Assembly: GCF_005938085.1 (NCBI RefSeq)
Contig: NZ_SMZK01000001.1
Coordinates: 1,116,001 to 1,180,000, forward strand
Length of the DNA stretch: 64,000 nt
Reading direction: 5' to 3'
Origin: Haloterrigena sp. H1
Lineage (GTDB): Archaea; Halobacteriota; Halobacteria; Halobacteriales; Natrialbaceae
The translations under genes were made by a program, and so were the position numbers. The notes below the pieces were generated by a model. It made no database searches. It saw only the letters and a program-made list of their open reading frames with translations, and had not been told where the DNA came from. This document shows positions 1-64,000 of this stretch, piece by piece; within the stretch, counting starts at the first letter, position 1; each line of letters opens with the position of its first letter.

Positions 1-986
1 GCGCGGCCGAACGCCGGAGCGAGCACCCGCTCGCACGGGCGATCGTCGGCTACGCCAAAGAGCGAGGGGTCGATCCCGACGACCCGGCAGTCTCCGACTT
101 CGAGGCGCTAACCGGGAAGGGAATCCGCGCCGAGATCGACGGGGAGACTCACTACGTCGGCAAGCCCGGGCTGTTCGAAGGGCTGGCTGACTTAGAGCAC
201 GCCCACGTCACGACCGACGGCGGGACCGCGCTCGAGACCGAGGCGGCGGCTACCGAATCGCGACCCGACTGCAACCGCGAGGGCTGTCTCGACGTGTTGC
301 GCGACATCGTTCCCGAACTCGAGGCCGAGGGCAAGACCGTCATGATCATCGGCACCGAGGACGGCCCGATAGGTGTCGTCGCCGTCGCGGACCGGGTCCG
401 GCCCGAAGCCGCGTGGGCCGTCTCGCGACTGCAGGACCAAGGTGTCCGCGTCGTGATGCTCACCGGCGACAACGAGGGCACCGCTCGCGCGATCGCCGAC
501 GAGGTCGGCATCGACGAGTACCACGCCGAGTTGCTCCCGGACGAGAAACTCGCGTGGATCCGACGGCTCGAGGGAGAAGGGAACGACGACGATACGAGCA
601 GTAACGTCGCCATGATCGGCGACGGGATCAACGACGCACCCGCGCTTGCGACCGCAGGCGTCGGCATCGCAATGGGCGCGGCAGGGACCGACACGGCCCT
701 CGAGACGGCCGACGTGGCGCTGATGGGCGACGATCTGACGCGGCTGCCGTATCTCTACCGGCTCTCGCGGACGGCAAACGGCGTCATCCGCCAGAACATC
801 TGGGCGAGTCTGGCCGTGAAGGCGGTGTTGGCTGCCGGCGCGCCGATCGGTCTCGTGACGGTGATCCACGCGGTCGTCATTGGTGACATGGGAATGAGCC
901 TCGGCGTGACTGGCAACGCGATGCGCCTCGCACACGTCGAGCCGGACCTGCCCGAGGACATCGATCGCCCCCATCTCGAGGAGTGA
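1..986 (+). CDS. Heavy-metal P1B-type ATPase, C-terminal part (5' end outside window)
   Basis: This is the C-terminal part of an integral-membrane pump that uses ATP to export a soft or transition metal such as copper or zinc. The reading frame is open from base 3, and the start lies before the window. The nucleotide-binding domain carries the SEHPLARAI signature of P1B ATPases at about base 18, followed by TGDN and MIGDGINDAPALA (near base 610) of the phosphorylation domain. The last 70 residues hold the final two membrane helices. The DKTGT phosphorylation site and the metal-selective CPx helix are upstream and unseen, so the metal cannot be assigned. The next gene starts 180 bases downstream and appears separate. 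Confidence 0.93.
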   Translation, partial: AAERRSEHPLARAIVGYAKERGVDPDDPAVSDFEALTGKGIRAEIDGETHYVGKPGLFEGLADLEHAHVTTDGGTALETEAAATESRPDCNREGCLDVLRDIVPELEAEGKTVMIIGTEDGPIGVVAVADRVRPEAAWAVSRLQDQGVRVVMLTGDNEGTARAIADEVGIDEYHAELLPDEKLAWIRRLEGEGNDDDTSSNVAMIGDGINDAPALATAGVGIAMGAAGTDTALETADVALMGDDLTRLPYLYRLSRTANGVIRQNIWASLAVKAVLAAGAPIGLVTVIHAVVIGDMGMSLGVTGNAMRLAHVEPDLPEDIDRPHLEE

Positions 987-1165
987 GCCGTTACCGCCTG
1001 GTGATTCGTCGACCCACGTCACCACCTGACTAGCCGCATTCGCCCGGTACGTCTTGACCCGGACAAAAACCCAAACCCGAGATAAGGGGGCCTGATTCCT
1101 TCGTTTTCGGCCGTTTGCATAGTTTGGTGAGCGAGCTATGTTCGACCAGCCCTTACATGATATTG

Positions 1166-3031
1166 ATGACAGAAATACCGCCTGCTGACCAGGGTGTACC
1201 GACGACCGGCGATGCCGGTGGCGTCGACGGACGGCTGCCGACGCAGGGCGGGGACGAAGCCGACGGTCGTGACCACGAGGCCGCATACGACGTCATCACG
1301 ACGCCGGTGCTCGTCATCGGGGCGGGTGCTGCCGGGGCTCGAGTCGCCATCGAACTGGCCGAATCGGGGCTCGAGCCGCTCGTCGTCGGCAAACGAGACT
1401 ACGGCGATGCCCACACGACGTGGGCGGCTGGCGGGATCAACGCCGCACTCGGCTCGCTCGATCCCGAAGACAACTGGCCGATCCACGCAGCGGACACGTT
1501 GAACGAGGGCCACCACCTGAACGATCCGGAGGCCGTCGAGTTGACGGCCAAACACATGCCCGACCGGATCCGGGAACTCGATGAGTGGGGGATGTCGTTC
1601 GCCCGAACCGACGACGGGAAAATCAACCAGCGCTACTTCGGCGCGCAGTCGTACCGCCGGACCTGTTTCGTCGGCGATCGCACGGGCGAGGTCATGCTCG
1701 AGACGCTGATCGACCGAGCACAGGCCCTCGAGATTCCCTACCGCGAGAACGTGATGATCACGCGACTCCTCTCGGACGGCACCCGTGTCGACGGCGCGGT
1801 CGGGTTCGACATGGAGACCGGCGACGGGTTGCTGTTTCGGACGGACCACGTCGTGCTGGCGGCCGGTGGCTTCTCGGCGGCTTATCGACGCCACTCCTCG
1901 CGGGACGACGAGAACAACGGCGACGCCCAGGCGCTGGCGCTCGAGGCAGGCGCTCGACTCCTCGACACCGAATTCGTCCAGTTCCATCCCACCGGTATGG
2001 TTGGGGAACGCTACGGCGACGAGTGGGACGGCCGACTCGTGACGGAGGCCGTCCGCGGGGAGGGTGGCCGACTCTACAATGCGGCGGGCGAGCGCTTCAT
2101 GGAGCGGTACTCGCCGGACCAGATGGAACTCGACGCTCGAGACGTGGTCGCACGAGCGATCGCCGAGGAGGTTCGCGAAGGGCGAGGGACCGAACACGGC
2201 GGCGTCTATCTCGACATCTCCCATCGCGATCCCGAGTACATCCACGAGCGACTGCCGACGATGGTCGACCGATTCGAGGGCCTCGGCGTCGATATCACGG
2301 CAGAACCGATGGAAATCGGGCCGACGGCCCACTACACGATGGGTGGCGTCGACATCGACTTCCGGACGGGGGAAACAGGGGTCGAGGGACTGTACGCCGT
2401 CGGCGAGGCCGTTGCGGGCGTCCACGGGGCAAATCGCCTCGGCGGCAACTCGTTGGCCGAAACCGTCGCGATCGGCAAACTCGTCGGCGACCACGTCAGC
2501 GAGCAGGTTACTGCGGGCGACGACGCGCCCACAGTCACTGACGGCCAGCGAGCGCTGGCCGAACGCGAGTTCCGCGCGCTCGCGGACCTGGCCGCTTCGG
2601 ATGGCAACGTCGCACCCAGGGCGCTCCTCGAGGACCTCGGTGAGTTGCTGTGGAATCACGCCGGCATCCTCCGCGACGAAGAGGGGCTGCGCGAGGGACT
2701 GGAGCGACTCGCGGAACTCCGCGCGCGAACGGCCAACCTCCGGGTCGACGGCGACCGCACCTCCCGGTCGTTCGAGTACGCCGTCGATCTCTCGATGAGC
2801 CTCATCGTCGCCGAGGTGTTGCTCCGAACGGCCCTCGAGCGAACCGAGTCCCGCGGCGCACACTACCGGACGGATTACCCGGAGACGGATCCAGCCTGGC
2901 GACAGAACCTCATCGTCACTGCCGACGAGAGCGGGCTCTCGCTTCAACGCCGAGGCGTCGCCGAACCGAGCGAACCAGTCCGTGCGGCCCTCGAGGAAGG
3001 GTACGAACTCGACTATCACCACCTCGAGTGA
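1166..3031 (+). CDS. FAD-dependent SdhA/FrdA/NadB-family oxidoreductase
   Basis: This is a soluble flavoprotein of the succinate dehydrogenase/fumarate reductase/L-aspartate oxidase family. An N-terminal Rossmann FAD motif (VIGAGAAGARVAIE) is followed by HTTWAAGGINAA, VQFHPTG, RGEGGRLYN, HYTMGGVD and GANRLGGNSLAE, which place FAD and the dicarboxylate-binding residues. The C-terminal helical domain is present, giving about 621 residues. The frame can be extended to a TTG at 1115. I chose ATG 1166 because residues before it look like translated leader; ATG 1157 is also possible. A complete sdhCDBA operon lies at 13.3 kb, so this is not the complex II subunit. No nadA or nadC neighbour supports aspartate oxidase, so the substrate is open (L-aspartate, fumarate or another dicarboxylate). 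Confidence 0.85.
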   Translation: MTEIPPADQGVPTTGDAGGVDGRLPTQGGDEADGRDHEAAYDVITTPVLVIGAGAAGARVAIELAESGLEPLVVGKRDYGDAHTTWAAGGINAALGSLDPEDNWPIHAADTLNEGHHLNDPEAVELTAKHMPDRIRELDEWGMSFARTDDGKINQRYFGAQSYRRTCFVGDRTGEVMLETLIDRAQALEIPYRENVMITRLLSDGTRVDGAVGFDMETGDGLLFRTDHVVLAAGGFSAAYRRHSSRDDENNGDAQALALEAGARLLDTEFVQFHPTGMVGERYGDEWDGRLVTEAVRGEGGRLYNAAGERFMERYSPDQMELDARDVVARAIAEEVREGRGTEHGGVYLDISHRDPEYIHERLPTMVDRFEGLGVDITAEPMEIGPTAHYTMGGVDIDFRTGETGVEGLYAVGEAVAGVHGANRLGGNSLAETVAIGKLVGDHVSEQVTAGDDAPTVTDGQRALAEREFRALADLAASDGNVAPRALLEDLGELLWNHAGILRDEEGLREGLERLAELRARTANLRVDGDRTSRSFEYAVDLSMSLIVAEVLLRTALERTESRGAHYRTDYPETDPAWRQNLIVTADESGLSLQRRGVAEPSEPVRAALEEGYELDYHHLE

Positions 3032-3060
3032 CCGACGCGAGACGAGCAGTCCGAACGGGA

Positions 3061-3672
3061 TCAGGCCTCGTATTCGGCCCAGATGTACCGCGTCGCGGTG
3101 CTCCGGTAGGGCCGCCACGGCTCGGCGAGCTCGCGCATCTCGGCTCGCGTCAGGTCCGCACCGTCGTTGTACAACCTTTCGATCCCCCGTCGAACCGCGA
3201 GATCGCCAAGCGGCAACACGTCCGGTCGCTCGAGGACGAACATGAGGTACATGTTGGCGGTCCACTCGCCGATTCCTGTGATCTCGGTGAGTTCGGCGAT
3301 CACCGCCTCGTTGGAGTGCTCGGCCAGGCCAGCACGGGTGAGATCGCGCTCCTGAAACGCACGAGCGGCGTTTTCGATGTAATCGACTTTCGTCCGCGAG
3401 AGGCCGGCCTCGCGAAGTGCGTCTCGAGACGTGTCGAGTACCGACTCCGGAGTGACGACACCCTCGAGGATGTCGAAGACACGCTCGCGGACGGCCGCGG
3501 CGCTAGCGGTCGAGAGTTGCTGATTGATGATCGACACGCAGAGGCGCTCGAACTCGTTTTCGACCGGCTCGAGCGGGTGTGGCTCGCGGCGCTCGATTAC
3601 GCTGGCCAGCACGGGGTCCTCTCGGAGGACGGACTCGGGTGCGTTGCGAGCGGTGGAGTCGGGATCGGCCAT
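3061..3672 (-). CDS. DNA-3-methyladenine glycosylase II (AlkA-like, HhH-GPD)
   Basis: This is a base-excision repair glycosylase that removes alkylated purines. The protein of about 203 residues has the helix-hairpin-helix motif in LTEITGIGEWTANMYL, followed by PLGDLAVRRG, whose Asp is the catalytic residue of the HhH-GPD superfamily. The 'SIINQQLS' segment is typical of the N-terminal helical bundle. The frame stays open far upstream, but ATG 3672 (or 3678) begins the conserved part and the upstream sequence is low-complexity. It is convergent with the flavoprotein gene, with only 29 bases between the stops, and diverges from the repeat protein at 3942. Confidence 0.88.
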   Translation of the reverse strand: MADPDSTARNAPESVLREDPVLASVIERREPHPLEPVENEFERLCVSIINQQLSTASAAAVRERVFDILEGVVTPESVLDTSRDALREAGLSRTKVDYIENAARAFQERDLTRAGLAEHSNEAVIAELTEITGIGEWTANMYLMFVLERPDVLPLGDLAVRRGIERLYNDGADLTRAEMRELAEPWRPYRSTATRYIWAEYEA

Positions 3673-3941
3673 CGTCATCGATGGAGAGGCTCGAGCGATC
3701 AAAAGCGCGCTGTTTGGACGGAGCGAGATGTGGCAGCTGTCCGATATGGCTCGGCTGGGCCGAGCGGTGTAATACGCTCTTATCCGTCGGAAAAGGTGGA
3801 CGAGACTGTCGGATTGACCAGCTAATACGTAATTACGCACCCGACTATGCAGGCCGCGAGAGGGGTCGGGAGAAATAGGACAGTACACCGACGGGACGGC
3901 CCTGTTGACTGAAGTACAGGTCGATTCCACCACTTGGGGAG

Positions 3942-5240
3942 ATGGCAGACGATACATCTTCGACCGAGACAGGCGCAGCCGAGCAACGACGAATGACTAC
4001 CGACACCGAGCAGATCAGAGAGTGGGCCGAAGCTCACAACGCCGTTCCCGTCAGGGTTCGGGACAGCGACGACCACGGCCACTCGTTCGCTCACCGGGAC
4101 GAGCTCGGCGAAACCCACGAGGAGTACACCTGGGACGAGTTCAACAACCGGTTCGAGGACGAAGACCTCGTATTCGTCTACCACGAGGAGGAACCGGCCG
4201 GTGAGGGGCTGGGCTTTTTCGAGGTCGTCGAGCGCGAGCAGGCGTTCGACCGAGCCGATCTCGGCCGCGACGAACTCGAGGATTCGCTTCGGCGCGGCGA
4301 GACGGTGACGACCGAAATCGTCGAGACGCAGGTGATCGAACAGGAGATCGTCGAACGGGACACGATCGAGAGCGAAGTGGTCGACACCGATCTCGTCGAA
4401 CGGGAGGTCGTCGACTCCGAACTCCTGGGCCGCGAGATCGTCGAGACCGAGTTCATCGACGATGATATCATCGAACTGATCGTCGACGAGGACTACCTCG
4501 AAACCATCGAGGAGATCGAACGCTACACCGTCGAGAGCCGCGTCGTCGACGTCGACATCGAGCAGGACGAGGAACTCGAGCACGACGAGATCGAGTCGGT
4601 CGAGACGGACATCGAACTCGATAGCGTCCAGCGATCGATCCTCGAGAGCGACGTCGTCCGCTCGGACGTGATGGCCGACGAAGTGATCGAACGGGAAGTG
4701 ATCCAGAGCCAGCGGACCGAAGGCGACACCGTCCGGAGCGAACTCATCGAGCGCCGGACGGTCGAGGAGGAAGTGACCGAGCAGGTGGAGCTGCGATACA
4801 TCCTCGAGGGGACCGAACTGCTCGAGTCCGAGGTGGTCGCCAGCGATGTAATCGAGGGCGAGATCATCGACGTCGAGGAGTACGGTGCGATGGAAGCCGG
4901 TGCAATGGAAACCGAACCCACCGGTACCGCGGCCGGCGAACCGATGACGAGTGCTGAGACCGACACCGGCACGGGAACGACGGACGAGGCGACCGAACCG
5001 GCAACGATCGAGCTCTCCCAGGACGAACAGGGCAAAGACGTGATCGACGATTCGGGCCAACAGATTGGCATGATCGCCGAGGTCGAGGGACAGACGGCGT
5101 ACGTCGATCCGGAACCTGGACTCACGGATCGACTCAAAGCGCGCCTCGACTGGGGCGGTCACGGTGACAAGGACTATCCAGTCGACGCGTCGCAGATAAC
5201 GGAGATCACGGACGACGAAGTCGTCATCCACAGCGAGTGA
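3942..5240 (+). CDS. Acidic protein with pentapeptide-period repeat and PRC-barrel-like C-terminus
   Basis: The function is unknown. Residues 24-85 (REWAEAHNAVPVRV ... TWDEFNNRFED) resemble a small domain often found in proteins mislabelled as glucan-branching enzymes. Residues 126-311 follow a strict five-residue period. In the first block each unit is hydrophobic-hydrophobic-acidic-any-acidic (IVETQ, VIEQE, IVERD, TIESE, VVDTD, LVERE, VVDSE, LLGRE, IVETE). The later block has the form acidic-hydrophobic-hydrophobic-x-x. Residues about 353-432 (IDDSGQQIGMIAEVEGQTAY ... VDASQITEITDDEVVI) look like a PRC-barrel. No signal peptide or membrane helix is visible. A second in-frame ATG at 3993 is an alternative start. 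A stress or surface role is only a guess, based on similar PRC plus repeat architectures. Confidence 0.75.
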   Translation: MADDTSSTETGAAEQRRMTTDTEQIREWAEAHNAVPVRVRDSDDHGHSFAHRDELGETHEEYTWDEFNNRFEDEDLVFVYHEEEPAGEGLGFFEVVEREQAFDRADLGRDELEDSLRRGETVTTEIVETQVIEQEIVERDTIESEVVDTDLVEREVVDSELLGREIVETEFIDDDIIELIVDEDYLETIEEIERYTVESRVVDVDIEQDEELEHDEIESVETDIELDSVQRSILESDVVRSDVMADEVIEREVIQSQRTEGDTVRSELIERRTVEEEVTEQVELRYILEGTELLESEVVASDVIEGEIIDVEEYGAMEAGAMETEPTGTAAGEPMTSAETDTGTGTTDEATEPATIELSQDEQGKDVIDDSGQQIGMIAEVEGQTAYVDPEPGLTDRLKARLDWGGHGDKDYPVDASQITEITDDEVVIHSE

Positions 5241-5320
5241 ACGGGACGCGCGTCCGATAATTCCACCGCGGAACGGCCGCCGTCACTGCGACTATCTGTC
5301 GAACGGTCGTCGCGGCTCGG

Positions 5321-7516
<2,196 letters not shown>

Positions 7517-7688
7517 CTTTTCTATGGCAAAAGTAATCTTATGAACCCGCGAGATTTTATCAGCGATTGGATCGTGTCGTGCGTTCAGTCCACTCGTCAA
7601 GACCCGTCTCTCAGTGCGCCGAGTCCGTGTATCGAACGACCGACGCCATCGATAGCTCGTATAAGCAGTCGGACGAATCTGGTGAGAA

Positions 7689-7774
7689 TATAGTAGCTAC
7701 TGAAACGATTTATACACTGGATCGCTAACGCAGTCGTGCGATCAGATATACATTGACTTTCAGTGGCTACTATA
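7689..7774. repeat. Long imperfect hairpin (nested inverted repeats)
   Basis: TATAGTAGCTACTGAAA (7689-7705) and TTTCAGTGGCTACTATA (7758-7774) are inverted repeats of 17 nt with one mismatch, separated by 52 nt. A nested pair GATCGC / GCGATC lies inside. This occupies much of the 395-base gap between katG and the RimK fusion gene, both read leftward. It could be a MITE-like relic or a transcript 3'-end structure for the RimK fusion gene. I see no ORF in the gap. Confidence 0.6.
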
Positions 7775-7857
7775 GCTGTCCAAAACAACAGTTCTGTTTG
7801 CTGATTCGCTCGATATCGTTTCAGATACCGAAAACCGACGGATCGGTACTCCCCGTG

Positions 7858-9201
7858 TTACTCCTCTTCTTCGGGAGTATCGACCGCGTCACTGTCGATG
7901 CGGCGGCTGACATCGACCTGATAGTTCTCGAGGATATCCCGACCCAGCAAGACCGGGTAGTCCATGTGACCGCGATCCTCGACGCTTGCCGTGACGGTGT
8001 GTTGATTGCCGCCGACGCCGACGACGACGTCGACGACGGGACGGCTCTTGGACTGCTTGCTGCTCCCGGAGCGAATGCGGGTGATGGACTTGATCGGCCC
8101 GGCACCGATGTCGGCGGCGAGGCTCGTGTCGATGCTCGTCCGAGTCGCGCCGGTGTCGGATTTGGCGAGCACCGTTTTCGAGCCGCTGGTTCCGGAGAGG
8201 ACGACTTCTTCGGTGTAGCCGATCACTGCCGGTTCCGTATCCTGTGCCATCGCTTCCGTCGGCTGGGCCGTCGGCCGGGAGTCGTCGAGGACGTTCGAGA
8301 GGTCTCGCACGCGGTCGTCGTCGACCTCGCCGCCGGCACGTTCGATCGCGAGTTTGGCGATGTAGGGCGCGGGGCTGACCTGCGTCGCCTCGTAGAGCCC
8401 CTTGAATCCGGCCGTCGGGTTCACCTCGAGGACGAACCAGCCCTCGTCGCCTTCGACGAGGTCGACGCCGGCGTAGTCGAGATCGACGATGTCGGCCGCG
8501 CGCTGGGCCATCTCGCGGGCTTCCTCTGGGAGATCCTCGGTCGCGTCCTCGACGGAGCCACCGAGCGCGACGTTGGTTCGCCAGTCGTTGTCCGGCGCGT
8601 AGCGGTACATCGCGGCGACGACTTCGTCGCCGACGACGTAGACGCGCAAGTCGCGGTGGCGGACGTCTTCTTGGTCGACGAGTTCCTGCAGGAAGGCATA
8701 CCGGTTGCCAACCTTGGCGTTGATCGGGTCGTCGGGCCCGACTTTCCACGTCCCACCGCCGTGGGTGCCGATCGCGGTCTTGTAGACCGCCTCCTCGCCG
8801 TACCGACTCCGTGCGGCATTCAATTGATCGCCGCTTAGCGCAAGTGTGACATCGGGCGTCCGGACGTCGTTGCCCGCGAGCGCGGTTGCCGTCGAGAGTT
8901 TGTGGATCGCGGTCAACACGGAATCCGGTTCGTTGAGGGTCGGAACCAGCTGGGAGAACGTGTTGGCGAGACCCAGTTCCTCGGCGGGCTGTTCGGTGTT
9001 CGACAGCAGCATCCGATTAGCGATCACGTCGACCTCGGGCTCGAGGACGGGACTGCCGTCGGTGACGCTGATCGACGTGTTCTCCGCGCGAAGCCACTCG
9101 GTGTCGTGTCCGAGATCCTCGACGGCGTTGAGAATCGCTTTGGTTTCCTTGCTCGTATGAAGACTCAATACCCCGACGGTCACGGGATCTGCACCGGCCA
9201 T
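7858..9201 (-). CDS. RimK-type ATP-grasp ligase fused to retropepsin-like (RimB/DUF785) domain
   Basis: Residues about 1-290 form an ATP-grasp amino-acid ligase of the RimK group: N-terminal pre-ATP domain, TAIGTHGGGTWKVG for the ATP loop, and VLEVNPTAGFKG for the Mg-binding Glu/Asn. Residues about 328-430 are a separate retropepsin-like domain with the KSDTGATRTSI aspartyl-protease-type motif (Asp about 349) and a PVLLGRDIL segment. This matches the 'ATP-dependent zinc protease' RimB family that usually stands as a separate gene next to rimK. RimK adds Glu residues to a protein or small-molecule terminus; the target here is unknown. The ORF extends to ATG 9222, but a TATA-like ATACTTAT at about 9231 puts transcription near 9206, so I chose ATG 9201. 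Confidence 0.88.
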   Translation of the reverse strand: MAGADPVTVGVLSLHTSKETKAILNAVEDLGHDTEWLRAENTSISVTDGSPVLEPEVDVIANRMLLSNTEQPAEELGLANTFSQLVPTLNEPDSVLTAIHKLSTATALAGNDVRTPDVTLALSGDQLNAARSRYGEEAVYKTAIGTHGGGTWKVGPDDPINAKVGNRYAFLQELVDQEDVRHRDLRVYVVGDEVVAAMYRYAPDNDWRTNVALGGSVEDATEDLPEEAREMAQRAADIVDLDYAGVDLVEGDEGWFVLEVNPTAGFKGLYEATQVSPAPYIAKLAIERAGGEVDDDRVRDLSNVLDDSRPTAQPTEAMAQDTEPAVIGYTEEVVLSGTSGSKTVLAKSDTGATRTSIDTSLAADIGAGPIKSITRIRSGSSKQSKSRPVVDVVVGVGGNQHTVTASVEDRGHMDYPVLLGRDILENYQVDVSRRIDSDAVDTPEEEE

Positions 9202-9287
9202 ACAGGCTAGACTCCCACCCATCGGATAAGTATTGGCAGTTCAGGCGACTCACTCAGGGTCACGGACTATCGTGGCTGACAGGATTG

Positions 9288-10757
9288 TTAACTTATCACT
9301 GACCGCACCTGTCCCGGATCGACCAGCCCGCTGACCACCGCGAGCAGCGCCCAGGTGATCGCACCGATGGCGATCGCACCACCCAGCATGAACAGACTCG
9401 AGACCAGCGGCGTCACGAGCAAGACGGCCGCGCCCATCACGCCCGTGATCGCACAGATCAGGCCCGTCGTCCGGGCGAGTCGCCCGACGTTCAGTCCGAG
9501 TTCGGTGTGGACGACGTAGAGATTCACTGCCACGTACACCGTGTGAGTCGCGACCGTCGCGATCGCCGCGCCGACGACACCGATCCAGGGGATCAACACG
9601 ATGTTCAGCCCGAAGTTGGCGATCGCCGTCGCGCCTTTTGCGATCGCACGCGCTCGAGCGCGCCCGAGATAGTCTAAGCTGTCGCTGGTCAGGTTCGTGA
9701 TCGCCTGCAACACGACGAATCCGGCGAGGACCTGCAACACCGGCACCGCCGCCGCGTAATCGCTCCCGAAGACCATCGTCAGGAACGGTCCCGCGACGAT
9801 CGCGAGCCCGACCGCTGCCGGAATGTAGAGCAACAGGACGTTCGTCAGTGAGGTCTCGTAGATCCGTCTGGCCTTCTCGAGTTCGCCCGCGGCCTTCTGT
9901 TCGCCGAAGTTCGGCGAGATGGTAAAGCCAAGCGACGCGGCGGGTGCGAGGACGAAATCCGAAATCTGCTTTGCAAGTGTGTAGAACGCGACTGCAGCCG
10001 GGTTGAGGAAGAGTCCGACCAGGACGATGTCGATCTGCTTGTCGATGACGTTCGCGCTTTGTGTCGCCGTCAGCGGCACGCTGTACTCGAGGAGCCGCCG
10101 CGAGAGACCGTCCTCATACTCGTCGGCCGCATCGTACCGTCTGTAGAATCCGTAGTAGAGGATCCCCATGCCGATGATCCCGGCGAGTGCGTAGCCGACG
10201 ATGTATCCGAAAAACGCACCGAGCGCGCCGAGGCCGGCGAGGACGAACACGACGGCGAAGAGCAGCCGTCCCGCGCCGCTGATCGCCTGAACGATCGCGC
10301 TGTAGCCGAGGTGATTGAAGCCCTGAAACGCCACCTGTGAGAAGGTACTGAACGAGAAGACGACGAGATAGACGACCCCCGCCGCGAGGAAGGGGATCGC
10401 GTCCGGTTCGCCCAGTGCGGTCGCGATCCACTCGTGGTAGAGCAAGAGGACGTACGCAACGAACGTGATCAAGACGAGTTTGGCCGCGACCGTCGTCTTG
10501 AGGAGGTGCGGCACCTGTCCCGGATCAGTCTCGCGATACTCCGAGAGATATCGGGCGACCGACCGCGAGAGTCCGAGATCAGCAAAGAGCTGGATGATTG
10601 CCAGCACCCCGATCGCCCAGTACAGCGCGCCGTACCCGTCCGGGTCGAGCAGGTACCGCGCCAGGACGAACATCAACAGCGCGCTTGAAAGCATGTAGAT
10701 CGCGCGCGCAACGAGCGTTGCCTTGAAGCCGTGAACGATGTGATCTTCCCTGTTCAT
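9288..10757 (-). CDS. Polysaccharide/oligosaccharide flippase (MOP superfamily, Wzx-like)
   Basis: This 489-residue integral membrane protein has about 12-14 hydrophobic helices. Features typical of Wzx/PST transporters are an N-terminal amphipathic start followed by GFKATLVARAIYMLSSALLM, a central NVIDKQIDIVLVGLFLNPAA segment and a late GRARARAIAKGATAIANFGL loop. Such proteins flip lipid-linked oligosaccharides across the membrane for surface glycan or S-layer glycosylation. No glycosyltransferase is adjacent, so the sugar substrate is unknown. ATG 10757 starts the hydrophobic core directly and is the natural start. It lies 86 bases downstream of the RimK fusion promoter side, reading in the same direction. 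Confidence 0.9.
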   Translation of the reverse strand: MNREDHIVHGFKATLVARAIYMLSSALLMFVLARYLLDPDGYGALYWAIGVLAIIQLFADLGLSRSVARYLSEYRETDPGQVPHLLKTTVAAKLVLITFVAYVLLLYHEWIATALGEPDAIPFLAAGVVYLVVFSFSTFSQVAFQGFNHLGYSAIVQAISGAGRLLFAVVFVLAGLGALGAFFGYIVGYALAGIIGMGILYYGFYRRYDAADEYEDGLSRRLLEYSVPLTATQSANVIDKQIDIVLVGLFLNPAAVAFYTLAKQISDFVLAPAASLGFTISPNFGEQKAAGELEKARRIYETSLTNVLLLYIPAAVGLAIVAGPFLTMVFGSDYAAAVPVLQVLAGFVVLQAITNLTSDSLDYLGRARARAIAKGATAIANFGLNIVLIPWIGVVGAAIATVATHTVYVAVNLYVVHTELGLNVGRLARTTGLICAITGVMGAAVLLVTPLVSSLFMLGGAIAIGAITWALLAVVSGLVDPGQVRSVIS

Positions 10758-11085
10758 TCGACGTACTCACCCCGACGAGACACCCATAGTCATCCGCCGG
10801 TGCAGCCGAGAGCGACCCACGTACACCTCGCATCGACAGGTCGACCAATTGTAATGCGGAGACAACAGACGGAACGCAGTCATCACGAGAGCGGTGACGG
10901 TTGGATTTCGGCACGGAATCCGTCCCAGACCGCGTTCCGAACCGATCGGGAGCGAAGCAGGCGGTAAGCAGTTCCAACAGCTGAAAGGCGACCGTAAGCG
11001 TCGAATAGCCACTCGTTACGGCTGATTACGGCTCCGTATCGACCGACCGCACGAATCGAGAAGTGAAAACTGAATCCGGGACTAC
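10758..11085. other. Intergenic stretch, no gene identified
   Basis: These 328 bases separate the flippase start from the GNAT gene stop; both genes read leftward. Short frames on both strands lack haloarchaeal acidic composition and a recognisable domain. It presumably holds the flippase promoter near the low end. No long repeat or terminator stands out. Confidence 0.5.
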
Positions 11086-11841
11086 CTAGAGGTGTGCGGA
11101 GTCCCACCGGGTCGCTTTTCGCCGGTTCCCGCAGTTATTACACTCGATCCGTCCCATCGCATCCATCGCGTTGTCGATCGATTCACAGTTCCCACAGAGC
11201 CAGGCGTAGCGTTCGTCCCGGTCTTCGGTTCGGTAGGCCGTGTAAAACGGCGACTTCGAACCACGGGCCGCTTCGCCGTAGCTCACGTAGACCGTCTCGC
11301 CGTCGACCGTGACCTCGTCGATTGCACCCCACTCGCCGTCACCCTCGAGGTCGCTCTCGACGTAGACGTTCTCCGTGAACGTCTCCGAGCCGATCTCGAT
11401 CTCGCGCTGACCGGCCTGCTCGAAGCCGTGAGCGCGGTAGAACTCGTTGCCGACCTCGTTGTCCTCGAGCACGAAACACTGGATCTCGTCGGCGCCTTTC
11501 TCGAGTAGCGTCTCGCGTGTCCGAACGAGGAGGCGGACGCCGGTGCCGCCGTCGCGGTGGTCGGGATGGACGTGCAACCAGAGGAGATGGCCGGTGTGTG
11601 TCTGTTGGCCGATCAGTTCGCTCTGGGAGAAGGCGACGATCTTGTCGTCATCGTCTTCGACGACCAGAAAGACCACGCGGTCGTCATCGAGGTCGTCGAC
11701 GAACGCATCACCGTACCACTGCTCGATCGCGTCGTCGATCGTCTCTTCGGCGAGAAACGCCGTGTACGTAGAATTGAGCGAGTCGTGTGCGATTGTGCGA
11801 ATCGCCTCAGCATCCGATTCGGTCGCCTCTCGAATTTCCAT
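11086..11841 (-). CDS. GNAT acetyltransferase with C-terminal zinc-ribbon-like domain
   Basis: The N-terminal 160 residues form a GNAT N-acetyltransferase: EIREATESDAEAIRTIA start, LLWLHVHPDHRDGGTGVRLL acetyl-CoA loop (Q/R-x-x-G-x-G/A type, here RDGGTG), and EVGNEFYRAHGFEQAG. Residues after about 185 carry WLCGNCES and IECNNCGNRRK, two CxxC pairs that would bind one zinc. This GNAT plus zinc-ribbon form is common in haloarchaea; the acetyl acceptor is unknown. The frame is open well beyond the gene, but ATG 11841 is where homology to GNAT begins, with A/T-rich promoter-like sequence upstream. Confidence 0.85.
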   Translation of the reverse strand: MEIREATESDAEAIRTIAHDSLNSTYTAFLAEETIDDAIEQWYGDAFVDDLDDDRVVFLVVEDDDDKIVAFSQSELIGQQTHTGHLLWLHVHPDHRDGGTGVRLLVRTRETLLEKGADEIQCFVLEDNEVGNEFYRAHGFEQAGQREIEIGSETFTENVYVESDLEGDGEWGAIDEVTVDGETVYVSYGEAARGSKSPFYTAYRTEDRDERYAWLCGNCESIDNAMDAMGRIECNNCGNRRKATRWDSAHL

Positions 11842-12048
11842 GGGTATCCATAGCACGGCCTGATACAAAACGTATGCCCACAACCCCAGATTCTGGTATC
11901 CGTTGTTCGAACGAACGCGGCATTCGCCGGAAAAGTGACGCAGAATGGCTCGAGCGTCCGTCGACGACGACAGTCGTGGGTGACGAAACACTGCCTCGAA
12001 CGATAGTAAAGGGGGAAGATTCACGGTGATGCCCCCGGAGAACCTTCT

Positions 12049-13131
12049 ATGAGCGACGATACGGCGACCGAACCGCCCGACGACGGACGCGAACCCGACG
12101 CAGCGAACGAGCCGTTTACGTACAACGGCGGGCGTGTCGATCCCGGCGAATCGGCGAACATCCGGTATGGCATCAGCGAAACGTATCTCGGCGACCCTGT
12201 CCGAATTCCCGTCACGGTGATCAACGGCGAACATCCGGGGCCGACGGTCTTTCTCTCGGCGGCGGCCCACGGCGACGAACTCAACGGGATCGAGGTCGTC
12301 CGCGAGGTCGCCCACGACTGGGATCACTCGATCCTTCACGGGACGCTTGTCTGTCTGCCCGTGATGAACGTCCCGGGTTTTATCGCACAGGAGCGGTACC
12401 TGCCGATCTACGACCGGGACCTGAACCGGTCGTTCCCCGGTCGCGAGGGGTCAACCAGCGCCAGACGGATGGCCAACCAGATCTTCACGAACTTCATCGA
12501 ACCCTGTGATCTCGGCGTCGACTTCCATACGTCGACCCGCGGGCGGACGAACATGCTCCACGTGCGGGCCAACATGGAACGACCAGCCGTCGCCAGACTC
12601 GCCAACGCGTTCAGCTCGAACGTCATCATCGCGGGCGAGGGGCCTTCTGGAACGCTGCGTCGCGAAGCCAGCGAAGCCGGTATCCCCACGATCACCGTCG
12701 AGATGGGCGAAGCCCACCGCTTCCAGCGCCGACTGATCGATCGCGCGCTCACCGGCGTCGCGAGCGTGCTCGCGGAGTTCGGCCTCCACCGGGAGTCGTC
12801 GGTCCACTGGCCCGGCTGGCGGACCGTCATCGACACCGACGACGAGAAGACCTGGCTCCGCGCCGACGCCGGCGGTATCGTCGATATGAAACGCGGCCGC
12901 GGCGCGCTCGTCGAGGAAGGAGAGGTGATCTGTGCCATCACCAACCCGTTCAAAGAGGAGGACGACATCGTCACCGTCGAAGCGCCGTTTACCGGCCTCA
13001 TCGTCGGCGTCCTCGAGAACCCCGTCGTCTACCCGGGGAACCCGCTCTGTCATCTGGTCGGGCTCTCGCCGGATACGCTCACCGCGCTCGAGCGCGAGCG
13101 AACGACCGAGAGTTCACGATCGGAACTCTGA
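12049..13131 (+). CDS. Succinylglutamate desuccinylase/aspartoacylase-family metallohydrolase
   Basis: This 360-residue zinc hydrolase is of the M14-like AstE/ASPA family. AAAHGDELNG supplies the first His and Glu ligands, YDRDLNRSFPG is the family substrate-binding motif, and VDFHTSTRG supplies the third zinc ligand. The C-terminal 90 residues (GIVDMKRGRGALVEEGEVIC ... PVVYPGNPLCHLVG) resemble the beta-barrel/lipoyl-like tail of this family. Such enzymes remove acyl groups from amino acids or peptides. It lies about 2.8 kb from the RimK-retropepsin fusion. Family members are often found near RimK ligases, but the intervening genes here make a link only suggestive. Confidence 0.88.
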   Translation: MSDDTATEPPDDGREPDAANEPFTYNGGRVDPGESANIRYGISETYLGDPVRIPVTVINGEHPGPTVFLSAAAHGDELNGIEVVREVAHDWDHSILHGTLVCLPVMNVPGFIAQERYLPIYDRDLNRSFPGREGSTSARRMANQIFTNFIEPCDLGVDFHTSTRGRTNMLHVRANMERPAVARLANAFSSNVIIAGEGPSGTLRREASEAGIPTITVEMGEAHRFQRRLIDRALTGVASVLAEFGLHRESSVHWPGWRTVIDTDDEKTWLRADAGGIVDMKRGRGALVEEGEVICAITNPFKEEDDIVTVEAPFTGLIVGVLENPVVYPGNPLCHLVGLSPDTLTALERERTTESSRSEL

Positions 13132-13318
13132 GACCGCGGCTGGTCGCTGTCGATAGCGATCACACAGCGGCGGCAGCGAGTCGCCCCACCGGCCCGAACG
13201 GGTTCGGCGCTCGGCGAAAGCTGTTTTCGTCCCATCATATATCGGGTGGACTGAGGGCGGAGGTGACGAGATAAAAGTAACTTCTATACCCCCGCGGTCT
13301 AACGGACCACATGAGCGC

Positions 13319-13744
13319 ATGAGTCAGTCTTACAATCGCGGTCTCGTCGAGGACTTCGGTCGCTGGAAGGAGTTCTCGGCCGGGATGTGGGCATGGATCT
13401 TCCACAAGTTCACCGGGTGGATCCTGATCGGCTACCTGTTTACCCACATTTCCGTGCTGAGCACCTCTCTCGGCGCAGCCGGTAACGAAGCGGCAATCAT
13501 GAACGAAGCGGACATCTACACCACGACGCTGCAGGGACTCGAGGGGCTGTTCCTCATCCGCCTGCTCGAGATCGGCCTGCTCGCGGTGGCTGTCTTCCAC
13601 ATTTTAAACGGCCTCCGCCTGCTGATGGTCGATCTGGGCGTCGGACTCGAGGCACAGGACAAGAGTTTCTACGCCTCGCTGGTGTTGACGGGTGCGATCA
13701 CCGTTGCCAGCGTTCCGACCTTCCTGACGGGGGTGGGTCTCTAA
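13319..13744 (+). CDS. sdhC: Succinate dehydrogenase cytochrome b556 subunit SdhC
   Basis: This is a membrane-anchor subunit of complex II, which passes electrons from succinate oxidation to the quinone pool. The 141-residue protein has three hydrophobic helices; [20 protein letters not shown] contains the S/K-G-type motif and His residues suitable for haem b. It is the first gene of sdhCDBA, and its stop overlaps the sdhD start (TAATG). A four-codon frame ATG AGC GCA TGA begins at 13311 and overlaps this ATG; the conserved protein clearly starts at 13319. Confidence 0.93.
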
Positions 13745-14103
13745 TGGCAGAACGATACTCCTCGTTCACGCCCGGCGGGACCGGCTGGTTCTTCCAGCGA
13801 CTTACGGCGGCGTTTCTCGTCGTCGTTCTCGCCTTCCACTTCTTCCTTCTGCACTTCGTCAACCACGCCTACGAGGTAACCTTCTTGGGAACGCAGGCCC
13901 GAATGGAGAATATCGGCTACCTCCTGACGATGGTCCTGTTCCTGGTCACTGCCGCGTTCCACGGCGTCAACGGCGTCTACAACGCGCTGGTCAATCAGGG
14001 CCTCAAGGGCACCCAGAAGAAGGTCATCCTGGCGGTGCTTACCCTCGCCGGCGTTGCACTCGTCGCACAGGGGACCTACGTCGCACTCGTCATGGGGGAA
14101 TGA
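13744..14103 (+). CDS. sdhD: Succinate dehydrogenase membrane anchor subunit SdhD
   Basis: This is the second membrane anchor of complex II, 119 residues with three helices. The sequence RYSSFTPGGTGWFFQRLTAA and the later TAAFHGVNGVYNAL segment, with a potential haem-binding His, are typical of haloarchaeal SdhD. Translation is coupled to sdhC by a one-base overlap, and sdhB begins six bases after the stop. Confidence 0.92.
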   Translation: MAERYSSFTPGGTGWFFQRLTAAFLVVVLAFHFFLLHFVNHAYEVTFLGTQARMENIGYLLTMVLFLVTAAFHGVNGVYNALVNQGLKGTQKKVILAVLTLAGVALVAQGTYVALVMGE

Positions 14104-14109
14104 TCTAAC

Positions 14110-14982
14110 ATGAGCACGCAACAAGCCGAACCCGACACGCAAGAAGCACCGGAAGACCCGGCGATGAAAGGCGCGGAATCGCCGGCAGCCGAGAAACAAA
14201 AAGGCGGCGACATGGTCGACGAGCGTGACGAAAGTCAGGCCGAGTTCGATGGGGAGACGGTCCACATCAAGGTGTTCCGCTACGACCCCGAGGTCGCGGA
14301 GAAACAGGAACCCCGATTCGACGACTTCCACGTCCCCTTCGAGAAGGGGATGACCGTCCTCGACTCGGTCATGTACGCCCGCGACGAGTACGATTCGTCG
14401 CTGACGTTCCGTCACTCCTGTCGGCAGGCGGTCTGTGGTTCCGACGCCTTCTTCGTCAACGGCAAGCAACGACTTGGCTGTAAGACGCAGATCTCCGACC
14501 TCGAGCAGCCGATCCGCATCGAGCCGCTGCCACATCAGGAGGTCGTCAAGGACCTGGTCGTCGATATGGACCACTTCTACGACCAGATGCACGCCGTCGA
14601 GCCGTACTTCAAGAGCGAAGACACGCCCGACGCAAGCAAGCTCGAAGAACAGCGCCAGTCGCGTGAAAACCGCGAGAAGGTCAAGATGTCCACGCGCTGT
14701 ATCTGGTGTGCATCCTGTATGTCCTCGTGTAACATCGCGGCCGGCGACAACGAGTATCTCGGCCCTGCGGCGATCAACAAGGCCTACAAGTTCGCGATGG
14801 ACGACCGCGAGGAAGAAGACATCAAAGAGCATCGACTCCGCATCTTAGAACAGGAACACGGCGTCTGGCGGTGCCAGACCCAGTTCTCCTGTACCGAAGT
14901 GTGTCCGAAAGACATTCCGCTCACCGAGCACATTCAGGAGCTCAAGCGGGAAGCAGTCAAGAAAAACCTGAAGTTCTGGTAA
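14110..14982 (+). CDS. sdhB: Succinate dehydrogenase iron-sulfur subunit SdhB
   Basis: This electron-transfer subunit connects the flavoprotein to the membrane anchor. The 290-residue protein has a plant-ferredoxin type 2Fe-2S domain (SCRQAVCGSDAFFVNGKQ, then LGCKTQ). A bacterial-ferredoxin type domain follows with CIWCASCMSSCN and CTEVCPKDIPL for the 4Fe-4S and 3Fe-4S centres. The first cluster of the second domain ends CN rather than the usual CP, a small deviation. An acidic 50-residue extension precedes the conserved part, as in other haloarchaea. Confidence 0.94.
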   Translation: MSTQQAEPDTQEAPEDPAMKGAESPAAEKQKGGDMVDERDESQAEFDGETVHIKVFRYDPEVAEKQEPRFDDFHVPFEKGMTVLDSVMYARDEYDSSLTFRHSCRQAVCGSDAFFVNGKQRLGCKTQISDLEQPIRIEPLPHQEVVKDLVVDMDHFYDQMHAVEPYFKSEDTPDASKLEEQRQSRENREKVKMSTRCIWCASCMSSCNIAAGDNEYLGPAAINKAYKFAMDDREEEDIKEHRLRILEQEHGVWRCQTQFSCTEVCPKDIPLTEHIQELKREAVKKNLKFW

Positions 14983-14984
14983 CC

Positions 14985-16823
14985 ATGTACGAACACGACG
15001 TTATCGTGGTCGGCGCCGGCGGTGCCGGCCTCCGAGCCGCGGTCGCAGCGCACGAAGCGGGAGCCGACGTGGCGATGGTCACGAAGCTCCACCCCGTCCG
15101 CAGCCACACTGGCGCTGCGGAAGGTGGCATCAACGCCGCCTTACAGGAAGGCGACGACTGGGAACTCCACGCCTACGACACGATGAAGGGGTCGGACTAC
15201 CTCGGCGACGCGCCGGCGGTCGAGACCCTCGCCCAGGACGCCCCTGAAGAGACGATCAATCTCGAGCACTGGGGGATGCCGTTCTCCCGCGAGGAAGACG
15301 GCACCGTCTCGCAGCGACCGTTCGGTGGTCTCTCGTACCCGCGGACGACCTACGCCGGTGCCGAGACCGGCCATCACCTGCTGCACACGATGTACGAGCA
15401 GGTCGTCAAACGCGGCATTCAGGTCTACGACGAGTGGTACGTCATGGACCTGGCGACGACCGACGAAGACGACCCCAACGACCGCGAGTGTCACGGCGTC
15501 GTCGCCTACGACGTCCAGTCCGGCCAGATTGAAGGCTTCAAGGCCAACGAGGGCGTCGTCCTCGCGACCGGTGGCCCCGGCCAGGCGTTCGACCACACGA
15601 CCAACGCCGTCTCCTGTACCGGCGACGGCCAGGCCATGGCCTATCGTGCCGGTGTGCCTCTCGAGGACATGGAGTTCATCCAGTTCCACCCGACGTCGCT
15701 GCCGTCGACGGGTGTCCTCATCTCCGAGGGTGTCCGTGGCGAAGGTGGCATCCTCTACAACAACGAGGGCGAACGCTTCATGTTCGAGCACGGCTACGCG
15801 AACAACTCCGGCGAACTCGCCAGCCGCGACGTCGTCGCCCGAGCAGAGCTCACGGAGGTCAACGAGGGCCGTGGCGTCGACGACGAGTACGTCCACCTCG
15901 ACATGCGTCACCTCGGCGAAGAGCGCATTATGGACCGCCTCGAGAACATTCTGCACCTCGCAGAGGACTTCGAGGGCGTCGACGGCCTTATCGAACCGAT
16001 GCCGGTCAAGCCCGGCCAGCACTACGCGATGGGCGGTATCGAGGTCAACGAGAACGGCCAGACCTGTATCGATGGCCTCTACGCGGCCGGTGAGTGTGCC
16101 TGTGTCTCCGTTCACGGCGGCAACCGACTGGGCGGCAACGCCTTGCCGGAACTGATCGTCTTCGGCCGACGCGCCGGCTACCACGCTGCCGGCGGCGACC
16201 TCGGCGAGGCCGAGATCAAGACCGGCTACGGCGACGATGTCGAGGACGAAACCGACACCGAGTTCCCGGTCGCCCCCGGCGCAGCGGGACTCGAGACGAG
16301 CGGCGGCGTCGCCGCCGACGGTGGCGTCACGGCCGACGCTGAAGGCGTCCTCGAGCGAACCGTCGAAACGGCTCGCGAGCGCGTCGACGGGCTGATGGAC
16401 AAAGACGACGGCATCCAACACTCCGAGATCCGCGCCAAACTCCAGCAGGCGATGACGGACTACGTCAACGTCTTCCGGACTGAAGAGGGCGTCAAGAAGG
16501 CCCTCGAGATCATCCGCGAGTGCCGCCAGGAGTATCAGGACGTCTACGTCGACGACCCGTCGCGGACGTTCAATACCGACCTCCAGCAGACCATCGAAAC
16601 GCGGAACCTGATCGACGTCGCCGAGACGATCGCACTCGGCGCGCTCGTCCGTGACGAGTTCCGTGGCGCTCACTGGCGCAAAGAACACCAGGAACGCAAA
16701 GACGAGGAGTGGCTCAAACACACGCTCGTTTCCTGGGACGACGGCAAACCCTCGATCTTCTATCGCCCGGTCATCCTCGAGGGCCAGAACAAGACCTACG
16801 AGCCCAAAGAGCGTAGCTACTAA
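14985..16823 (+). CDS. sdhA: Succinate dehydrogenase flavoprotein subunit SdhA
   Basis: This is the catalytic FAD subunit of complex II, oxidising succinate to fumarate in the TCA cycle. The protein of about 612 residues has VVGAGGAGLRAAVAA (FAD fold), HTGAAEGGINAAL with the His for covalent FAD, FIQFHPTSLP, RGEGGILYN, HYAMGGIEV and GGNRLGGNALPEL. A Gly/Ala/Asp-rich linker of about 30 residues (near 430-460) separates the substrate part from the C-terminal helical domain. ATG 14985 follows the sdhB stop by two bases. A T-rich run at about 16843 may end the transcript. Confidence 0.96.
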   Translation: MYEHDVIVVGAGGAGLRAAVAAHEAGADVAMVTKLHPVRSHTGAAEGGINAALQEGDDWELHAYDTMKGSDYLGDAPAVETLAQDAPEETINLEHWGMPFSREEDGTVSQRPFGGLSYPRTTYAGAETGHHLLHTMYEQVVKRGIQVYDEWYVMDLATTDEDDPNDRECHGVVAYDVQSGQIEGFKANEGVVLATGGPGQAFDHTTNAVSCTGDGQAMAYRAGVPLEDMEFIQFHPTSLPSTGVLISEGVRGEGGILYNNEGERFMFEHGYANNSGELASRDVVARAELTEVNEGRGVDDEYVHLDMRHLGEERIMDRLENILHLAEDFEGVDGLIEPMPVKPGQHYAMGGIEVNENGQTCIDGLYAAGECACVSVHGGNRLGGNALPELIVFGRRAGYHAAGGDLGEAEIKTGYGDDVEDETDTEFPVAPGAAGLETSGGVAADGGVTADAEGVLERTVETARERVDGLMDKDDGIQHSEIRAKLQQAMTDYVNVFRTEEGVKKALEIIRECRQEYQDVYVDDPSRTFNTDLQQTIETRNLIDVAETIALGALVRDEFRGAHWRKEHQERKDEEWLKHTLVSWDDGKPSIFYRPVILEGQNKTYEPKERSY

Positions 16824-16907
16824 CCTCGCGATTCGGGTTCCGATTTTTCAGCGCGATCGACGCCTCGAGTAGAATCGTTTATAGCTCCGACAGCCCATAT
16901 CGTCGCT

Positions 16908-17096
16908 ATGGACGATCGAAACGGCCAATGGCCGCCTATAGTTCTCATCTTGCTTCTCGTCGGAATCGGTGTCCTCCTCTACAGCTACCTCCCACCATCT
17001 CTGCTCCCATTCGTCGCTACCATCTTCGCCCCTGCGACGATTCTGTTGTTGATTTGGGCGGCGATGCGACTCTCGGTGAGCGTCCGGTCAGCGTAG
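16908..17096 (+). CDS. Small two-helix membrane protein, function unknown
   Basis: This 62-residue protein begins with a polar MDDRNGQW segment, followed by two hydrophobic helices (VLILLLVGIGVLLYSYL and TIFAPATILLLIWAAM). I do not recognise a family. A TATA-like GTTTATAG lies about 25 nt before the ATG, the spacing of a leaderless haloarchaeal promoter, which supports a real gene. It is convergent with the XapX gene, with only 15 bases between the stops. Confidence 0.55.
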   Translation: MDDRNGQWPPIVLILLLVGIGVLLYSYLPPSLLPFVATIFAPATILLLIWAAMRLSVSVRSA

Positions 17097-17111
17097 GCGG
17101 GGGTCCTGGGG

Positions 17112-17306
17112 CTACAGGCCGAGCGTCTCGAGGAGATCGACACCGACGCCGAAGTGCTCGACCACCCTGTATCCGAGATAGATCCCGACGATACCCATGA
17201 GACCGGGGAGTTCCGGCGGTGCAGGGATCGGGATATTGAGAAACCGGAACAGTCCACCGGTGACCAACCCGGTCAGAAGCGCCAAAACCGTAAGCTGCGT
17301 CGACAT
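17112..17306 (-). CDS. XapX domain protein
   Basis: This 64-residue membrane protein of the XapX family has two hydrophobic segments. Typical of the family are GLVTGGLFRFLNIPIPAPPE and GLMGIVGIYLGYRVVE. Its function is unknown; members were first noted near xanthosine phosphorylase genes. A perfect palindrome lies 16 nt upstream of the start. Confidence 0.82.
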   Translation of the reverse strand: MSTQLTVLALLTGLVTGGLFRFLNIPIPAPPELPGLMGIVGIYLGYRVVEHFGVGVDLLETLGL

Positions 17307-17321
17307 TGCGTTTCCTATACG

Positions 17322-17338
17322 ACTGACTGTAAGTCAGT
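17322..17338. promoter_or_regulatory. Perfect 7-3-7 palindrome upstream of XapX
   Basis: ACTGACT-GTA-AGTCAGT is a perfect inverted repeat located between the XapX start (17306) and the HD hydrolase stop (17370), which are both on the minus strand. It may be an operator for XapX, or part of the 3' end of the HD transcript. There is no T-run beside it. Confidence 0.4.
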
Positions 17339-17369
17339 GTAGCGGTTCATCGAGCCGAATTCGAGTCCG

Positions 17370-18185
17370 CTAGAGCTCGATCCGTTCGACTAGCTGTTCG
17401 TGGTTCTCGTTCGTGTTGACGGCGACGATCCGGATCTGGTCTGCGAGGCCAGAGTCTTTCAGTTTGGCTTTGAGTAGGTTGTCGACCTGATAGACGCCGG
17501 CGGCGTTGGTCATCGCGATCTCGACCATGACGGGCGTGGTATCACCCTGCTGGAGCGAGACGCGGCTGATCGCCTGACTCGAGAGGGTGTTGATCCCTCG
17601 ACCGCCGGACTCGTAGGGAATGCGAGAGCGACCGTGTTCCATATCGAGGGCGTCGGCGACGCGGATAACGCCGGCTTCGGTCGTCAGCGGCGTCTCGGCG
17701 GTGTGGTGACAGAGGATCGCGTGGAGGACTTCGCCTTTCATTCGGACGGTCTCGGCAACGTCGTAGAACTCGGGGAGGACTCGCTCAAGGATGTCCGCCG
17801 CCAGCGGGATCGAATAGTAGGCGTGGCTGTCGCGGTGGACGACGTGGCCGACATCGTGGAGCGTCGCCGCGAGCGCGATGATGACGGATTCGTCTTCTTC
17901 AGCCAGTCCCTGCTGGCGAGCCCCGTTGAAGTCGACGTTCCCTGCCTTGAGCAGGTCGTACAGACACAGCGCCCGGTTGCGGACGATCTCGATGTGTTTC
18001 GTCCCGTGATCGTTGTATCGCATCCGATCGACCGCGTTGACGTTCTGTGCCTCGAGGTACGCCGCGATCTCGTCGTCGCTCGTGATGTACTCGAGGACCC
18101 GGTTTAGCTTCTCGTCAGGGAACGCGTGATGGTCGTCGGGGGAGTAAACACGGCGGGAATCCTCCTCGGCGGCAGAATCGCTCAT
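17370..18185 (-). CDS. HD-domain phosphohydrolase
   Basis: This 271-residue metal-dependent hydrolase has the HD signature in ALAATLHDVGHVVHRDSHA, preceded by GTKHIEIVRNRALCLYDLL and followed by HAILCHHT. The domain usually cleaves nucleotide phosphates, and some relatives act on cyclic nucleotides or dNTPs; the substrate is not evident. The C-terminal 90 residues (QGDTTPVMVEIAMTNAAGVY) are a separate small beta-rich region. ATG 18185 starts an acidic leader and is the only sensible start. Confidence 0.85.
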   Translation of the reverse strand: MSDSAAEEDSRRVYSPDDHHAFPDEKLNRVLEYITSDDEIAAYLEAQNVNAVDRMRYNDHGTKHIEIVRNRALCLYDLLKAGNVDFNGARQQGLAEEDESVIIALAATLHDVGHVVHRDSHAYYSIPLAADILERVLPEFYDVAETVRMKGEVLHAILCHHTAETPLTTEAGVIRVADALDMEHGRSRIPYESGGRGINTLSSQAISRVSLQQGDTTPVMVEIAMTNAAGVYQVDNLLKAKLKDSGLADQIRIVAVNTNENHEQLVERIEL

Positions 18186-18250
18186 ACAAAACCCTCGGCT
18201 GCAGACTAAAAAAGTTCTGCGACAGGTGTCGGGCTATTCTTCAAACAGCG

Positions 18251-18730
18251 TTAGGAGAGATCCTCGACTGCAGCCTCGACCTCGTCGTAGTCGGGTTCGA
18301 CGCCGGGATCGTCGCTGACCCACGAGTAGGCGACCTCGCCGTCGCCGTCGACGACGAACACCGAGCGCTTGGCGACGCCGTAGACGCCCAGATCGGCGAA
18401 GTCCATCTCGACGTCGTAGTCGTCGATGAGCTCCTTGTTGTAGTCGCTGAGCAGGCCGAACTCGAGGTCGTTCTGTGCGCGGAATTCGTTGAGCGTAAAC
18501 GGCGAGTCCCGGCTGACACCGTAGACGCTGGCATCGAGGTCGTTGAAGGTGGCCAGTCGGTCCTGGAACGTACACATCTCGGTCGTACAGACACTGGTGA
18601 ACGCGCCGGGGAAGAAGGCCAAAACGATCGGTGCTTCGTCTTCCAGACGCTCCGAGAGTGTGAATTCCTCGATGTCGCCGTTCGCGAGCGGTGCGGTGAA
18701 ATCGGGTGCGGCGTCTCCGGTCGTTACCAT
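18251..18730 (-). CDS. Peroxiredoxin (AhpC/TSA-type, BCP-like)
   Basis: This thiol peroxidase of about 159 residues reduces hydrogen and organic peroxides. FFPGAFTSVCTTEMCTF carries the peroxidatic Cys in the TxxC motif, with a second Cys five residues later, the arrangement in many bacterioferritin-comigratory (BCP/PrxQ) proteins. A downstream GVSRDSPFTLNEF matches the family. The frame opens earlier, but ATG 18730 (VTTGDAAPDF) is the normal N-terminus. The reductant partner is not visible nearby. Confidence 0.9.
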   Translation of the reverse strand: MVTTGDAAPDFTAPLANGDIEEFTLSERLEDEAPIVLAFFPGAFTSVCTTEMCTFQDRLATFNDLDASVYGVSRDSPFTLNEFRAQNDLEFGLLSDYNKELIDDYDVEMDFADLGVYGVAKRSVFVVDGDGEVAYSWVSDDPGVEPDYDEVEAAVEDLS

Positions 18731-18812
18731 CGTCAGTCCATTGCGTCCACGCGGGAAAGACAGTTTCGTTCGCGGAACAGTTTCGATGGAGGGCAGTCGG
18801 CGGAACCCCATC

Positions 18813-18917
18813 ATACGGTCTACTGTCACTGTGTCTCATACTTCTGTCCGGCAGTATCAGTGCACCCTACCCCATCATGCGGGTGCGCCGGAACCCACCG
18901 ACAGGAGTCCATATCAG
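18813..18917 (-). repeat. Intergenic hairpin repeat, copy 1 (inverted)
   Basis: Read on the minus strand this element begins GGACTCCTGTCGGTGGGTT, continues with CCGGCGCACCCGC and ends ACAGTAGACCGTAT. It is a diverged member of the family also found at 50971, 55270 and 60392. It occupies much of the 320-base gap between the peroxiredoxin start and tatA; no gene is visible in the rest of the gap apart from the tatA promoter. Confidence 0.65.
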
Positions 18918-19018
18918 GGCCGAGAATTCAACCGAGCTGTGTTAGTTCATTTTTCGGCGAATCTCGTCCAGAGACGGACTGTCGTGGCCGCTTGATTACC
19001 TAAGTGGTCCAAAAAGGT

Positions 19019-19026
19019 TATAATTG
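19019..19026 (+). promoter_or_regulatory. tatA TATA-like box
   Basis: TTATAATT lies 25 nt upstream of the expected transcript start and about 32 nt before the tatA ATG, preceded by a purine-rich AAAAAGG element. Spacing fits a short or absent leader. Confidence 0.5.
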
Positions 19027-19050
19027 CCAGTGGACAAGCTGTGTGTAGAA

Positions 19051-19347
19051 ATGCAAGCCGAACTAACACCGCTGTTCATCCCCGGCGGATTCGGACCGAT
19101 GGAGCTTGGCGTCATCCTGCTCCTTGCCATCTTGCTTTTCGGGGCCAACAAGATTCCGAAGCTGGCACGGTCGACCGGTGAAGCTATGGGTGAGTTCCAG
19201 AAAGGTCGCGAAAAGGTCGAAACGGAGCTCGAGGAAATGCGAGAGTCCGGGAACTACGACGACAGTGCTGGTGATGACGACGAGTTCGTCGATACGGAGC
19301 CGGTAACCAACGAAGACGAGACGGAAGCCGAGACGGAAACCAACTAA
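19051..19347 (+). CDS. tatA: Sec-independent (Tat) translocase subunit TatA
   Basis: This 98-residue membrane protein forms the pore-like component of the twin-arginine translocase, which exports folded proteins and is heavily used by haloarchaea. It has a short N-terminus and a single helix, MELGVILLLAILLFGANKIP, with the conserved FG-x-x-K-x-P hinge. An amphipathic helix (LARSTGEAMGEFQKGREKV) and a very acidic tail follow. The frame begins upstream at GTG 19024, but ATG 19051 fits both the family N-terminus and the promoter. tRNA-Arg begins 16 bases after the stop. Confidence 0.93.
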   Translation: MQAELTPLFIPGGFGPMELGVILLLAILLFGANKIPKLARSTGEAMGEFQKGREKVETELEEMRESGNYDDSAGDDDEFVDTEPVTNEDETEAETETN

Positions 19348-19363
19348 GGTTCTTTTCACGCCG

Positions 19364-19436
19364 GGGCGTGTGGCCTAGCGGAGAGGGCAGGAGGTTCCTA
19401 ACCTTCTGATCGTGGGTTCGAATCCCGCCACGCCCG
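19364..19436 (+). tRNA. tRNA-Arg (CCU anticodon)
   Basis: The sequence folds as a complete cloverleaf. The acceptor GGGCGTG pairs with CACGCCC, the D stem GCCT with GGGC, and the anticodon stem GGAGG with CCTTC. The loop is TTCCTAA with anticodon CCT at 19397-19399 (reads AGG, Arg). The T arm is GTGGG-TTCGAAT-CCCGC and the discriminator is G. No intron is visible and CCA is not encoded. Confidence 0.95.
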
Positions 19437-19466
19437 TGCAGCGAACGAAGTGAGCGAACCGGGCGT

Positions 19467-19488
19467 GGTTCGAATCCCGCCACACCCG
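19467..19488 (+). repeat. Partial copy of tRNA-Arg 3' end
   Basis: GGTTCGAATCCCGCCACACC plus CG repeats the T-loop and acceptor 3' strand of the tRNA that ends 30 bases earlier, with one substitution in the acceptor (CACACCC for CACGCCC). Such 3'-end copies are what site-specific integration into a tRNA leaves behind as an att site. No integrase gene is present in the window. Confidence 0.65.
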
Positions 19489-19843
19489 AATCTCTTCATC
19501 GGTCCCGCAGTACACCCACTACAGTTGCTGCTCGATTGTGCTCCTCGAGCTGTGACCCACATCGATCCCGTCGGTGGGATCGAACTTCAAGTAGTTCTGT
19601 CCAGCAGTATCAGCAGAACGTCTGCGTTGGGTCGTCAGCCGGTCAATAAGCGTCTGACCGTCTACTGCGCCGGTTAGCCACGGTCGGCCGCGAGCAGCGA
19701 CCAGTCACGTAACGTGCCGCCTCGATCACGAGGAAGACGACGGGATCAGCGAACCCGAACAGATCGATACCCTCCTCGCCTACCTCACGCTTCGTGTGCC
19801 GTCGGAGCAGATTTCGGCCATAACTGTTAAATGACTTATTTGA
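19489..19843. other. Degenerate stretch with possible gene remnant
   Basis: No intact gene is visible between the tRNA fragment and the arlI leader. On the plus strand, 19721-19834 reads as an acidic, haloarchaea-like peptide ending at TGA (LDHEEDDGISEPEQIDTLL, then AYLTLRVPSEQI). There is no start codon in reasonable context, so it may be the tail of a destroyed gene. I do not recognise it. Confidence 0.35.
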
Positions 19844-19860
19844 CCCCCAAAAATTGGGGG
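19844..19860. promoter_or_regulatory. Perfect palindrome CCCCCAAAAATTGGGGG
   Basis: This 17-bp palindrome with 8-bp arms lies 88 nt before the arlI start and just after an A/T-rich segment (TTAAATGACTTATTT). It could be an operator, or a hairpin in the transcript. A purine-rich AGGAGG follows near 19940, at ribosome-binding distance from the arlI ATG, which suggests arlI was once an internal operon gene. Confidence 0.45.
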
Positions 19861-19947
19861 CGGACAGTCGAAAACGGCTGCGTAGGATTATCAGAAATGG
19901 TAATGGGCGGATGAATTTTTTGAGGGGAGAAAGTTAGGAGGAATGTA

Positions 19948-22201
19948 ATGGCTATTGACGAAGCCGACCAGTCGGATGCTGGGGACTTTTCTGAGGGGGA
20001 GGCGTCCGATTCTGCGTCGGAAGAGGAGAGTTCCCATGAATCTGAGCCGAGCACGAACTCGGCCATCCGTGTCGGAGCGTACACGTGGGAGGAGTTCATG
20101 AACGAATACGGGTACGAGGACGAGGTATCCGTCCTGTATCCGAACAAACCCACCGATGCGGACGAACAGCTTGGGCTCGACACCAATGACGGCAGCACGA
20201 CGAGTGTTCCCAGCGGGGACGACTGGGATCAGGTCGAATTCGATCCAGAAACGTATTTGCGCCATCACCCAGACGATCTCGAGGACAACGTTCTGCCGAC
20301 CGCCGGCGAAACCGCGGCGGCGCTCTCAGAGCTGTTTCTCGAGTACGTCGATCCCGAGACGACGCCCGTCGTCAAGGACGTCTGGAGCTGGGAACACTAC
20401 AAGTGGGAGTACTACTACGACGATGACGGCAGTCGTCCGCGCGATAGCAACGGCGACATCGTCCGGCACGACGAAGAAGAGGCGCTCGGTTTCGATCCGG
20501 ACACGCTCGAGGGACGGCTCGCAGCCGCCAACGACATCGCGATGGGAGTCGACGATATCGTCGAAGAGCGGACGGTCAACGTTCAAGAGGAGATCGACGA
20601 GGACGAGTTCTTCTCGACAGCCGCAGGCAACACCACCGTCTCGAACCGTTACGATCTCGAGAAAGCCGTCCCGATGGAGAAGAAGACCCACTTTCGGGAG
20701 GTCGAGCGCTACTGGGTGAACAAACCCTACGCCTTCGTTATCATCTTTCATTCGGAGAAGGAAAACGAAAAGAAGTACTATATGATCGAGCCGTACCAGA
20801 ACGAGATCGAGGCGGAACTCCAAGAGTTCCTCTCGGGCAAACTCAGGACGGCAATCAAGTACTCCGAAGAGGGCGTCAAGGAGAAAGCCACAGAAGACGG
20901 TCGACGGACAGTGATCGAGGACGAAACCCGGCGGCTCCTCAAACGCTACGATCTCTTCGAGGCAACCGCGAACGACACGTCGAAAGGCATTCTCGAGACG
21001 CTTCAGGGGCTTCTCGACGACGACGAGGGCGATGGCGACGACGACGACGGGCCGAGTCCACTGGGCGGAATCGAGGTCCGCCCCGAGCCAGCGATTCTCG
21101 AAGACGATCCGGACACCCTGAGCGAGTATCAGGTAGAGAAGTTGCTCTACGTGCTCAAACGCGACTTCATCGGCTACGAGCGTATCGATGGCATCAAACA
21201 CGACATCAACGTCGAGGACATCTCCTGTGACGGGTACAACTCGCCGGTGTTCGTCTATCATTCCGAGTACGAACAGATCATCTCCAACATCTACCACGGC
21301 GAGGACGAACTCGACGACTTCGTCGTTAAACTCGCCCAGCGATCCGGCAAGGGCATCAGCAAACGACTCCCACAGGTCGACGCGACGCTGCCAGACGGCT
21401 CACGAGCCCAGTTGACGCTTGGCAAGGAAGTCTCCGACCACGGGACCAACTACACAATCCGTCAGTTCAAGGACGTTCCGTTCACCCCCATCGACCTCAT
21501 CAACTGGAACACGTTCAGCCTCGATGAGATGGCGTTCCTCTGGCTCTGTATCGAGAATCACAAGAGCCTGATCTTCGCTGGAGGTACCGCATCCGGGAAG
21601 ACGACCTCGCTGAACGCGGTCTCGCTGTTTATCCCCTCGAGCGCCAAGATCGTCTCGATCGAGGACACCCGCGAGGTCGAACTCCCACAGCGCAACTGGA
21701 TTGCGAGCGTCACCCGGCCGTCGTTCTCCGACGACGAACAGGGTGACGTCGACGAGTTCGACTTGCTCGAGGCCGCACTGCGCCAGCGTCCTGACTACAT
21801 CGTCATGGGTGAGATCCGTGGCGAGGAAGGGCGGACGCTGTTCCAGGTTATGTCGACCGGTCACACCACTTACACCACCTTCCACGCCGACTCCGTCGAC
21901 GAGGTCCTGAAGCGATTTACGACGGACCCGATCAACGTCTCGAAGACGATGTTCACGGCCCTGGACCTGGTCTCGATCCAGACTCAGACTCGGGTTCAGG
22001 GTCGAAAGGTTCGCCGGAACAAGTCGCTGACCGAGATCAACCATTACGACGCCGAACACGACGAGATCAACGTTCAGGACGTCTACCAGTGGCAGGCCGA
22101 AACCGACGAGTTCCTCAAGATGGGGGACTCGAACACCTTGGAAGGCATTCAGTTCGACCGCGGTTGGAGCAGAGAGAAACTCGAGGAGGAACTGTTTAAA
22201 C
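19948..22201 (+). pseudogene. arlI: arlI (archaellum motor ATPase), 5' segment interrupted by IS5-family element
   Basis: This is the major part of a type IV filament/secretion ATPase, identified as ArlI (FlaI), which powers archaellum assembly and rotation. About 350 residues of acidic N-terminal domain (WEHYKWEYYYDDD, ERYWVNKPYAFVIIFHSE) are followed by the RecA-like core. The core has Walker A FAGGTASGKTTSLN, Asp box EDTREVELPQRN, Walker B YIVMGEIRGEE and the HTTYTTFHAD His box. The reading frame stops in the inserted element at 22221, after GTTTAAAC. A strong AGGAGG precedes the ATG. arlH, normally directly upstream, is absent. ArlI rather than PilB is inferred from the adjoining arlJ and che genes. 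Confidence 0.88.
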
Positions 22202-23141
22202 GGCCGTGTTTAATCGCATGAGGGGAGCGGAATTTCCTGTTTTGCGGCCTTCTTGATGTTGTAAACCGCACACATCAGCGCGATCTCACGAAATTCTCGG
22301 TACCAGGTTCGCGCTCGCAGGGCGACGCCCAGCGAGCGCTTGACAGAAGAGAAGACGGTTTCTGACATTGCCCGTTGGCCGTAGAGTTCGTCATCGATCC
22401 GCGCGTTGTGCGCGTGATCGTACGGTGCATGGACGCAGTGCTTGATCAACGGCCGAATGTCGAGCTCTCGGAGGTCTTCTCGAAGCCAGTTACAGTCATA
22501 GCCCTTGTCCGCCGTGAGGACGCGCAACTCGCCCGCGTGCTTGCGGGCGAGTTGCTCACAGATCTCTGCATCACTCCCTTCCCACGTCGTAGTACAGTGC
22601 AAATCGAGAATCGCTTGCGTCTCTGTATCGACGAGCTTCGTCACTTTCATCGTCTGAACGCGGTAGTTTGTCCGTCGGCAGTAGTGGCGACTTGCACGGG
22701 AGCGGTCGAAGTACGTTGCGTCGATCGCGCCGATCTCACCGGTCTCGTGCAGCTGCGCTGAATAGCGCAGCAGCACTCGGCACACACGCATTTCGAGCCT
22801 ATCGAACGCTAGACATAGCGTGGATGGATGAGGGAGATCGGCCGGTTCAAGGCCGATCTCCCGGGTTATTCGTGGCATCTCCGTCAGTATGTCAATGGTC
22901 ATTCGATAGGACGTCCCAAGGTAAATTCGCAAGCAGTGAAGCGGAATCATCGCATAATCGGCGAATCTGCCGCCACCTTCCGGGGCGGCGGATTCGTCCG
23001 TATCGTCAGCAACTCTTTTAGCAATCCAGACACAGCGTTCGGTGAAGCGGAAGATTTGGGTTGGCACAATTTCCGGTCTTCCGCTTCAACACAGTGATTC
23101 TAACGACTCAACTCGACGCCGTCTAGCGATTAAACAGAGCC
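22202..23141 (-). mobile_element. IS5-family insertion sequence (ISH1-like) within arlI
   Basis: This 940-bp element has imperfect terminal inverted repeats (GGCCGTGTTTAATCGC at the left, GGCTCTGTTTAATCGC reading in from the right). It is flanked by an exact 8-bp target duplication, GTTTAAAC, at 22194-22201 and 23142-23149. Removing the element and one copy rejoins arlI in frame (EELFK-REVILAYLIK). An 8-bp duplication is typical of the ISH1 group. Confidence 0.93.
22210..23067 (-). CDS. IS5-family transposase
   Basis: This 285-residue DDE transposase begins at GTG 23067. Catalytic residues can be placed in GAIDATYFDRSRASRHYC (Asp), LRVLTADKGYDCNWL (Asp) and GQRAMSETVFSSVKRSLG (Glu). The stop lies inside the left terminal repeat, so the protein fills nearly the whole element. 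It is apparently intact, hence possibly active. It reads opposite to the interrupted arlI. Confidence 0.93.
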   Translation of the reverse strand: MPTQIFRFTERCVWIAKRVADDTDESAAPEGGGRFADYAMIPLHCLRIYLGTSYRMTIDILTEMPRITREIGLEPADLPHPSTLCLAFDRLEMRVCRVLLRYSAQLHETGEIGAIDATYFDRSRASRHYCRRTNYRVQTMKVTKLVDTETQAILDLHCTTTWEGSDAEICEQLARKHAGELRVLTADKGYDCNWLREDLRELDIRPLIKHCVHAPYDHAHNARIDDELYGQRAMSETVFSSVKRSLGVALRARTWYREFREIALMCAVYNIKKAAKQEIPLPSCD

Positions 23142-23149
23142 GTTTAAAC

Positions 23150-24684
23150 GGGAAGTCATCCTCGCGTATCTCATCAAGAACGGACTGAACACGTACGCAC
23201 AGGTCGCCGCGACGGTGCAGGCCTTCATCAACGATCCCGATACCATCCTCACACTGATCGCGAACGGGCAACTCGAGGACAGTCTCGAAGACCTCCGCGA
23301 GATGGAAAGCGTCCTGATCGACGTCGACCAGGAGAAAGAAGAGCTCGTGCCACGGCCGGAGGCGACGGACGAGACCTACAACCTCTCGATGGACCTCTTG
23401 GAGCGGGCCGAGGAGTCCCTGTTCGAGGACTACCGTGGTCAGGTGCCAAGCGGCCTCGCAAGCGCGCTCGGTGACGTCGAAGAGGAGAACGCCATCGAAG
23501 TCGACCGCGCTGATACTGACGAGTTCGACTTCCCTGGTACCGTCGACGAAGGCGTCGACGAAGGAGAGTGGGAACTCGGCGACGATTCGACGGCGTTCGC
23601 TATCGACGACGATGACGTCGCCGATGAACCGGCGTGGCTCAGCGAAGAGAGCGAATTCGCTGTCGAACCGGAGGAAGAGCGCGAAGACACAGCAGTATCG
23701 GCGTCGGCGGCTGATGCGGCAGACACCGACGCTGCGTCCGGACCCGACGACAATCCGAGCGCACTCGAGGCGGCATCCACTGCCGACGAGACAGACGCGG
23801 CCACCGACTCGAGCAGCCAGTCGTCCGCGCCACCGGAGTCGGATTCCGAGTCGGGAGCGAGCGACGGTGTAACCGATACCGAATCGCCAACCGATGAGAA
23901 CCTCACGGAGGCGGCCGAATCCTCGACTGGTTCGAGTCAATCCACGGAATCGGACGAGGAGCGACACGAGTCGACGATCGATACCGACGACAACAGTGGT
24001 GGTGCCGACGACGAGGATTTGATAGGACTGTTCGACGATATGGGTGAGACGATCGACGAACTCGACGATCCGGATGCCGAGCGAGCGACCGATACCGGGG
24101 ACACGGCCAGTCACCCGGACTCCGCCGGTTTCGAGTCGATGTTCCCCGAGGACGATCTCGATTCGATCTTCGATCCCGAGTCGGGTGACACCGACTCGAG
24201 CAGCGATTCCGACGCAGAACGTGGTGACGAGTCAAACGGGTCCTCGGCGACTCCGGTCAGTGAGCAATCAGCTACCGAGACCGAGTCGGCGTCACCCTCC
24301 AGTGATTCATCTGAGCCAGAGCCACCGACGATCGATATCGATACCGAATCGACGGCGGATCAAGACGAGACAGTCGCCGAGACTGAACCGGAACCACCAA
24401 CGATCGATATCGAAGCCGACACGTCGGATCCGCCGGACGGTAAAGAGGACGTGACTGAAGCCACGTCCACGGACCCAGAAGGTGGGACACGGACAGTCGA
24501 GACAGGATCGCCAGCCGATACGTCGGCATCGGCTGATACCGATGGCGCCAGTGATGGTGAACAATCGATATTCGGCGACGAGACTGACACGGTCTTCAGC
24601 GACGACGAGGACGACACGCCCGACGAAGACGACGAGGCGCTGTTCGATGCCACCGAGACGAGCGACGATGGATCGATTTTCATA
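23150..24684 (+). pseudogene. arlI: arlI, middle segment
   Basis: This segment continues arlI between the two insertions. It begins with the end of the ATPase core (LAYLIKNGLNTYAQVAATVQ, then AFINDPDTILTLIANGQLED). It then runs into about 400 residues of Asp/Glu/Ser/Thr-rich low-complexity sequence, e.g. FDDMGETIDELDDPDAER, with tandem-like ATPTIDIDTE and TPEPPTIDIEAD motifs. Such a long acidic tail is unusual for ArlI and may be a recent expansion. No start codon of its own is needed if read as a fragment. Confidence 0.85.
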
Positions 24685-24685
24685 C

Positions 24686-25219
24686 TCACGGACATAAGTA
24701 CGTAAAGACATCTGGTACGTTGATGTCGTCCAGTGCACAGAGAGCAGCATCACGAAGTTCGTCAAGCGTTTCGAAGAGGCGGTTGCCGAGTGATTGATCG
24801 AGTTGTCGCCAGCACTCTTCCGCGGGGTTCAGCTCTGGTGAACCCCGCGGAAGGTAACACAGTTCGATCGGAGTATCTTCAACGAACTCCTGGACTCTGT
24901 TCGCCGTGAAATACGAGGCGTTGTCGAGGACAACGCAGATTTTCTCGCCGAACTCGGTCTGGAGTGCGTCTAGAAGACGAATCGTCGTGTCGCTGTTGAA
25001 GTTCTCCTCGCAAGGGAGAAAGAACGTCTCGTCAGTATCGCTGACTGCACCGAGAAGTTTGATGCTGTCCCACGCGCCCGTCACCGGGAGTGACGGGCGC
25101 TCTCCCTTGGGAAACCAGGCGTGAATCAGTGTCGAGAGAATCTGTCGCGTCTGAACAATGGCTAAGATCGTGTATTCGTCGTCCAGGTTGTCGCGCTTTT
25201 TTTGAACCCGTCTTGCCAT
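24686..25219 (-). CDS. IS630-family transposase, catalytic part (OrfB)
   Basis: This C-terminal half of the transposase is about 177 residues. The DDE-type residues appear in LDDEYTILAIVQTRQ (first Asp), CVVLDNASYFTANR (second Asp) and LPRGSPELNPAEECW (Glu). It is read in the -1 frame relative to OrfA. A run of seven A residues on the coding strand (25197-25203) in the overlap is a likely slippery site for a fused product. Confidence 0.88.
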   Translation of the reverse strand: MARRVQKKRDNLDDEYTILAIVQTRQILSTLIHAWFPKGERPSLPVTGAWDSIKLLGAVSDTDETFFLPCEENFNSDTTIRLLDALQTEFGEKICVVLDNASYFTANRVQEFVEDTPIELCYLPRGSPELNPAEECWRQLDQSLGNRLFETLDELRDAALCALDDINVPDVFTYLCP

Positions 25220-25707
25220 GCTTCCTGTGCTCTCTCGTCGGATTTATGAAACTCCGGCCGGGCTGTCTTCCAGGACAGCCCGGCCTCGGTCATCAATCGT
25301 CGAACGTGACGCTCACAGTACTCAACGCCGAATTCCTCGGCGAGATAGTGACGAGCTAGTGGAACGGACCACGCAGGCGCGTTAAGTCCAACTTCCTCTG
25401 GAGACTTGTGGAGCGCTTCAACGAACCGTTCATACTCTTCGTCGGAGAGTTTTGAGGGCCTTCCTGAACGGTGTTCGTCGTAGACAACCTCCTCGAACGG
25501 CTCGTCGGCGAGCCGTTCGAGTCGATCAAGCCACCGCGAGAGCCAGCCAGCAGTGTATCCATAGCGTTCAGCGACCTCTTGTAGCGTCGCACCGTCTTCT
25601 TCAAGATAGTTGATTGCCGCCATCAGCCGTTGTGATGGCTTTTTTCCCTCGACCTCCGCCAAGATCTGGCGGAGGTCTTCGGTAGAGACGTTTTCGAGAG
25701 AGGTCAT
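25162..25707 (-). CDS. IS630-family transposase, DNA-binding part (OrfA)
   Basis: This N-terminal half of the transposase is about 181 residues. It has two helix-turn-helix units: LQEVAERYGYTAGWLSRWLD, and a second region around EEVGLNAPAWSVPLARHYLA with ERHVRRLMTEAGLSW. The overlap with OrfB (25162-25219) contains the A7 run. If frameshifted, the last 15 residues of OrfA are replaced by OrfB. Confidence 0.87.
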   Translation of the reverse strand: MTSLENVSTEDLRQILAEVEGKKPSQRLMAAINYLEEDGATLQEVAERYGYTAGWLSRWLDRLERLADEPFEEVVYDEHRSGRPSKLSDEEYERFVEALHKSPEEVGLNAPAWSVPLARHYLAEEFGVEYCERHVRRLMTEAGLSWKTARPEFHKSDERAQEAWQDGFKKSATTWTTNTRS

Positions 25708-25752
25708 ATCGGAGTAACGTACTTTTCTTTGTAATATTTTTAGCTGACAGTA

Positions 25753-25874
25753 TCAGAAACGACAACACGGACAGTGACGACGCACTGGCCGACAGCAATA
25801 CTGGGATCTTCGAAGCCGACGAGGGCGAAGACAAGGACGAGGACGGTAACGAGGACGAGAACGGAGACATATGA
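25753..25874 (+). pseudogene. arlI: arlI, 3' tail
   Basis: After the IS630 element an acidic reading frame resumes (DALADSNTGIFEADEGEDKD, then EDGNEDENGDI). It ends at TGA 25872-25874, overlapping the arlJ ATG as ATGA, the normal operon arrangement. This acidic frame is shifted by one base relative to the middle segment if a TA duplication is assumed. So either the gene carried a frameshift or the IS boundary is not exact. Confidence 0.7.
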
Positions 25875-26703
25875 GCTTGAAAACCAACACCAGTGGCGGC
25901 TCGACTATGTCAGCTAGTTCTGACGCGCTCGGTGATTACTTCTATCCGCTGTACGATCGGCTGTTTGATGAAGACAGCGAGTTCGTCGCCGATGTCGAGA
26001 CGAAACTTTCTCAGGCTCGGATGACCGATACGGTCGAGCTCTATCTCTCCCGGTCGCTTGGCATCGGGATGATCAGCGGGCTGAGCCTCTGGCTGATCGG
26101 ACTACTGCTTGGCTACGGCCTCTTCGCGCTCGGCATCCTCTCGAACGAACCGATCATCGGGATGCCGGTCGGCCAGGGTCTTTTGCTTACGATCATCGAG
26201 ATGTTGCGCGTTCCGGCGATCGTCTTTTTTAGCGGACTGCTATTCGGTTCGATCGGATTCGTGATCGGGTTCGGCTCGATGGTTGCGGTACCCTACTCAC
26301 GCGCCTCGACACGCAAGCGTGAGATCAACATGCTGTTGACCGACTCGGTGTCGTTTATGTACGCGCTCTCGGTCGGCGGCCTGAACCAACTCGAGATCAT
26401 CGAGGCGATGGCCCAAGCCGACGACACCTACGGCGAGGTCGCAAAGGAGTTCCAGAGCATCGTCAAAGAGACCGAATACTTCGACATCGACTACCGGACG
26501 GCGATCCGAAAGCAGGCCCTCGAGACGCCGAGCGACGACCTCTCACAGTTCCTGACTTACATGCTCTCGATCGTCAACAGCGGCGGTGACATGCAGAGTT
26601 TCCTTGAGGACAAGAAAGAAAAGCACATGCGCACGGCAAAGCAGGAACAGGAACTCACGCTCGAGACGCTCGAGCTGTTCGGCGAGATGTACATGACGCT
26701 GTC
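25871..26703 (+). pseudogene. arlJ: arlJ (archaellum membrane platform), truncated at 3' end
   Basis: This is the N-terminal half of the polytopic platform protein ArlJ (FlaJ), a TadC/GspF relative that anchors the archaellum motor. Helices near residues 55-80 and 95-140 are followed by MLLTDSVSFMYALSVGGLNQ and a GGDMQSFLEDKKEKHMRTAK cytoplasmic loop. Homology ends at FGEMYMTLS, near 26703, where the family continues with more membrane helices (usual length over 500 residues). The frame then runs 29 residues through antisense cheA DNA to a stop at 26791. The gene is therefore dead, or makes a chimera. Confidence 0.85.
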
Positions 26704-27191
26704 GGCCGGGCGAGGTAGACGTCGTGGCCGTCGTCGGCCGGCGGGTCGAACCGCGAACACACCGCGTCGATCTCGTCGGCTGACGGTGTGACGACTTCTG
26801 TCGCTGCTCTGTCTTCGCCGTCTTCGAGGTGGTTCCGAAGCGCGTCGATCGTCGACGACGGATCGGTCTCGACCTCGCCGTCCACGGCGACCTCGTCGAC
26901 CATCTCCTCGAGTTCGTCGACGGCGTCGAAGATGTCGTCCATCAGCGGCGGCGTCACCTCGAGGTCGTCACCGCGGACGGCGTCGAGGAGGTCCTCGATC
27001 GCGTGGGCGAGATCGCTGGCCGACTCGAGGCCCATCGCCCCACAGTTGCCCTTGAGCGTGTGAGCGATCCGGAAGATGTTGTCCATCGCCTCCTCGTCGT
27101 CGGGATCGCGCTCGAGGGTGAGCAAGGCGTTGTTCAGTTCCGTGATTCGTTCTTCGCTTTCCTGCACGAACTCTGTCAGATAATCAGTCAT
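26704..27191 (-). pseudogene. cheA: cheA (chemotaxis histidine kinase), truncated after N-terminal domains
   Basis: This keeps about 162 residues of CheA: the phosphotransfer domain (FRIAHTLKGNCGAMGL with the phospho-accepting His) and the beginning of the P2 region (GHDVYLARP). It then runs out at the arlJ junction. The dimerisation, kinase and CheW-binding domains are missing (normally over 600 residues), so it cannot phosphorylate CheY or CheB. ATG 27191 overlaps the cheB stop by eight bases. The frame continues to 26655 through reversed arlJ sequence. Confidence 0.85.
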
Positions 27192-28401
27192 CGTTCTCAC
27201 CGTCCGTCGTGAACGCGTTGACGATGGCGTCGACAATCCCGCCTGCGGGTGCGACCGTGTCGACACAGCCGGTTTCGATTGCCTGACAGGGGATACCAAA
27301 AACTGGGCTCGTAGCCTCGTCCTGTGCGATCGTGTAGCCGTCGGCGGCTTTGATCGCCTCGATTCCGGCCGCCCCATCGAATCCCATTCCGGTCAACACG
27401 ACCCCACAGAGCCCGCTTGTGACCTCTTCGGCGGCGCTTTCCATCGTCACGTCGATCGACGGTCGGACGCCGTGGACTCGTTCGCCGTCGCTGAGTTGCA
27501 AGCGGAGACAGCCGCTTGCTTCGGTTGCCACCTCGAGGTGGGTGTTCCCCGGTGCGACCGCGATGTCGCCGGGCTCGAGCCACTCGCCATCGGTCGCCTC
27601 GAAGACGTCGTACGCGCTGTGTGTATCGAGTCGATCTGCGAACCGTTCCGTGAACCCGGACGGCATATGCTGGACGACCAGGACCTTCGCCTCGAGGTCG
27701 ATCGGCAGTTGCTCGAACAGGCGTTCGACGATCTTCGGGCCGCCGGTCGACGCACCGAGGACGATGGTCGGCGCGGTCGTCCGCTCGGTGGGAAGCGATG
27801 CTGTGTCCTCGTCGGTCTCTGACGACGGCTCGATTCCAGGGCGTGCGTTTGGCCCGACTGTCCCCGTCCCGTGATCGCCGTTTACTTGCACGTCGGCACT
27901 GCCGCCAGCGACGGCTTTTCCCGTTGTCGTCCCCTGCCCTGGGTTCCCGGCGAGTCTCGAACGGGTCGCGTGGGCCGTCGCAGTGGCTCGAGCGAGCGCT
28001 ACCGTCGAGACGTTTGCCTCGGCGAGACCGTCGACTTTTTTGACGACCTCCGTGGTCAGATCGACCATGGTCCGCGAATCGGAGCCGTCAGGCTTTTGGA
28101 GAAAGTCGACGGCACCGCGCTCTAAGGCGTCGAGCGTGGCCTCTGCCCCGGATTCAGTATGGGCGCTAAGCATCAGTATCGGGGCCGGATTCGTCGTCAT
28201 GATTCGTTCGACGGCGTCGATGCCGTCCATCTCGGGCATCTCGACGTCCATCGTGATGACGTCCGGATCGAACGTCCCGGCGAGGTCGACAGCCTCCGAG
28301 CCGTTTGTAGCCGTTTCGACCTCGTGGCCGGCGTCGCCGAGTGCGTTGCCGATGACTGTCCGCATGAACCTCGAGTCGTCGACAACGAGTACTCTCGTCA
28401 T
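27184..28401 (-). CDS. cheB: Chemotaxis response regulator / protein-glutamate methylesterase CheB
   Basis: This 405-residue two-domain protein removes methyl groups from chemoreceptors when phosphorylated. The receiver domain has VVDDSRFMRTVIGN and the phospho-accepting Asp in ITMDVEMPEMDGID. After a Gly/Ser linker, the methylesterase has VLGASTGGPKIVERLF (catalytic Ser), QHMPSGFTERFADRL (His) and GVVLTGMGFDGAAG (Asp). The gene looks intact although CheA is truncated. It lies between cheY and cheA with overlapping ends, an operon. Confidence 0.95.
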   Translation of the reverse strand: MTRVLVVDDSRFMRTVIGNALGDAGHEVETATNGSEAVDLAGTFDPDVITMDVEMPEMDGIDAVERIMTTNPAPILMLSAHTESGAEATLDALERGAVDFLQKPDGSDSRTMVDLTTEVVKKVDGLAEANVSTVALARATATAHATRSRLAGNPGQGTTTGKAVAGGSADVQVNGDHGTGTVGPNARPGIEPSSETDEDTASLPTERTTAPTIVLGASTGGPKIVERLFEQLPIDLEAKVLVVQHMPSGFTERFADRLDTHSAYDVFEATDGEWLEPGDIAVAPGNTHLEVATEASGCLRLQLSDGERVHGVRPSIDVTMESAAEEVTSGLCGVVLTGMGFDGAAGIEAIKAADGYTIAQDEATSPVFGIPCQAIETGCVDTVAPAGGIVDAIVNAFTTDGENDD

Positions 28402-28760
28402 GCAGCGACGACGTCTGAAAGGGCCTTTCTGACGCTGGGTTCTTCGAACGGTTTCGTGACGTAGCCGTCCGCATCAGCCTTCACGGCGAGTTTCATCTTC
28501 TCACGCTGTCCAACGCTCGTACACATGATGACGCTGGCGTCCGGATCGATCTTCTTGATCGCTGCGGTCGCCTTGATGCCGTTGCATTTGGGCATCACGA
28601 TGTCCATCATGACGACGTCGGGATCGTGTTCTTTGTACATTTTGACGGCTTCTGCCCCGTTAGACGCCTCTCCGACGATGCGGTAATCTTGTTCCAGAAT
28701 CTGGCGCAATAAGTTTCGCATAAAATGAGAGTCGTCCACGATGAGCACCCCTGTCGACAT
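28398..28760 (-). CDS. cheY: Chemotaxis response regulator CheY
   Basis: This 120-residue single receiver domain in bacteria and archaea carries the signal from CheA to the motor. It has VLIVDDSHFMRN (acidic pocket), MMDIVMPKCNG (phospho-Asp), IMCTSVG (Thr/Ser) and GYVTKPFEEPS (Lys). All catalytic residues are present. Its stop overlaps the cheB start. A 6-1-6 palindrome ACCAGA-T-TCTGGT at 28771-28783 sits just upstream of the start. Confidence 0.95.
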   Translation of the reverse strand: MSTGVLIVDDSHFMRNLLRQILEQDYRIVGEASNGAEAVKMYKEHDPDVVMMDIVMPKCNGIKATAAIKKIDPDASVIMCTSVGQREKMKLAVKADADGYVTKPFEEPSVRKALSDVVAA

Positions 28761-28956
28761 TCAGTAGTACACCAGATTCTGGTAGCGATACAACTACGAT
28801 AAATGCTGTCTCCCCATTATCAGTCGTGATAAATGTCAGAGACGATTCGAAGATTTCGCGCGGAACACGGTCTCGAGCGTGTCCGGTTGCAGCGAGACGC
28901 TTCCTATCTACTGCGCAAATGCTTGCATCGAGTGGACGAGCAAGAGACGGTGTCTC

Positions 28957-29739
28957 TCACTGCTGCCCTGACGCCAACAGCATCCGTTCGACATCGATGA
29001 GTGCGGTTGCCTCGACGACGACCTCCTGTGTCTCGTCATCGGCCCCGTCGCCGTCGGGTTCATCGCTGGCGTCTTCGGCCGATTCGATCTCGAATGTCTC
29101 GCCGATCGAGCCGCCGAACCCACCGCTCGCACCGCCAGCCGACGACAGCGTCGACTCGTCACCGATGCTGGACTCGAAGACATCGGCCCCATCATCTGAG
29201 CGGTCGCTCGCGGTCACGTTCGTCGGCTCGTCAGACTGCGATCGCTCGTGTTCCTGCATGACGAGTGCGCCGACCAACGGATGCTCGAGGGCATCACCTG
29301 AGAGGGGACTGTCAGCGACGCTGTCGTCATCGATCACGTTGCTCTCGGGGACGACCTCGACGCCGATCACGTCGTCGACGCGGATCGCAGCCGACTGCTG
29401 GTCGCTCGGCCGATCGAACACGATCAGCCGTTCACGGTCCGTTTCGATCTCGGGAGTTGGGAAATGAACTCGCGGATCGATGACTGCCGTGATCTCGCCA
29501 CGGAGGTCCATCAGTCCCTCGATCGAAGGTGGCGTCCGTGGTACTCGCGTCACCTCCGTGGGCGGGTCCGTAACCGTTCTGACGACGTCGACCGGCAGGG
29601 CGAATCGGTATTCACCGACGGTGACGAAGACGAACTGGACGAAGACTTCGTCCTCGCCGTTCGCGCGGTCCGACTCGCGGGATCGATCGGTGCCATCGAC
29701 ATCGATTCCGAGAAGCTTTTCTGAGAGATCCGGGGCCAT
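28957..29739 (-). CDS. cheW: CheW-type chemotaxis coupling protein with acidic insertion
   Basis: CheW couples receptors to CheA. Residues 30-165 show the CheW fold (FVQFVFVTVGEYRFALPVDV, GLMDLRGEITAVIDPR, VDDVIGVEVV). Before the conserved last helix (EATALIDVERML, about 243-254) there is an Asp/Ser-rich insertion of about 70 residues (165-238). This makes the protein 260 residues rather than about 150. TATA-like TTTTATTC near 29765 lies about 25 nt before the ATG. The 196 bases to cheY hold no gene. Confidence 0.88.
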   Translation of the reverse strand: MAPDLSEKLLGIDVDGTDRSRESDRANGEDEVFVQFVFVTVGEYRFALPVDVVRTVTDPPTEVTRVPRTPPSIEGLMDLRGEITAVIDPRVHFPTPEIETDRERLIVFDRPSDQQSAAIRVDDVIGVEVVPESNVIDDDSVADSPLSGDALEHPLVGALVMQEHERSQSDEPTNVTASDRSDDGADVFESSIGDESTLSSAGGASGGFGGSIGETFEIESAEDASDEPDGDGADDETQEVVVEATALIDVERMLLASGQQ

Positions 29740-29879
29740 CGTCCTGTTCGTGTATCAGCGCCCATGAATAAAACGTTGACTCCGACGTGTGTGTTCATTC
29801 GATTTATGTGTCTCCGTCGTTACCATCCGGTCGAACGATTCGGAGCGTTCATTTTCTCCGTCGACTGTGTTCAAAGCAA

Positions 29880-30338
29880 ATGGAACCGGCACCGAACCAC
29901 GACGGGACAACCGACGACGAACGGGTGACCGTCCTCACGTTCGACCTCGAGGACCGACGCTACTGTGTCACTGCCGAGTCGGTCGCCTCAGTCCTCGGAA
30001 TCGCGGACGACTCCGCACTCGCGGACGCCGATGATCCGTGGAACGCGGGGGCGATCACCGCCGCCGGCGAGCGGGTCAGAGTGGTCGATCTCCCGCGAGT
30101 GTTCGGGGCCTCGTTTCGCACGACGGCCCGCGTCAACGCGCCGAAGCTGCTCGTCTTCGACGCTACCGACGACGAGGGTCGGTATTACGGGTGGCTGATC
30201 GACGACGTGGGTATGCCACGCGACGTCCGACGCGGGGCGGTCAAGCCACCGCAGGTGAATACGGCCTACGTCAAGGGCCGTCTCGAGATCGAGGACAAGG
30301 AAGTCGTCTGGCTCGACGAGCAAACGATGCACGACTAA
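29880..30338 (+). CDS. CheW-like domain protein
   Basis: This 152-residue single CheW-type domain is divergent from cheW (FDLEDRRYCVTAESVASVLG, ERVRVVDLPRVFG, GWLIDDVGMPRDVRRG, VKGRLEIEDKEVVWLDE). It starts at ATG 29880; the frame is open upstream only through leader sequence with a TATA-like GATTTATG near 29800. It may be a second coupler or scaffold for the lost chemotaxis array. Confidence 0.8.
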   Translation: MEPAPNHDGTTDDERVTVLTFDLEDRRYCVTAESVASVLGIADDSALADADDPWNAGAITAAGERVRVVDLPRVFGASFRTTARVNAPKLLVFDATDDEGRYYGWLIDDVGMPRDVRRGAVKPPQVNTAYVKGRLEIEDKEVVWLDEQTMHD

Positions 30339-30383
30339 TACGGTTTGCTGTAGCAGAAGTTTCCAGGCTGTGCCCGGAAACGA

Positions 30384-31154
30384 CTACAGGAATCCCGGTG
30401 GTCCGCCGTCGGAATCGTCCTCGAGATCGAGACCGAACTCCTCGCGTTGTTCGCGGAGTCGTTTGACCTGCCGGTAGTAGTATCCGATACCGATGGCACC
30501 GAGCAGGCCGAACACACTGATGAGACCAAGGAACAGTTGAATGTCTCGCGCGAGATAATATCGTAGCGAGATCGTGCGATCCGCCTCGATCTCGTCCCAG
30601 GAGAGGCGCACCTGCCCGTCGACGACCTCACGTTCGTACCCGTTCGGTGAGATTTCGCCGAACAGGAAGTTCGACGCGCGGTGATTCTCGGGCAGTCGCA
30701 CCTCGTAGGAGCTCGTGACGTACGCCGGTTGCCGGAACGTCTTGCGTCCGGCATCGCCCGAGAGCGCGAGCGTGCCGTTTTCGTCGGGGACGGTGACGGT
30801 CGTCGCCGAGCCTCCCTGTTCGACCTCGAGGTCCGAGCCGTTGACTACGGTCCCGTTGGGGTACCAGTAGCGGACGCTGTAGATATCCAGCGGCTCCTCG
30901 CTATAGATGGTCGACTGGGACAAGGAGAGTTCCTCGGTCCCGTTTAAGTCGTAGACGGCTCGGTACTCGCCGCCGCCGAGGAGGTCGCCGTCCTCGAGCG
31001 CGATCGTGACGTCGGCGTCGCCGTCACGCACGTCGCTGTAGTTTTGCTCGCGGTCGAGTTGCTCGTCGGAGATGCCACCAGAGAACGCCGCACAGCCGGC
31101 ACCCATCAACAGCAGGGCGACCGCGACCGTTGCGAGGGCGAGCCGGCGGTTCAT
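30384..31154 (-). CDS. Secreted lipoprotein with C-terminal membrane helix (DUF5803)
   Basis: This protein of about 256 residues starts with a Sec-type lipoprotein signal (LATVAVALLLMGAGCAAFSGG, lipobox Cys about residue 21). It has a beta-rich extracellular part and one late helix (FLGLISVFGLLGAIGIGYYY) before a charged tail. The arrangement gives an outside domain held at both ends. It matches the haloarchaeal DUF5803 family of unknown function. It begins one base after the DUF2110 stop, so it belongs to the TFE transcription unit. The frame upstream of ATG 31154 is antisense-like and was excluded. Confidence 0.85.
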   Translation of the reverse strand: MNRRLALATVAVALLLMGAGCAAFSGGISDEQLDREQNYSDVRDGDADVTIALEDGDLLGGGEYRAVYDLNGTEELSLSQSTIYSEEPLDIYSVRYWYPNGTVVNGSDLEVEQGGSATTVTVPDENGTLALSGDAGRKTFRQPAYVTSSYEVRLPENHRASNFLFGEISPNGYEREVVDGQVRLSWDEIEADRTISLRYYLARDIQLFLGLISVFGLLGAIGIGYYYRQVKRLREQREEFGLDLEDDSDGGPPGFL

Positions 31155-31155
31155 A

Positions 31156-31833
31156 CTAGGGAACGACACAACGCAGTTCGGCCGGGAGGTACTCGCCGAT
31201 GCTTGCGAGCAGGCCCGGCGGATCGGTGCCCTCGGTACAGACGACGCTTTGCTCGAGCAAGCCGAGTCGCTCGACGGTGACGTAGTCCTGTGCGTGGCCG
31301 GCGCGGTTGAGCGTGGCCCGCACTTCCGCGCGGGTTGCGCTGTTGACGTTGAGTCGGCCGTCGCCGCGAGTCCACTCGTAGAGACGATCCTGTGTCTCCT
31401 CGGCGAGCCGAGACGGCTCGTCGTCGCCGTAGACGAACTGCAACGGCATGTGCTGGACCAACCCGTATCGGTCGCGGATCTGCGTCGCCGACCCTGGGCC
31501 GAGCCCGAGTTCGTCGGTCGGAATCCGGACGCCGTCGCCCTGTCCCGCATCGAGGACGAAGCCGTCGTCGTCCCAGGACTCGAGCGTGCCGGTGTAGGTC
31601 TCGCCGGCCTCGAGGTCGGGGACGATCTCGCCGAACGCCTCGCGGAGGACGTTTCGTGCGACGGTCGCGTCGTCACCTTCGATCGTCACCGACGGGAAGT
31701 CGTCGTGGCGTACACCGACGTCGAAGTCGGCATCGAGTTCGCCGATCTCATTGTTGACCAGCGAGCGCAACGAATCGAGCGATCGCTCGCGGGCGTCACC
31801 TTCGACGTACAGTTTGGTTGCGAGTACGACCAT
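31156..31833 (-). CDS. DUF2110 family protein
   Basis: This 225-residue cytoplasmic archaeal protein of unknown function begins VVLATKLYVEGDARERSLDS and ends with RLNVNSATRAEVRATLNRAG, a helix-hairpin-helix-like element. The family is limited to archaea and commonly lies beside the gene for transcription factor E, as here (its start overlaps the TFE stop by one base). This suggests a role in transcription or nucleic-acid binding, but nothing is proven. Confidence 0.87.
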   Translation of the reverse strand: MVVLATKLYVEGDARERSLDSLRSLVNNEIGELDADFDVGVRHDDFPSVTIEGDDATVARNVLREAFGEIVPDLEAGETYTGTLESWDDDGFVLDAGQGDGVRIPTDELGLGPGSATQIRDRYGLVQHMPLQFVYGDDEPSRLAEETQDRLYEWTRGDGRLNVNSATRAEVRATLNRAGHAQDYVTVERLGLLEQSVVCTEGTDPPGLLASIGEYLPAELRCVVP

Positions 31834-32357
31834 TAGGCGTCCGCGTCGATGTTGAGTTCGTCCTCGAGCGCGTCGAGGCGGTCGTCCATCGCGTTGACCA
31901 GGCGGTCGTTTTCCATCGATTCAAGCGGCGAGCCACATTCGGGACACTCGAAGCCGAAGTCCATCGCCTCGCCGAACTCGAAGCGGATGGAACAGATCTC
32001 ACAGAGGTAAAACTCGTGGTTGCGCTCGTACTCCTGGCGCTCCTCTAGGGCGTCGTGGAGTCGATACATCTCCTCTTCTAAGTTCTCCGGGATGTTGTCG
32101 TACTCGAAGGTCCAGAGGTAGGTCAGCCACCCCGAGTCCTCGTCGCGCAGCCGTCGATAGGTCGCGAGATCGTTCTCGTAGAGAATGAACAGCGCGCGCC
32201 GCACGTCGTTCAACTCGAGGTCGAGTTCCTCGGCGAGTTCCTCGTCGGTCACCTCGCCGTCCGGTGGTGCCGCTGCGACGGGCATCCCCGTGGGACCGAC
32301 CAGCTCGTGCAAATATTTCTGAATTACTGGGTCCTCGAGCAGGTCCTCAAAAGCCAT
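31833..32357 (-). CDS. tfe: Transcription initiation factor E subunit alpha (TFE)
   Basis: This 174-residue factor helps open archaeal promoters by stabilising the RNA polymerase-TBP-TFB complex. The N-terminal winged helix is evident (VTDEELAEELDLELNDVRRA, LFILYENDLATYRR) and the C-terminal zinc ribbon has YLCEICSIRF and FECPECGSPL. The acidic tail is usual. ATG 32357 starts the conserved FEDLLEDPVIQKYLHELVG. It is the first gene of a three-gene operon. Confidence 0.96.
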   Translation of the reverse strand: MAFEDLLEDPVIQKYLHELVGPTGMPVAAAPPDGEVTDEELAEELDLELNDVRRALFILYENDLATYRRLRDEDSGWLTYLWTFEYDNIPENLEEEMYRLHDALEERQEYERNHEFYLCEICSIRFEFGEAMDFGFECPECGSPLESMENDRLVNAMDDRLDALEDELNIDADA

Positions 32358-32445
32358 TGCCTACACGTAACGGCATGAAGCCATTAAGTCTTGTTAACTC
32401 CCGCGCATCATATCGCGGTGTGTGCGACCGACTGGGGTAGTCAGG

Positions 32446-33006
32446 TTAACTCTGGTCGTCCGCGTCGTCTGCTGGCACGACCCGCTTGCCCGTCTCCATT
32501 GGAATTACCGTTCGATCGGCGTCGTCCCATTCTTGCTCTAGTTCCCGACCTTCGAACAGCCGGTCGAGGAAGACGGCCAGCCCGGCGACCTCTGAGTGGG
32601 GCTGGTTGGTGACGCCGACGTTCCAGTCGGCTTCCTCGTAGACGTCGAAGGTTACCTTCTCGGAGCCGACCACGAGCAAGAGCGGGTCGCCCTCGCTGTC
32701 GTGGGCCGTCCGGATCTCGGCATCGACGTCCTGGACGCGCTCGCCGTACATCGTGAGGTGGACGACCTTTCCCTCCCAGTTTCGGATAACGGCGTGGGGC
32801 GAGTCGGTCAGTTCGGCCTCGAAGGGGCCGCCGAAGCGGTCGGTGATGTCCCTGACGGTCTCGAGCGACTGGCCGGCGTTGTCGGGAAAGAGGACGCGGT
32901 CGGCACCCAGTGCCCGCGCGGTCAGGCCGACGTGGGTCGTCATCCGCTCGTCCCGGCCGGGGCGGTGGCCGAGCCGAAGGACGGCGACCTCGCTGTCGTC
33001 GTGCAT
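32446..33006 (-). CDS. tRNA (cytidine(56)-2'-O)-methyltransferase
   Basis: This archaeal SPOUT methyltransferase of about 186 residues (Trm56) methylates C56 in the T loop of tRNAs. [20 protein letters not shown] at the start, and [20 protein letters not shown] and [20 protein letters not shown] late in the protein, mark the knot that binds S-adenosylmethionine. It diverges from aroA, with about 110 bases between starts. Confidence 0.93.
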
Positions 33007-33116
33007 GCTCGCACCCACTCTCGGAGCGGGTTAGGGGGTTTCGCTTTCGATCCGCTCGAGCGGGTCGGACTCGCAGGATCGGTATCGGTAAGACGGGGCC
33101 ACCCCACAGGGCGACC

Positions 33117-34415
33117 ATGAACGTCACTATCACGCCTTCGCGCGTCGCCGGGACGGCGCGGGCACCGCCGTCGAAGAGTTATACACACCGTGCGATCCTC
33201 GCGGCGGGCTATGCCGGCGAAGCGACCGTTCGCGACGCCCTCTGGAGTGCGGACACGCAGGCGACCGCCCGCGCCGTCGACTTGTTCGGCGGCGACGTCG
33301 ACCGACACGACGACGGCACGCTCGAGATCGACGGCTTCGATGGCCGCCCCGATGTGCCGGCGGATGTCATCGACTGTGCGAACAGCGGCACGACGATGCG
33401 ACTCGTCACCGCGGCGGCGGCGCTCGCTGACGGCACGTCGGTGCTGACCGGCGACGAGTCACTGCGCTCGCGCCCGCAGGGGCCGCTGCTCGAGGCGCTC
33501 GCCGACCTCGGTGTGGAAGCGGACAGCACACGCGGAAACGGGCAGGCTCCGCTGGTCGTCACCGGCCCGCTGGCTGGCGGTGCAGTCTCGATTCCGGGTG
33601 ACGTCTCCTCGCAGTACATCACCGCCCTGCTGATGGCCGGCGCGGTCACCGACGAGGGAATCGAACTCGACCTCGAGACCGAGCTCAAATCCGCACCGTA
33701 CGTCGATATCACGCTCGAGGTGCTCTCCGACTTCGGCGTCGACGCCCACAAGACGGAGACCGGCTTCGCGGTCGACGGCGGGCAATCCTACGCGCCTGCA
33801 GGCGGCGAGTACGCAGTCCCCGGCGATTTCTCGTCGATCTCTTACCCGCTGGCGGCGGGTGCGATCGCCGCCGCCGAGGGCGAGACGGTTCGGATCGAGG
33901 GTGCCCACCCCAGCGCACAGGGTGACAGTGCGATCGTCGAGATCGTCGAGCGGATGGGTGCCGATGTCGACTGGAACCAAGACGAGGGGACGATCGACAT
34001 CTCGCAGGCCCCACTCTCCGGTATCGAGGTCGACGTCGAGGACACACCTGACTTGCTCCCAACGATCGCGACGCTCGGAGCGGTCGCCGACGGCGACACA
34101 CGGATTACGAACGCCGAGCACGTCCGCTACAAGGAAACCGACCGCGTGAGTGCGATGGCCGAGGAGTTAGGCAAGATGGGCATCGAGACCACCGAAGAGC
34201 AGGACTCGCTGACGATCCACGGCGGCGCGTCAGAACTCGAGGGGGCGACCGTTTCGGGCCGCGATGATCACCGGATCATCATGGCGCTCGCACTCGCGGG
34301 ACTGGTCGCCGACGGCGAGACCACCGTCGAGGGTGCCGATCACGTCGACGTCTCGTTCCCCGGCTTCTTCGGCATGCTCGAGGAGGTGGGCATCGACCTC
34401 GAGCGACGGGCGTAA
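33117..34415 (+). CDS. aroA: 3-phosphoshikimate 1-carboxyvinyltransferase (EPSP synthase)
   Basis: This catalyses the sixth step of the shikimate pathway, joining PEP to shikimate-3-phosphate. The 432-residue protein has the N-terminal [18 protein letters not shown] motif with the catalytic Lys, [20 protein letters not shown] for the PEP/S3P site, and [20 protein letters not shown] with [17 protein letters not shown] 33117 begins the normal N-terminus. aroC lies 4.5 kb downstream on the same strand, separated by regulators. Confidence 0.96.
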
Positions 34416-34452
34416 CCGCTGTGTGGCGGAGGGCAGCCGACACACGACGCGG

Positions 34453-37400
34453 TCAAGGCCCCCTCGAGCCCGAAAGTAACGAGTTGAAGATCTTCTTCTG
34501 TGCGCGCCGGAGGTGCTGATGGAACGTCGCCGGTGCGATCTCGAGCGACGCGGAGATGTCCTCGCCAGTGGCATCGCGAGGCCACTCGAAAAAGCCCGCG
34601 TGATAGGCGGCCTCGAGGGCCGCTCGCTGGCGGTCGGTAAGCTCGTCCGTCAGCACGTGACGGACGCGTTCGGCGGTGGTGTCGGGACGTGTGATCTGGC
34701 GATGTTTCAGCAGTTCCGCGGCCGGATAGGTTGTCTGCACGACATCGATCGCTCGCCGAACGTCAGCACCCGGTGCGAGGAGAACCGTCATCCGGTAGTC
34801 GCCGTCTTCGATGACAACGCGTTCGATGGCCCCTCCCAGCGAGGCAATCGTCGACAGCACCGGCGGGTCGGAAAGCCGGAGTTCGAAGCTCGTCGGCCCG
34901 TCTGCGGTCCGATAGGTGACATCCACCCAGTGTGGAAGCGCGTCGACGAGTGCGTCCATTCCCGCGATCGCATCCTCGGTGATCGTCCCGTAGACGAGGT
35001 ACTCGTCGTTCTCGATGGGGACCATGTGATCGATCGTGATCGAGCCATCGGTCGTCATGTCGGCGCCGACGGCGGCGAAAATATCGCGAACGCGAAACTG
35101 GAGTTCGACGACGTCGTCGCTCATCAACGCCCGCTTGCGCTCGGTGGCAGCGATCGCATGGCCCACTACCTCTCCCAGTTGACTGATGACTGCCCGTTCC
35201 TCGTCCTCGAACGCGTCCGATCGGTCGGCGTAGACGTTCAATACCCCGTAGACGGTGTCCTCGTAGATGATCGGGATCGCCGCCGACGAGCGGAAGCCGT
35301 ACTGTTCGATGTGGTCGCGCCAGGGGTCGTGTCTGCTGTCGGCCTCGATATCCTGTGTCGTCTGGGTTTCGCGCTCGAGGATCGCCCGGCCAGTCGGCCC
35401 CCGACTGCGCTCGTCGTCGGGGTCGGTCGAGATCGTGATCTCGTCGAGATAGCCTTCGACACCGGCCTCCGTTCGCATAGTTACCGTCTGGGTTGCGATG
35501 TCGACGTCGCCGATCCAGGCGAACAGGTACGACTCCGTCTCGGCGAGGCGCTCACAGACGACGCGCTCGATCTCTTCGCGTGTCGACTGAGCGATCACCT
35601 CGTCGGTGATGCTGCGGACGACGTCGTTGAGGTTGTTAAGCGCGGCGAGTTGCTCGCGCTGGCGCTCGAGGTCCTGTTCGTGCTCGATCCGCTCGGTAAC
35701 GTCCTGAAACGCACCACGAAGCGTTACCACTTCGCCATCGGCTTCCACAGGATTGCAAATGCCCCGGACCCATCGCAGGCCACCGTCGGCCGGTTCGATT
35801 CGGAGCGTGAGATCGTATGGTTCACCGTCTTCGATCGCGTGCTCGACCGCCTCGCGGATCCGCGGCCGATCCTCGGGATGGTAGAACGAGATCGATTGCT
35901 CGCGTTCGATTTCCTCATCGGGTGAGAGACCGTAGATCCGATAGACCTCGTCGGTCCACCGGAGGTCGGCGGGCGTCGTGGTCACGTCGAGTTCCCACGC
36001 ACCCACGTTCGCCAGTTGCTGGGATTGTTCGAGCAGTTCCGTCGTTCGCTCGAGACTGGCTTCGTGTTCGCGGAGCTGGCGCTCTTTTCGCTTGTGCTCG
36101 GTGATATCCGTAAAGTAAATCGAGAGGCCAGATTCAGAGGGGTACACTCTGACGAGCTCCCAGATGTCGAGTGGCTCAGAGTAGCGTTCGAAACTCGTGT
36201 CGGTCTGGGTGGCGAGCGCCGTCTCGAACCGGTCACGGAGTGGATCGGCGTCGTCGACGGACAGCGCCTGCCAGATGTTCCTGCCAAGTAGTTCGGACTC
36301 AGGATGGCCCAGCAGCGTTTCGGCGCGGTCGTTGACGTAGGTAAATCGCAACTCGTTGTCGAGTGCGTAGAACGCGTCGTCGACCCGCTCGAAGACCCCC
36401 TCGAGTTCGGCCACGAGTTCGTCGTGCTGGCGCTCGAGGTGGCGTGCCTGCTCTTTGAGTTTCGTAATGTTGTCGATCGTGACGACGACACCGTGATCGT
36501 CGATCGGTTCAGCGTTTATCGAGAGCCACCGCAGCTGGCCGTCGTGGCCGCGGACCTGACTGTGCTGGTCGACGACCGACTCGCCGGTCGCGAGCACCCG
36601 CGGTGCCGGCCGCTCCGCATATGGGATCACCGCCCCGTCCTCGTCGAGCAGGGGCTGGTCACCAAGCACGTATGTCTCCGGATCGTCCCCAGCCAGCCCA
36701 AGGCACTCGATGAACTGTTGGTTGACACGTTGCACTTCGCCATCAGCGTCGAAGATGCCGATCCCCGTTGGACTCGCCTCGAGGACGCGCTCGAGGAGGG
36801 TTCGTTCCGCGCGATGGGCGTGCTCCGAGCGTTTCCGGTCGCTGACGTCGTAGTAGAGTTCGATTCGGCCGCCGGCGTAGTCGCCGGACTCGATCGGCTT
36901 GCTCCGGTGCTCGAGCCAGCGCGCTTCGCGGTTCTCACTCGCCGTGACGAGACACTCGAACCGTTCGGCATACGTATTGTCCTCGTAGGTTGCCAGCACG
37001 GTCTCGGCGAACGATGCACCGTCGTCGATAACGGTCGAGAGGTGGTCCGTCACGAGCGCTCGTTTGTCCCGGCCGACTGCGTGTTCGCGATCGAGATCGA
37101 AGTACTGCTCGGCCGTCTGGTTGAGCCACACCACCTCGAGATCCGCATCGAGGACGAACAGGCCGATCTCCGCGTCGTTGATCACGTCGTCGACCAGTGG
37201 TCCAGTAACGGTTGTACGCTCCTGGTCCCCGCCTGCAGTGGCCCGCCCGCCCGCTGCCGGTGGTTGCCACCAGACGCGGGCGCTCGCACCGACTTTCTTC
37301 GTCTCGAGCCGGTCGCGCTCGACGAGCCGGTCGAGCCGGTCGTAGGTGCTCCGGCGGCCGAGATCGAGCCGGTCCGCTACTTCGCTCGTTGTCCGCGGGA

Positions 37401-37464
37401 CCCCAGCGTTGTCGAAGCACGCAAGCGTTTCCCTGAGACTGTCGGTCAACGCGGAAGCCGTCAT
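34453..37464 (-). CDS. Multi-PAS/GAF bacterio-opsin activator (Bat)-type regulator
   Basis: This is a cytoplasmic sensor-transcription regulator of about 1003 residues. An N-terminal winged-helix (TTSEVADRLDLGRRSTYDRL) is followed by about four PAS domains (IGLFVLDADLEVVWLNQ, GIGIFDADGEVQRVNQ, VDDAFYALDNELRFTYVN, GAWELDV with HPEDRPRIREAVEH). A GAF domain (IPIIYEDTVYGVLNVYADRS), the Bat domain and the C-terminal HTH_10 (LTDRQRAALEAAYHAGFFEW) complete it. There is no kinase. The ligand or redox signal is unknown. The frame extends to 37545, but ATG 37464 is a better start. It probably controls a nearby or distant operon. Confidence 0.88.
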   Translation of the reverse strand: MTASALTDSLRETLACFDNAGVPRTTSEVADRLDLGRRSTYDRLDRLVERDRLETKKVGASARVWWQPPAAGGRATAGGDQERTTVTGPLVDDVINDAEIGLFVLDADLEVVWLNQTAEQYFDLDREHAVGRDKRALVTDHLSTVIDDGASFAETVLATYEDNTYAERFECLVTASENREARWLEHRSKPIESGDYAGGRIELYYDVSDRKRSEHAHRAERTLLERVLEASPTGIGIFDADGEVQRVNQQFIECLGLAGDDPETYVLGDQPLLDEDGAVIPYAERPAPRVLATGESVVDQHSQVRGHDGQLRWLSINAEPIDDHGVVVTIDNITKLKEQARHLERQHDELVAELEGVFERVDDAFYALDNELRFTYVNDRAETLLGHPESELLGRNIWQALSVDDADPLRDRFETALATQTDTSFERYSEPLDIWELVRVYPSESGLSIYFTDITEHKRKERQLREHEASLERTTELLEQSQQLANVGAWELDVTTTPADLRWTDEVYRIYGLSPDEEIEREQSISFYHPEDRPRIREAVEHAIEDGEPYDLTLRIEPADGGLRWVRGICNPVEADGEVVTLRGAFQDVTERIEHEQDLERQREQLAALNNLNDVVRSITDEVIAQSTREEIERVVCERLAETESYLFAWIGDVDIATQTVTMRTEAGVEGYLDEITISTDPDDERSRGPTGRAILERETQTTQDIEADSRHDPWRDHIEQYGFRSSAAIPIIYEDTVYGVLNVYADRSDAFEDEERAVISQLGEVVGHAIAATERKRALMSDDVVELQFRVRDIFAAVGADMTTDGSITIDHMVPIENDEYLVYGTITEDAIAGMDALVDALPHWVDVTYRTADGPTSFELRLSDPPVLSTIASLGGAIERVVIEDGDYRMTVLLAPGADVRRAIDVVQTTYPAAELLKHRQITRPDTTAERVRHVLTDELTDRQRAALEAAYHAGFFEWPRDATGEDISASLEIAPATFHQHLRRAQKKIFNSLLSGSRGP

Positions 37465-37566
37465 TGCCCTCTTTAAATTGCCTCGGTCGTATAACCCCTC
37501 CGCCGACGGAGTCTGTTCCGGGGCGGAAGCGCCATAGCTGGCCAAGCGGACGTGTCCACAGGAGAG

Positions 37567-38301
37567 TCACTCGGGGATCTCGTACGTCGTCTCGAGATAC
37601 GTGATCAGCTCTGCGACCATCGCCGGATCGTACGTCCAGAACCCGTAGAACGACCCCGGATGGCGCTCTTCTGCGAGTAACGCACAGGCTTCCTGCTCGT
37701 TGTCGCCACCGTCGAAGACGACGAACCAGTAGTCGCCGAGCTCGCTGTCGCGCTCCGAGACGACGGCCACACCCTCGGGGACGGGCTCGGTCCACTCGTC
37801 GTCTATAAACACCGCGACCGTCAGCGAGTCGTGACGCCCGAATCGCTCGTAGACGTCCGTCTGTGCCGCGAACGCCGGCGCGCGTTCGAACCCCGCATAC
37901 AACCGGCCGGCCCCGACACGCCACGCCCGGTCTTCGATCTCGCGGGTCGTTGCCAGCATCTGCCGACGACTGTAGGAGGTGAACAACGTCTCCTCGAGGA
38001 AGCTGAACAGTTCCGCTCGATCGTCGTCGGTCTCGGCGAGTTCCCACGGCGGATGGGTCCGCGGCGAGAGGAGCGCCGCAAACTGATCGAGTCCTAACGC
38101 ACCGCGGAACGTGCCGTCGGCGCTCCGGATGATCACGAACCCCGTCCCGTCGAGCGGGCCAAGCGACTGGCGGCCCACGTCGACGTTTCGCGTCTCGAAC
38201 TGCCGACGGAGCCCCTCGAAAACCGCGTCGTCGTCGGTATGGACCTCGAGCGTTTTCCGTTGGCCTTCGACCGTCTCGATTGGATCACCAAGTTCGTTCA
38301 T
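37567..38301 (-). CDS. DICT sensory domain protein
   Basis: This protein of about 244 residues carries a DICT-type sensor domain, as seen beside light-, nucleotide- or redox-linked regulators. Recognised elements are TLFTSYSRRQMLATTREIED, ERFGRHDSLTVAVFIDDEW and YWFVVFDGGDNEQEACALLA, with FWTYDPAMVAELITYLE at the end. Its start overlaps the stop of the small HTH gene upstream (ATGA), so the two are cotranscribed. The large frame that continues to 38694 is a different frame and not coding. Confidence 0.8.
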   Translation of the reverse strand: MNELGDPIETVEGQRKTLEVHTDDDAVFEGLRRQFETRNVDVGRQSLGPLDGTGFVIIRSADGTFRGALGLDQFAALLSPRTHPPWELAETDDDRAELFSFLEETLFTSYSRRQMLATTREIEDRAWRVGAGRLYAGFERAPAFAAQTDVYERFGRHDSLTVAVFIDDEWTEPVPEGVAVVSERDSELGDYWFVVFDGGDNEQEACALLAEERHPGSFYGFWTYDPAMVAELITYLETTYEIPE

Positions 38302-38669
38302 GGCTCCGAGTCGGTCACCCCCAGCGCGGCGCTGACGGCCTCCGGAATGTCGGTGTCGGTGACGGTCTTCGCCGCAGTATCGAACGTAATGAATCCCAGG
38401 TCCTCGAGTCGAGGCAGGATCGAATGATACAGCCGCAGTCGAATCCGGTCGTGGTCGGACGGTGCGGCGATCGTTCCCGTCTCGCTGGCGGCTGCGGCGG
38501 CGACCACGTCGGCCAATTCCTCGAGCGACGGCGCTGGGCTGTCGTGGAGGTAGACGAGCACGGAGCGAGTGTGGCAGTCCCCGAGCAAGCGGACGACATC
38601 GTCGAACGGGAACTCGTCGGCCGCTACGCGGAGCGCACGCAGATCGGGTTCGAACTGTTCGTCGCTCAT
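38298..38669 (-). CDS. Small winged-helix regulator (DUF7344-like)
   Basis: This 123-residue haloarchaeal DNA-binding protein has a helix-turn-helix run DDVVRLLGDCHTRSVLVYLH and a following HDRIRLRLYHSILPRLEDLG recognition/wing part, then a short acidic tail. The domain is the type often called DUF7344. It is the first gene of a two-gene operon with the DICT protein, a sensor plus DNA-binding pair. A dyad ATGTG-TTTG-CACAT is just upstream of its start. Confidence 0.8.
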   Translation of the reverse strand: MSDEQFEPDLRALRVAADEFPFDDVVRLLGDCHTRSVLVYLHDSPAPSLEELADVVAAAAASETGTIAAPSDHDRIRLRLYHSILPRLEDLGFITFDTAAKTVTDTDIPEAVSAALGVTDSEP

Positions 38670-38677
38670 AGCTAGTC

Positions 38678-38691
38678 ATGTGTTTGCACAT
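38678..38691. promoter_or_regulatory. Dyad ATGTG-TTTG-CACAT before the HTH/DICT operon
   Basis: A short inverted repeat sits nine bases before the HTH gene start on the minus strand, within the likely promoter. Position suggests an autoregulatory site, but it is short and could be chance. Confidence 0.35.
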
Positions 38692-38878
38692 CACAAATAG
38701 ATGAGCGCGTCGCCTGCAGCGACAGCCAGCACCTATCGCGCCACGCGTTCAGTTGGCACCCACACCAGAGGTGTCCGCCTCTCCACTGTCGTGACGGACG
38801 CCGATCGCACAGGTGACGGGTAGGCCGTCGTGCGAGAATCCTGCAGGGCTAAGTGTCCCCGTCCCCGAGGACGTGGTA

Positions 38879-40030
38879 ATGAACGGCAACCGCTTCGGTC
38901 GCCTCTTTCAGGTGACCACGTTCGGCGAGAGCCACGGGGAGGCGATGGGCTGTACCATCTCGGGCTGTCCCGCCGGCCTCGAGCTGACAGAAGCAGACAT
39001 TCAGAAAGACCTCGATCGGCGCAAGCCGGGCCAGTCGATGATCACGACCAGCCGCGGCGAACCCGACGACGTTGCGATCAAATCCGGGATTCAGGATGGC
39101 TACACGACGGGCACGCCGATCGGCCTGGTCATCCAGAACAAAGACGCCCGCTCGGGCAAGTACGAGCCCTTCATCACCGCGCCGCGACCGAGCCACGGCG
39201 ATTTCACCTACTCGGCCAAGTTCGGCACGCGCAACTGGGGCGGCGGCGGCCGTTCCTCCGCGCGTGAGACGGTCAACTGGGTCGCCGCAGGCGCGATCGC
39301 GAAGAAGCTCCTGGCGCGCGAGGGGATCGAGCTCAAAGCCCACGTCAACCAGATCGGTGATATCGAGGCCCCAGAAGTGAGCTTCGAGGAGATCCTCGAG
39401 CACTCGGAAGAAAACGACGTCCGGTGTGCCCACCCCGAAACCGCCGAGGAGATGCAAGAGCGGATCGCGGAGTATCAGGAGGAGGGCGACTCCATCGGCG
39501 GCAGCATCTACTTCGAGGCCCAGGGCGTCCCCGTCGGCCTCGGCGCGCCGCGTTTTGACTCCCTCTCCGCGCGACTCGGCCAGGCCATGATGGCCGTCCC
39601 AGCGGCGACTGCCTTCGAGTTCGGCCTCGGTACGGAGGCCGCCGAGTGGACCGGCAAGGAGCGCAACGACGACTGGGAGTTCGACGACGAGGGCAATCCG
39701 GTTCCCGTGGAGAACGACCACGGCGGCATCCAGGGTGGCATCTCGAGCGGCGAGCCGATCTACGGCGAGGTCACGCTGCACGCGCCGACGTCGATTCCCA
39801 AGTCCCAGCAGACTGCCGACTGGGAGACCGGCGAGCTCAAAGAGGAGAAGGTCATCGGCCGTCACGACCCCGTGCTCCCGCCCCGTGGCGTTCCCGTCGT
39901 CGAGGCGATGCTCGCGCTGACGCTGGTCGACTTCATGCTCCTATCGGGCCGACTCAACCCCGACCGCGTCGACGACCAGCCCGGCGAGTACGACACGAAT
40001 TACCACCCGAGCAACCCACGTAACGAGTAA
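38879..40030 (+). CDS. aroC: Chorismate synthase
   Basis: This is the last common step to aromatic amino acids: it converts EPSP to chorismate with reduced FMN. The 383-residue protein begins NGNRFGRLFQVTTFGESHGE, the AroC signature. It also has DLDRRKPGQSMITTSRGEPD, GTRNWGGGGRSSARETVNWV and GGIQGGISSGEPI. The ORF is open before this start, but ATG 38879 gives the universal N-terminus. Confidence 0.97.
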   Translation: MNGNRFGRLFQVTTFGESHGEAMGCTISGCPAGLELTEADIQKDLDRRKPGQSMITTSRGEPDDVAIKSGIQDGYTTGTPIGLVIQNKDARSGKYEPFITAPRPSHGDFTYSAKFGTRNWGGGGRSSARETVNWVAAGAIAKKLLAREGIELKAHVNQIGDIEAPEVSFEEILEHSEENDVRCAHPETAEEMQERIAEYQEEGDSIGGSIYFEAQGVPVGLGAPRFDSLSARLGQAMMAVPAATAFEFGLGTEAAEWTGKERNDDWEFDDEGNPVPVENDHGGIQGGISSGEPIYGEVTLHAPTSIPKSQQTADWETGELKEEKVIGRHDPVLPPRGVPVVEAMLALTLVDFMLLSGRLNPDRVDDQPGEYDTNYHPSNPRNE

Positions 40031-40132
40031 CGCTCCGTCGCCGGCTGCTAACGTGCGCGGGCGTTCTACCTATTGATTCGAGCGGCGTTTCTCGAGCGTA
40101 ACATCTAACCCGTCCTCCGTGGTCGACGACGT

Positions 40133-40912
40133 ATGCGGGATTTTCACGTCCACTCGAACTATTCGGACGGCGAGTTCCTCCGGTCGATGGTCCGAGCTGC
40201 CGAGTCGGCCGGGCTCGAGGGCGTCGGTGTCGCCGACCACTGCAACGTGGCCACGCGCGACTATCACGCGTCGATGCGTAGCGTCTACGGGTTCAATCTC
40301 GATCTCACCTACGAGCGTCGCCGGCAGGGGATCGACCGCGTTCGCGAGGAGTTCAGTCTCGAGATTTACGACGCCGTCGAGATGGACTACGATCCGCGAG
40401 ACGAGGCCGCCATCGACGCCTTCCTCTCGGAGGCGGGATTTGACTACGCGATCGGGAGCGTCCACGACGTCGACGGCCGTAACGTGCAGGTATCGTCTCA
40501 CTTCGACGCGATGAGCGGCGCCGAACGCGACGCGGTCGTCGACGACTATTTCGACCAGCTCGTCGCGCTCGTCGAGTCGGAACTGTTCGAAATCGCAGCC
40601 CACGTCGACTTGCTCGAGCGGACGCCGCCGTTGCGAGGCCGGGCGACTGACGACCACTACCGGCGCGTGGCACAGGCGTTCGCCGACTCGCGGACGATCC
40701 CCGAGATCAATGCCGGCCGGGCGCTGTCCGACGCCGGCGTCGTCCACCCGTCCGATCGATTGCTGTCGCTCCTCCGCGAGTACGACGTGGCCGTGACCGT
40801 TGGCACTGACTCCCATCGGCCGACCGAGATTCCCGATCGTGTCGACTTCCTCGCCGATTTTATTGCTGAGACCGGCCTCGAGCCGGTCGTTCCCGACGGA
40901 TTCGAGCGGTGA
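40133..40912 (+). CDS. PHP-domain phosphoesterase (histidinol-phosphatase-like)
   Basis: This 259-residue metal-dependent phosphohydrolase of the PHP family has metal ligands in DFHVHSNYSDGE, GVADHCNVATRD, AVEMDYDP, AIGSVHDVD, AAHVDLLE and VGTDSHRPTEI. Similar proteins dephosphorylate histidinol phosphate or act on other phosphates and nucleic acids. No his gene is adjacent, so the substrate is inferred only to be a small phosphoester. Confidence 0.87.
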   Translation: MRDFHVHSNYSDGEFLRSMVRAAESAGLEGVGVADHCNVATRDYHASMRSVYGFNLDLTYERRRQGIDRVREEFSLEIYDAVEMDYDPRDEAAIDAFLSEAGFDYAIGSVHDVDGRNVQVSSHFDAMSGAERDAVVDDYFDQLVALVESELFEIAAHVDLLERTPPLRGRATDDHYRRVAQAFADSRTIPEINAGRALSDAGVVHPSDRLLSLLREYDVAVTVGTDSHRPTEIPDRVDFLADFIAETGLEPVVPDGFER

Positions 40913-41066
40913 CGAAGAGCGGGCGGGCACGATTGCGCGCAAACGGCGACCTCTCCGCCGGGAGAGACTGGCAGACGTCAGTTCCGACGTATTCGCGACT
41001 CGAGTGAGATCAGTATCAAACCGTGTAAGTCGCGTTTCAGATACAGTTTCCCGGGTAATACTACAC

Positions 41067-41077
41067 AATTATAAATG
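41067..41077 (+). promoter_or_regulatory. TATA-like box for the E1 alpha operon
   Basis: AATTATAAATG lies about 45 nt before the E1 alpha ATG, with a preceding CTACAC that could serve as part of a TFB site. The expected transcript start near 41100 gives a short leader. Confidence 0.5.
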
Positions 41078-41118
41078 CTAGATATATGTGGGATGGTGCC
41101 GTACCTCAGGATAGCCAC

Positions 41119-42165
41119 ATGGCAAATTTTGACCTTGAAACTGCAGACGGTCGACGGGAAGCACTACGCCGGATGGTAACTATCCGGGCGTTCGACGAAG
41201 AGGCAGGGGATCGGTTCGCAGACGGCGAGATACCGGGGTTCGTCCACCTGTATATCGGTGAGGAGGCGGTCGGCGTCGGCACCTGTGCGTCGCTCGATTC
41301 AGACGACTACATCGCGAGCACGCACCGCGGGCACGGCCACTGCATCGCGAAGGGGCTCGATCCGAAGTACATGATGGCCGAACTCTACGGCAAGGCCGAG
41401 GGCTACTGTAATGGGAAGGGTGGCTCGATGCACATCGCGGACGTCGACGCCGGGATGCTCGGCGCGAACGGCATCGTCGGTGCGGGGCCGCCGATGGCGA
41501 CCGGCGCGGCGCTGTCGATCGACTATCAGGACCGCGACCAGGTTGCGGTCGGCTTCCTCGGCGACGGCGCGGTCGCCCAGGGACAGGTCCACGAGGCGAT
41601 CAACCTCGCTTCGACGTGGGACCTGCCGGCGATCTTCGTCGTCGAGAACAACCACTACGGAGAGGGGACGCCGGTCGAGAAACAGCACAACCTCGACAAC
41701 CTGAGCGATACGGCCCAGGCCTACGACATCCCCGGCGTGACGGTTGACGGCATGGATATCACTGCCGTCGCGGAGGCGGTCGCCGAAGCCCGAGAGCGAG
41801 CGCGCGCCGGCGACGGGCCGACGATGGTCGAAGCACAGACGTACCGCTACCGCGGTCACTACGAGGGCGACGAGGAGCCCTACCGCGAAGACGAGGAGAT
41901 CGAACGCTGGAAAGACCAGGATCCGATCGAATCGTTCAAAGACCGACTGATCGAGCGCGGCGAACTGACCCAGGAGGAGTTCGACGACCTCCGATCCGAG
42001 ATCGAGGCGTCGATCGACGACGCCGTCGAATACGCACAGGAGACGGACGCACCGGAAGCGAGCGCGGCCTACGAAGACATGTTCGTTGACCAGCCGCCGG
42101 AACTCGAGCGATTCGCGAACGTCGCCCGGACTGACGGCGGCGAAAACGGAGGTGACCACCGATGA
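41119..42165 (+). CDS. acoA: TPP-dependent dehydrogenase E1 alpha (acetoin/2-oxoacid)
   Basis: This 348-residue E1 alpha subunit works with E1 beta to decarboxylate a 2-oxoacid or cleave acetoin using thiamine diphosphate, passing the acyl group to lipoyl-E2. STHRGHGHCIAKGL, NGKGGSMHIADVDAGMLGAN and the TPP signature VGFLGDGAVAQGQVHEA ... VVENNHYG are present. The substrate is unsettled; the following acoX favours acetoin. The start follows a TATA-like box. The stop overlaps the E1 beta ATG as ATGA. Confidence 0.88.
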   Translation: MANFDLETADGRREALRRMVTIRAFDEEAGDRFADGEIPGFVHLYIGEEAVGVGTCASLDSDDYIASTHRGHGHCIAKGLDPKYMMAELYGKAEGYCNGKGGSMHIADVDAGMLGANGIVGAGPPMATGAALSIDYQDRDQVAVGFLGDGAVAQGQVHEAINLASTWDLPAIFVVENNHYGEGTPVEKQHNLDNLSDTAQAYDIPGVTVDGMDITAVAEAVAEARERARAGDGPTMVEAQTYRYRGHYEGDEEPYREDEEIERWKDQDPIESFKDRLIERGELTQEEFDDLRSEIEASIDDAVEYAQETDAPEASAAYEDMFVDQPPELERFANVARTDGGENGGDHR

Positions 42166-43163
42166 CTGCACAGGCAGAACTCGAACAGGAGACCGAGACG
42201 ATGACCGTACGGGAGGCGATCCGACAGGGCCTCCGCGAAGAACTCGAGCGCGACGAGGACGTCTACCTGATGGGCGAAGACGTCGGGCTCTTCGGCGGCG
42301 TCCTTGAGGTAACGGGCGGCCTCTACGAAGAGTTCGGCGAGGAGCGGGTCCGGGATACGCCGATCAGCGAGGCCGGCTTCATGGGCGCGGCGACCGGCGC
42401 GGCGGCGACGGGGACGCGGCCGGTCGTCGAGCTCATGTTCTCGGATTTCATGGGCGTCTCGATGGAACAGATCATGAACCAGATGGCGAAGATGCACTAC
42501 ATGTTCGGCGGGAAAGCTGAACTGCCGGTCACCGTCCGGACCACCGAGGGAGGTGGCATGGGCGCCGCCAGCCAGCACTCGGGGACGGTCCATACCTGGA
42601 TCGCCCACTTCCCAGGGCTGAAAGCCGTCGCTCCCGGAACCGCGGCGAGCGCGAAGGGGCTGACGAAAGCCGCCATCCGCTCGGACGATCCCGTCTTCGT
42701 CTTCGAGAACAAGATGATCTACGAACAGTCGGGCGAGGTCCCGACGGACGAGGACTATACGGTCCCGATCGGCGAGGCGGCCGTCGAACGCGAAGGTGAA
42801 GACGTCACCGTCGTCGCCACCCAGCGACTCGTCGGCGAGTCACTCGGCGTAGCCGACTCGCTCGAGGGCGACGTGAGCGTCGAGGTCATCGACCCGCGCT
42901 CGCTGTACCCGCTCGATACCGACACGATCGTCGAGAGCGTCGAGAAGACGGGCCGACTCGTCGTCGCCGACGAGAGTCCGCTCTCCTATGGCACCCACGC
43001 GGAGATCGCCACGCGCGTCCAGGAGGAGGCGTTCTTCAGCCTCGACGCACCGATCCAGCGGGTCGGCACGCCGGATACGCACATGCCGTTCAGTCCACCG
43101 CTCGAGCAGGAGGTCCTGCCCGATGACGACGATGTCAGAGCCGCGATCGAGCGGATCTCATAA
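42162..43163 (+). CDS. acoB: TPP-dependent dehydrogenase E1 beta (acetoin/2-oxoacid)
   Basis: This is the 333-residue E1 beta partner. The transketolase-like pyrimidine domain (TVREAIRQGLREELERDEDV, YLMGEDVGLFGG, RVRDTPISEAGFMGAATGAA) and the C-terminal domain (VEVIDPRSLYPLDTDTIVES) are complete. It is translationally coupled to E1 alpha by an ATGA overlap. Acetoin- and branched-chain-type E1 subunits look alike here, so the substrate comes from context. Confidence 0.9.
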   Translation: MTAQAELEQETETMTVREAIRQGLREELERDEDVYLMGEDVGLFGGVLEVTGGLYEEFGEERVRDTPISEAGFMGAATGAAATGTRPVVELMFSDFMGVSMEQIMNQMAKMHYMFGGKAELPVTVRTTEGGGMGAASQHSGTVHTWIAHFPGLKAVAPGTAASAKGLTKAAIRSDDPVFVFENKMIYEQSGEVPTDEDYTVPIGEAAVEREGEDVTVVATQRLVGESLGVADSLEGDVSVEVIDPRSLYPLDTDTIVESVEKTGRLVVADESPLSYGTHAEIATRVQEEAFFSLDAPIQRVGTPDTHMPFSPPLEQEVLPDDDDVRAAIERIS

Positions 43164-43175
43164 CGAGGTCTCCAC

Positions 43176-44204
43176 GTGGCGACTATCGGACTGATCGTCA
43201 ACCCCGCGGCAGGACGGGACATCCGCCGGCTCACCGGCGGCGCGAGCGTCGTCGACAACTACGCGAAGCGCCGGGTCGCCGAGTGCGTCTGCGACGGCCT
43301 GACCGTCGCAGGCGAGCCCGTCGAAGTGCTCGTCATGCCCGACCGGACAGGAATCGCCGACCACGTGGTCGCGAAAGCACCTGAAGATGAAGGAATAGAC
43401 GCGACGACGCTCGAGATGCCGATCGAGGAGAGTTCGGCCGACACCCGACGGGCAGCAGCCCGCTTTCGTGACGAAGCCGACGCCGCAGTCGTCCTCGGCG
43501 GCGACGGCACGACCCGCGACGCCGCGCTCGAACTCGGTGACGTCCCCCTTGTTGCCGTCTCGACGGGCACGAACAACGTCGTCCCTGCAGCCGTCGACGG
43601 CACCGTTGCGGGCGCGGCTGCGGCACTCGTCGCGACTGGAACGGTCCCAGCCGACGCGGTGACAACGCGACACGGTACGGTCGAGGCACGCGCCGAGACG
43701 CCGACCGGCGAGCGGCGGCTGACCGGACTTGCAGCCGCAGAGGTCTCCTCGAAGTCGTTTATTGGGACACGCGCGCTGCTCGATCCGTCCGATCTCCGCG
43801 GCGGGGTCGTGTCACAGGCCCACCCCGGAAACATCGGGCTCCCAGCCGTCGCAGGCGCTCTCGAGCCGCTGTCTCCCATTGATCCTGGCGGCGTCGCCGT
43901 CCGACTCACCGATCCCGACGATGCGCCCCGATGCGTCCGTGCAATCGTCGCGCCGGGCGTCACCGCGACGATCGGCGTCGCGTCGTGTGAGCGACTCGAA
44001 CCGAACGAATCCGCCACGTTCGACGTGCCCGACGGCGTCGTCGGGGCCGACGGCGAGCGCGAACTCGAACTCACGGACGCGATGGTCGAACTGACGCCGG
44101 TCCCGGACGGGCCGCGACTCGTCGACGTCGACGCGACGCTCGAGGCGGGCGCACGAACTGGCGCGTTCGAGGTCGCCCCCATCGACGAGCCGCGGACGGA
44201 GTAG
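43176..44204 (+). CDS. acoX: AcoX-type NAD kinase-like protein
   Basis: This 342-residue protein of the ATP-NAD/AcoX kinase superfamily has the N-terminal IGLIVNPAAGRDIRRLTGGA and the phosphate-binding VVLGGDGTTRDAALEL motif. VAVSTGTNNVVPAAVDG follows. AcoX genes typically lie in acetoin-catabolism clusters and have unsettled biochemical function. It begins at GTG 43176, 12 bases after E1 beta, in the same operon. Confidence 0.88.
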   Translation: MATIGLIVNPAAGRDIRRLTGGASVVDNYAKRRVAECVCDGLTVAGEPVEVLVMPDRTGIADHVVAKAPEDEGIDATTLEMPIEESSADTRRAAARFRDEADAAVVLGGDGTTRDAALELGDVPLVAVSTGTNNVVPAAVDGTVAGAAAALVATGTVPADAVTTRHGTVEARAETPTGERRLTGLAAAEVSSKSFIGTRALLDPSDLRGGVVSQAHPGNIGLPAVAGALEPLSPIDPGGVAVRLTDPDDAPRCVRAIVAPGVTATIGVASCERLEPNESATFDVPDGVVGADGERELELTDAMVELTPVPDGPRLVDVDATLEAGARTGAFEVAPIDEPRTE

Positions 44205-44271
44205 CCGGTGTCAGGGCGGCGGGCACGGGCAAAGGATTACATCGACCGTTGTGGTACCGACTCTCGCCACA

Positions 44272-44781
44272 ATGGTAAGCGACAACATTCCACAAGTGGA
44301 CGTCGAGATTCCAGAACTATCGCAGGTCGCGTTCGTCGTCGAGGACATCGACGACGGGATGGACCGGTTCGGCTCGATCCTCGGGGTCGGCCCGTGGGAG
44401 GTCTATCGGTTCGAGCCGCCGACGCTCACCGACCGGACCTACCACGGCGAATCACACGAGTATTCGATGGTACTCGCGCTCACCCAGCTCGGCGAGACGA
44501 TGATCGAGCTGATCGAACCGCTCGAGGGAGAGAGTATCTACACGGAACACCTCGAAGAACACGGCGAAGGGCTCCATCACGTCGCCTGTTTCGCCTTCGA
44601 CGATCCACACGCGGTCGTCAAGGAGTTCGAAGACGCCGGCCTGCCGGTCATCCAAAGCGGCAACTACGGCGGCACCGAGTACTGGTACTTCGACACCGCC
44701 GACGAACTCAACGGCGCGATCTTCGAGACCGCGGCGAACGTCGACGCGATGCCGGAACCGGATCGGACGTACCCGGAGTAA
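44272..44781 (+). CDS. VOC-family protein (glyoxalase/epimerase/dioxygenase fold)
   Basis: This 169-residue metal-binding protein is of the vicinal-oxygen-chelate superfamily. Two beta-alpha-beta-beta-beta units are visible (QVAFVVEDIDDGMDRFGSIL, ALTQLGETMIELIEPLEGES, GLHHVACFAFDDPHAVV, GTEYWYFDTADELNGAIFET), with His and Glu metal ligands likely at HHVA and IELIE/IFET. The substrate is unknown; lactoylglutathione lyase and methylmalonyl-CoA epimerase are relatives. ATG 44272 fits better than the earlier start. It is convergent with the E2-OsmC gene, with 28 bases between stops. Confidence 0.83.
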   Translation: MVSDNIPQVDVEIPELSQVAFVVEDIDDGMDRFGSILGVGPWEVYRFEPPTLTDRTYHGESHEYSMVLALTQLGETMIELIEPLEGESIYTEHLEEHGEGLHHVACFAFDDPHAVVKEFEDAGLPVIQSGNYGGTEYWYFDTADELNGAIFETAANVDAMPEPDRTYPE

Positions 44782-44809
44782 CGGACCGTCAAACGGGCCG
44801 TCCCCGATT

Positions 44810-46633
44810 TTAGAGCCGTTCCCAGGAGAGGTCGAGTTCGAGGTCCTCTCGAAGCATCTGCGAGACGTGACAGCCCCGCTCCCCGAGGTCGACGAGCCGG
44901 TCGACGGCCTCGTCGTCTGCGTCGGTCGCGAGCCGGATCGTCGCCGCGATCTCTTCGACCGACCCCTCGTCGGGAGTCCCGTCGACGTCGACCCGAATTT
45001 CGTCGACCGACATGTCGCGTTTGCTCGCCTGGAACCTGGTACTCAGCGAGAGACACGAGGCGAGGCCACTGAGGGCGACGTCGACCGGGGTCGGGCCGGT
45101 CTCGGTGCCGCCGCTGGATTCGGGTTCGTCGTACGTCCACTCGAAGGAGCCCGCCTCGATGCGACCGTGCATTCCCTCGGGGTTCGTGGCGGTAACCGAC
45201 CGGCCGGGCATCTCTGTCTCGGCCGCACTGCCGGCCCCGCGGTCGGCCGCCTCGGCAACGTCGTCCGGAAGCAGCGGCCACGGTTCCTCGACGTAGTCGA
45301 CGAGCGTCTCGAGGAATCGAGCGGCGTCCGCGCCGTCGACGACCCGGTGGTCGAACGAGAGATCGAACGGGAGGTGGCGTCGCCATTCGATGCCGTCGTC
45401 GTCGCCACGGGTCGGCTGTTCGGTGATGGCGTCGACACCGAGGATGGCGACCTGCGGCGGGTTGATGACCGGGTCGAACGCCTCGATGCCGAGGACGCCG
45501 AGATTCGTCACGGTGAACGTCCCGCCCTGGAGATCGTCCATCGTGTAATCACCGCTGGTCGCACGGCCGACGAGGTCCCGTCGCTCGTCGGCGAGTTCGG
45601 CGAGCGATTTGCTCTCAACGTCCGGGAGTACGGGCGCGATCAGCCCCTGTTCGATATCGACGGCGATCCCGATGTTGTGTTCCTCCCAGAGTTCGTGGAC
45701 GTCGTCTTCGAACGTCGCGTTGAACGCGGGGTGATCCGCGAGCGTCGCCGAGATTGTCCGGAGGAGGACGTCCTGGACAGAGACGTCGGTCTCGAGGACG
45801 TCGTCGGCAGCGTCGGCAGCCGAAAGCAGCGCCTCGGCGTCGGCCTCGCGGTGGACGGTCACGTGGACGGCCTCGCGATCGCTCTCGCTCAGCCGCGAGG
45901 CGATCGTCTTGCGCATCCCGCCGAACGGCCGTTCCGCCGCGAGCGTTCGACTCGTCCCGCCGGTCTCGGCAGCGGCGGCCGCCTCGACGTCGTCTTCGGT
46001 GATCGCGCCCTGATAGCCGGTTCCTTCGACGGTTGTGAGATCGACACCCAGTTCGTCGGCGCGGGAGCGCGCCCGCGGTGACGCGTTCAGCTCGCCAGCA
46101 CCTTCTCCCGTCCCCTCGCTGGCCGCCCGTTCGACGTCCTCCTCGGTGATCGACCCCTGATAGCCGGTTCCTTCGACGGTCGATAGCTCGACACCCAGTT
46201 CGTCCGCCCGATCTCGGGCTCGGGGTGAGGCCTGGACTTCATCGGCTGTCGCCCCACCGGCGCTGGTATCGCCCCCGCTTGCGGCTGGTTCGGCCGTGCT
46301 CTCCTCCGGTTCCGGCTCGGACTCGGCTTCGTCGACCTCGACGTTGGCTTCGAGATCGGCTGTCGCTTCGTCCTCGAGATCGCTGATGTCGGCATCGCTC
46401 GGTGCGACGATCCCGATCGGGGTCCCCGGCGGGACCGTCTCGTCGACCTCGAGATAGGTCCGTCGCAACACGCCGTCTTCGCGGGCCTCGACTTCCCCGA
46501 TACTCTTTTCCGACTCCACTTCTGCGACTAACTCTCCCTCGGAGACGGCGTCGCCCTCATCAATCGCCCACTCGAGAAGCGTTCCGCGTTCCATCTCGAG
46601 CCCGAGTTTCGGCATCCGAACGATGTAACCCAT
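44810..46633 (-). CDS. Dihydrolipoamide acyltransferase (E2) fused to OsmC domain, with two PSBDs
   Basis: This 607-residue modular protein has a lipoyl domain at 1-78 with lipoylated Lys about 43 in VESEKSIGEV. Two tandem peripheral-subunit-binding domains follow at about 135-170 and 184-220 (each ASPRAR-x-RADELGV ... TVEGTGYQG). The CAT catalytic domain at about 232-455 has SFDHRVVDGADAARFLETL. An OsmC/Ohr domain at about 475-607 has Cys 527 and Cys 588 as the redox pair. E2 would accept acyl groups from the convergent E1. OsmC detoxifies peroxides or hydroperoxides using thiols, sometimes reduced by lipoamide. No E3 gene is seen. It starts at ATG 46633. Confidence 0.9.
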   Translation of the reverse strand: MGYIVRMPKLGLEMERGTLLEWAIDEGDAVSEGELVAEVESEKSIGEVEAREDGVLRRTYLEVDETVPPGTPIGIVAPSDADISDLEDEATADLEANVEVDEAESEPEPEESTAEPAASGGDTSAGGATADEVQASPRARDRADELGVELSTVEGTGYQGSITEEDVERAASEGTGEGAGELNASPRARSRADELGVDLTTVEGTGYQGAITEDDVEAAAAAETGGTSRTLAAERPFGGMRKTIASRLSESDREAVHVTVHREADAEALLSAADAADDVLETDVSVQDVLLRTISATLADHPAFNATFEDDVHELWEEHNIGIAVDIEQGLIAPVLPDVESKSLAELADERRDLVGRATSGDYTMDDLQGGTFTVTNLGVLGIEAFDPVINPPQVAILGVDAITEQPTRGDDDGIEWRRHLPFDLSFDHRVVDGADAARFLETLVDYVEEPWPLLPDDVAEAADRGAGSAAETEMPGRSVTATNPEGMHGRIEAGSFEWTYDEPESSGGTETGPTPVDVALSGLASCLSLSTRFQASKRDMSVDEIRVDVDGTPDEGSVEEIAATIRLATDADDEAVDRLVDLGERGCHVSQMLREDLELDLSWERL

Positions 46634-46873
46634 GGGATAGGATAGCATGAATAGGATATAAAAGGTACCGGCGGTCGGTCATCGGACAGTGATAGGTCAC
46701 GCTGACGTAATGAGGGAGAACGCGGCGTCGGCTTATCGATAATGATCTTCCGTGGCATATTATTCAATGGACGTTCATTCTTCACGAAAGATACTTGTCA
46801 ATCCATAGCAAAGGCTTTAGGCACGGTAGTGCGAAAATCCGAGTACGGTTGGCCCATCGGCCACTGATCCACT

Positions 46874-48778
46874 ATGAGTAGCGACGAACTTATCTGGCGA
46901 ATCGCGGGCGGTTCCGGCGACGGGATCGACTCGACGAGCCAGAATTTCGCCAAGGCGCTGATGCGCTCGGGGCTCGACGTATTCACTCACCGGCACTATC
47001 CGTCGCGGATCCGCGGCGGCCACACGTACGTCGAGATTCGTGCCGCAGACCACGAGGTACAGTCACGGGGCGACGGGTACAACTTCCTGCTCGCGCTGGG
47101 CGACTCGTTCGCCCGCAACCCCCAGGAAGATGCCTACTACGGGAACGAGGAGATCAAACCCCTCTCGGAGAACCTCGATGAACTCCGCGACGGCGGGATC
47201 ATCGTCTACGACGAGGGCCTCATCAGCGAGGAGGACGTCGAAGCGCTCAATCTCGAGGCCCGTGCCGAGGAGAACGACTGGCACGTCTTCCCGATGGATC
47301 TTCGCGCCCTCGCCCGGGAACACGGCCGTGAGGTCATGCGCAATACCGCCGGCGTCGGCGTGACGGCTGCGCTGCTCGAGATGGACTTAGAGCACATCGA
47401 GGACCTGATGTCCGACGCGATGGGCGGCGAGATTCTCGAGGCGAACATCGAGATCCTCCACGAGGCCTACGACATCATCAACGAGGAGTACGAGTTCGAG
47501 CACGACCTGCGCGCCCCCGAAGGCACTCACGACACCGAGCAGGCGCTGCTGTCGGGCTCGAACGCGATCGCCTACGGCGCGATCGACGCCGGCTGTCGGT
47601 TCATTTCCGGCTACCCGATGACGCCGTGGACGGACGTCTTTACCATCCTCAGTCAGAACTTCCCCGACATGGGTGGGATCTCCGAGCAGGTCGAAGACGA
47701 AATCGCTGCCGCGGCGCTGGCAGTCGGTGCGAGCCACGCCGGCGTCAAGGCGATGTCCGGCTCGTCCGGCGGTGGCTTTGCACTGATGAGCGAGCCACTG
47801 GGTCTCGCCGAGATGACCGAGACCCCAGTGGTCCTCATCGAGGCCATGCGTGCCGGTCCCTCGACCGGGATGCCGACGAAACCCGAACAGTCCGACTTAG
47901 AGCACATCCTCTATACGAGTCAGGGTGACTCCCAGCGCGTCGTCTTCGCGCCCGGGAACATCGAGGAAGCCTACGAGCAGACTCGACTGGCGTTCGAGAT
48001 CGCCTGGGACTACCAGATCCCGTCGATCATCATCTACGACCAGAAGCTCTCCGGCGAGAACACCAACGTCGACGTCGAGTTCTTCGACCGCGAACCCCAG
48101 CCCGATCTGGGATCGACGCTGACCGAGGAGGAACTTCGGGAGGCTGCCCACGACAACTCCGGGAAGTTCAAGCGCTTCAACTACGAGGACGCCGAAAACG
48201 GCGTCGCATCGCGCTCGATCCCCGGCCAGAAAGGCGGGCGCTTCCTCGCGACCGGCAACGAACACAGCCCCGTCGGGCACATCAGCGAGGACCCCGACAA
48301 CCGCGTCGCCCAGATGGACCGACGCCTCGAGAAACTCGAGTCGATCCGCGAGGACCTCGACAGCCGAGAGTCGTCCACGCAGACCTACTTCGGCGACGAG
48401 ACGGCCGACTACGGGGTCATCACGTGGGGCTCGAGCCAGGGTGCCGTCGAGGAGGCCGTCGAGCGGCTCAACGACGACGGCCACTCGGTGAAAGGTATCA
48501 GCGTCTCCGACATGATGCCGTTCGCGGAGGCCGACGTGACCGAGTTCTTAGAGAGCGTCGACGAGGCGATGGTCGTCGAGATGAACGCCACCGCACAGTT
48601 CCGCGGCCTGCTCCAGAAGGAACTCGGCCGGTTCGGTGAGAAGCTGACCAGCCTGCTGAAGTACAACGGCGAGCCGTTCGAGCCCGCCGAGATCGTCGAG
48701 GGCTACGAGGTCAACTTCGTCGAGGAAGACCGCGAACCGACCGCACAGGTGCGAATCGAACCAGCTGCAGGTGACTGA
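46874..48778 (+). CDS. porA: 2-oxoacid:ferredoxin oxidoreductase alpha/gamma fusion (PorA-type)
   Basis: This 634-residue protein carries the gamma domain at its start (ELIWRIAGGSGDGIDSTSQN) and the alpha domain after about residue 190 (SGSNAIAYGAIDAGCRFISG). MSGSSGGGFALMSEPLGLAE and VMPFAEADVTEFL-type segments follow. It oxidises pyruvate or another 2-oxoacid with CoA and ferredoxin. The 634/311 subunit lengths fit pyruvate oxidoreductase of halobacteria better than the 2-oxoglutarate enzyme, from memory of the families. ATG 46874 begins the conserved N-terminus. It is followed after 3 bases by porB. Confidence 0.87.
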   Translation: MSSDELIWRIAGGSGDGIDSTSQNFAKALMRSGLDVFTHRHYPSRIRGGHTYVEIRAADHEVQSRGDGYNFLLALGDSFARNPQEDAYYGNEEIKPLSENLDELRDGGIIVYDEGLISEEDVEALNLEARAEENDWHVFPMDLRALAREHGREVMRNTAGVGVTAALLEMDLEHIEDLMSDAMGGEILEANIEILHEAYDIINEEYEFEHDLRAPEGTHDTEQALLSGSNAIAYGAIDAGCRFISGYPMTPWTDVFTILSQNFPDMGGISEQVEDEIAAAALAVGASHAGVKAMSGSSGGGFALMSEPLGLAEMTETPVVLIEAMRAGPSTGMPTKPEQSDLEHILYTSQGDSQRVVFAPGNIEEAYEQTRLAFEIAWDYQIPSIIIYDQKLSGENTNVDVEFFDREPQPDLGSTLTEEELREAAHDNSGKFKRFNYEDAENGVASRSIPGQKGGRFLATGNEHSPVGHISEDPDNRVAQMDRRLEKLESIREDLDSRESSTQTYFGDETADYGVITWGSSQGAVEEAVERLNDDGHSVKGISVSDMMPFAEADVTEFLESVDEAMVVEMNATAQFRGLLQKELGRFGEKLTSLLKYNGEPFEPAEIVEGYEVNFVEEDREPTAQVRIEPAAGD

Positions 48779-48781
48779 CCA

Positions 48782-49717
48782 ATGAGTGCATTCAACGCGA
48801 TCGGAGAGGAACGGGAGATCGACCGGGACGAGTTCACCCCCGGTGTCGAACCACAGCCGACCTGGTGTCCTGGCTGTGGTGACTTCGGCGTCCTGAAGGC
48901 GCTGAAACAGGCGCTGCCGGAGGTCGGCAAGACGCCCGAAGAAGTGCTGACCGTCACCGGGATCGGCTGTTCCGGCAAGCTGAACAGCTACCTGGACACG
49001 TATGGCTTCCACACGATCCACGGCCGCTCGCTGCCAGTGGCGCGAGCCGCCAAACTCGCGAATCCCGAACTCGAGGTCATCGCCGCGGGCGGTGACGGCG
49101 ACGGCTACGGGATCGGTGGTAACCACTTCATCCACTCGGCCCGGGAGAACCACGATATGACCTATATCGTGTTCAACAACGAGATCTTCGGGCTGACGAA
49201 AGGCCAGACCTCGCCGACGAGTCCGAAGGGCCACAAGTCCAAGACCCAGCCCTCGGGCAGCGCGAAGACGCCGATCCGGCCGCTGTCGATGTCGCTGAAC
49301 GCCGGTGCGAGCTACGTCGCCCGCACCGCTGCAGTCAACCCCAATCAGGCCAAGGAGATCATCAAGGAAGCCATCGAACACGACGGCTTCGCCCACATCG
49401 ACTTCCTGACCCAGTGTCCGACCTGGAACAAGGACGCCCGTCAGTACGTCCCCTACGTCGACGTCCAGGAGTCCGATGACTACGACTTCGACGTCACGGA
49501 CCGGGCCGAGGCCGCCGAGATGATGCGCGAGACCGAGGACGTCCTCAACGAGGGGACCGTCCTCACCGGCCGCTACTACGTCGACGAGGATCGGCCGTCC
49601 TACCAGCAGGAGAAACACGCCGTCGGCGAGATGCCCGACCAGCCACTGGCCGAACGGTACTTCGACGACGACGCGGAGTGGGAACGCAGCTACGACCTGC
49701 TCGAGCGACACACGTAA
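48782..49717 (+). CDS. porB: 2-oxoacid:ferredoxin oxidoreductase beta (PorB-type)
   Basis: This 311-residue TPP-binding subunit has the 4Fe-4S site WCPGCGDFGVLKALKQ with a third Cys at GIGCSGKLN, and the TPP motif AAGGDGDGYGIGGNHFIHSA with VFNNEIFGLTKGQTSPTS. It catalyses 2-oxoacid decarboxylation together with PorA. The coupled arrangement and acidic C-terminal tail are normal for haloarchaea. Confidence 0.88.
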   Translation: MSAFNAIGEEREIDRDEFTPGVEPQPTWCPGCGDFGVLKALKQALPEVGKTPEEVLTVTGIGCSGKLNSYLDTYGFHTIHGRSLPVARAAKLANPELEVIAAGGDGDGYGIGGNHFIHSARENHDMTYIVFNNEIFGLTKGQTSPTSPKGHKSKTQPSGSAKTPIRPLSMSLNAGASYVARTAAVNPNQAKEIIKEAIEHDGFAHIDFLTQCPTWNKDARQYVPYVDVQESDDYDFDVTDRAEAAEMMRETEDVLNEGTVLTGRYYVDEDRPSYQQEKHAVGEMPDQPLAERYFDDDAEWERSYDLLERHT

Positions 49718-49964
49718 CCCGACTGTCGACGCCGTCCCATAGCAGACAGTCGGCCGCCGTCTCACGGCCACTCACACTGATTTCGATTTGTGGCGTCGGT
49801 TCCACCTCGAGCGACCGCCTGCCTGCAGTGTTTCGACCGGCTTCAACGGTCAAAATCGCTCGCAAGCGTCGCGGTCGCCGGTCCGAGCCCGGCGTGCTTC
49901 TGATCGGATATCCGTCGTTTTCGTATACAAAAGATATTTTTCCGCCGGAGCAAAACATACTCGT

Positions 49965-50393
49965 ATGAGTGCGCAGGCGACGGAAGACAGAATTCTCGAG
50001 GTGCTCGAGGAGGACGCGCAAGCGTCTTACGCCGAGATCGCCGAGCGAGCGAACGTCTCGAAACCAACGGTGCGTAAGTATATCAACCAGCTCGAAGAGG
50101 AGGGCGTCATCGTCGGCTACTCGGCCGACATCGATCCGAAGAAACTCTCGAGCCAGACGATCGCGCTGGTCGGGCTCGACGTCGCGAGCGAACGCTACGT
50201 CGAGGCCACACAGGCGATCAAAAACCTCGACGAGGTCGAAGCGTTGTACAGTTCCAGCGGCGATCACATGCTAATGGCCGAGGTGCGCGCCGAAGACGGC
50301 GACGCGCTCGGCGAGATCATCTCCGAGGAGCTACTCGAAATCGACGGTGTCACTGCAGCACATCCGTCGTTTCTCCAGGAACGGCTGAAGTAA
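49965..50393 (+). CDS. Lrp/AsnC-family transcription regulator
   Basis: This 142-residue regulator has an N-terminal winged HTH (DRILEVLEEDAQASYAEIAE, RANVSKPTVRKYINQLEEEG) and a C-terminal RAM/ligand-sensing domain (HMLMAEVRAEDGDALGEIIS). ATG 49965 fits a promoter of TATA-like AAGATATTTT near 49931 with a short leader. It follows porAB and could regulate it, as Lrp-type genes near such operons often do, but the sensed ligand is unknown. Confidence 0.87.
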   Translation: MSAQATEDRILEVLEEDAQASYAEIAERANVSKPTVRKYINQLEEEGVIVGYSADIDPKKLSSQTIALVGLDVASERYVEATQAIKNLDEVEALYSSSGDHMLMAEVRAEDGDALGEIISEELLEIDGVTAAHPSFLQERLK

Positions 50394-50480
50394 TCCTGGC
50401 GGCCGACAGATCCGCCACGCGGCGCTTTCCGTCGCCGGTTTGGGATCTTCGTTTTCAGGCTGGCCCCCGTAGGCACGAGC

Positions 50481-50960
50481 ATGCCGACGTACGAACGTGA
50501 AACGACGGTCGAATCGCCGTTCGAAGACGTGTGGGCGTTTCACTCTCGCGTGTCTGGGCTCGAGGCAGTGACGCCCGACTGGCTAGAGCTGCGCGTCGAA
50601 CGGGTGATCGGGCCCGATGGCGAGACCGATCCCGACGTGCTCGAGCCTGGCTCGGAGGTCGCGTTGTCGATCCGGCCGTTCGGCGTGGGGCCGCGCCAGC
50701 ACTGGACATCGGTGATTACGGACCGCGAGCGCGACGATGGAGCAGCGTGTTTTCGCGACGAGATGGTCCACGGGCCGTTCGACCGGTGGGAGCATACGCA
50801 CAGCTTTTTCGCCGACGGCGATCGGACCGTCATTCGGGATCGCGTTGCGTACGAACTCCCGTTCGGGCCGCTCGGTGACGTTGCCGAACCGTTCTCGAAG
50901 CCCGGCTTCGCGGCCATGTTCCGGGCCCGCCATCGGCTGGCGAAAGCGCAACTCGAATGA
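50481..50960 (+). CDS. SRPBCC-family ligand-binding protein
   Basis: This 159-residue helix-grip (START-like) domain is of the polyketide-cyclase/dehydrase type: YERETTVESPFEDVWAFHSR, RVSGLEAVTPDWLEL, HGPFDRWEHTHSFFADGDRT and LPFGPLGDVAEPFSKPGFAA. It binds hydrophobic small molecules; the ligand cannot be inferred. It stands alone, followed by an intergenic hairpin repeat. Confidence 0.82.
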   Translation: MPTYERETTVESPFEDVWAFHSRVSGLEAVTPDWLELRVERVIGPDGETDPDVLEPGSEVALSIRPFGVGPRQHWTSVITDRERDDGAACFRDEMVHGPFDRWEHTHSFFADGDRTVIRDRVAYELPFGPLGDVAEPFSKPGFAAMFRARHRLAKAQLE

Positions 50961-50970
50961 GGTCACAGAC

Positions 50971-51050
50971 GGACTCCTGTCAGTGGATTCTGGCGCACCC
51001 GCCACCCGTCTGCGGGTTCGCCGGTCACTCGGGACAGCAGACCGCATCAG
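50971..51050 (+). repeat. Intergenic hairpin repeat, copy 2
   Basis: The element begins GGACTCCTGTCAGTGGATTC, contains the hairpin GGCGCACCCGC-cacccgtct-GCGGGTTCGCC and ends GGGACAGCAGACCGCATC. It begins 10 bases after the SRPBCC stop and shares its beginning, hairpin and end with copies at 60392 and, inverted, at 18813. Confidence 0.7.
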
Positions 51051-51108
51051 AGCCGCGTTCGACGGCTGAACCACGTCGGTTTTGATCGTTGGGTCGCTAC
51101 AGGCGAGT

Positions 51109-51717
51109 ATGTGCGAACGCGACGGACTCGAACGGCGGCGGCTGTTGGGCGTGCTGGGAGCCGGCGCGACAGCGGCGATCGCCGGCTGTCTCGGTGGAGG
51201 GACTGAAGGCGATGGGTCCGAAGACGGTGACGACGAACAGGCACAGGTGTACGAACCATCGATCGAGGGTGTCGAGGAAGGGCCAGTCGAATACACCAGA
51301 TCGCAACGCTGTGATGTCTGTGGCATGCCGGTCACCAAGTACGATGGAAAGAGTCAAATCGTCCACGAGAACGGACAGGCGGCCGTCTTCGACTTTCCGG
51401 GCTGTCTGTTCGCCTACAAAGTGTCGTCGACGCCGGACTCGCCGATCCAAGGCGCGTGGACGACCGACTACGAGACCGGAAGCGACGACATCGACGCAAT
51501 GGAAGCACACTACGTTCTCATTACCGACAAGGAGGCAGCGGAGGACCCGATGGGGATCGAACCGCGCCCCTACGCCAATCGCGACGACGCCGTCGCGTTC
51601 CTCGAGAGCTGGGAGGCCGAGGAACTGTCCCCCGACGAGGATATCATCGTCGGGCTCGATGAGGTCGACATGGAAATCGCGAAGATATACCGCAAGAACC
51701 GCCTTCCCGACGAGTAA
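51109..51717 (+). CDS. NosL-family (copper chaperone) lipoprotein
   Basis: This exported protein of about 202 residues has a twin-Arg-type lipoprotein leader (ERRRLLGVLGAGATAAIAGC). The mature part has a CDVCGMPV motif (RCDVCGMPVTKYDGKSQIVH) with cysteines that bind copper in NosL. CLFAYKV and VLITDKEA segments are typical. NosL supplies copper to nitrous oxide reductase, but no nosZ is visible here, so other copper trafficking is possible. ATG 51109 precedes the leader; the frame before it is not part of the protein. Confidence 0.85.
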   Translation: MCERDGLERRRLLGVLGAGATAAIAGCLGGGTEGDGSEDGDDEQAQVYEPSIEGVEEGPVEYTRSQRCDVCGMPVTKYDGKSQIVHENGQAAVFDFPGCLFAYKVSSTPDSPIQGAWTTDYETGSDDIDAMEAHYVLITDKEAAEDPMGIEPRPYANRDDAVAFLESWEAEELSPDEDIIVGLDEVDMEIAKIYRKNRLPDE

Positions 51718-51889
51718 CGCTGCGTCTCACTGTCACTGCGATCGATTCCTATCGGGTGGAGGCTCGAGCGCGAACGCTGCGGAAAGATGGCGGGCAGACC
51801 CGGTCGACCGACGCGCTCTCGGCGATCCGTTTTCGAGAGGTGGCCGACAGTTATTACAGTGGGCGCCATGATTGTGTGTCGTGGTAGCA

Positions 51890-52189
51890 ATGTCCGATAC
51901 CGAGCTGACGGACTTCCTGATACTGCGATCGTTGGACGACCCGATCACCAAGGACGAACTCGAGGCAGCCGGCGAGCAGTCCGGCGAGGCCCTCGAGGAA
52001 CTGCGGGAGGAAGGCACCGAGATCCGGTGGATCGAATCCGAAGTCATGGCCAACGAAAACGGACGGATCACGGGCACGTTCTGTCACTATCGGGCCGAAG
52101 GGGAGGCAGCGATCCGTGAACACGCCGACCGGGCCGACCTGCCCGCGACGCGCATCGATCGCCGCAGGGAGCCCCTCGAGGGGGAGTAG
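51890..52189 (+). CDS. DUF4242 family protein
   Basis: This protein of about 99 residues matches DUF4242 (LTDFLILRSLDDPITKDELE, IRWIESEVMANENGRITGTF and CHYRAEGEAAIREHADRADLP), small ferredoxin-fold proteins some of which bind nickel. The function here is unknown. ATG 51890 is preferred over an upstream start at 51872. Confidence 0.7.
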   Translation: MSDTELTDFLILRSLDDPITKDELEAAGEQSGEALEELREEGTEIRWIESEVMANENGRITGTFCHYRAEGEAAIREHADRADLPATRIDRRREPLEGE

Positions 52190-52296
52190 CGGCGCGCAAC
52201 GATCGAAGTAACTGGCGTACCGGACCGGAGACCGGTAACGGGGCGATTCCCATCACGTACACTTAGTACCGTCCCTGTTGTGGTAGTAGGTACCGT

Positions 52297-53412
52297 ATGA
52301 CAAGTGCCGATACGATTCCAGTCACCGTCGTCAGCGGCTACCTCGGCGCGGGCAAGACGACGCTGATCAATCACGTACTGTCGAACCCCGGGGGGCGGCG
52401 GGTGGCCGTGATCGTCAACGACATGGGCGAGGTCAACGTCGACGCGGACCGACTCGAGCGAGCCACCGACGACGGGATCGTCGACCTCTCGAACGGCTGT
52501 ATCTGTTGTCGATTACGCGGCGATCTCCTCGAGGAAGCGACGCGGCTGGCACGTAGCCGGGAGTTCGATGCCCTGCTGGTCGAGGCGTCAGGGATCAGTG
52601 AACCGATTCCCATCGCACAGGTGTTCACCGACGGGACGGACGCGAGCGACGTGGACCCGACGTCCCTGTTCCGGCTGGATACCATGGTCACCGTCCTCGA
52701 TACGTACGGGTTCTGGAAGGAGTTCGACGCCGGTGCGCAGTTGCCCGCGGGGCTGCAGCCGGACGCGGATCGGCCGTTGAGCGAGGTGCTGATCGAGGGG
52801 ATCGAGTTCTGCGATGTCCTGTTGCTCAACAAGACCGACATGGTTCCCGACGACGTCGTCGCGGAGATCGAGACGGTCGTCGACCAACTTCAGCCGCGGG
52901 CACGGCGGCGTCGAACGAGCTACTCCGAGGTGGATCCGGAACTCATCCTCGACACCGGACAGTTCGACTTCGCGAGAGCGAAGCGCTCGCCAGGGTGGAA
53001 ACGGCACCTGCGTGGCGAAGGCCACGACCACGACACGCACACCAACGACGCGGAGCCGAGCGCTGCCGAGCGACACGGCGTCTCGTCGTTCGTCTTCCGC
53101 GCCGATCGCCCGCTCCACCCGGCGCGACTCGCCGCCTGGCTCGAGGACGAAGACTGGGACGGCGCGATCATCCGAGCCAAGGGCGTCTGTCACGTCGCGA
53201 ACCGCGACGAGGTGATCGGCGTCAGTCAGGCCGGGCCGTCAGTCAGAGCCGGCCCGATCGGCGAGTGGCGGCCGACCGACGACCGGCAGACGCAACTGGT
53301 GTTCATCGGCCGCGAGATGGACGAACAGCGGATCCGTGAGGACCTCGAGGCGTGTGTGATCGACGACGACCGCGAGGCGGCGGACACGGCGGTCGATCCG
53401 TTCCCGCTGTGA
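52297..53412 (+). CDS. CobW/COG0523-type zinc-related GTPase
   Basis: This 371-residue G3E GTPase moves metals (zinc, nickel or cobalt) into client proteins. Walker A is VVSGYLGAGKTTLINHV, the metal motif is NGCICCRLRGDL (C-x-C-C), Walker B is ALLVEASGISEP, NKTD is in LLNKTDM, and a His-rich GEGHDHDTHTND loop may hold metal. The C-terminal CobW domain (SSFVFRADRPLHPARLAAWL) is complete. Two tiny Cys/His proteins are found right beside it. The client and metal are unknown. Confidence 0.9.
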   Translation: MTSADTIPVTVVSGYLGAGKTTLINHVLSNPGGRRVAVIVNDMGEVNVDADRLERATDDGIVDLSNGCICCRLRGDLLEEATRLARSREFDALLVEASGISEPIPIAQVFTDGTDASDVDPTSLFRLDTMVTVLDTYGFWKEFDAGAQLPAGLQPDADRPLSEVLIEGIEFCDVLLLNKTDMVPDDVVAEIETVVDQLQPRARRRRTSYSEVDPELILDTGQFDFARAKRSPGWKRHLRGEGHDHDTHTNDAEPSAAERHGVSSFVFRADRPLHPARLAAWLEDEDWDGAIIRAKGVCHVANRDEVIGVSQAGPSVRAGPIGEWRPTDDRQTQLVFIGREMDEQRIREDLEACVIDDDREAADTAVDPFPL

Positions 53413-53413
53413 G

Positions 53414-53572
53414 CTACGGTGCGAGTTCGTCGCTGAGCTCCTCCCAGGACTCGTGAAAACCGTGTGTCGACTGGTCTGTCAGCCGGTCGGGGAAGGCGTT
53501 CTGATAGACGTCGTCGTACTCGAGCAGCTGTGTCCAGCCGTCGTGGAAGGAGTAGCTGCAGTACTGGCACAT
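53414..53572 (-). CDS. Small CxxC protein convergent with CobW
   Basis: This is a 52-residue protein (MCQYCSYSFHDGWTQLLEYD and YQNAFPDRLTDQSTHGF, ending WEELSDELAP). An N-terminal CxxC with His residues could bind zinc or another metal. I do not recognise a family. It ends two bases after the cobW stop, on the opposite strand. The frame extends to 53599 but M10 (53572) starts the compact protein. Conservation next to CobW would settle whether it is real. Confidence 0.6.
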   Translation of the reverse strand: MCQYCSYSFHDGWTQLLEYDDVYQNAFPDRLTDQSTHGFHESWEELSDELAP

Positions 53573-53650
53573 ACACCAGCCTATGTCAGACAGAAGCATA
53601 CCTGTTTCTCCAGCCGAGACAGAAAGGCTATATCGTCACAGCAGAGCGCG

Positions 53651-53818
53651 ATGAGCATGCACCGACACGGCGGATACGTACAGAGCGCGACTGACACGGT
53701 CGAACGAGAATGCGACCACTGCGACTGGTATGCGGTTGCGGGATCGTATCCCACGCTGATCAAGCAGTACCAGGATCACCTTCGCGACGACCACCCGAAA
53801 GCCTGGCTGCGAAGCTGA
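53651..53818 (+). CDS. Small C2H2-like zinc-finger protein
   Basis: This 55-residue protein has one CxxC-x(18)-HxxxxH-type element: ECDHCDWYAVAGSYPTLIKQ, then YQDHLRDDH. It fits tiny haloarchaeal zinc-finger proteins that may bind DNA, RNA or a partner. ATG 53651 gives a compact protein; the longer upstream frame is not needed. It reads in the direction of cobW but is divergent in promoter from the CxxC protein at 53572. Confidence 0.65.
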   Translation: MSMHRHGGYVQSATDTVERECDHCDWYAVAGSYPTLIKQYQDHLRDDHPKAWLRS

Positions 53819-53847
53819 GGCTGTCGAACAGCAGTCCGGGACGATCG

Positions 53848-53855
53848 AAAAAAAC
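53848..53855 (-). terminator. Possible T-run terminator for the dehydrogenase gene
   Basis: On the minus strand a run of seven T lies about 20 nt after the stop of the formaldehyde-dehydrogenase-like gene. T-runs end many archaeal transcripts. There is no adjoining hairpin. Confidence 0.4.
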
Positions 53856-53874
53856 GGCGTTCGAGGGCGAAGTG

Positions 53875-55041
53875 CTATGGCTCGAGCAAGACTTTGGTGA
53901 CGCCTTCCTCGCGTTCGTCGAACTTCTCGTACATCTCGGGTGCCTGCTCTAAGTCGACGCGGTGGGAGACGACCCAGCTGGGATCGGCCCGTCCCTCGAT
54001 GATCATATCTCGCAGCTCCCGGTTGTACTGTTTGACGTTACACTGGCCGGTCCCGAGCTTCAGCCCCTTTTCGAAGAGCTTGCCGAAGTCGATGCCGAGC
54101 CGTCCCTGTGCCGCCATCTCGTCGGGCGCGCCGGGGTCCGATGGGACGTACAGCCCCGGAATGCCGAGTTGGCCCGTCGGACGGACGGTCTCGATAAGCT
54201 GGTTGAGGACGACCGCGGGATTCTCCCGGGCCGGATCGTAGGCGTCGTCGCCCGGGTCCGTCTCGGGGTCGATCGCCTGATACCCGACGGCGTCGACGCC
54301 CTTGTCGACTTCGTTGCCGTGGGCATCGACGATCTGTTCGACTGGGTCGCCCTCCTCGAAGTTGATGGCGTGGGCATCACAGTGGTCCTCGGCCATCTCG
54401 AGGCGGCTGTCGACGCGGTCGACGACGTAGATCTCGGACGCGCCCTGGATCTTGGCGCTGTAGGCGGCCATGAGGCCGACGGGACCGGCCCCGTAGATCG
54501 CGATCGACTCGCCGGGTTGAAGATTCGCGAGTCGGGTGCCGTGCCATCCCGTCGGGAAGATGTCCGCCAACAGTGAGAAGGCGTCCTCGTGTTCGTCGCC
54601 TTCCGGCAGTTTCAACGCGTTGAAGTCCGCAAACGGCACGCGGAGTTTCTCGGCCTGGCCGCCCTTGTACGGCCCCATTGCGACGTACCCATACGCACCG
54701 CCGGCGAAGCCGGGGTTGACGTTGGTACAGAAGCCGGTATAGCCGTTTTCACAGTTCCGACAGAAGCCACAGGCCACGTTGAACGGCAGTACGATGCGAT
54801 CGCCTTCCTCGAGAGTCGTCACGGCGTCGCCGACTTCGGTGACGGTTCCCATGTTCTCGTGTCCGAAGACGATCCCCGGATCGGCCGCGGTTCGTCCCTC
54901 GTACATATGGAGGTCCGAGCCACAGATACACGTCGTCGTGATATCGATTATCACGTCGTTTTCATGCTCGATTTCGGGTTCGTCGACCTCCTCGATAGCT
55001 ACGTCGTGCGGTCCCTGATATACGACTGCTTCCATTGACAT
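53875..55041 (-). CDS. Zinc-dependent alcohol/formaldehyde dehydrogenase (FdhA-like, glutathione-independent)
   Basis: This MDR-type dehydrogenase of about 388 residues binds zinc and NAD. The catalytic zinc site is CICGSDLHMYEG with GHENMGTV, the structural zinc cysteines are ACGFCRNCENGYTGFCTN, and the NAD fold is AIYGAGPVGLMAAYSAK. Long insertions (GNEVDKGVDAVGYQAIDPET) match the glutathione-independent formaldehyde dehydrogenase/dismutase group. It may oxidise formaldehyde, a fit with the formate-dehydrogenase-like gene next to it. ATG 55041 is chosen over a non-conserved extension. Confidence 0.87.
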   Translation of the reverse strand: MSMEAVVYQGPHDVAIEEVDEPEIEHENDVIIDITTTCICGSDLHMYEGRTAADPGIVFGHENMGTVTEVGDAVTTLEEGDRIVLPFNVACGFCRNCENGYTGFCTNVNPGFAGGAYGYVAMGPYKGGQAEKLRVPFADFNALKLPEGDEHEDAFSLLADIFPTGWHGTRLANLQPGESIAIYGAGPVGLMAAYSAKIQGASEIYVVDRVDSRLEMAEDHCDAHAINFEEGDPVEQIVDAHGNEVDKGVDAVGYQAIDPETDPGDDAYDPARENPAVVLNQLIETVRPTGQLGIPGLYVPSDPGAPDEMAAQGRLGIDFGKLFEKGLKLGTGQCNVKQYNRELRDMIIEGRADPSWVVSHRVDLEQAPEMYEKFDEREEGVTKVLLEP

Positions 55042-55269
55042 TAGGTATCGAACCTCATGAAACGCACCACGAACCACATTGTAAAACTTGCCGCTATCCC
55101 GCTTCACGATGAAGATCAGGATATTTGACCGATCTACCTCGAGACAGTGCTGACTCGGATATGGCGGTCGCTGTCAGACTGCCGCTCGGCACCGGCCTCG
55201 GTGCCTAACTCGATGCGCCCGCACGACTGAGCGGGAGTGTGCTAGCACGAACTGACACGCAGCGGTCTC

Positions 55270-55353
55270 ATACGGTCTGCTGTCAGTCATTGCCGGTGCA
55301 ACCGCGACCGTCCTGCGGTTGCACCAGTAAACAGTTACAGCAGACCGTATCAG
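55270..55353 (+). repeat. Intergenic hairpin repeat, copy 3 (double perfect inverted repeat)
   Basis: Outer arms ATACGGTCTGCTGT (55270-55283) and ACAGCAGACCGTAT (55337-55350) are a perfect 14-nt inverted repeat. The inner arms GGTGCAACCGC (55295-55305) and GCGGTTGCACC (55315-55325) are a perfect 11-nt one. It overlaps the 3' end of the formate-dehydrogenase gene and thus probably forms the end of its mRNA. It is the best-conserved hairpin of the family. Confidence 0.8.
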
Positions 55354-57482
55354 TCGTCGCCAGCCGCTCGATCGACGGGCTCGATATCGACGTCGATCTC
55401 CGCGGCGGCGGCCTTGTACTCGGGGATCTTCGCTCGCTCGTCGAGCACGTGGTTCGTCAGCTTGTTCGCCGAGGCAGCAGCGAAGTGTGGCGTCGTCCAG
55501 ACGACGCCCTCTTTCGTGTCCTCGGTAACGTTGGCCTCGAGCGTGATCTCGCCGCGTCGCGACCGCAGCTTCACGTACTCGCCGTCCTCGATGCCGTAGC
55601 GTTCGGCGTCCTCGGGGTGGACGTCGACGAAGTTCTCCGGGGTCTGCCGGTTGAGCGTCGGCGAGCGCGTGCTCATCGTCCCGGTGTTGTAGTGTTCCTC
55701 GAGCCGTGCAGTCGTGAGGATCAGCGGATACTCGTCGTCGGGCGTCTCCGCCGGTGGGGTGTGTTCGACGCCCTCGATGTGGCCGAGGCCGCTTTGGGTG
55801 TCGAACTCCTCTTCGTAGAGGAACGGATCGCCCTCGTCGCCGAGTTCGTAGCAGGGCCAGTGCAGACCTTCCTCGCCCAGCAGGTCGTAGGTCATCCCGT
55901 GATAGCTCGGACAGACCTGGCGGAGTTCCTCGAAGACGACCTCGGGGTCGTCGAAGTCGAACATCTCCTCCTCGAACAACCGCTTCCCGACCTCGCTGAC
56001 GATCTCGAGATCGTGTTTCGTGTTCTCGTGGACCTTCCCGACGCCGCGCATGCGCTGGACGCGCCGATCGGTGTTCGTGACGGTGCCGCCGCGTTCGGCC
56101 CAGGTCGTCGCCGGGAGGATGACATCAGCGTACTCCGCGGTCTCGGTCGGGAAGATGTCCTGGACGATCATGAACTCGAGATCTGCGAGCCGTTCGGCGA
56201 CGCTGTTTGCGTCTGGTTCGCTCATCACGGGATTTTCGCCCATGACGTAGAGGCCCTTGATCGAGTCACCGGCCTCGTAGGAGATCTCGACGTTCGTCAG
56301 CCCCGGCTCGTCGGGAACCTCGAATCCCCAGACGTCCTCGACCGACTTGCGAGCCTCGTCGTCGTCGACCAGCTGATAGCCTGGTAGCACGTTCGGCATT
56401 GCACCGACGTCGCAGGTCCCCTGGACGTTGTTCTGGCCGCGCAGCGGGTTGACGCCTGTCCCGGCCCGCCCGAGGTTGCCGGTGATCAGCGCCAGGTTGA
56501 TCTCGTTTTGGACGTTGTCGACGCCACAGGCGTGCTGGCTCATCCCCATGCCGGTGAAGATGGCCGCGTTGTCGGCGGTCGCGTACTTTTCGGCGGCCAG
56601 TTCGATGGCCTCGAGGTCGATGCCACACTCCTCGGCCGCCGCCTCTTTGTCGAAGTCCGCGAGCGTCTCTTTGAGGTGATCGAACCCCTCGGTGCGTTCC
56701 TCGATGAATTCCTCGTCGATCCAGCCGTCGTCGGGGTTTTCGTCGTGGTGCTCGAGGATCGTCTTCAGGACGATGTTCAACAGCGGGATGTCCGTCCCCG
56801 GATTCAACTGCAGATGCTGGTGGCGGTCGGTGTCGTCGATCTGGAACGACCGCGTCGTCTTGTTCGCGTGTGGGTCGACCTGAATGACGGTCGCCCCGTC
56901 GAGCACCGCTTGGCGGAAGTACTGGCTGTTCGCGATGGGGTGTTGCTCGCCGGGATTCGCGCCCTGAATCCAGAACAGATCACACTCCTCGCGGAGGTCG
57001 CGCATGCTGTTGGTCATCGCGCCCGCGCCCAGACTCGTGCGAAGCGCCCAGACCGTCGAGGCGTGGCACATCCGCGTGCAGTTGTCGACGTTGTTGGTGC
57101 CGTAGCGGCGGGCCAGCTTCTGTAGCAGGTAGTTCTCCTCGTTCATCGTCTTCGAGGAGCCGAAAAAGCCCATCGCGTCCGGGCCATAGTCGTCGCGGAT
57201 TCGCTCGAGTTCGTCGACGATGTATTCGTACGCTTCCTCCCAGGAAGCCTCGCGGAGGTCGCCGTCGTCGTCTCTGATCAGCGGGTCGGTGAGCCGATCC
57301 TCGTGGTCGACGACCTCCGTCGCCGCCCCGCCTTTGATACAGATCCGGCCCTCGTTGACCGGGGCGTCGCCCCACGGCATGAACTGGACGTCACCGGGCT
57401 CGTCGCCCGGCTGTACTTGGATTCCACACCCGACACCGCAGTACGGACAGATCGTCTTGACTGGCTCTTGGTCACTGGACAT
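55350..57482 (-). CDS. Molybdopterin formate-dehydrogenase-like catalytic subunit
   Basis: This is a 710-residue molybdopterin enzyme of the DMSO-reductase family. The N-terminal 4Fe-4S site ICPYCGVGCGIQV with GRICIKG is complete. The catalytic metal ligand is the Cys in NCTRMCHASTVW, where E. coli formate dehydrogenase H has selenocysteine. MSQHACGVDNVQNEINLALI and GTCDVGAMPNVLPGYQLV belong to the family. The C-terminal cofactor-binding part (YPLILTTARLEEHYNTGTMS) is complete. It probably oxidises formate, with electrons going to an unidentified acceptor. No twin-Arg leader is visible, so it is cytoplasmic. Confidence 0.9.
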   Translation of the reverse strand: MSSDQEPVKTICPYCGVGCGIQVQPGDEPGDVQFMPWGDAPVNEGRICIKGGAATEVVDHEDRLTDPLIRDDDGDLREASWEEAYEYIVDELERIRDDYGPDAMGFFGSSKTMNEENYLLQKLARRYGTNNVDNCTRMCHASTVWALRTSLGAGAMTNSMRDLREECDLFWIQGANPGEQHPIANSQYFRQAVLDGATVIQVDPHANKTTRSFQIDDTDRHQHLQLNPGTDIPLLNIVLKTILEHHDENPDDGWIDEEFIEERTEGFDHLKETLADFDKEAAAEECGIDLEAIELAAEKYATADNAAIFTGMGMSQHACGVDNVQNEINLALITGNLGRAGTGVNPLRGQNNVQGTCDVGAMPNVLPGYQLVDDDEARKSVEDVWGFEVPDEPGLTNVEISYEAGDSIKGLYVMGENPVMSEPDANSVAERLADLEFMIVQDIFPTETAEYADVILPATTWAERGGTVTNTDRRVQRMRGVGKVHENTKHDLEIVSEVGKRLFEEEMFDFDDPEVVFEELRQVCPSYHGMTYDLLGEEGLHWPCYELGDEGDPFLYEEEFDTQSGLGHIEGVEHTPPAETPDDEYPLILTTARLEEHYNTGTMSTRSPTLNRQTPENFVDVHPEDAERYGIEDGEYVKLRSRRGEITLEANVTEDTKEGVVWTTPHFAAASANKLTNHVLDERAKIPEYKAAAAEIDVDIEPVDRAAGDD

Positions 57483-57647
57483 TGTGAGTCTCTCCAGGTT
57501 GCTGCACCCGTTGTGTAACAGCCATCACCCGTATGTGCATGAGGTTTTCTACCATACTACTGGTACGTCCCGAGAAGCGACGGCTTACGTGACGTCACTA
57601 CGGGAGCGGGGAAACGCTGACGGCATCTCATGGGAAACCAACACACG

Positions 57648-58202
57648 ATGGCGCTTACGAAGTCAGTCGTGGAATCGCAGGCGCGCGACTACCAACGACA
57701 CGAGCCCCTGTACGCCGTCGAGGCGGAGAACAGAGAGACGCTCCCGGCTGCGTTCGCATCGGGTGCGTACGGCCGCCGGGACGCGGCCTGGATCGTCAGA
57801 TGGTATTACCGGCGCTTTCTCGGCGCGTATCCCGACGACGAGCGACAGGAAGCCGAAGAGCGCTTCTGGGAGAACGACTTCGAGGCCGTCCGCGACGCGA
57901 TCGCGGCCGCCGTCGACGCCGACGATGCTGCCGCGATGATCGACGCGCTGACCGCCCTCGAGGCCGTCGACATCCCCGTCGCCTCGGCGTTTTGCATGTT
58001 CATCGATCCCGACGCGTACGTCGTGGTCGGCCCCCGCGTGTGGGCAACGCTCCGAGAGGCGGACGAACTCTCCCGACCGTATCCGGATTCGCCGTCGGTT
58101 TCGGAATACGAGACGTACCTCGAGCGCTGTCGCTCGCTGGCCGACCGCTTCGACTGTGACCTGTGGATGCTGTATCGCGCGCTCTGGCGGCACTCGGCGT
58201 GA
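57648..58202 (+). CDS. Conserved-looking all-helical protein, function unknown
   Basis: This 184-residue, mostly helical protein (MALTKSVVESQARDYQRHEP, WIVRWYYRRFLGAYPDDERQ) has no recognisable domain. It diverges from the formate-dehydrogenase-like gene and is followed by mobA, so a role in molybdoenzyme maturation is possible, for instance like a NarJ/TorD chaperone, but the sequence does not show that motif. ATG 57630 is an alternative start six codons upstream. Confidence 0.65.
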   Translation: MALTKSVVESQARDYQRHEPLYAVEAENRETLPAAFASGAYGRRDAAWIVRWYYRRFLGAYPDDERQEAEERFWENDFEAVRDAIAAAVDADDAAAMIDALTALEAVDIPVASAFCMFIDPDAYVVVGPRVWATLREADELSRPYPDSPSVSEYETYLERCRSLADRFDCDLWMLYRALWRHSA

Positions 58203-58260
58203 CGAGCGTGAGCCAGTCGCGTGCGGGAGGTTTTTCCACGTTCTCGACGAACGATCGGCC

Positions 58261-58896
58261 ATGCCCCCCGAGACCGGCCGAACCGAGCGCACGGGCGTCG
58301 TCCTCGCGGGCGGTCACTCGACGCGCTTTGGCGACCAGGACAAGGCCGTCGCCGACCTCGCCGGCACGCCGATGATCCGGCGTGTTGTCGACCGACTCGA
58401 GCCGATCGTCGACGAGATCGTCGTCAACTGCCGGGACGAGCAGGTGTCGCCGATCGACGCGGCACTCGAGGGCGGCCCCGAGGTCTCGTTTGCGGTCGAT
58501 CCAGTCCCCGACCGCGGCCCCATGGCGGGAATTATGACCGGGTTACGCGAGGCCACAGGGGAGTATGCCGTCGTCGTCGCCTGCGACATGCCCTTCATCG
58601 ACCCCGAGTTCATCGACTCCCTCTTCGACCGCGCGGCCGGTCACGACGCCGCGGTCCCGCGACTCGATGACCAGTGGTTCCAGACCACCCAGGCTGTTTA
58701 CCGGACCACGCCCATGGCCACCGCCTGCGAACGCGCGCTCGAGCGTGACGAGCGAAAGATCATCGAACCGCTGTTCGACCTCGACTACGTCGTCGTCGAC
58801 GAGGACGAGATCCGCGAGGACGCTCCCAACGAGACCTTCGAGAACGTCAACACCCTCGAGGAGTTCGAGGCGGCCGCCCGACGACTCGAAGACTAA
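58261..58896 (+). CDS. mobA: Molybdenum cofactor guanylyltransferase (MobA)
   Basis: This 211-residue enzyme attaches GMP to molybdopterin, giving the guanine-dinucleotide cofactor used by formate dehydrogenases. VVLAGGHSTRFGDQDKAVAD is the nucleotide-binding start, DPVPDRGPMAGIMTGLREA and VVACDMPFIDPEFIDSLF are the central motifs, and FENVNTLEEFEAAARR ends it. It fits with the upstream molybdoenzyme gene. ATG 58261 begins the normal sequence; the open frame upstream is ignored. Confidence 0.92.
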   Translation: MPPETGRTERTGVVLAGGHSTRFGDQDKAVADLAGTPMIRRVVDRLEPIVDEIVVNCRDEQVSPIDAALEGGPEVSFAVDPVPDRGPMAGIMTGLREATGEYAVVVACDMPFIDPEFIDSLFDRAAGHDAAVPRLDDQWFQTTQAVYRTTPMATACERALERDERKIIEPLFDLDYVVVDEDEIREDAPNETFENVNTLEEFEAAARRLED

Positions 58897-58914
58897 GACT
58901 GCCCGTCTGAGTCG

Positions 58915-59661
58915 TCACCGCTCGAGCACCTGAATCACCGGATCGTCGTCGATCATTCGCGCCAGCACGACGCGGTTCACGGACGGAGTCCGCTCGAGTA
59001 CCATCGTTGCAATCTCCGCTGCGTCCTGCCGGTGTGTCGCGTTGTCGACCTTGTTGAGCAGCGGGACGACCGCTGCCCCGTCCGGAACCCCTTTCAGTCC
59101 GCCGCGCTCGCTCGCGAGCACCGCAGCCACGTCTTCGGTTCGGATCGTCTCGCCGCGGTCGCGACCGGTAATCGCTGCCACGCGCTCCGGCCGGTGGACG
59201 TGCTCGGCAGCGAGTGGCTTCCCGACGACCTGGACGCTCGCGATCGGAACCACCGTATCGGTGCGCGGCGGGAGTTGCGGTTCGTGGTCGCCCGGTGCCT
59301 TGAACTCGCGCGTCCGCGCACCGTCGGCTTTGACCAGCACGACGTCGGCGACGTCAGCCGCGGCGAGGTCGTCGATCGTCTCGAGGTCGTAGCCGACGTA
59401 CCGATCCTCGCCTTCCCGTTCCGGGACGACGCCGACCGGCCATGCAGCCGCCTGCTCGAGGGCTGCAACCGGGTCGTCGGTGACGACGACCTCCTCGACG
59501 TGGCGGTCGAAAATCGGGATCCGAACCGTTGCCGTCACGACTGCCTGGCGGGTCGAATCGCTGGCCCGTGCAGCCAGCGTGTACAGCGTCGTCTTCTTGC
59601 CGCCCGCACCAACGACGGCGACGACGCCGGATTCGGCCCGGAGTGCCTCGCAAATATTCAT
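58915..59661 (-). CDS. yqeC: YqeC-type accessory protein (selenium-dependent/molybdenum hydroxylase)
   Basis: This 248-residue protein has a P-loop-like VVAVVGAGGKKTTLYTLA start (binding a nucleotide), VTATVRIPIFDRHVEEVV and VLVKADGARTREFKAPGDHE. It matches YqeC, an accessory protein linked with selenium-dependent molybdenum hydroxylases. It is convergent with mobA, and the molybdoenzyme nearby makes a maturation role likely. No SelD or hydroxylase genes are in the window. Confidence 0.8.
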   Translation of the reverse strand: MNICEALRAESGVVAVVGAGGKKTTLYTLAARASDSTRQAVVTATVRIPIFDRHVEEVVVTDDPVAALEQAAAWPVGVVPEREGEDRYVGYDLETIDDLAAADVADVVLVKADGARTREFKAPGDHEPQLPPRTDTVVPIASVQVVGKPLAAEHVHRPERVAAITGRDRGETIRTEDVAAVLASERGGLKGVPDGAAVVPLLNKVDNATHRQDAAEIATMVLERTPSVNRVVLARMIDDDPVIQVLER

Positions 59662-59788
59662 AGCGGCGCTACCACAGGCACCGTTTAATCGTTTGGGCCC
59701 ACAGCCGGTCGCGTCGATCGGCTTCAGCGAGGCCGGTTCGCCGAGCCCCTTTATTGGGTTGTACGGCGTACGATATGGGGAGCAGCCA

Positions 59789-60370
59789 ATGGTTTCGATT
59801 CTCGTCTGCTACGGGACCGGAGAGGGACAGACAGCGACGGTTGCCGACCGAATCGTCGACGTCCTCACCGAGCGCGGTCACGATGCGACCGCGAGACGTG
59901 CTGCTGACCTGCCACCCGCGTTCGATCTCGAGGCGTTCAGCGCCGTACTCGTCGGCGCATCGGTCCACATGGGGACCCACCAGTCGTCGGTTCGAGAGTT
60001 CGTGACAGAACATCGCGAGCAGCTGGCTGCCCGGCCGACGGGCTTTTTCCAGCTCTCTATGTCCTCTGCAGTCGCCGACGAGTCGCGACAGGCGGAGGCG
60101 GCGGGGTACGTCGAGACGTTCCTCGAGGAGACCGACTGGCATCCCGACCGAATCGGCCGCTTCGGTGGTGCACTCCGGTACTCGAAGTACGGCTTTCTCA
60201 AGCGGCTGGTGATGAAACGGATCGCGAAGACGGCGACCGGCGACACGGACACGTCTCGAGACTACGAGTACACCGACTGGGACGAAGTCGAGGCGTTCGC
60301 TGCTGACTTCGCTGCGTTCGTCGAGAGCCGGCTCGGTGTGAGGCCACCGGAATCGCCGGACTCGAGCTGA
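59789..60370 (+). CDS. Flavodoxin/HemG-like protein
   Basis: This 193-residue flavodoxin-fold protein has the FMN phosphate loop in ILVCYGTGEGQTATVADRIV and VLVGASVHMGTHQSSVREFV near the isoalloxazine site. It resembles protoporphyrinogen oxidase HemG and menaquinone-dependent relatives. No haem gene is adjacent, so haem synthesis or redox transfer is only possible. ATG 59789 starts the fold. Confidence 0.85.
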   Translation: MVSILVCYGTGEGQTATVADRIVDVLTERGHDATARRAADLPPAFDLEAFSAVLVGASVHMGTHQSSVREFVTEHREQLAARPTGFFQLSMSSAVADESRQAEAAGYVETFLEETDWHPDRIGRFGGALRYSKYGFLKRLVMKRIAKTATGDTDTSRDYEYTDWDEVEAFAADFAAFVESRLGVRPPESPDSS

Positions 60371-60391
60371 TGTCTGGTCCGTGCGTCAGAC

Positions 60392-60470
60392 GGACTCCTG
60401 TCAGTGGGTTCCGGCGCATCCGCGACCTGTCCTGCGAATGTGTCGGGACGTCGGGACAGCAGACCGTAGC
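60392..60470 (+). repeat. Intergenic hairpin repeat, copy 4
   Basis: This copy begins GGACTCCTGTCAGTGGGTTC, continues CGGCGCATCCGCGACC and ends GGGACAGCAGACCGTA. The central hairpin is weaker than in copies 2 and 3 (GGCGCATCCGC facing GCGAATGTGTC). It lies just after the flavodoxin stop. Confidence 0.68.
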
Positions 60471-60599
60471 AGACACTAGTGTCCGAGAGTATCAGTCGAT
60501 CCGGACTGTCGACCGAAGCGAGACACTATCGTTCCGTTAGCTGGTTCGGATCCGAACCTCTAAAGCTACCGGCGCGCTAACTGGGGACAGGTCTTATCG

Positions 60600-60947
60600 A
60601 TGTCATCCCCAGAGACGACGCCACACGAGCAAAACGCCGACGCCTGTCCCGTCATCGCCTCCCTCGAGCAGATCGGCTCCAAGTGGCGGCTTGCCGTCTT
60701 GCACGAACTGCTGGATGGCGAACAGCGGTTCAACGAACTGAAACGGTCGACCGGCGCGAACGCGCGAACCCTCTCGCGTGTCCTCGACGACCTCGGCGAC
60801 ATGGGCTTCGTCGAGCGTCGACTCGAGGAAGATGCCCCGATCGCGACGTACTACAGTCTCACCGACAAGGGCGAGTCGCTCGAGCCCGTTTTCGGCGAAA
60901 TCGAGTGCTGGGCCGGGTCCTGGCTCGACGAGAGCGACCTCGAGTAA
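60600..60947 (+). CDS. HxlR/MarR-type winged-helix regulator
   Basis: This 115-residue DNA-binding protein of the HxlR family has the Cys after the start (NADACPVIASLEQIGSKWRL), a winged HTH (LHELLDGEQRFNELKRSTGA, NARTLSRVLDDLGDMGFVER) and YYSLTDKGESLEPVF. HxlR-type proteins often respond to aldehydes or redox via that Cys. The gene stands alone and no target is obvious. Confidence 0.85.
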   Translation: MSSPETTPHEQNADACPVIASLEQIGSKWRLAVLHELLDGEQRFNELKRSTGANARTLSRVLDDLGDMGFVERRLEEDAPIATYYSLTDKGESLEPVFGEIECWAGSWLDESDLE

Positions 60948-61024
60948 CGGTGGACGATAATACCCCAGCACGCACACAGCTCGCGGTCGTACACGACACC
61001 GGCACTGGCGACCACCGGACGCCC

Positions 61025-61471
61025 TTAGCCGTCGGTCTCGAGTTCGACTAACTCGAGCGACCGGTCGAGATGGCAGACCTCGTGTGGCGGGTCGCCGATG
61101 ATCTCCCGAATGCGGTACTCCTCGTCGAAGTCGACGCCGTCGGGCTCACAGTACTCGTGGCTCGGACACGCGACGTACGGACAGGGGCCGGGGAGGCTCG
61201 TCTTGCTGCCGGCGAAGGCACCTTTCCCGGTGATGTTCGCGCGCGTGGGTGCAGGTTCGACTTCGACGGCACGAACCCCGCCGTCGTGCATTGCACACTC
61301 GAGTGTCTGGGCGTTCTCGCGGATATCGGTGACGCGGTATTTGGTGTCCGGCTCGAGATTGAGACACTGACTGCGGTAGGGACAGCCGGCGCAGGCGTCG
61401 GCTTCGCCCTCGTAGACGAACTCGGTTCCCGGTTCGGCCAGCCGGGAGCCGATGAGCGTAACGGTCGACAT
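61025..61471 (-). CDS. UPF0179 family protein
   Basis: This archaeal protein of about 148 residues has many conserved cysteines (ADACAGCPYRSQCLNLE, CPYVACPSHEYC, EVCHLDR) suitable for a metal or Fe-S site. It matches UPF0179; the function is unknown. ATG 61471 is chosen because the extra 12 residues upstream are not conserved-looking. Confidence 0.9.
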   Translation of the reverse strand: MSTVTLIGSRLAEPGTEFVYEGEADACAGCPYRSQCLNLEPDTKYRVTDIRENAQTLECAMHDGGVRAVEVEPAPTRANITGKGAFAGSKTSLPGPCPYVACPSHEYCEPDGVDFDEEYRIREIIGDPPHEVCHLDRSLELVELETDG

Positions 61472-61546
61472 AGAAATCGGTAGTCGCCACTGGCGGTTAA
61501 GGGTCACGTCCCGGCGGAATAAATCGGGACAGGAGTGACGGACGGA

Positions 61547-61978
61547 TCAGTCGTCGCGATCCTCGCCGGTCAACTCGTCGAGACGCTCGAAATATCCCTC
61601 TCGCGGCACCTGATACAGCTCCCGGTAGTCGATCTCGCCGGCGTCGAACTCGCGCGCCAGTTCGACGGTCCGCTCGATGGCCGCCTCGCGGGTCGGGACG
61701 CGCAGCGTCTCGTCCAGCGAGACGTCCGGCTCGAGATAGAGCGTGACGAACCAGTCCTCTGAATCGGCAGTGTCGGCAGGATTGACGCCCGGTCGACGGG
61801 TTCGCTTGCCGTGGGTAAGATACAACGTCGGGAGACACGGCGCGGGGAAGTCCGCGGCGTTGAACACGTCGGGCCGGTACGCGAGGACGAGTCGGCCGTC
61901 GGCTCCCTCGCTCCAGACCTCCCAGCCGTCCGGCACGCTCGAGCGATCGATTTCACCGTTTCCGTCAGAATCCGACAT
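61547..61978 (-). CDS. DUF5820 family protein
   Basis: This protein of about 143 residues (VPDGWEVWSEGADGRLVLAY, FPAPCLPTLYLTHGKR, IERTVELAREFDAGEIDY) matches the haloarchaeal DUF5820 family of unknown function. It is acidic, soluble and without signal peptide. ATG 61978 is the better start; the frame continues to 62074 without good residues. Confidence 0.83.
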   Translation of the reverse strand: MSDSDGNGEIDRSSVPDGWEVWSEGADGRLVLAYRPDVFNAADFPAPCLPTLYLTHGKRTRRPGVNPADTADSEDWFVTLYLEPDVSLDETLRVPTREAAIERTVELAREFDAGEIDYRELYQVPREGYFERLDELTGEDRDD

Positions 61979-62674
61979 GCCGTTCGATAGGCGTGCCGAC
62001 CGTATATACTGCTGGACACCGGTTCGTACCCACCCGGTCGCAGGCGTCGTCTCTGGTCTCGTGGCGGCGCTCATCCGTCGCCGTTGCTGGAGGCGAGCGG
62101 ACCGATCGCTGGCTCGTCACGGTGAACTCGAGTTGACCGTCTCGCGGGTCGGTCAAACTGGCGCGCGCGAGCCAACACGGCCATTGCAGGCCCACAACTT
62201 ATGTGGTAGATCGCCGAATGTGAGGTGTGATACCTACTATCACCATAGGCTTCTGGCAGTATTTTCCTGGAATTAAGTTCTGATAAATACCTTTTGGGGC
62301 TAAGGCTAAGTAGCTGGATTACTCACTCATTAAATACTATCGGTATCCGTTCGCCGGACCGATCCACTCCGCGCCCGTCCCCGGCGCACCGTTGCTCGGT
62401 ACCCGTGAGGGTGTCACGCGACGGAAAGTGGTGATAGGTGACAGATGACACGAACGACTGCCGCCCACGACAGGGCCACGCTCCCCGGGATCCCACTCGA
62501 GGAGCCAGTATCACTTCCATTGACGAGAGGCGAGCCGATCCCGTCACGCCGGGTGACGCGACGGAGTTCGACAGTTCGGCCACGAGACGGCTTGGCAGGT
62601 CGACCGACGTCCGCTTCCACGTCCCGTGCGATCACGGACGACCGCAATCGGGGGAACCCGCATCCAATGATACC
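61979..62674. other. Long intergenic region upstream of prkA, no gene
   Basis: These 696 bases separate DUF5820 and prkA, which diverge. Short frames on both strands are not acidic and do not match known families. It holds the dyad GTGATA-CCTAC-TATCAC at 62227-62243 and an A/T-rich part (around 62265-62340, with TTAAATACTATC at about 62330) that may be a promoter, leaving about 340 bases of leader. A three-codon frame ATGATACCATGA precedes and overlaps the prkA start. Confidence 0.6.
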
Positions 62675-64000
62675 ATGACCGGTGACATCGAGACACTCGA
62701 GCAGCTCAGTACGGACTACAAGGAATCGATACCCGCAGACCTGCGGGAAACCAAGTCCTTCGACTGGTACTTGGAAGCCATCTACGAGGACCCGAAGATC
62801 GCCCGCAACGCCCACCAGCGCGTCGCGGACATGTTCGACTACTACGGCACCACCTACGACGAGACCGAAGGGATGGTCGAGTACCAGCTCGCGAGCGAGG
62901 ATCCGCTGGGCGACGGCGAGAACACCTTCTACGGGAAGGTGATCCACCAGTCGATCCACGAGTTCGTCAACAAGGTCAAATCGGGTGCCAGACGGCTTGG
63001 CCCCGAACGCCGGATCAAGCTCCTGCTCGGGCCGGTCGGCTCCGGGAAGTCCCACTTCGACAAGCAGGTCCGCCGGTACTTCGAGGACTACACCCTCCGC
63101 GATGAGGGCCGGATGTACACCTTCCGGTGGACCAACCTCTGTGACGTCATCCAGGACCAGGACCCGGCCGATGACGTCGTCCGCTCGCCGATGAACCAGG
63201 ATCCGCTCGTCTTGCTCCCGCTCGAGCAGCGCCAGCGGGTCATCGACGATCTCAACGAGAACTTAGACGCGCCCTACACCATCCAGAACGAGCAGGCGCT
63301 CGATCCGGAAAGCGAGTTCTACATGGACAAGCTGCTGGCGTACTACGACGACGATCTCCAGCAGGTCTTAGAGAACCACGTCGAGATCGTCCGCTTCGTC
63401 GCCGACGAGAACAAACGGCAGGGCCTGGAGACGTTCGAACCCAAGGACAAGAAAAACCAGGACGAGACCGAACTCACCGGCGACGTCAACTACTCGAAGA
63501 TCGCCATCTACGGCGAAAGCGACCCGCGCGCGTTCGACTACTCGGGGGCGTTCTGTAACGCGAACCGCGGGATCTTCTCCGGCGAGGAACTGCTCAAACT
63601 GCAGCGGGAGTTCCTCTACGACTTCCTGCACGCGACCCAGGAGCAGACGATCAAGCCCAAGAACAACCCCCGCATCGACATCGACCAGGTGATCGTCGGG
63701 CGGACGAACATGCCCGAGTACAAGGACAAAAAGGGCGACGAGAAGATGGAGGCCTTCAACGACCGCACCAAGCGGATCGACTTCCCCTACGTCCTCTCCT
63801 ACGAGGACGAGGCCAGTATCTACAACAAGATGCTGAACAACGCCGACGTCCCCGACATCAACGTCGAGCCCCACACGCTCGAGATGGCGGGGCTATTCGG
63901 CGTTCTCACGCGCATCGAAGAGCCCGACACCGAAACCGTCGATCTGCTCTCGAAGGCCAAAGCCTACAACGGCGAGATCGACGAGGGCGACGACATCGAC
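62675..64000 (+). CDS. prkA: PrkA-type serine protein kinase, 5' part (3' end outside window)
   Basis: This AAA-type serine kinase (PrkA family) is cut by the window end after 442 residues. The start MTGDIETLEQLSTDYKESIP is followed by FDWYLEAIYEDPKIARNAHQ, Walker A in LLLGPVGSGKSHFDKQVRRY, and FDYSGAFCNANRGIFSGEEL. Members are common in haloarchaea, often in pairs with a SpoVR-like or YeaH-like protein beyond, and act in stress or general regulation. ATG 62675 gives the conserved N-terminus. Confidence 0.92.
   Translation, partial: MTGDIETLEQLSTDYKESIPADLRETKSFDWYLEAIYEDPKIARNAHQRVADMFDYYGTTYDETEGMVEYQLASEDPLGDGENTFYGKVIHQSIHEFVNKVKSGARRLGPERRIKLLLGPVGSGKSHFDKQVRRYFEDYTLRDEGRMYTFRWTNLCDVIQDQDPADDVVRSPMNQDPLVLLPLEQRQRVIDDLNENLDAPYTIQNEQALDPESEFYMDKLLAYYDDDLQQVLENHVEIVRFVADENKRQGLETFEPKDKKNQDETELTGDVNYSKIAIYGESDPRAFDYSGAFCNANRGIFSGEELLKLQREFLYDFLHATQEQTIKPKNNPRIDIDQVIVGRTNMPEYKDKKGDEKMEAFNDRTKRIDFPYVLSYEDEASIYNKMLNNADVPDINVEPHTLEMAGLFGVLTRIEEPDTETVDLLSKAKAYNGEIDEGDDID

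What the first reader, a model, noticed from the sequence alone, without database searches (positions are those of the whole stretch)
44810..46633. E2 acyltransferase with two subunit-binding domains and a fused OsmC domain
One reading frame holds lipoyl, two nearly identical PSBDs, CAT catalytic domain, then a complete OsmC domain with both redox Cys (527, 588). OsmC/Ohr peroxidases are known in some bacteria to be reduced by lipoylated proteins with Lpd. Linking OsmC covalently to the lipoyl-carrying E2 could give a self-contained hydroperoxide-reducing or osmotically induced complex. Two PSBDs would allow binding both E1 and E3 at once, but E3 is absent here.
Basis: partly seen in the sequence, partly recalled or inferred. 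Interest (0 to 1): 0.75.

Follow-up and report, generated by a model that had tools for sequence, protein, structure and literature searches.

The report
E2 acyltransferase carrying an OsmC domain
Many salt-loving archaea carry a central-metabolism enzyme (the E2 core of an acetoin-dehydrogenase-like complex) with an extra redox domain of the OsmC type fused to its end; where species have lost the dehydrogenase, the OsmC domain is kept but the lipoyl attachment site is lost every time, so the two halves seem to work independently rather than as one lipoyl-driven peroxide-destroying machine.

Summary
Window 44810-46633 (-) is one open frame of 607 aa: lipoyl domain with its lysine (K43), two E3/E1-binding domains, an intact CAT domain (H429xxxD433G) and a C-terminal OsmC domain with C527/C588. 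It is not an assembly artefact: the same fusion is in 49 of 391 sampled haloarchaeal genomes, usually beside E1-alpha, E1-beta and an AcoX-like gene. None was seen outside haloarchaea.

The new result is a set of natural deletions. In 11 proteins the E1/AcoX/PSBD/CAT parts are gone and one lipoyl-OsmC protein remains, with its promoter-like sequence kept where checked. The neighbouring KorAB tree needs 7 such events in Natrialbaceae (5 or more forced). All 11 lost the lipoyl lysine (51 of 51 CAT-bearing fusions keep it); all keep both OsmC cysteines. Other lineages keep the complex without OsmC, or have OsmC as a separate gene beside a CAT that lost its catalytic His.

So OsmC is selected independently of the dehydrogenase and of its own lipoyl arm. 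Peroxidase chemistry itself is unproven: the Ohr catalytic Glu is absent. New variant of known kinds.

The parts
44810..46633 (-). E2-OsmC fusion gene, 607 aa, start ATG at 46633 (MGYIV...)
   Evidence: N-terminus MGYIV conserved in relatives
46656..46663 (-). TATA-box-like TTTTATAT about 26 nt upstream of the start codon; fits a leaderless transcript from the gene's own promoter
   Evidence: a similar CTTTTAT/CTTTTCC box at the same distance upstream of lipoyl-OsmC genes L094, L106, L041; function inferred
46409..46633 (-). lipoyl domain, residues 1-75; lipoyl lysine K43 at 46505-46507
   Evidence: Pfam PF00364; K at this site in 51 of 51 CAT-bearing fusions, 0 of 11 CAT-less ones
46118..46231 (-). 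peripheral subunit-binding domain 1, residues 135-172
   Evidence: Pfam PF02817, two stretches
45983..46090 (-). peripheral subunit-binding domain 2, residues 182-217
   Evidence: Pfam PF02817
45272..45934 (-). CAT acyltransferase domain, residues 234-454; catalytic H429RVVD433G
   Evidence: Pfam PF00198 7.1e-67; AF2 model Z about 20-23 to E2 cores
44813..45199 (-). OsmC domain, residues 479-607; C527 (45053-45055) and C588 (44870-44872)
   Evidence: Pfam PF02566; homologous domain in L106 model Z 12-14 to Ohr/OsmC structures
41119..42165 (+). E1-alpha (2-oxoacid/acetoin dehydrogenase type)
   Evidence: Pfam PF00676 2e-94, NCBIfam TIGR03182 372 bits, just under cut-off
42162..43163 (+). E1-beta
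   Evidence: Pfam PF02779/PF02780
43176..44204 (+). AcoX-like NAD-kinase-fold protein
   Evidence: Pfam PF01513 2.2e-10; AcoX name by gene context
44251..44781 (+). VOC/glyoxalase_4 protein, part-time member of the cluster
   Evidence: Pfam PF13669; present in L061, L062, L063, L069, L121-L123, L125

Best explanation
The gene encodes the E2 core of an acetoin-dehydrogenase-like complex (E1-alpha/E1-beta/AcoX in the convergent operon, E3 from elsewhere) with an OsmC-superfamily thiol redox domain fused behind CAT. The E2 part works in the usual way: E1 acylates the lipoyl arm on K43, the PSBDs hold E1 and E3, CAT hands the acyl group to CoA, and E3 reoxidises the arm. The OsmC domain runs its own Cys527/Cys588 chemistry, most likely reduction of an organic peroxide or related oxidant with a disulfide intermediate, and does not depend on the lipoyl arm of its own chain; its reductant is some other cell thiol or a lipoyl group in trans. 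The fusion places OsmC on the complex but neither half needs the other, which is why either is repeatedly lost. Shown here: architecture, conservation, purifying selection, repeated separability, loss of the lipoyl lysine with the dehydrogenase. Inferred: acyl substrate, OsmC reaction and reductant.
For: Catalytic residues of the E2 domains and the OsmC Cys pair intact. E1ab-AcoX adjacent in most fused loci. CAT-less lipoyl-OsmC genes, eight of eleven at the same AroC-PHP-KorAB position, with no remnants of E1, AcoX, PSBD or CAT. Lipoyl lysine 51/51 in fused, 0/11 in CAT-less, replaced by S, A, T, G, R or H. At least 5 independent collapses forced on the KorAB tree; 8 changes by parsimony on the OsmC tree. 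OsmC Cys pair kept in all. In collapsed proteins OsmC dN/dS about 0.19-0.27, lipoyl remnant about 0.28-0.45. Unfused orthologous complexes exist, and in Haloterrigena OsmC is a separate gene beside E1. The collapsed genomes examined keep another E1/E2.
Against: The fusion is widespread and under purifying selection, which suggests that being joined has some value. The Ohr catalytic Glu is V/I/P in all 23 aligned members and Arg is mostly absent, so peroxide chemistry is uncertain. A related esterase-OsmC fusion showed no peroxidase activity (PMC5113044). Collapsed lineages could have changed reductant after losing the dehydrogenase, so they do not exclude lipoyl-OsmC coupling in the intact fusion.
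Confidence: 0.5

Rival explanations
1. Self-contained lipoyl-dependent peroxidase: NADH via E3, or E1 with its substrate, reduces the lipoyl arm on K43, which swings to the fused OsmC and reduces its Cys527-Cys588 disulfide after peroxide attack.
For: Lipoyl arm and OsmC Cys pair coexist in all CAT-bearing fusions but one; Ohr and OsmC are reduced by lipoylated proteins plus Lpd elsewhere (cited in PMC10332631; PMC5962072); Ohr-dihydrolipoamide structures are among the structural neighbours of the homologous L106 domain (6ebg, 6ebd).
Against: All 11 lipoyl-OsmC proteins lack the lipoyl lysine although the genomes examined keep a main E1/E2 complex; OsmC is separate in Haloterrigena; catalytic Glu of Ohr absent.
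Confidence: 0.25
2. Redox switch or regulator: OsmC senses oxidants or persulfides and adjusts E2/E1 activity or assembly rather than detoxifying anything.
For: Both Cys conserved, catalytic Arg/Glu of Ohr not conserved; fusion to the core of the complex.
Against: OsmC outlives the complex it would regulate in at least five independent lineages; unfused complexes do without it.
Confidence: 0.12
3. Structural role: the OsmC homodimer links E2 trimers or replaces the usual two-fold contacts of the E2 core; the Cys pair is secondary.
For: Ohr/OsmC proteins are tightly folded homodimers (PMC5962072) and the domain sits right behind the C-terminal PWPLL segment of CAT.
Against: Orthologous E2s end a few residues after CAT and need no OsmC; OsmC persists without CAT; both Cys retained in every member.
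Confidence: 0.1

Closest known systems
Dihydrolipoyl acyltransferase (E2) of 2-oxoacid/acetoin dehydrogenase complexes
   Same: Lipoyl-PSBD-CAT order, lipoyl lysine, HxxxDG, E1-alpha/E1-beta neighbours
   Different: Two PSBDs in tandem and an extra C-terminal OsmC domain
Acetoin dehydrogenase system AcoABCX; Haloferax volcanii oadhAB3 (HVO_0669/HVO_0668)
   Same: AcoA/AcoB-type E1 and an AcoX-like gene in one cluster; HVO_0669/0668 are 54/47% identical to B. subtilis AcoA/AcoB, with no substrate identified (PMC8305020)
   Different: OsmC fusion; orthology of the window E1 with HVO_0669/0668 and its substrate were not tested
Ohr/OsmC thiol peroxidases (lipoyl-dependent peroxidase)
   Same: OsmC fold (homolog L106, Z 12-14) and the two cysteines
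   Different: Ohr catalytic Glu replaced by V/I/P in all 23 aligned members, Arg in 21 of 23; fused to E2
OsmC plus incomplete glycine decarboxylase complex of Trichomonas hydrogenosomes (Nyvltova 2016, seen only as a citation)
   Same: OsmC-family protein working with parts of a lipoyl-using complex
   Different: Separate proteins there; here fused, with evidence that the attached lipoyl group is not required
Esterase-OsmC fusions (EstRM family, PMC5113044)
   Same: C-terminal OsmC domain on an unrelated enzyme; function of OsmC unknown
   Different: Partner is a serine esterase; no lipoyl group

Membership tests
E2 dihydrolipoyl acyltransferase | Lipoyl domain with modifiable lysine | tested here: met
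   PF00364 and K43 in ESEKS; lipoylation itself not testable here
E2 dihydrolipoyl acyltransferase | PSBD and CAT fold with HxxxDG | tested here: met
   PF02817 x2, PF00198; H429RVVD433G; AF2 Z about 20-23 to E2 cores
E2 dihydrolipoyl acyltransferase | Partner E1 genes | tested here: met
   E1-alpha and E1-beta in window and in most fused loci
E2 dihydrolipoyl acyltransferase | Assembly into 24-/60-mer core and acyl transfer to CoA | not testable with these tools
   needs purified protein
OsmC superfamily (PF02566) | OsmC fold, Pfam score over cut-off | tested here: met
   58 bits against 27.5; fold of the homologous domain in L106 Z 12-14 to Ohr/OsmC
Ohr/OsmC thiol peroxidase | Peroxidatic and resolving cysteines | tested here: met
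   C527 and C588, invariant in the family
Ohr/OsmC thiol peroxidase | Catalytic Glu ten residues before the peroxidatic Cys (Glu51 of XfOhr) | tested here: not met
   position 517 is V, and V/I/P in all 23 members; Asp/Glu one residue on
Ohr/OsmC thiol peroxidase | Catalytic Arg (Arg19 of XfOhr) | tested here: inconclusive
   aligned position is Arg in 2 of 23 only, but the loop alignment is weak
Ohr/OsmC thiol peroxidase | Hydroperoxide reduction with lipoyl reductant | not testable with these tools
   biochemical assay needed
Acetoin dehydrogenase system | AcoA/B-type E1 with AcoX-like gene | tested here: inconclusive
   E1-alpha hits TIGR03182 just under cut-off and the NAD-kinase-like gene fits AcoX by context; substrate unknown

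The most novel reading that the evidence does not exclude
OsmC is a second acceptor for the lipoyl arm: it takes electrons (or the acyl group) directly from the E1-loaded arm, making a dehydrogenase that can bypass CoA. Haloterrigena would be the extreme case, with E1, lipoyl lysine and PSBDs kept, a CAT that lost its catalytic His and Asp, and OsmC as the neighbouring gene.
Probability: 0.1. Interest if true: 0.85.

Novelty: new variant of a known kind. Interest (0 to 1): 0.6.

Why it matters
It is a conserved fusion, widespread in haloarchaea, between central carbon metabolism and a thiol redox domain; no description of it was found in the papers searched. It comes with a ready-made evolutionary experiment: several independent collapses in which the dehydrogenase and the lipoyl site vanish and OsmC stays. 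That makes the question whether lipoyl groups feed OsmC-type enzymes in the cell directly testable, and gives a handle on OsmC-like proteins without the Ohr active site, whose activity is unknown.

Tried and rejected
Assembly or frameshift artefact: rejected, same open join in about 50 genomes. Lipoyl-OsmC as ancestral form or one spread allele: disfavoured, its members are scattered among fused sisters on two trees and the lipoyl domain is decayed. Remnants of E1/CAT at collapsed loci: none convincing. Fusion outside haloarchaea: no convincing fused frame in the phylum sample, in the genome-contig scan (26 loci; most carry haloarchaeal names, L111 is titled only Euryarchaeota; L104, L110 and L111 are MAGs) or in plasmids; more distant bacterial forms were not searched. 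Sign test for linked loss of CAT and lysine on starred branches only: 3 of 3 pairs, too few for significance. First alignment A1 was too diverse for the contig scan. Osmotic induction: no data. Composite-gene and fusion papers checked in main text do not mention it; their supplements could not be read.

Full report
What is there. Window 44810-46633 (-) is a single 607-aa frame with Biotin_lipoyl 5-74, two E3_binding domains, 2-oxoacid_dh 234-454 and OsmC 509-602. The lipoyl lysine is K43, the CAT motif H429RVVD433G, and the only two cysteines are C527 and C588, both in OsmC. The gene converges on E1-alpha, E1-beta, an AcoX-like NAD-kinase-fold gene and a VOC gene; on the other side lies KorAB. 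A TATA-like TTTTATAT lies about 26 nt upstream of the start codon, so the gene probably has its own leaderless promoter (inference). An E3 candidate and the main E1/E2 with a probable lipA-type gene upstream (named by eye, no family search) are on contig C3.

Is it real and how common. Searching the OsmC part in 391 haloarchaeal genomes gives a fused-length frame in 49 (my count from the table). Named hosts include Natrinema, Natronococcus, Natronorubrum, Halobiforma, Halogranum, Halegenticoccus, Halalkalirubrum and Natribaculum. OsmC and CAT are under similar purifying selection within Natrinema (Nei-Gojobori, crude). No fused frame was convincing outside haloarchaea in the phylum sample.

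Five arrangements. (F) Fused: lipoyl, usually two PSBDs, CAT, OsmC, mostly beside E1ab-AcoX. (U) The same complex with an E2 that ends a few residues after CAT and no OsmC; 11 of these form one clade nested among fused relatives on the CAT tree, best read as loss of OsmC. (A) Haloterrigena, four genomes: E1ab-AcoX kept, OsmC a separate gene next to E1-alpha; in the three with an unbroken E2 frame, lipoyl lysine and two PSBDs are intact but CAT reads ARAIGG instead of HRVVDG. (B) Eleven lipoyl-OsmC proteins without PSBD, CAT, E1, AcoX or VOC; eight of them sit at the same AroC-PHP-KorAB position. (N) L058: lipoyl lysine and PSBD lost, CAT and OsmC kept, no E1 nearby, an apparent intermediate.

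The key test. The lysine is present in 51 of 51 F proteins and in 0 of 11 B proteins, where S, A, T, G, R or H stands instead; both OsmC cysteines are present in all. The B proteins are not one lineage: the OsmC tree needs 8 changes and the tree of the neighbouring KorAB proteins needs 7 for eight B loci, with at least 5 forced by well-supported branches. In B proteins the lipoyl remnant evolves faster relative to synonymous change than OsmC. The promoter-like box and start codon are kept in L094, L106 and L041, so the lipoyl remnant may persist simply because it carries the start of the gene (inference). A formal sign test using only starred branches has 3 pairs and is underpowered.

What it means. 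If the attached lipoyl arm were the reductant of OsmC, at least some lipoyl-OsmC proteins should have kept the lysine, since the B genomes examined still have another E1/E2 complex. None did. The arm follows the dehydrogenase, not OsmC. This does not exclude coupling in the intact fusion, because collapsed lineages could have switched reductant.

OsmC chemistry. The AF2 model of the homologous lipoyl-OsmC protein L106 matches Ohr/OsmC structures at Z 12-14 and lipoyl domains at Z up to 14; its alignment held the fused relatives, so the fold of the decayed lipoyl part is biased towards them. The full window model supports the CAT fold; its OsmC N-terminal part is low-confidence. The Ohr catalytic Glu is replaced by V/I/P in all 23 aligned members, and the Arg position is Arg in only two. 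Ohr/OsmC relatives without established activity are known (PMC5962072), and an esterase-OsmC fusion showed no peroxidase activity (PMC5113044). Peroxide reduction is therefore the likeliest but unproven reaction.

Known or new. E2 and OsmC are known families, and lipoyl-dependent reduction of Ohr/OsmC is published (as cited). Searches of the paper library found no description of this fusion. I rate it a new variant of a known kind.

Noticed in passing
L133:5853-7998 (Haloterrigena-group genome G181): A fully split E2: E1-alpha, E1-beta, then an 87-aa stand-alone lipoyl protein (6896-7159) and a 266-aa stand-alone CAT without PSBD (7198-7998). CAT matches in frames of similar size occur in many haloarchaea.
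   Followed up: partly
L045:11610-13139, also L044 and L049: Haloterrigena E2 with intact lipoyl lysine and two PSBDs but CAT motif HRVVDG changed to ARAIGG, beside intact E1ab-AcoX; apparently a catalytically dead acyltransferase.
   Followed up: partly
L120-L127: Orthologous E2s with three tandem PSBDs; PSBD copy number varies from about one to three in this family.
   Followed up: no
L046:2976-4465 and L131:6908-7916: E2 reading frame appears broken between lipoyl and later domains (frameshift, decay or assembly error).
   Followed up: no
L115 (G000:C1:1522725-1523450): Weak CAT-like match in the window's own genome, in a region with rhodanese- and DsrE-like frames (named by eye).
   Followed up: no
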